DNA of 16,701 nt. Origin: a bacterium (GTDB lineage: Bacteria > SM23-31 > JAUVVT01). The stretch's first letter is position 1; every line of letters begins with the position of its first letter. Below the pieces are notes generated by a model. That model was given only the letters and a program-made list of their open reading frames with translations, was not told the DNA's origin and did no database searches. Positions 1-16,701 of this stretch are shown here, in pieces. The stretch is taken from assembly GCA_030616165.1 (NCBI GenBank), contig JAUWXV010000057.1, forward strand, positions 1 to 16,701, in the 5' to 3' direction. Position numbers and translations under genes: made by a program.

Positions 1-281
1 GAAGAAAAAAAGCTTACCCTACAAATGTACTTTATCTTTCAACAGAATGTTCGAATAGAAACCACAGTGCAGCTTTCCCCTATAGTCTGCCAGAGTGGTT
101 CATTAAATTATTTACAAAAAAAAATGATATTGTTTTAGACCCTTTTGTAGGTTCAGGAACAACAACTATCGTAGCTAATAAGTTAGGACGTAAATATATA
201 GGAATAGATATCAATAAAGAATATTGTGAAATGGCAAAAAAGGAATTAAATAAATTTTTACAAGGATATTTAAATATATGA
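1..281 (+). CDS. DNA methyltransferase, C-terminal part (N4-cytosine/N6-adenine type)
   Basis: Partial gene entering from the left edge. The reading frame (first full codon at 3) gives about 92 residues ending in TGA at 279-281. It contains the AdoMet-binding motif I, DPFVGSGTT, followed by a GRKYIGIDI strand and EYCEMA. Upstream is a motif X-like stretch (NHSAAFPYSLPEWF). Motif I close to the C-terminus, so that the missing catalytic DPPY-type motif must lie before it, is the beta-class order typical of Type II amino-methyltransferases. The stop overlaps the ATG of the next gene (ATGA at 278-281), so the two are translationally coupled. The partner is a restriction endonuclease, which supports a role as the protective methylase of a Type II system. 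Target sequence and modified base cannot be read from this piece. Confidence 0.9.
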   Translation, partial: RKKAYPTNVLYLSTECSNRNHSAAFPYSLPEWFIKLFTKKNDIVLDPFVGSGTTTIVANKLGRKYIGIDINKEYCEMAKKELNKFLQGYLNI

Positions 282-1021
282 ATACTTCAAATCTGGATGA
301 AGTCGAGAATTATATTAGTAAAGAAATCATCACCTTTCATAAGGCAAAATTAAAATGTCTTGAACAACTTGACTTAAAAAAGATATTAAAGAAAAAAAAT
401 CCTTATCTTTTCAAAGCTAAGAATATCAATGTTGCTTCAGATTTAATTTGTGAATTGATGGATGCAGTTTTATCTGCTTCGGAAGAAAAAATCTTTGGAG
501 ATTTTTTAGAAAATTTAGCCATATTTGTCGCAAAAAAAATATATAATGGATGGAAATCTTCTTCTACAGGCGTTGATTTGGAACTCACAAAAGATGACAC
601 TCATTTTTTAGTTTCTGTTAAATCTGGCCCTAATTGGGGGAATAGTTCCCAACAAAAGAAACAAGAAACAGATTTTCAAAAAGCTATAGCAGTTTTAAAA
701 CAGTCTAGACATATAATAAATGTGCAGCCTATATTGGGTATCTGCTATGGTAAAACAAAAACTAAATATCTACGTGGATATATGAAGATAGTTGGTCAAA
801 ACTTTTGGCATTTTTTGAGCGGGAATAAGGAATTTTATACTGATATAATAGAACCTTTGGGTCATAAAGCAAGAGAGCATAATGAATACTTTAGAAAAAA
901 GAAGGATGTTATCATCAATATTTTTACTAAGGAATTCCTTAATAGTGACTTCTGTCAAAATGGTAATATTGACTGGAAAAAAGTAGTAGAATTTAATAGT
1001 GGTAATTTAAAAGATAAATAA
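278..1021 (+). CDS. PmeII-family Type II restriction endonuclease
   Basis: A 247-residue protein beginning within the stop of the methylase. I recognise the NPYLFKAKNIN-A...ASEEKIFGDFLE layout of the PmeII family of Type II restriction enzymes. A PD-(D/E)xK-like active site can be read: E78 in FGDFLE, D100 in GVDLEL, and S113-V-K115 followed by SGPNWGN, where K115 would be the catalytic lysine and S113 replaces the usual acidic residue. The enzyme would cut unmethylated DNA at the site protected by its coupled methyltransferase. The gene appears intact and is very AT-rich. It is followed directly by an inverted-repeat element, so the locus looks mobile. Recognition sequence is unknown. The family call is from memory of conserved motifs. 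The R-M assignment is strongly supported by the overlapping methylase. Confidence 0.8.
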   Translation: MNTSNLDEVENYISKEIITFHKAKLKCLEQLDLKKILKKKNPYLFKAKNINVASDLICELMDAVLSASEEKIFGDFLENLAIFVAKKIYNGWKSSSTGVDLELTKDDTHFLVSVKSGPNWGNSSQQKKQETDFQKAIAVLKQSRHIINVQPILGICYGKTKTKYLRGYMKIVGQNFWHFLSGNKEFYTDIIEPLGHKAREHNEYFRKKKDVIINIFTKEFLNSDFCQNGNIDWKKVVEFNSGNLKDK

Positions 1022-1032
1022 CATTAAAATTC

Positions 1033-1198
1033 CGAAAATTCAGGGACACATTACTTATTTCTTTACAATATAATTAAAAAAATATACATTTTCGTATAGT
1101 TCAATTTGCAAGTTCCTTGCACGCATGCTCTCACCAAAAAAACGGGGAAGAAAAATAGAAAATAAAAACAAAATAAGTATTCTGTCCCTGAATTTTCC
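1033..1198. mobile_element. MITE-like element with 28-bp terminal inverted repeats
   Basis: The left end (1033-1060) and the reverse complement of the right end (1198-1171) match at 25 of 28 positions. Both carry AAAATTCAGGGACA and end in ACTTATTT. The 166-bp interior is AT-rich and has no credible gene. The left half is repeated imperfectly at 1574-1640. GGGACA-ATACTTATT ends of this kind are, as I recall, associated with IS200/REP-associated (Y1) transposases, but no such transposase is present here, so it would be non-autonomous. I do not see an obvious target-site duplication. Confidence 0.7.
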
Positions 1199-1321
1199 AG
1201 TAATAAAAAATAGTTACACTTAAATGAAAAATTGTTAGTTTTCATTTAAAATATAGCAAAAAATCAAACTAAATTCATATTTGATTTTAATATGGGGAAT
1301 ATCGAATATAGGAGGTTTTCT

Positions 1322-1612
1322 ATGATACACCTTCCAGAAATTTGGGATATAATACAAACACATATTCCAAGGGGACGTTGGATTTCAATAGTTGAAATTT
1401 ATCAAATAGTAGAACATCATGGGAATTTGGAAAACGACGATTTACAGCCTCAGTCACCTTCTTCAAATATTCCTAAATGGAAACGAAATGTAAGAAATGT
1501 TCTTCAATATCGCAAAGATCGCAAAGGAACTGGGGAGATTCAATGGGATGGAGATGCGAATTATCTTTTGCCAAAAATTCGGGGACACAATACTTATTTC
1601 TTGACAATATAA
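1322..1612 (+). CDS. Short winged-helix-like protein, probably a truncated restriction-associated protein
   Basis: A 96-residue ORF. The start at 1322 is chosen over an in-frame ATG at 1292 because AGGAGG at 1310-1315 sits six bases before it. The core (MIHLPEIWDII..IPRGRW, then NIPKWKRNVRNVLQYRK and GEIQWDG) resembles the N-terminal DNA-binding-like domain seen in front of HNH or Mrr-type restriction proteins. The last dozen residues (KIRGHNTYFLTI) are encoded by the repeat at 1574-1640, so the natural C-terminus has been replaced by repeat sequence. It follows the endonuclease in the same direction and may be a degraded third part of the R-M locus. Function is not established. Confidence 0.5.
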   Translation: MIHLPEIWDIIQTHIPRGRWISIVEIYQIVEHHGNLENDDLQPQSPSSNIPKWKRNVRNVLQYRKDRKGTGEIQWDGDANYLLPKIRGHNTYFLTI

Positions 1613-1640
1613 TCAAAAAATCATACATTTTAGCATAGCA
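1574..1640 (+). repeat. Half-copy of the MITE-like element
   Basis: This stretch is a diverged direct copy of 1035-1102. Both carry AAAATTC-GGGACACA, ACTTATTTCTT-ACAATATAAT and ATACATTTT in the same order. Only the left half is present, and it encodes the end of the preceding short ORF, including its stop codon. Confidence 0.7.
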
Positions 1641-1702
1641 CGATTGTAAAGGCTCATCAACATTATACACTCAGTTCAAAATTCTTGTCCTAATTCCTAA
1701 TT

Positions 1703-1763
1703 CGTCATTCGTAAATCGTCATTCGTAATTCTCTCGCCTCTGTGCATCTCTGCACCCTCTGTG
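1703..1763. repeat. Degenerate intergenic direct repeats
   Basis: CGTCATTCGTAA occurs twice with a 14-base period. It is followed by a CTCTGTGCA / CTCTGCAC / CTCTGTG series. The reverse complement of the second part resembles 10393-10420, suggesting a dispersed, decayed repeat family. Confidence 0.55.
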
Positions 1764-1786
1764 TTTTAAAATAATTAAAATTTTCC

Positions 1787-1849
1787 TTGACTTTACTCAA
1801 TTAATCTGTTATATTATAATATAACAAAAATTAGCAATATTATAATATA
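1787..1849 (+). promoter_or_regulatory. Orphan promoter overlapped by an 18-bp palindrome
   Basis: TTGACT at 1787-1792 and TATATT at 1810-1815 (17-base spacer) form a sigma-70-like promoter. A perfect palindrome, GTTATATTATAATATAAC, spans 1808-1825 and covers the -10 box. Its core ATATTATAATATA recurs at 1837-1849, giving two operator-like sites 26 bases apart. Such layouts are typical of autoregulated toxin-antitoxin or R-M controller genes, but no gene follows on this strand. AT-rich composition lowers the weight of the match. Confidence 0.4.
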
Positions 1850-2022
1850 TACCAACGCTAATAATTTTTAAATGAAAAATGCCCTTTTTTTCGAATAAAT
1901 ATTTGCTTTAACCCTTGAAATTAAATAAGTTAACCCTGGCACAAAATTCCCAAAAATCCTCATATATGGGAAAAATGGGAATTTTGGGAAAAAATTCCCA
2001 CAAAAATGTAGTAAAATTTCCC

Positions 2023-2070
2023 AAAAAAAAAGTGCCTCCAAAAAAGAGGCGCTTATTTTATTATTTTTTC
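2023..2070. terminator. Bidirectional rho-independent terminator
   Basis: AAGTGCCTC (2030-2038) pairs with GAGGCGCTT (2046-2054) with one wobble pair. On the - strand the stem is followed by a run of eight or more Ts (complement of 2023-2030). On the + strand it is followed by a T-rich tract (2055-2070). It terminates the aldo/keto-reductase-like gene from the right. A second small hairpin (GAAGGTG / CACCTTC, 2081-2099) lies just after that gene's stop. Confidence 0.75.
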
Positions 2071-2107
2071 TACCACTTGCGAAGGTGTTATTCACCTTCA
2101 CCATTAT

Positions 2108-3031
2108 TTACGCTCTCCATGGACGTTCTCTTTTGAAACTATCTGATAATGCTCTTTTTGCAATAATTACATCTTCTTTAACCTGAAAATCAAACATTCC
2201 TACACATATAAAATCTGCACCATTGTTAAAAGAATATTTAAAACCTTCTCTCGGATTTACCACTCCTGCACCTAAAACCTTGTAAGCAATCCACGGCTTG
2301 TTCACTTTTTTCATAAATTCAACTGTTTTTTGAGGAGTAGCGGAATTATAATCCACATTATTTAAAGTTTTGAAATAAAAATCGGGTTCTATTCCCTCTT
2401 TTTCGATTGCAACAGGCACTTCTAATAAATGGCCACCTACTCCTGATATTAATCCATTCTCTTTAATAAATGAGACAACTTTTCCGAGCAGGTCAACATG
2501 ACCATTTTTGAAAAAATCATCTCCAATACCGCCCTGCATAAATGCCCCAATGGCACCATTATCAATAGCCATTTTTATATTACTTGTTAAATCATTTTCT
2601 CTCGGATAGGTTTGTGCAATCCATTGTATCTTTCCGCCTAATATCTTCCAATATTTATTGAGAATTCTGATTGTATCGTTATCAGTTCTTAATATGGCTG
2701 TATTTATTCCGTTTTCTTCACATATCTGCAGAGTTTCAATAACTTTTTCATCGGTGAAATAGTGTTCCAGCAGGGAAGATACATAAATCAAATCTCTGCT
2801 GTGGGCAAATCCGCTGATTAGATTGCCACCACAAATCAGTCTGCTAATCTGAAACTTGCCAATTTTTCCCTTTTGTAAACCTGTAATAGAACCCTCTGGC
2901 ACTTGGATAATTGGTCTTCTTGTTGTTCTTGCTAATAAAGCTTTATCTTCAAAACTTAATCCTGCAGCAGCTCCCACGGACATAATAATAGAATTTTTTA
3001 AAAATTCACGGCGATTTGAATATTTTGACAT
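2108..3031 (-). CDS. Tat-exported aldo/keto-reductase-like TIM-barrel protein
   Basis: A 307-residue protein with a twin-arginine leader: NRREFLKNS at 6-14 followed by a hydrophobic SVGAAAGLS stretch. The body opens with KIGKFQISRLICGGN (55-69), the usual entry strand of aldo/keto-reductase-like barrels. It continues with repeated strand/helix units (VIETLQICEENGINTAILR, VGGHLLEVPVAIEK, KPWIAYKVLGAGVV, GADFICVGMF). I do not see the full Asp-Tyr-Lys-His catalytic set of true aldo/keto reductases, so the reaction is unclear. Start is supported by AAAGG upstream (3037-3043 on +). It is transcribed away from the tct operon and ends at a strong terminator. Export suggests a periplasmic role, perhaps linked to the sugar-acid genes nearby (inference). 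Confidence 0.65.
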   Translation of the reverse strand: MSKYSNRREFLKNSIIMSVGAAAGLSFEDKALLARTTRRPIIQVPEGSITGLQKGKIGKFQISRLICGGNLISGFAHSRDLIYVSSLLEHYFTDEKVIETLQICEENGINTAILRTDNDTIRILNKYWKILGGKIQWIAQTYPRENDLTSNIKMAIDNGAIGAFMQGGIGDDFFKNGHVDLLGKVVSFIKENGLISGVGGHLLEVPVAIEKEGIEPDFYFKTLNNVDYNSATPQKTVEFMKKVNKPWIAYKVLGAGVVNPREGFKYSFNNGADFICVGMFDFQVKEDVIIAKRALSDSFKRERPWRA

Positions 3032-3329
3032 GATTTACCTTTCTTTAATTAAGTTTTTATATTGAAAACTCTTAAAACTACATTTTTTAATATATTTAAT
3101 ATAGTATCTATTTTCAAGTATTTTTTAAATTTATATTAATTATAGTAATAATTAAAACCAATAATCTTCGGTAAAAACCACAACTTATTTCTAATTATCA
3201 AAGTCTCATTTTAAATTAAATAGGATAAAACAAAAGCAACTTTGTTTTTTATTTTGAAAATTATGAAAATATTGTTAAATTAATTTAAAAAATTTCAGAA
3301 GAGTATAAATTTTTTAAAAGGTATAAATT
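3032..3329. other. AT-rich divergent intergenic region
   Basis: This 298-base spacer separates the divergent Tat-exported gene and tctC, so both promoters should lie here. It is almost pure A/T. TATAAA at 3304-3309 is a possible -10 for tctC, but I find no convincing -35 at the right distance. No gene or clear operator is seen. Confidence 0.5.
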
Positions 3330-4295
3330 GTGAAAAAAATAAATTTTATATTTTTCCTTATTATTTTATTTAACACTTTATTGTTGAATAATATTACTTC
3401 AGGGCAGGAATTTCCCAGACGTAAGATAGAGATTTTGGTTCCCTGGGCGGCAGGAGGTGGAACAGACCTCACTGCGAGATTAGTGGCAGATTTAAGTAGT
3501 AAAGTTTTTGGAGTTCCATTTTATGTTACCAATAGAACTGGGGGGAGGGGAGTAGTCGGATTTTATTCAGGGGCGCGTGCTAAACCTGATGGTTATACAG
3601 TTACTACTTTAACCGTTGAAATAGTTACCATTTCTCATTTAGGGCTTGCGAATGTATCTCATAAGGATTTTACTCCGATTATGCTGTATAATCATGATCC
3701 TGCGGCACTTTCGGTTAGAGCTGATTCACCATATAAGAATTTAAAGGAATTTATTGAAGATGCAATGAGAAGGCCCAATAAAATAAAGGTTGGCAATTCT
3801 GGAACGGGAAATATCTGGCATCTGGCAGCTGCCGGGTTTGAGCAGAAAACTGGTATAGAATTAGCTCATATCCCTTATAACGGAGCTGCTCCTGCTATTA
3901 AAGCGGTTCTCAGCGGGGAGATTGAGGCAACTACAGCCAGTGCAGTAGAGGTATATCCACAGGCTGAAGGAGGTAAAATGAGGGTTTTGGCAATTTTCGG
4001 TGATAAAAGGTTGAATTTTCTTCCCGATGTTCCCACTTTAAAAGAACTCGGAATAGATTTTACAACTGAATCATGGAGGGGATTAGGAGTTCCTAAAAAT
4101 ACTCCTGAGGAAATAATCGATATTCTCCATAAAGGATTTAAAAAGGTTTATGAATCTGAAGAATTTCAGAATTTTATGAAAAAAAGAGGATTCGGAGTGA
4201 TTTACAAAGCTTCTGAAGATTTCAGAATTTTTATGGATGAGCAGTTCGATGAGTTTGGTAAAATAATAAAGAATCTCGGAATATCAAATAAATAA
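3330..4295 (+). CDS. tctC: Tripartite tricarboxylate transporter substrate-binding protein (TctC/BUG family)
   Basis: A 321-residue periplasmic binding protein with a signal peptide (about 1-25, ending near SGQ). Family hallmarks are ILVPWAAGGGTDLTAR (35-50), NRTGGRGVVGF (68-78), AKPDGYT (84-90), and later FLPDVPTLKELG. The start codon is GTG at 3330, with AAAAGG at 3316-3321 eight bases upstream. BUG proteins capture carboxylates in the periplasm and deliver them to the TctAB membrane complex. The tctB start lies one base after this gene's stop, so the three form one operon. The ligand cannot be read from sequence. Given the flanking dehydratases, a sugar acid is a reasonable guess rather than citrate. 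Confidence 0.92.
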   Translation: MKKINFIFFLIILFNTLLLNNITSGQEFPRRKIEILVPWAAGGGTDLTARLVADLSSKVFGVPFYVTNRTGGRGVVGFYSGARAKPDGYTVTTLTVEIVTISHLGLANVSHKDFTPIMLYNHDPAALSVRADSPYKNLKEFIEDAMRRPNKIKVGNSGTGNIWHLAAAGFEQKTGIELAHIPYNGAAPAIKAVLSGEIEATTASAVEVYPQAEGGKMRVLAIFGDKRLNFLPDVPTLKELGIDFTTESWRGLGVPKNTPEEIIDILHKGFKKVYESEEFQNFMKKRGFGVIYKASEDFRIFMDEQFDEFGKIIKNLGISNK

Positions 4296-4296
4296 A

Positions 4297-4746
4297 ATGA
4301 AAATTAAAAATACTCACCTTATTTCAGCGATTTTATTGATAGTTTTCAGTTTACTTGTTTATTATGCTGCATTAGATTACCCTCCATCTCTTGAAGGAGC
4401 GGAGCCGGGTCCTGCATTTTTCCCCAAAATTATTGCTGTATCTCTTATTATTCTGGCTCTCGGACTAATTATTACAGGTTATAATGATAAATCGACAGAG
4501 CCAAAATCAAAGTTTCTAATCTTTGATTCATTACTGATGAAAAGAGTATCTATAGTTTTGATTACAGTCGTATTTATTCTAATAATCCCTTTTGCAGGAT
4601 TTATGATAAGTTCAATGCTTTATATTTTTACATTTATGAAGATTGTAAAAACGAAAGGATACTTAATTCCTATTTTTATTTCAGTTGCTGTTTCCATAAT
4701 ACTAACATACACATTTAAAGAATTTCTTTATGTTCAATTACCTTAG
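4297..4746 (+). CDS. tctB: Tripartite tricarboxylate transporter small membrane subunit (TctB)
   Basis: A 149-residue protein with four predicted membrane segments (about 8-28, 44-62, 83-105 and 118-140). The GAEPGPAFFPKIIAVSLIILAL stretch between segments one and two is characteristic of TctB. It starts one base after the tctC stop and ends 18 bases before tctA. TctB is the poorly conserved small subunit that works with TctA in sodium- or proton-driven uptake of carboxylates. The assignment rests on size, topology and gene order between C and A. Confidence 0.88.
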   Translation: MKIKNTHLISAILLIVFSLLVYYAALDYPPSLEGAEPGPAFFPKIIAVSLIILALGLIITGYNDKSTEPKSKFLIFDSLLMKRVSIVLITVVFILIIPFAGFMISSMLYIFTFMKIVKTKGYLIPIFISVAVSIILTYTFKEFLYVQLP

Positions 4747-4764
4747 CAGAGAAGGGATATTTTG

Positions 4765-6243
4765 ATGATTGAAGGTATATCGAACTCACTTCCGCTGGTA
4801 TTTTCGTTTAATTCTATTTTAATGATGAGCATAGGTTCATTGGTTGGGATAATTATGGGAGCACTTCCTGGGATGACTGCCACAATGACCATTGCTATAC
4901 TTGTATCGTTTACCTTCGGTATGCAGCCTCTACCCGGAATGATGCTGCTTTTAGGTATATATGGGGGTGCCCTTTATGGCGGTTCTATGCCCGCTATATT
5001 GATCAGGACTCCGGGAACTCCTTCGGCAGCGGCGACTGTATATGATGGATATCCTATGTCTTTGCGAGGCGAAGCCGGCCTGGCAATTGGAGTTTCAACA
5101 TTTTCTTCATTTTTTGGGGGGATTATCGGGCTGACAATTGCTCTGTTTGTTTCTTCTTGGGTTGCTAAATTTGCATTGAGATTTGGTTCAGCAGAATACT
5201 TTGCTCTTGCTATATTCGGTTTGTCCATTATTGCAAATATCTCTGAAGGAGCAGTAATAAAGGGATTCATAGCGGGTATTTTAGGATTCTTTTTATCCAT
5301 CGTGGGATTAGACCCTATTCAGGGGTATCCAAGGTTTACCTTTGGTTCTGCAGAACTGTTAGGCGGAGTAGAATTTATACCTGTAATGATTGGTCTTTTT
5401 GGGTTTTCTGAGGGATTAACTGTAATGGAGAAAATACTCGCAAAATATAGATCAACCCAAAAACTTAGCGGTATTATTCCTTCATTTGCAAAATTAAAAA
5501 AGATATTTCCAACGATTCTGGGTTCATCGGTAGTTGGGATGTTCGTCGGAAGTCTTCCCGGGGCTGGAGGAGATATTGCTGCATTTGTTGCATACAATGA
5601 GAGTAAAAGATGGTCGAAAGATAAAGATACATTTGGCAAAGGTAATATTAAGGGAGTTGCTGCTGCAGAATCGGGAAATAAAGGCTGTACTGCCGGTGCA
5701 CTAATTCCTACTTTGACTTTAGGAATCCCCGGAGATTCCGTAACTGCGATTCTCATTGGGGCATTAATGGTTCATGGTCTTCAGCCGGGTCCACTTTTCT
5801 TTGAAAAAAATCCAGAACTTGCTTATGGATTTTTTATTGGATTTATGGTTGTTTACTGTCTAATACTTATTTTTGGATTACTTGGCGCAGGATTGTGGAT
5901 AAGATTGATTTCTACCCCGGCGAACTTTCTATGGCCCATTATTTTTGTTCTCTGTGTTATTGGTTCGTTTTCTATGAGGAATTCAATTGTTGATGTATGG
6001 ATTATGCTTGGTTCAGGAATTCTTGGCTATTTTATGAGAAAAGATGGTTATCCCTTGGCTCCTATAGTTCTTGGTATTATTCTGGGTCCTATTGCAGAAT
6101 CAAATTTAAGAAGAGCAATGATCATTTCTGGAGGAAACCTCGATTTCCTATATACTCGTTTAATTACTCTGTTTCTCATTATTGCTTCTTTTATATCGAT
6201 CGTAATGCCGATTATTAGAACACATATAAAAAAAGCAGGTTGA
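4765..6243 (+). CDS. tctA: Tripartite tricarboxylate transporter large membrane subunit (TctA)
   Basis: A polytopic protein of about 492 residues. ATG at 4765 is preferred over TTG at 4762 because GAAGGG at 4751-4756 is then eight bases upstream. Numbered from the TTG, TctA signatures are GALPGMTATM (33-42), GGALYGGSMPAILIRTPGTP (68-87), GSLPGAGGD (263-271) and GIPGDSVTAILIG (321-333). These are the two glycine/proline-rich repeats that line the transport path. Length is normal for the family. It is the last gene of tctCBA. A 7-bp inverted repeat lies just after the stop, before the rraA-like gene. Confidence 0.93.
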   Translation: MIEGISNSLPLVFSFNSILMMSIGSLVGIIMGALPGMTATMTIAILVSFTFGMQPLPGMMLLLGIYGGALYGGSMPAILIRTPGTPSAAATVYDGYPMSLRGEAGLAIGVSTFSSFFGGIIGLTIALFVSSWVAKFALRFGSAEYFALAIFGLSIIANISEGAVIKGFIAGILGFFLSIVGLDPIQGYPRFTFGSAELLGGVEFIPVMIGLFGFSEGLTVMEKILAKYRSTQKLSGIIPSFAKLKKIFPTILGSSVVGMFVGSLPGAGGDIAAFVAYNESKRWSKDKDTFGKGNIKGVAAAESGNKGCTAGALIPTLTLGIPGDSVTAILIGALMVHGLQPGPLFFEKNPELAYGFFIGFMVVYCLILIFGLLGAGLWIRLISTPANFLWPIIFVLCVIGSFSMRNSIVDVWIMLGSGILGYFMRKDGYPLAPIVLGIILGPIAESNLRRAMIISGGNLDFLYTRLITLFLIIASFISIVMPIIRTHIKKAG

Positions 6244-6251
6244 AGTCCTGA

Positions 6252-6277
6252 CTGAATAATTTATCTTTTGTATTCAG
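6252..6277 (+). other. Intercistronic stem-loop
   Basis: CTGAATA (6252-6258) and TATTCAG (6271-6277) form a perfect 7-bp stem with a 12-base loop between tctA and the rraA-like gene. No T-run follows, so it is more likely an mRNA-stabilising or processing structure than a terminator. Confidence 0.4.
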
Positions 6278-6320
6278 AAGTGTAAATAAATTTAAATTAC
6301 ATTTTTAATAAAAAATCATT

Positions 6321-6326
6321 AGGAGG
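6321..6326 (+). promoter_or_regulatory. Strong ribosome binding site
   Basis: AGGAGG six bases before the ATG at 6333 fixes the start of the rraA-like gene, and with it the N-terminal signal peptide. Confidence 0.75.
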
Positions 6327-6332
6327 TTTAAT

Positions 6333-7250
6333 ATGTCATTTAAAAAAGTGATGTTAAAAGCAACAAATCTAACTGTCTTACTTTTAGTTGCTGTTCCTAT
6401 AATTATTTTTTATTCAGAGTCTTATTGTCAACCGGGAGTTTTTCGAAAAGATGCCCTTATAGAATATACCCCGATGTACAAAGCTGACAGGTTTTTTGAT
6501 GGACGCCCCAGAGTTCCGGATGATATTCTTGAGCGGATGAAAGAAGTAACCATTGAGGAGGCATGGGGTGTCCTTGGCAGGTATGGTTTCAACCATCAAT
6601 TTGAGGGAAACTGGCAGATTCTCAATCCTGAAAGAAAACTTGTTGGTCGTGCTGTAACCTGTGTTTTTATGCCTATCAGACCTGATATAATCGATGTAAT
6701 AAATGAAAGGGGTAAAGCTGATAATCGAAAAGGCAGTGGTCAAAATTCATGGGTTATAGATACACTTCTTCCCAATGATGTTATTGTGGTTGACCTGTTC
6801 GGTAAGATTGTAGATGGAACCTTTGCCGGAGATAACCTTGCAACATCCATATATACAAAAACCAAAACAGGTATGGTCATTGACGGTTCTGTTCGTGACC
6901 TTGAGGGAATTCTGCCTATATCGGATTTTACTACTTATATTCGGGGGGTTCATCCTTCATTCTTGAAAGATGTTATGCTGATGGGAATAAATGTACCTGT
7001 TCAAATTGGAGAAGTGACTGTTATGCCGGGAGATATTGTACTCGGAACACCAGAAGGGATAATATTTATTCCTCCACATCTGGCTCAACAGGTGGTTGAA
7101 TCCTCTGAACGTGTTCGTTTAAGAGATGAATTTGGACATCAGAGATTGAAAGAAGGGAAATATACCCCGGGACAAATAGATGGAAGATGGACTCCGGAGA
7201 TTAATAAAGATTTCCAGGAATGGCTGAAAAAACGTCAGGAAAAACGTTAA
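6333..7250 (+). CDS. Exported RraA-like / HMG-aldolase-fold protein
   Basis: A 305-residue protein. Residues 1-32 form a hydrophobic signal peptide or anchor (TVLLLVAVPIIIFYSESYC). The RraA/dimethylmenaquinone-methyltransferase-like domain lies at about 65-265. It carries the metal/pyruvate site G166-D167-N-L-A and DGSVRD with R188-D189, and ends with VMPGDIV and EGIIFIPP. Relatives include 4-hydroxy-4-methyl-2-oxoglutarate aldolases and oxaloacetate decarboxylases, which act on 2-keto acids. Those enzymes are usually cytoplasmic and shorter, so the signal peptide is unusual. It follows tctA by 89 bases on the same strand and may belong to that transcription unit. A role in keto- or sugar-acid metabolism outside the cytoplasm is inference; the substrate is unknown. 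Confidence 0.8.
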   Translation: MSFKKVMLKATNLTVLLLVAVPIIIFYSESYCQPGVFRKDALIEYTPMYKADRFFDGRPRVPDDILERMKEVTIEEAWGVLGRYGFNHQFEGNWQILNPERKLVGRAVTCVFMPIRPDIIDVINERGKADNRKGSGQNSWVIDTLLPNDVIVVDLFGKIVDGTFAGDNLATSIYTKTKTGMVIDGSVRDLEGILPISDFTTYIRGVHPSFLKDVMLMGINVPVQIGEVTVMPGDIVLGTPEGIIFIPPHLAQQVVESSERVRLRDEFGHQRLKEGKYTPGQIDGRWTPEINKDFQEWLKKRQEKR

Positions 7251-7323
7251 TTTTTAGAACGTTCTATTTTTATATTAGATTATTTTAGAGTCACATTGCC
7301 ATACGTCTCTACTAAAGTATTAA

Positions 7324-7369
7324 GCAAAGGAAGCACCGATAATCTTCTATGCTTCCTCTGCTCATTTTT
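7324..7369 (+). terminator. Rho-independent terminator after the rraA-like gene
   Basis: GCAAAGGAAGCA (7324-7335) pairs with TGCTTCCTCTGC (7350-7361) at 11 of 12 positions and is followed by TCATTTTTT. It lies between convergent genes. A weaker AACGTT/AACGTT hairpin with a T-rich tail (7243-7271) directly overlaps the rraA-like stop. Confidence 0.7.
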
Positions 7370-7372
7370 TAT

Positions 7373-8836
7373 CTAAATAAAATCTTTTATATCATGTTTT
7401 CTGTTGGTTAAAGTGTTCTTCACCTTCGACCTTGAGGGTGTTGAAAAGCTCCATAACCGGTCCCACGATCTTTCGTTGTCCCATTCCGGTGTAGGTGGGA
7501 AATATTCTTTCGCAGGGTCTTTCATATTTTCCTTAATCGCTTCCTCATTCAACTCGATACTCAGACCCGGTCCGTCGGGTACACGAATGAATCCTTCCTT
7601 ATCGACGAGAGGCTTAGGAACGCCTGTTACCAGGTCATCATACCATGCATCATCGACATTGTGATGCTCCATGACCAGAAAATTCTCGGTAGCAGCTGCA
7701 CAATGCACGCTGGAAAACAATGTCACCGGATTGCCGGCCATATGCAGCGCCATGCTGATACCATGCTCCATAGCTAAATCGCCTATTTTCTTTGTTTCAA
7801 GGAGACCTCCGGCAGTTGCTAAGTCTGGATGACAGATCGCGATAGCCTTTTTTTCAAAGAGGTTCATAAAACCCTCTTTCAGATAGATATCTTCACCAGT
7901 CAGAATGGGCGTTTTGCAGGAGTTTTTAAGCCTCACGTACTGGTCGGTGTATTGCCAGGGCACCATATCCTCCAACCATGCCAAATTAAACTGGTCCAGT
8001 GCCTGGGCAAGCTTGATTCCGTCCTCGATTCCGAAATGGCCATAATGGTCTGTAGCAAGAGGAACTTCCCATCCTATGATGTCTCGAACAGCAGCTACAT
8101 ATTCCTGCATGATTTTCAGTCCTTTATCAGTGATGCGGATGCCGGTGAAGGGATGGGGGAGATAGGCAAATGTGTCTCTACCGTACTGATTAAACGGGTT
8201 CACGGACTGCCCTTTGGGATATGTGAGGCCCCCTTCAATCTTTCTTAACAAATTGATGCTGATGTCCATTTTGAGAAATGTAAACCCTCTATCCATCCGT
8301 TCCTTCAACCTTTTTCCCATGACTTCTGGGTTTGAACTGCCAGAAGTGTCGGTATAAACACGGATTTTATCCCTGAACTTCCCGCCAAGCATTTGCCAGC
8401 AGGGAACACCCCATGCCCTTCCTGCCAGGTCCCAGCATGCCATTTCAATGGAAACAACGCCGCCTGCCTGTCTACCATGATGTCCAAACTGTTTAATTTT
8501 CCTGAAAATCTTATCCACGTTACAGGGATTTTCACCAAGAATGCGGCTTTTCAGCATGAGCGCATACGTCGGACTCGCCCCATCTCGAACTTCACCATAT
8601 CCATATAAGCCCTGGTTAGTATCCAGCCGAATGATCCACCTTCTGCGTATGTTTGCCACTCGCATATCTGTGATTTTTAATTCGGATGGTTGAGAATTGG
8701 TATTTACTTGACCGACAGCGGCTTCAACATCAGCATCGGATAATAAAGAGCCCGCACCAAAGCCAGCCGCAGCGCAGCTTGCAGCCTTGAAAAACGAGCG
8801 ACGTGAAATTATACTTTTCGATTCCTTTTTGCTCAT
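7373..8836 (-). CDS. Tat-exported enolase-superfamily (mandelate racemase/sugar-acid dehydratase) protein
   Basis: A 487-residue protein with a Tat leader (SRRSFFKAAS at 11-20, then an alanine/glycine-rich segment). The MR/MLE fold follows, with an N-terminal capping domain (about 53-155) and a barrel. K189 lies in FLKMD. Metal ligands are D263 (TDHYGHFG), E289 (WLEDM) and E315 (TGEDIY). D337 is in HPDLATAGG, and a C-terminal histidine is at 365 (ALHMAG). A GPGLSIELNEE tail is typical of the galactonate-dehydratase-like group. AGGAGG at 8842-8847 (complement) supports the start. The D263 motif is D-H-Y-G-H rather than the D-x-H of characterised galactonate dehydratases, so the substrate may differ. 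The family dehydrates or racemises sugar acids. It is visibly richer in GC than the flanking genes. Confidence 0.82.
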   Translation of the reverse strand: MSKKESKSIISRRSFFKAASCAAAGFGAGSLLSDADVEAAVGQVNTNSQPSELKITDMRVANIRRRWIIRLDTNQGLYGYGEVRDGASPTYALMLKSRILGENPCNVDKIFRKIKQFGHHGRQAGGVVSIEMACWDLAGRAWGVPCWQMLGGKFRDKIRVYTDTSGSSNPEVMGKRLKERMDRGFTFLKMDISINLLRKIEGGLTYPKGQSVNPFNQYGRDTFAYLPHPFTGIRITDKGLKIMQEYVAAVRDIIGWEVPLATDHYGHFGIEDGIKLAQALDQFNLAWLEDMVPWQYTDQYVRLKNSCKTPILTGEDIYLKEGFMNLFEKKAIAICHPDLATAGGLLETKKIGDLAMEHGISMALHMAGNPVTLFSSVHCAAATENFLVMEHHNVDDAWYDDLVTGVPKPLVDKEGFIRVPDGPGLSIELNEEAIKENMKDPAKEYFPPTPEWDNERSWDRLWSFSTPSRSKVKNTLTNRKHDIKDFI

Positions 8837-9258
8837 AACTACCTCCTAAAATTTGTTTATTTTTATATATATATTTACAAAAATTTTATTTAATTATTCA
8901 TAATGGACATGAAAGGTCCGGTAAAACAAGTGTAGAATGCCTTCCACACAATATTGTATTATGAGAATGTCATACTATTTGAAGATACGGCTTGATTGTA
9001 ATTAAAAATTATAAACACAAAACCCAAATAATACACTTCCCTATAATCTCACTGCAGTTTACATTGCCTTCTTTTGTTATATTTAGTGATTTATCCTATT
9101 CTGGGATGTCCGAGTGATTTGGTAAGTACTGCTTGGAATTATTAATCTGTTTCGCATCACACGAATAAAACCCGATAGCAACTATAAATAACAACAAAGA
9201 ATTGATTTAATCATCACATTTTGAAATTGACTTCTGTAAAATTCTTGTCTTAAAATAT
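8837..9258. other. Gene-free spacer
   Basis: These 422 AT-rich bases lie between two - strand genes. Apart from the ribosome binding site of the dehydratase gene (8842-8847) and a weak GGAC/GTCC hairpin near 8905, I see no gene, terminator or clear promoter. The length suggests that the dehydratase has its own promoter. Confidence 0.5.
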
Positions 9259-10323
9259 TTACTTCCAGCGGATTAATCTTTCCCAATCTTTATGGGGCTC
9301 AAACTTCTTTTTACAGTTTGCAATTTTCTCACCGATAACATCTATTTTCGTAATATCACCTTCTCCCATTTTCGCATCAGCACAGTATACAAGGTGTCCT
9401 AAATTATCGAAATCATGCTCCATAATCTCTACCCCCACTCTATCAGCGGCCAGAAAATCTGTGCTTGCGATAGCAACACCGACTTCTATCGGGTCACCCC
9501 ATAATGGTCCATTTCCCTCCATTCCGACAAATCCATCGATTAAGGCTAAATCAGGGGATACATACTGTGACATACGGAATAGATTGTAATTAAAAATTTT
9601 CGGATTTTCACGAACATCTCCTTGGTGCATTTCATTTCTCGAATTATTGCCCCTTCCCAAATTCATTGGTGCTGCCATTACTATGTTTTTGAGGGATAGA
9701 GTCACCAGAGCTTCACCGTGAGTCTTCATTATTGATGCCGATATAAGATAAATATTTGGGTCGAGTAAGAGATTTGAAGTCAGAATGCGAAGGGGATGAA
9801 TGTTTCTATCAAGCATATAAAGAGGGGTGTACTGGTCATTTTGTAAGTCATAGAATTCAACATTGTATTTTCCAGCCAATTCTTCGTATCCATAATTTTT
9901 CAATGGTACTTCAAGTGGATCCCTGGTTCCAGTTCCCTCTGCAATTATTATTTTATCTTTGTAAAATGGCTCAAGAAATTCTAAAATCGCCCAGATATTA
10001 TCAACATGGGTTGATGCTAACCAGTCCTTTTCCAACACACGGGTAAAATTCGGTTTTATAACTATTTGTTTATTACCGATTGACTTCTTTATGTCATCCT
10101 CAATTAGTTTTAATGCCTCAAACATATTTGCCTTTCTGTCATTGCCTTTAATTAGGGCTACCTTTGGTCTTTGAGCAGGATTAAGCTTTTTCTTTCTTAG
10201 TTGATTGGTTCCTGAATTATTGGTGGCAATTGTGTTAGCGAGAGCGTTTAATCCTATGCCTGCTCCAAAAAGTCCATAAGGAATATTTTTTATAAAGTCT
10301 CTTCTTTTAATTTGTTTGGTCAT
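9259..10323 (-). CDS. Tat-exported DUF362-domain protein
   Basis: A 354-residue protein. The start at 10323 is chosen over an upstream in-frame ATG at 10356 because AGGAGTGAG lies just before it (10327-10335 on +), which puts KRRDFIKN, a Tat motif, at the N-terminus. The DUF362 features are KVALIKGNDRKANMFEALKLI, IVIKPNF, HVDNIWAILEFL, and SASIMKTHGEALVTLSLKNIVM, where KTH and LKN are the usual signatures, then LIDGFVGMEGNGP. No cysteine cluster for an iron-sulfur centre is visible. DUF362 proteins are common beside exported sugar and uronate enzymes in uncultured bacteria, but their reaction is not established. It lies 145 bases downstream of the UxuA-like gene and may be co-transcribed with it. 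Confidence 0.78.
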   Translation of the reverse strand: MTKQIKRRDFIKNIPYGLFGAGIGLNALANTIATNNSGTNQLRKKKLNPAQRPKVALIKGNDRKANMFEALKLIEDDIKKSIGNKQIVIKPNFTRVLEKDWLASTHVDNIWAILEFLEPFYKDKIIIAEGTGTRDPLEVPLKNYGYEELAGKYNVEFYDLQNDQYTPLYMLDRNIHPLRILTSNLLLDPNIYLISASIMKTHGEALVTLSLKNIVMAAPMNLGRGNNSRNEMHQGDVRENPKIFNYNLFRMSQYVSPDLALIDGFVGMEGNGPLWGDPIEVGVAIASTDFLAADRVGVEIMEHDFDNLGHLVYCADAKMGEGDITKIDVIGEKIANCKKKFEPHKDWERLIRWK

Positions 10324-10392
10324 TTTCTCACTCCTATGATAAAATGTTCCACTCATAGATTATTAGTTAAATATATTAATTAAATAGTATTA

Positions 10393-10425
10393 ACCATAGA
10401 GACGTATAGAAAACAGAGAGAATGA
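10393..10425. repeat. Degenerate dispersed repeat
   Basis: ACCATAGAGACGTATAGAAA followed by ACAGAGAGAATG resembles the reverse complement of the CTCTGTG series at 1735-1763. It shares AGAGACGTAT with the reverse complement of about 7300-7310. It looks like a decayed member of a genome-wide intergenic family. Confidence 0.35.
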
Positions 10426-10468
10426 AAAATCTACTGTCTCAGCAAGTTTCTTTTATTTCAGTAATTAT

Positions 10469-11620
10469 TTACCCCCCCCCAACCTCCTCGTTTGCCCTTT
10501 CTAAGAGTGCCCTCATATATCCGATGCTATAGGCAAGACCGACTCTGCGGCCACCTACGATATTCGGCACATGGTCTGCTATCACTGCACCGTCGAAATT
10601 AACTTCCCTGAGCGCCTTCATAACCTTATAAATGTCCATATAGCCGTCATCAACAAAGGTCTCGATAAAATGTGGCAGAGGAGCATTTATATTTCGAAGG
10701 TGGACTTTGAAAATCTTGCCGCGTTCGCCAAAGTAACGAATAGTCTGTAATACATCTTCTCCCATAAGCTCTCCCCCCTCGAGCCAGCAACCAACGCATA
10801 AACATATACCCACGTTAGGACTATCGGCGATTTCCAGAGCCCGTTTGTAACCATCAAAACTGCTGAAGATACATCGTGGAACACCGCCCAATATTGGCAC
10901 AGGTGGATCATCTGGATGAATACCTATCCTTATACCGACCTCCTCAGCAACTGGGACCACAGCCTTGATGAAATAGGTATAATTGTTCCAAATCTCCTCT
11001 TCTGTGTAAATACGATTGTGTGTTAGAGGACCCTTAAAACGCTTCCTGCTCCACCTGCCCTCCTCGGCTTTATCCAAATCAAATGCCCTGGCGCTTGCCC
11101 CACCGCGGGTTTGTTCACGCTCTGTGCTCCAGATTCCATTGCCCATATGAGCATAAGTCGTATAATAGATGCCGGCTTTGCTCAAATTACGGAGGTAGCT
11201 CTTATATTCTTCGATTTTTGCGTCACGACCGGGAAGGTTCTGTGTAACCTCCTCCATGTTATGAACGTCGCTGTTACCTATGTTCCATACCTTTAGTCCC
11301 ACGGCCTCAACCTTTTGACGTAATCTCAGGAAATTCTCGTAGGTCGCTGCCTTTCCAGACGTCCCCATAGTTACATATTCAACCCCGAGCTGCTTGACGA
11401 GTGTAAGGTCTTCGTCACTTGGTTTGGAGGATAACTGCGCTGCAAGCTTTATATTTGAAGTATTTTTTTTCGCCGCTTTGCTGATACCTGTATGTAATAA
11501 TAAAACTTTTCCTCCCAGAACACCAGCAAAAACTAATTTGCCGAATCTCCTTCTTTCGGGATTAAATCTTACATTTATTATTTTTTCTAATGCTCCTTTT
11601 AATTTTTTATAAATGTTCAT
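10469..11620 (-). CDS. Mannonate dehydratase-like protein (UxuA family) with Tat-like leader
   Basis: A 383-residue protein. The start at 11620 is set by AGGAGG at 11628-11633 (complement), in preference to an ATG 33 bases upstream. Residues 22-46 (ERRRFGKLVFAGVLGGKVLL) resemble a Tat leader. The xylose-isomerase-like barrel carries UxuA hallmarks: GIWSTEREQTRGG (162-174), H235-PDDPPVPILGGVPR (235-249), GICLCVGCWLEGG with C275/C278 (271-283), H307 in VHLRN, and IADHVPNI with D349. These are the expected metal-binding histidine, cysteine and aspartate positions. UxuA converts D-mannonate to 2-keto-3-deoxygluconate in uronate catabolism. Export would be unusual, so the leader could instead be a pseudo-signal. 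The gene ends in a G9 tract encoding GGG just before its stop. GC is higher than in the surroundings. Confidence 0.8.
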   Translation of the reverse strand: MNIYKKLKGALEKIINVRFNPERRRFGKLVFAGVLGGKVLLLHTGISKAAKKNTSNIKLAAQLSSKPSDEDLTLVKQLGVEYVTMGTSGKAATYENFLRLRQKVEAVGLKVWNIGNSDVHNMEEVTQNLPGRDAKIEEYKSYLRNLSKAGIYYTTYAHMGNGIWSTEREQTRGGASARAFDLDKAEEGRWSRKRFKGPLTHNRIYTEEEIWNNYTYFIKAVVPVAEEVGIRIGIHPDDPPVPILGGVPRCIFSSFDGYKRALEIADSPNVGICLCVGCWLEGGELMGEDVLQTIRYFGERGKIFKVHLRNINAPLPHFIETFVDDGYMDIYKVMKALREVNFDGAVIADHVPNIVGGRRVGLAYSIGYMRALLERANEEVGGG

Positions 11621-11951
11621 TGGATAACCTCCTTTTGATAGCCAAAATAACATAACTTATTCAATTACATCCAACTTGAGTGAGAGAAAAGAAGATGAAA
11701 TTATTATTTTTTGAAGAGTAATCCAGGCGAAAGTACAATATGTAAATAAATATCAATTATCTCATTTAGAATTGTGGTTCTCTCTAATATTTAGTTGTAT
11801 TATAGATAATACTATGTATATAATAAATATGAATCGAAGTATGCCATAAGAAAATTAGGTTCATGTTTTCGCAGGAATGATAAACATTTCACACTTATTA
11901 TATTATATAAAATTTATAAATATAAAAACAGAAAAAGTAGGAACTAAAAAA
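11621..11951. other. AT-rich upstream region
   Basis: This is the region upstream of the UxuA-like gene (transcribed leftward) and the transposase stub (rightward). It contains the ribosome binding site at 11628-11633 and otherwise AT-rich DNA. I see no confident promoter. Confidence 0.4.
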
Positions 11952-12080
11952 GTGAAAATAAAAACTGAATTTACGGCTAACAATTTAACAATTTTTGGGG
12001 GATATTTCAACATTTTTAATTTATTTGTTAAATCAAATGTGTTTAAAAAATTTAAAGTGGGTCCAATTAGGATACCATAA
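11952..12080 (+). pseudogene. Truncated transposase N-terminus
   Basis: A 42-codon remnant beginning at GTG 11952, with TAGGA about eight bases upstream. KIKTEFTANNLTIFGG-F and then F-KSNVFKKF match the opening of DDE transposases of the IS4/IS1380-like kind (TxxLTxFGGL...LFxxL), which are normally about 400 residues or more. It stops abruptly after FKKFKVGPIRIP, where the rest of the protein is missing. It is a relic of an insertion sequence. Its ends cannot be defined, and the family assignment is from pattern memory. Confidence 0.4.
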
Positions 12081-12137
12081 ATTTATTTAAAACTGTAGAT
12101 TATTATATAGCAAATATTTACAAGAATCAACCGTTTT

Positions 12138-12164
12138 CCTTACAAGCAAGAGGTCACTGATTTC
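12138..12164 (+). other. tRNA-Val(UAC)-like fragment, possible attachment-site remnant
   Basis: Positions 12138-12164 read like the anticodon loop, 3' anticodon stem, variable loop and T-stem start of bacterial tRNA-Val: CCTTACAAG (anticodon UAC at 12140-12142), GCAAG, AGGTC, ACTGATTTC. The 5' half of a tRNA is absent, and beyond 12164 the T-arm is not restored. A terminator follows at 12195. A 3' tRNA fragment is the classical footprint of integration into a tRNA gene, but divergence after the T-stem keeps this uncertain. Confidence 0.4.
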
Positions 12165-12194
12165 CGCCATAGGTGAGTCCCCCTCCGGCAGGCC

Positions 12195-12222
12195 AGTCCG
12201 CTATTATATTGCGGATTTTTTA
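12195..12222 (+). terminator. Rho-independent terminator
   Basis: AGTCCGC (12195-12201) pairs with GCGGATT (12211-12217), with a 9-base loop and a T6 run at 12216-12221. It works only in the + direction. The only upstream + features are the tRNA-like fragment and the transposase stub, so it is most simply the original terminator of a tRNA transcript. Confidence 0.75.
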
Positions 12223-12625
12223 TTTAATATTCTATTTTCTTATCAGATTTTATCATAATTTTTCATATTTCATAATACATTGTATATTATTATCTTATAT
12301 GAAATAAAAAATTTTTATTTTTTATTGATATTCATTAACCCTTATGTTATATTGTTGATTGTTAAAAATACTCTTATAATTAATCATACTGTTTGGGTTA
12401 AATAGTTGTCTTTATTAAACTTAATAATAAATTAGTTATAAACTCAATAAAAACAACACTCGATTAATTTTAACCCTACCTAACCTAGTGTTCGTTCCTA
12501 CTTATTACCCCTACTAAACTAAGGTAATATTGAATACAACGTTAGTATAACAAAGGTATTTCCAGGATTTTGTTCCTACTAATCGTCCTTGTAAATGACC
12601 AGTAATATTTTATGTTTAATTTTAA
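12223..12625. other. AT-rich gene-free region at the phage-module boundary
   Basis: No gene is found in about 400 bases. The right half holds GTTCCTACT at 12494-12502 and 12572-12580. Its reverse complement AAGTAGGAAC occurs at 11935-11944, just before the transposase stub. On the - strand there are G-rich words (TAGGTTAGGTAGGGTT). No structural genes follow the terminase here. Confidence 0.5.
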
Positions 12626-14269
12626 TTAGGTTACTTTTTCAAAAATAAACTTTATGCTGCTCTTCTTCTTTTTCGCTGCAATAGTTGGTTCTACATAAAA
12701 TGTTCCTGGTCCATCATAATGTATTCGTTGGGTTTTTCGTTTCGGTCGGTTTGGTTTTTTACTCGTAAGATATATTGCTGTAACAACTGCGTCCGTCAAA
12801 TCAGAATGGCCAAATTTATTACGGGGATGTGTAATAGAAAGTGCGTTACTTTTACTATAATACGCAATAGTTTGTATTAAGCCGCGTTTTAGTTCAAGGT
12901 TGTCTGGTAATCGTAAACGAGTTGCGATTAACAAACTTTTAAAATTAGAATATATTATGGGTAGTGCTTCACGGAATTCAACAACCAAACCAATCTTTTG
13001 TAATGCACCCTTAACCCACCCACCTGCATATCTATCTATACTTACGGAAGTGAATCCATATAATTCCTTTAAAACTTTTATTTCACTCATTATACGGTCT
13101 TGGTCTTTAGTTTGCCAAGAGCGTGTGAAGTCGACCAGGCTTACATCGTCCTCACGGTGGGAAATTGCTAAACTAAATCTGTCCCTACCGCTTAACCCTG
13201 ACTGGTCAATTCCGCACTCATAAACAACACCCTCTTTAGGTTTTACATTTCCTGCAATTACTAAACCTCTTATAATGTCATCGTAAGTAAAGTAACTTGA
13301 CTTTGTTTCAGCAAAAATTGCATTGTATTCACGGTTAAAGTTATCTATATCCCTCTCTTTTTCTTTTTTAAGGAATTTCTTACTAATGTGGGGGTTCATT
13401 GCTAATGTTCCGCCTCTTACCGTAAGTCTTTCTTTTATTTTAAATCCTTCATTGTATAAATCAAAAAATAGCCCTTGTTTGGCAGCAGGTGTGCTAATAA
13501 GTATTTTTTTAGGGTCACGGAATTGACTCATACGCGGTGTAATACTATTATGAATATCCACATCTGCTTTTACATATCCTTCACCAAAAAAGTGTGCTAC
13601 CTCGTCAAGTATAAAGCAGAAAACAGGCACACCTCGACCTACCCTGCTATTACAAGGAATTGATTTAATTATTAACCCATTTATAAATTTTAATTCGGTT
13701 GTAAGAGGAGTTCCGTCAACGTGGGTATGTAAAACGCTATTTAAAATTATATCAGTGCAATTTTTCTGAATTATGTCTTTACTTTGGTCAAGACTGGTAC
13801 TAACAATAATGCAATACCCACTTTCATTTGTTCTTAAACGCTCCCTCCAAATATGTCCCCTACATAACGTTTCATATAATGCAATTATTGAAGCCATAAA
13901 TGATTTACCACTACGTGCACCAAGACACCACACACCCTCTAATTTTTCTTTAGTTTGTGAAGCACGTTTACTTTTTTTACTTTTTAAAAGTCTTTGTGGT
14001 ACGGAAAGTCCGTATTGTCTACGCAGTAATAGTTCTTGGTTAGGATACAATGTAAGTCCAAGCAATTTTACAAACTCAATAATATCCATTGTCTTGAGGT
14101 CGTAACGTTTGTTTTTTACGGAACCAGGATTTACGGTCACTTTCTTTTTCCATCGCACTTGATTGGCCTTCACCAAGGCTAATCTTTGTCGCTCTCGTGC
14201 TTCGGGTGTTTTACCAGTTAGTTTTCCTTTTGGGTGCTTTGACCACTTTGTCTTTTTTCGTTCTGGCAT
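12626..14269 (-). CDS. Phage terminase large subunit (TerL)
   Basis: A 547-residue packaging motor protein. The ATPase domain has Walker A GARSGKS (117-123), Walker B VFCFILDE (216-223, D222/E223) and the coupling motif STP (259-261). The C-terminal RNase H-like nuclease has D355 in ECGIDQSG, D412 in VSIDRYAGGW, and D490/D493 in HSDLTDAVV. The N-terminus is basic. AGGAG at 14276-14280 (complement) supports the start. TerL pumps DNA into the prohead and cuts it. Length is normal and no frameshift is seen. It is the last gene of the leftward phage block. The portal, protease and capsid genes that normally follow are absent, and DNA beyond it is non-coding. Confidence 0.93.
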   Translation of the reverse strand: MPERKKTKWSKHPKGKLTGKTPEARERQRLALVKANQVRWKKKVTVNPGSVKNKRYDLKTMDIIEFVKLLGLTLYPNQELLLRRQYGLSVPQRLLKSKKSKRASQTKEKLEGVWCLGARSGKSFMASIIALYETLCRGHIWRERLRTNESGYCIIVSTSLDQSKDIIQKNCTDIILNSVLHTHVDGTPLTTELKFINGLIIKSIPCNSRVGRGVPVFCFILDEVAHFFGEGYVKADVDIHNSITPRMSQFRDPKKILISTPAAKQGLFFDLYNEGFKIKERLTVRGGTLAMNPHISKKFLKKEKERDIDNFNREYNAIFAETKSSYFTYDDIIRGLVIAGNVKPKEGVVYECGIDQSGLSGRDRFSLAISHREDDVSLVDFTRSWQTKDQDRIMSEIKVLKELYGFTSVSIDRYAGGWVKGALQKIGLVVEFREALPIIYSNFKSLLIATRLRLPDNLELKRGLIQTIAYYSKSNALSITHPRNKFGHSDLTDAVVTAIYLTSKKPNRPKRKTQRIHYDGPGTFYVEPTIAAKKKKSSIKFIFEKVT

Positions 14270-14300
14270 TTTAATCTCCTGTAAAATTTATAGGGTAAAA

Positions 14301-14329
14301 AAGGTCTGCATTTGTTCAATACAGACCTT
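14301..14329 (-). terminator. Terminator after the recombinase gene
   Basis: AAGGTCTG (14301-14308) and CAGACCTT (14322-14329) form a perfect 8-bp stem. Read on the - strand, the stem is followed by a run of Ts (complement of 14297-14300 continuing from the stem). It separates the recombinase from terL, so terL probably relies on read-through or its own promoter. Confidence 0.75.
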
Positions 14330-14354
14330 CATACTTTCTATTGCGTCTTACAAC

Positions 14355-14972
14355 CTATATTTCGTGTTTAAAAGCGGCTTTCACTTGTTCATCATCTATA
14401 CAAAGGTAATCTAATGTTTGGCGTTGAGTTGAATGATTAAAACATTTAACTAACGTTGTAATTGGTGTCCCGTTTCTATTTGAATGATAACCCCAAGTTT
14501 TTCTCAACGTGTGTGCACCTACCTTGGCTTTTAAACCTATTTGTTTGCACCACTTACGAACTAAATAATTAACGTGAATTGGATTTAGAAACCCTGTTTT
14601 GTTGTTGTAATTCGGTTTAAATAACGCAGTATTCTTTTTTGAATTTGAATAAGGTTTTGTTCTAAGTAGTCTCCGTATTACCGTGATACATTGATTATTC
14701 AAATATACTTTACGCCGTTTTTTCGTCTTTTTTTCGATAATAACAAAGTGTTCCATTAATTTTAAACCTTCAACTTGACCAATCGTAATTCTTACTAAAT
14801 CTACCGCTCTCAAGTTTGTGTTAATTCCAATAACGAACAACGCAAGGTCGCGTAAATTGTCTTGTAGTAACTTCTTAATTGCTTTGATGTCGTCAGGGTT
14901 TCTAATTGGTTCGATAAGTTTTGGTGTACCTTTAGGTGACGCATTGTAATTTTCACCTTTTCTCATTGCCAT
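14355..14972 (-). CDS. Small phage tyrosine recombinase/integrase
   Basis: A 205-residue, catalytic-domain-only tyrosine recombinase. The active-site set is complete: R55 (GINTNLRAVDL), H154 and R157 (KVGAHTLRKTWGYH), H180 (CFNHST) and Y189 (LDYL). A lysine-rich beta hairpin (IIEKKTKKRRKVYL, 78-91) supplies the catalytic-lysine region. There is no N-terminal core-binding domain, unlike full integrases of 350 residues or more. Such short forms, starting NP-DI--IKK-L, are known among Firmicutes-like phages and mobile elements. TCCTCC at 14981-14986 (complement) gives a strong ribosome binding site. It overlaps the upstream small membrane gene by 10 bases and is followed by a terminator. Whether it integrates this element or resolves genome multimers is unknown. 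Confidence 0.85.
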   Translation of the reverse strand: MAMRKGENYNASPKGTPKLIEPIRNPDDIKAIKKLLQDNLRDLALFVIGINTNLRAVDLVRITIGQVEGLKLMEHFVIIEKKTKKRRKVYLNNQCITVIRRLLRTKPYSNSKKNTALFKPNYNNKTGFLNPIHVNYLVRKWCKQIGLKAKVGAHTLRKTWGYHSNRNGTPITTLVKCFNHSTQRQTLDYLCIDDEQVKAAFKHEI

Positions 14973-15181
14973 TTTAAATTTCCTCCTTTTTTTGTTTTTG
15001 TTATAGTTGAACCGTACTTCAAATAATTATATAACTTTATGCTTACCTCATTCATTTTCTGAATTCCTAAGAATTTAACTTTTTGATGTCCGCACGGTTT
15101 ACGTTTCGCTGCAATTAGTAATGATAGATAGAAGATTAGCAGAACAATGTAAATGGCTGCAATAATAATTATGTATTTCAT
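14963..15181 (-). CDS. Small membrane protein, phage module
   Basis: A 72-residue protein with one strong N-terminal membrane segment (about 3-24, IIIIAAIYIVLLIFYLSLLIAA) and a basic soluble tail (KRKPCGH..., ending TKKGGNLKWQ). GGAGGTGA precedes the start. The ATG overlaps the stop of the upstream gene (ATGA at 15178-15181), and its end overlaps the recombinase start by 10 bases, so it is translationally coupled on both sides. I do not recognise a family. The orientation would leave the basic tail in the cytoplasm. A holin role is not supported by position. Confidence 0.65.
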   Translation of the reverse strand: MKYIIIIAAIYIVLLIFYLSLLIAAKRKPCGHQKVKFLGIQKMNEVSIKLYNYLKYGSTITKTKKGGNLKWQ

Positions 15182-15756
15182 TGTGAACTCACCTCCCTAT
15201 CAAATTCTTGTTGTTCTTTTTCAACCTGTTTTTTTAATTTCAAATACTTCCTACTTGTAAAGATGTTGGGTGACGCGTCTACCGCTTCGCAACCCATATG
15301 ACACCAATGAGAACATACCCAAACACCTTTTACAAAATTACCTTCTATAAGGTCTTTATCGTCCCAATGATGATACGCTAATATTAAAGGTTTACCTTTA
15401 CTGGTTTTGTTTTTGTTACAAAGTTCGCACCGTCCTTCTTTTGGATGGTCTCTTTTGATTATGTGGAAATGTTTATCGTTAACCAAAAGAACTTTTCTTC
15501 TCCATTTTCTTGATGCTTCTCTTTCCTGTTCAATTACTTTCTCCCTATTATTTTTACGGCGTTCTTTGTGATACTTATTATCGCATTCTTTACACCAAAC
15601 CCCTAATTCGTCTTCTCTACTTTTATCTTTATTAAATTCCGTTTTCAATTTTCGCTTCCCACAATTCGTACATCGTTTCTTTTCTGCTTCCCGTTTAAGA
15701 GCGTTTAATTCTGCTGTACTTATTTCAACCATTTTTTCTAACATAATTACCTCCAT
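15178..15756 (-). CDS. Zinc-binding HNH-endonuclease-like phage protein
   Basis: A 192-residue protein with two zinc modules. The first has C29-x2-C32 and C55-x2-C58, the CTNCGKRKLKTEFNKDK...WCKECDNKYHKERR pattern common at the N-terminus of phage HNH proteins. A charged helical linker follows (64-90). The second is C110-x2-C113, H129-H130 in YHHWDD, and C148/C152/C156 in VCSHWCHMGC, which resembles an HNH/His-Me finger with the HH pair. HNH proteins near terL assist DNA packaging in several tailed phages (established), so its position upstream of terL fits. Two starts are possible. ATG at 15744 has GGAGGT just before it (giving 188 residues), and ATG at 15756 lies four bases after the preceding stop. 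Confidence 0.65.
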   Translation of the reverse strand: MEVIMLEKMVEISTAELNALKREAEKKRCTNCGKRKLKTEFNKDKSREDELGVWCKECDNKYHKERRKNNREKVIEQEREASRKWRRKVLLVNDKHFHIIKRDHPKEGRCELCNKNKTSKGKPLILAYHHWDDKDLIEGNFVKGVWVCSHWCHMGCEAVDASPNIFTSRKYLKLKKQVEKEQQEFDREVSSQ

Positions 15757-15759
15757 TTT

Positions 15760-16074
15760 TTATTCCTCTTCCCACTTTGAAATAATAAATTGTACAACTT
15801 TTAATTCATTTGCTGTAAGTTCCCTGCCGTTTTCTGTTTTACTAATTGATTGAATGTCCTCGTCAAGAATTTCTGGGTCTCTAAAATCCGAAACGTTGTT
15901 TGCGACCGTACTTGCAAAGTCCATTAAGTCGATTTCGTTTTTACCACAAAATCCTTCAATTAATTGTATTAAGTATTGCGTATCGTGTAACTCCTCACCC
16001 TCTTCAAACGAAATGTTAAAAAAACTAATTATTTCGTTTATTGTTTCTTTCATTTGTTTTTGTAGTTTGTTCAT
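15760..16074 (-). CDS. Acidic hypothetical phage protein
   Basis: A 104-residue, strongly acidic, apparently all-helical protein, for example MKETINEIISFFNISFEEGEE, LIQLIEGFCGKNEIDLMDFAS and a C-terminal ELTANELKVVQFIISKWEEE helix. GGAGGTAA at 16083-16088 (complement) supports the start. It precedes the zinc protein by a few bases in the same direction. I recognise no domain. Size and charge would suit a small DNA-mimic, chaperone or packaging accessory, but nothing specific supports any of these. It might be a terminase small subunit by position, though no helix-turn-helix is evident. Confidence 0.6.
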   Translation of the reverse strand: MNKLQKQMKETINEIISFFNISFEEGEELHDTQYLIQLIEGFCGKNEIDLMDFASTVANNVSDFRDPEILDEDIQSISKTENGRELTANELKVVQFIISKWEEE

Positions 16075-16100
16075 TTTACGTTACCTCCAATTTTAGTTAA

Positions 16101-16151
16101 TGGTTTGAACGCAGCAGAAGAATCGAACTTCTGCTTGTTCCAAACTGCGTT
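16101..16151 (-). ncRNA. tRNA-like acceptor/T-arm minihelix (no D or anticodon arm)
   Basis: Read on the - strand: AACGCAG (16151-16145), a linker of about 11 bases, CAGAAG, the loop TTCGATT (16127-16121), CTTCTG, CTGCGTT or TGCGTT, then C-AAA-CCA ending at 16101. G before and C after the TTCGATT loop are the canonical tRNA positions 53-61. The T-stem and acceptor stem together give 13 contiguous base pairs, close to the 12 of a tRNA. D and anticodon arms are replaced by the short linker. It lies in the 80-base gap between two phage genes. It could be a deleted tRNA or a functional minihelix; expression is unknown. Confidence 0.5.
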
Positions 16152-16154
16152 ATT

Positions 16155-16238
16155 TTACTTTTTTATCATTACTATCAAAAAATAAATTGCACCTACTATA
16201 TAAATAGAACTACTAATAATGGACATTATTTCTGACAT
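16155..16238 (-). CDS. 27-residue single-span membrane peptide
   Basis: A short ORF starting at 16238, with GGAGGT at 16243-16248 (complement) five bases upstream. It is the best-supported start in this stretch, and a longer in-frame ORF reaching 16487 overlaps a better gene and is rejected. The peptide is one hydrophobic helix with a KK end (SSSIYIVGAIYFLIVMIKK). Its ribosome-site context TTGGAGGTAA is shared with the next gene down. It sits just before the tRNA-like structure. Function is unknown. Toxin-like or membrane-anchoring peptides of this size exist in phages, but nothing here decides. Confidence 0.55.
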   Translation of the reverse strand: MSEIMSIISSSIYIVGAIYFLIVMIKK

Positions 16239-16257
16239 TTTTACCTCCAATTCTTTT

Positions 16258-16701
16258 TTATTTAAACAAGTTAACAAAACGTCCAATACCATCAGCCAAT
16301 TTACTCTCCTTAATCTTTCCAAAATAGATTTTCTTACAAACCCGTACGATTGGAACTTTCCAAAAAATGTTTTGACCGTCCTTGAATTCAAGATATGCAG
16401 AAATGATTTCCTCTTTATTTTCAGGTGTGATATCGGACGGAGCAATTTCTTTTGAATAGATTTTATTTTTATCGATAGTCCACGCATATGATTCTAAAAT
16501 CAATAATACTGCGTCTGCATTAACCCTTTTAACCTTGTTTTTTACAACATCAGCAAAAATCTCTTTGTCCGCTTCATCTCTCAATGCTGCTCCTAAAATG
16601 AAAATTTCACCAAAAGAATAAATGAAAGCAACAGGTAAAAGATTTCCGCGACGTCGTAAGATTTCCTTTGCTTGATGTAGGAATTCTAATGAACTTTCTT
16701 T
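16258..16701 (-). CDS. Hypothetical phage protein, partial at right edge
   Basis: The frame is open from the window edge (16701) to the TAA at 16258-16260, giving 147 residues of the C-terminal part. The TTG at 16584 is internal, since coding continues upstream (for example LRRRGNLLPVAFIYSFGE). The segment DEADKEIFADVVKNKVKRVNADAVLLILESYAW resembles small uncharacterised proteins in phages and bacteria with an ADAVxxxSEAW-type strand. I cannot assign a function. It ends 20 bases before the 27-residue membrane peptide, in the same direction. The true start lies outside the window. Confidence 0.6.
   Translation of the reverse strand, partial: KESSLEFLHQAKEILRRRGNLLPVAFIYSFGEIFILGAALRDEADKEIFADVVKNKVKRVNADAVLLILESYAWTIDKNKIYSKEIAPSDITPENKEEIISAYLEFKDGQNIFWKVPIVRVCKKIYFGKIKESKLADGIGRFVNLFK

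Follow-up and report, generated by a model that had tools for sequence, protein, structure and literature searches.

What does a tRNA-like minihelix do between two genes of a phage operon? The question is raised by the window, by which we mean the whole stretch of 16,701 nt analysed here, an entire contig of a host assembly beyond which the phage extends. An earlier sequence-only reading had described a 13-bp helix, a perfect T-loop, a linker of about 11 bases and a CAAACCA end, all of which are indeed present in the minus-strand sequence, and had suggested that this acceptor/T-arm minihelix could be an operon signal, a sponge for tRNA-handling enzymes, a tmRNA mimic or a deleted tRNA. The parts of the window copy are as follows.

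16108 to 16151, minus strand: the mini-tRNA-like element as a whole, with a 7-bp acceptor, a D-like linker and a 6-bp T-arm.
16145 to 16151, minus strand: 5' strand of the acceptor, AACGCAG, pairing with 16108-16114 (two-sided changes at 7/7 pairs in 50 sequences).
16134 to 16144, minus strand: linker of 11 nt, TTTGGAACAAG, with a mini D-stem (U16144-A16138 and U16143-A16139) and the triloop UGG (16142-16140).
16115 to 16133, minus strand: T-arm, a 6-bp stem CAGAAG/CTTCTG (16133-16128 and 16120-16115, read from the sequence) closing the T-loop TTCGATT (16127-16121), in which TTC-A-T is invariant (50/50 copies).
16108 to 16114, minus strand: 3' strand of the acceptor, CTGCGTT, placed by covariation.
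16107, minus strand: conserved C directly 3' of the acceptor, resembling tRNA position 73 (47/50 distinct copies).

The stems of this copy add up to 13 bp (7 + 6), and a T-arm joined to a perfect 7-bp acceptor would occur by chance in 0.03% of 16.7-kb windows, as judged from Markov sequences of matched composition. The copy scores 69.7 bits against covariance model R1, of which it is one of the training sequences, and 64 bits against model R2 (E 2.7e-15, whole host genome searched). Scoring with tRNA models, which had been proposed as a check, yielded nothing in the window: ARAGORN made no call, and neither the tRNA family (RF00005) nor any other Rfam family matched at its gathering score. Rfam 15 likewise gave no gathering-score match on the element in a scan of the window and in permissive scans of the contigs that carry further copies, and ARAGORN called none of the elements in the contigs with arrays. 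The tmRNA family (RF00023) was rejected as an identity, as it produced only T-arm fragments of 14-18 bits against a gathering score of 47; with no tag ORF and nothing beyond these sub-threshold matches, the tmRNA mimic was dropped.

Around the element, the phage genes form a co-directional operon on the minus strand, which runs from a 147-aa ORF, open at the contig end, through a 27-aa ORF, the element, a 104-aa gene, an HNH/endonuclease VII-like gene, a 72-aa ORF and a tyrosine integrase gene to that of the terminase large subunit.

16155 to 16238, minus strand: upstream small ORF of 27 aa with one membrane-like hydrophobic stretch (sequence, ORF scan), its UAA 3 nt upstream of the element.
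15760 to 16074, minus strand: downstream gene of 104 aa, starting 33 nt past the acceptor, with GGAGG at 16088-16084.
12626 to 15756, minus strand: remaining phage operon (this and the next three by PHROGs and Pfam).
15178 to 15756, minus strand: HNH/endonuclease VII-like gene.
14355 to 14972, minus strand: tyrosine integrase gene, separated from the preceding gene by the 72-aa ORF.
12626 to 14269, minus strand: gene for the terminase large subunit.

Terminase and integrase have distant relatives only, a search for homologues of the 104-aa protein found none, and the proteins flanking the element have no relatives close enough for a comparison of covariation. On its left, the phage region is bordered by 25 nt (12138-12162) with 92% identity to the anticodon-to-T-arm part of a host tRNA-Val(TAC) (locus L009), a remnant that is probably an integration scar or att site. 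An origin of the element itself as attP or as a tRNA 3' end was rejected, its 3' part being a misfit to a tRNA end and the prophage edge near the tRNA-Val remnant lying about 4 kb away. Between integrase and terminase, 14301-14330 on the minus strand form a strong, terminator-like hairpin followed by TTTTTT (z -6.8).

Comparison with relatives required finding them, and blastn searches of phages, plasmids and the host genome with the window hairpin gave no useful match. An exact search of IMG/VR with the 19-nt T-arm returned four contigs, one of which (L039) also has a similar linker enclosed by a perfect 7-bp acceptor. A pattern that fixed linker and T-loop and left both stems free matched 23 stretches; most lacked a paired T-stem, while three (L062, L064 and L071) were paired throughout. 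Two further patterns with the shared linker added about 25 contigs with the same division. Since the pattern matches split into those fully paired and those with most pairs missing, the family is not a product of the filter. Model R1 then returned copies that no pattern had picked, and the IMG/VR scans and covariance model together place the element in about 30 other viral contigs among the matches listed. In 193 host-chromosome genomes the only strong match was the window's own copy, all others staying at or below 25 bits (E above 0.003), and 289 other genomes, searched with stricter filters, gave no strong match.

In a gapless alignment of nine sequences, 99.1% of cells are paired and two-sided changes occur at 10/13 pairs. 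The main alignment holds 60 matches, 50 of them distinct, from 31 sequence stretches. Standard pairs fill 98.1% of the pair cells of the 50 distinct copies, and two-sided changes number 232 cells, compared with 55 in shuffles and at most 53 with slid partners, counts that lean towards the model because the alignments are model-fitted. The T-stem is paired in 99.7% of cells, with two-sided changes at 5/6 pairs. Each position of the triloop UGG is kept in at least 48/50 copies, its first G in all 50, although linker and T-loop were the basis on which the first contigs were picked, so that in those contigs part of the conservation follows from the choice; this bias is weaker for copies that the models alone recovered and for the cultured phages, even if the models score linker and T-loop too. 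The linker mini-stem varies as pairs, the first being C-G in 34, U-A in 8 and A-U in 5 copies and the second U-A in 41 and A-U in 7. A third pair, G8-C19, which would compete with the acceptor, showed no two-sided changes and was discarded. The acceptor/T stack is 13 bp in most copies and 12 bp in some (e.g., exactly 12 in L138:7100).

Compensatory changes in both stems with the T-loop kept, by which the sequence-only reading had proposed to judge the minihelix, are present across the 50 distinct copies; relatives without T-loop or compensatory pairs, which it had named as contrary evidence, were looked for, and this is not what the relatives look like. An acceptor helix on a T-arm with a consensus T-loop, the mark of a tRNA-like elbow or minihelix, is seen in pairing and loop sequence, with the two helices presumably stacked. 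In the D-loop of tRNA, G18 and G19 pair with T-loop bases 55 and 56, and the UGG of the element would correspond to U17-G18-G19. Compared in this way, the element resembles the elbow and acceptor stem of a tRNA, equipped with a miniature D-arm and lacking an anticodon domain. The claim that a linker replaces the D and anticodon arms therefore stands as to its 11 nt and the missing anticodon domain, but the linker is not plain, as it carries a D-loop-like UGG in a covarying mini-stem. The proposed 3' CAAACCA/CCA tail did not hold up: it is not conserved, relatives keeping only the C right after the acceptor, and on this comparison the CCA of the window is a coincidence of that copy.

Judged by these alignments, the element is a conserved RNA-like family and not a chance hairpin. 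That it arose by chance or as a decayed tRNA is hardly conceivable: the flanking genes without found relatives would fit such an origin, but at least 50 distinct sequences, massive covariation, arrays and a fixed position speak against it, and the deleted tRNA of the earlier reading is excluded by a family this widespread and uniform.

The window RNA folded alone presents a different picture, namely a second structure that overlaps the minihelix.

16103 to 16145, minus strand: competing hairpin, GUUUGGA/UUCAAAC, a 3x3 loop and AGCAGAAG/CUUCUGCU, from the minimum-free-energy fold of the window copy only.

With flanks, this hairpin reaches -19.0 kcal/mol compared with -13.3 kcal/mol for the minihelix, and the acceptor pairs have a probability of about 0.001. 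Folded without flanks, 42/50 copies, the window copy among them, have a mean acceptor pair probability above 0.5. Because the energy model leaves out coaxial stacking across the bulge and docking of the D-loop with the T-loop, the single-sequence fold against the minihelix is not decisive, and because that fold prefers the other hairpin, the minihelix of the window is established only by comparison with relatives, by which the competing hairpin is not a family feature. The fold does bear on a plainer explanation, in which the element is a passive mRNA stabiliser, terminator or antiterminator hairpin with incidental likeness to tRNA. The window copy folds as a plain hairpin with 18-nt arms, and structured intercistronic RNA is common in phage operons; yet T-loop and UGG are near invariant while the stems vary freely, a constraint unneeded in a plain hairpin, and there is no U-tract behind the element, which makes this explanation improbable. 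As an intrinsic terminator it was rejected outright, as no U-tract follows the hairpin directly and the terminator scan does not list it.

We then consider where the copies lie, a property that was never a search criterion as far as stop codons are concerned. Among 53 copies with enough flanking sequence, counting upstream co-directional ORFs of at least 35 codons, 48 start between -20 and +7 nt from the stop of the upstream ORF (random positions, 11%). The last base of the stop codon is element position 2 in 16/53, so that UAA or UAG is common to stop and acceptor, and the stop lies inside the acceptor in 5/53. The next ORF starts a median of 39.5 nt past the element, and an AGGAG-type ribosome site follows many copies. 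Furthermore, a second hairpin, with a folding energy of -4 kcal/mol or lower, begins 1-3 nt past the acceptor in 40/53 copies (random, 12.5%), and its stems differ between contigs with pairing kept (TTGGAC/GTCCA, TCGGAC/GTCCG, ACGGT/GCCGT, ATGGC/GCCAT). The fixed place at the stop codon, about 40 nt before the next start, could suit a translation element, a tRNA mimic acting on the ribosome in, e.g., termination, recycling or re-initiation, like intergenic IRES mimics. We consider this unlikely, as the ordinary AGGAG-type site behind many copies makes special initiation unneeded and the anticodon end, the part of ribosome mimics that touches the mRNA, is missing.

Several contigs carry the element repeatedly (11 copies in G208, 8 in G199, 5 in G206, 4 in G207 and 4 in G209), at roughly one for each small gene, in the same orientation and inside one operon. 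Between neighbouring elements of G208 there is mostly one small ORF, ending between -10 and +2 of the next element, and in array contigs of 17-69 kb all copies sit together within a few kilobases. The constant orientation, with each small ORF having its own element and its stop at that element, also recalls a site at which phages shuffle small genes as DNA cassettes, like an integron attC or a recombination hotspot, and the window does contain an integrase gene. The attC core boxes RYYYAAC and GTTRRRY are absent, however, and the kept elbow bases and compensatory stems point to RNA, so we regard such a site as very unlikely. Direct comparison with integron attC failed as well: the elements begin with AGGGTAG, AGGATAG, GCCCCTG and others, and past the acceptor stands a C in place of a run of purines. 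As many as 11 copies in one phage would also suit a decoy or sponge that captures tRNA-handling enzymes or defence nucleases directed at tRNA, a highly improbable function that accounts neither for the regular placement of one copy at the stop of each gene nor for the second hairpin. The window copy itself is solitary, and its second hairpin is weak (-2.5 kcal/mol). As a single instance with a competing hairpin and a weak second one, it is less certain to be active than the array copies.

Model R2, built before any cultured-phage sequence was seen, was matched 11 times in Gordonia phage Morgana (PP537962.1), 10 times in Gordonia phage Cafasso (MZ322021.1) and once in Mycobacterium phage Conspiracy (NC_022973.1), whose annotated host is M. 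smegmatis mc2 155, a few of these matches being weak. In blastn with a G208 copy, the matches in four Gordonia phages coincide exactly with the element. Pairing in the cultured-phage set is 89% compared with at most 55% for slid partners, and two-sided changes number 44 compared with 16 in shuffles. According to the depositors' own gene calls, 12/17 copies in Morgana, Cafasso and Conspiracy start within -10 to +2 of an annotated stop. The family appears widespread in uncultured phages and present also in these Gordonia and Mycobacterium isolates, for which laboratory hosts exist. The idea of an acceptor/T-arm minihelix as an operon signal thus gains from the covariation of both stems, the intercistronic place, the arrays and the annotated gene ends in cultured phages. 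In Morgana, annotated gene 150, which may be a wrong gene call, contains a weaker tandem copy (L189:4403-4450, record positions 77308-77355). In Conspiracy a -35-like box, TTGACA, stands directly 3' of the element (L191:728-780), and the T-arm piece of this element also occurs in 49 mycobacteriophages by blastn.

In order to rationalise the observed family, with its structure, position, arrays and second hairpin, we infer that the element acts as RNA and, with this, which enzymes read it, where they cut and what this does to the mRNA. We propose, with a probability of about 0.5, that the element is intercistronic punctuation, a tRNA mimic through which the tRNA-maturation enzymes of the host would generate mRNA ends, a 3' cut being the more likely way. 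In the transcript the element would fold into a tRNA elbow and acceptor stem, the host enzymes would bind the folded RNA, and an mRNA end would be made there. An RNase Z-like cut on the 3' side, after the conserved C, would spare the stop codon of the upstream mRNA and give that mRNA a structured, tRNA-like 3' end, and the second hairpin would come to lie almost at the 5' end of the downstream mRNA, where it could be protective, a hairpin at an mRNA 5' end being a known way to slow decay. The wider proposal, which we put forward tentatively from sequence comparison, is that tailed phages run tRNA punctuation: minimal mimics behind each stop would have host enzymes dice a polycistronic transcript into single mRNAs, each capped at the 3' end by a tRNA-like structure and protected at the 5' end by a hairpin.

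Against punctuation we count that no 3' CCA, which helps RNase P, is conserved and that the stack is 13 bp in most copies compared with 12 bp in tRNAs, and, for the window, a solitary copy with a weak second hairpin whose own sequence favours the competing hairpin. The 3' RCCA motif of RNase P substrates is absent, the C right after the acceptor alone being conserved in the 50 distinct copies. The missing motif and the 13-bp stack weigh on a doubtful variant in which RNase P cuts 5' of the acceptor and thereby separates the cistrons, possibly removing the stop to down-regulate the upstream gene. RNase P cuts model hairpins of acceptor, T-stem and T-loop, and its non-tRNA substrates include phage M3 and C4 RNA, plant-virus tRNA-like ends and mRNAs, polycistronic ones among them (PMC11143913). 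For binding by RNase P the T-loop, G19, G53 and A58 are important (PMC11143913), their equivalents are conserved in the element, and some copies have exactly 12 bp, as at L138:7100. A canonical cut before the acceptor, however, would hit the stop codon or a point upstream of it in at least 21/53 copies and produce non-stop mRNAs; for this reason punctuation by a 3' cut is favoured over a 5' cut by RNase P.

Among known systems, the punctuation reading finds its closest parallel in organelles, where RNase P and RNase Z cleave mitochondrial mRNAs at tRNAs. In both, units shaped like tRNAs separate reading frames, frequently overlap the stop and are arrayed along the transcript, but the organellar units are complete functional tRNAs, whereas the phage elements are mimics of about 44 nt without an anticodon domain, known from sequence. 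RNase P model hairpins share the same minimal domain but are laboratory designs. The phi80 M3 RNA and the P1/P7 C4 RNA are phage RNAs read by RNase P, as single RNAs, and we know of no arrays of M3 or C4 after stop codons. PeSL and other repeated intergenic phage stem-loops resemble the element as repeated modules between small phage genes, but they carry promoters or terminators and lack the tRNA elbow. mascRNA/menRNA (RF01684) is also a small tRNA-like RNA cut from a longer transcript, although one of vertebrate nuclear lncRNA, unlike the phage element; against one longer tRNA-like sequence in L064 its model stayed below threshold (25.9 bits vs 42.5). Viral 3' tRNA-like structures such as that of TYMV, which RNase P cleaves (PMC11143913), share an acceptor-like helix and a T-loop elbow mimic on viral RNA. 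The TYMV type is single, sits at the 3' end of a plant RNA virus genome and uses a pseudoknot and CCA, whereas the phage element is repeated, intercistronic and away from the genome terminus, with a two-strand acceptor and without CCA. By analogy, the element may resemble organellar punctuation and viral tRNA-like structures in possible role, not in build.

A search covering 5.39 million open papers found no report of such elements. The element seems to be a new, unnamed RNA family whose best-supported mode of working is that of known tRNA mimics. If the punctuation reading is true, tRNA punctuation, known from organelles, extends to phages, recognition of the elbow by tRNA enzymes can be studied on a natural minimal substrate, and the processing of long phage operons made up of small unknown genes becomes more accessible.

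Further tRNA-like and repeated sequences were noted in the same material. Two phages with the element hold longer tRNA-like variants, L138:5905-5977 and L136:16216-16261 (minus strand), with 43-nt and 24-nt inserts in place of the linker, the latter standing in line with the mini-element array; they are possible intermediates between tRNA and the mini form. A 129-nt phage tRNA with an insert (L041:4359-4487) reaches 44 bits with the Rfam tRNA model, is missed by ARAGORN and is followed by two more T-arm-like hairpins. A repeated intergenic sequence resembling ACCTTGYGGTGTATAGGTCAACCG occurs at L136:12840-13160 (minus strand) and, downstream of the element, in L139 and L184, and sits at junctions without a mini-tRNA element or adjoining one. 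Finally, the crAss-like phage cr10_1 contains an unannotated tRNA-like structure (L144:1448-1528) with a 7-bp acceptor, GGAAGAG/CTCTTCC, and the T-loop TTCGATT, located between two genes just upstream of the DNA polymerase.
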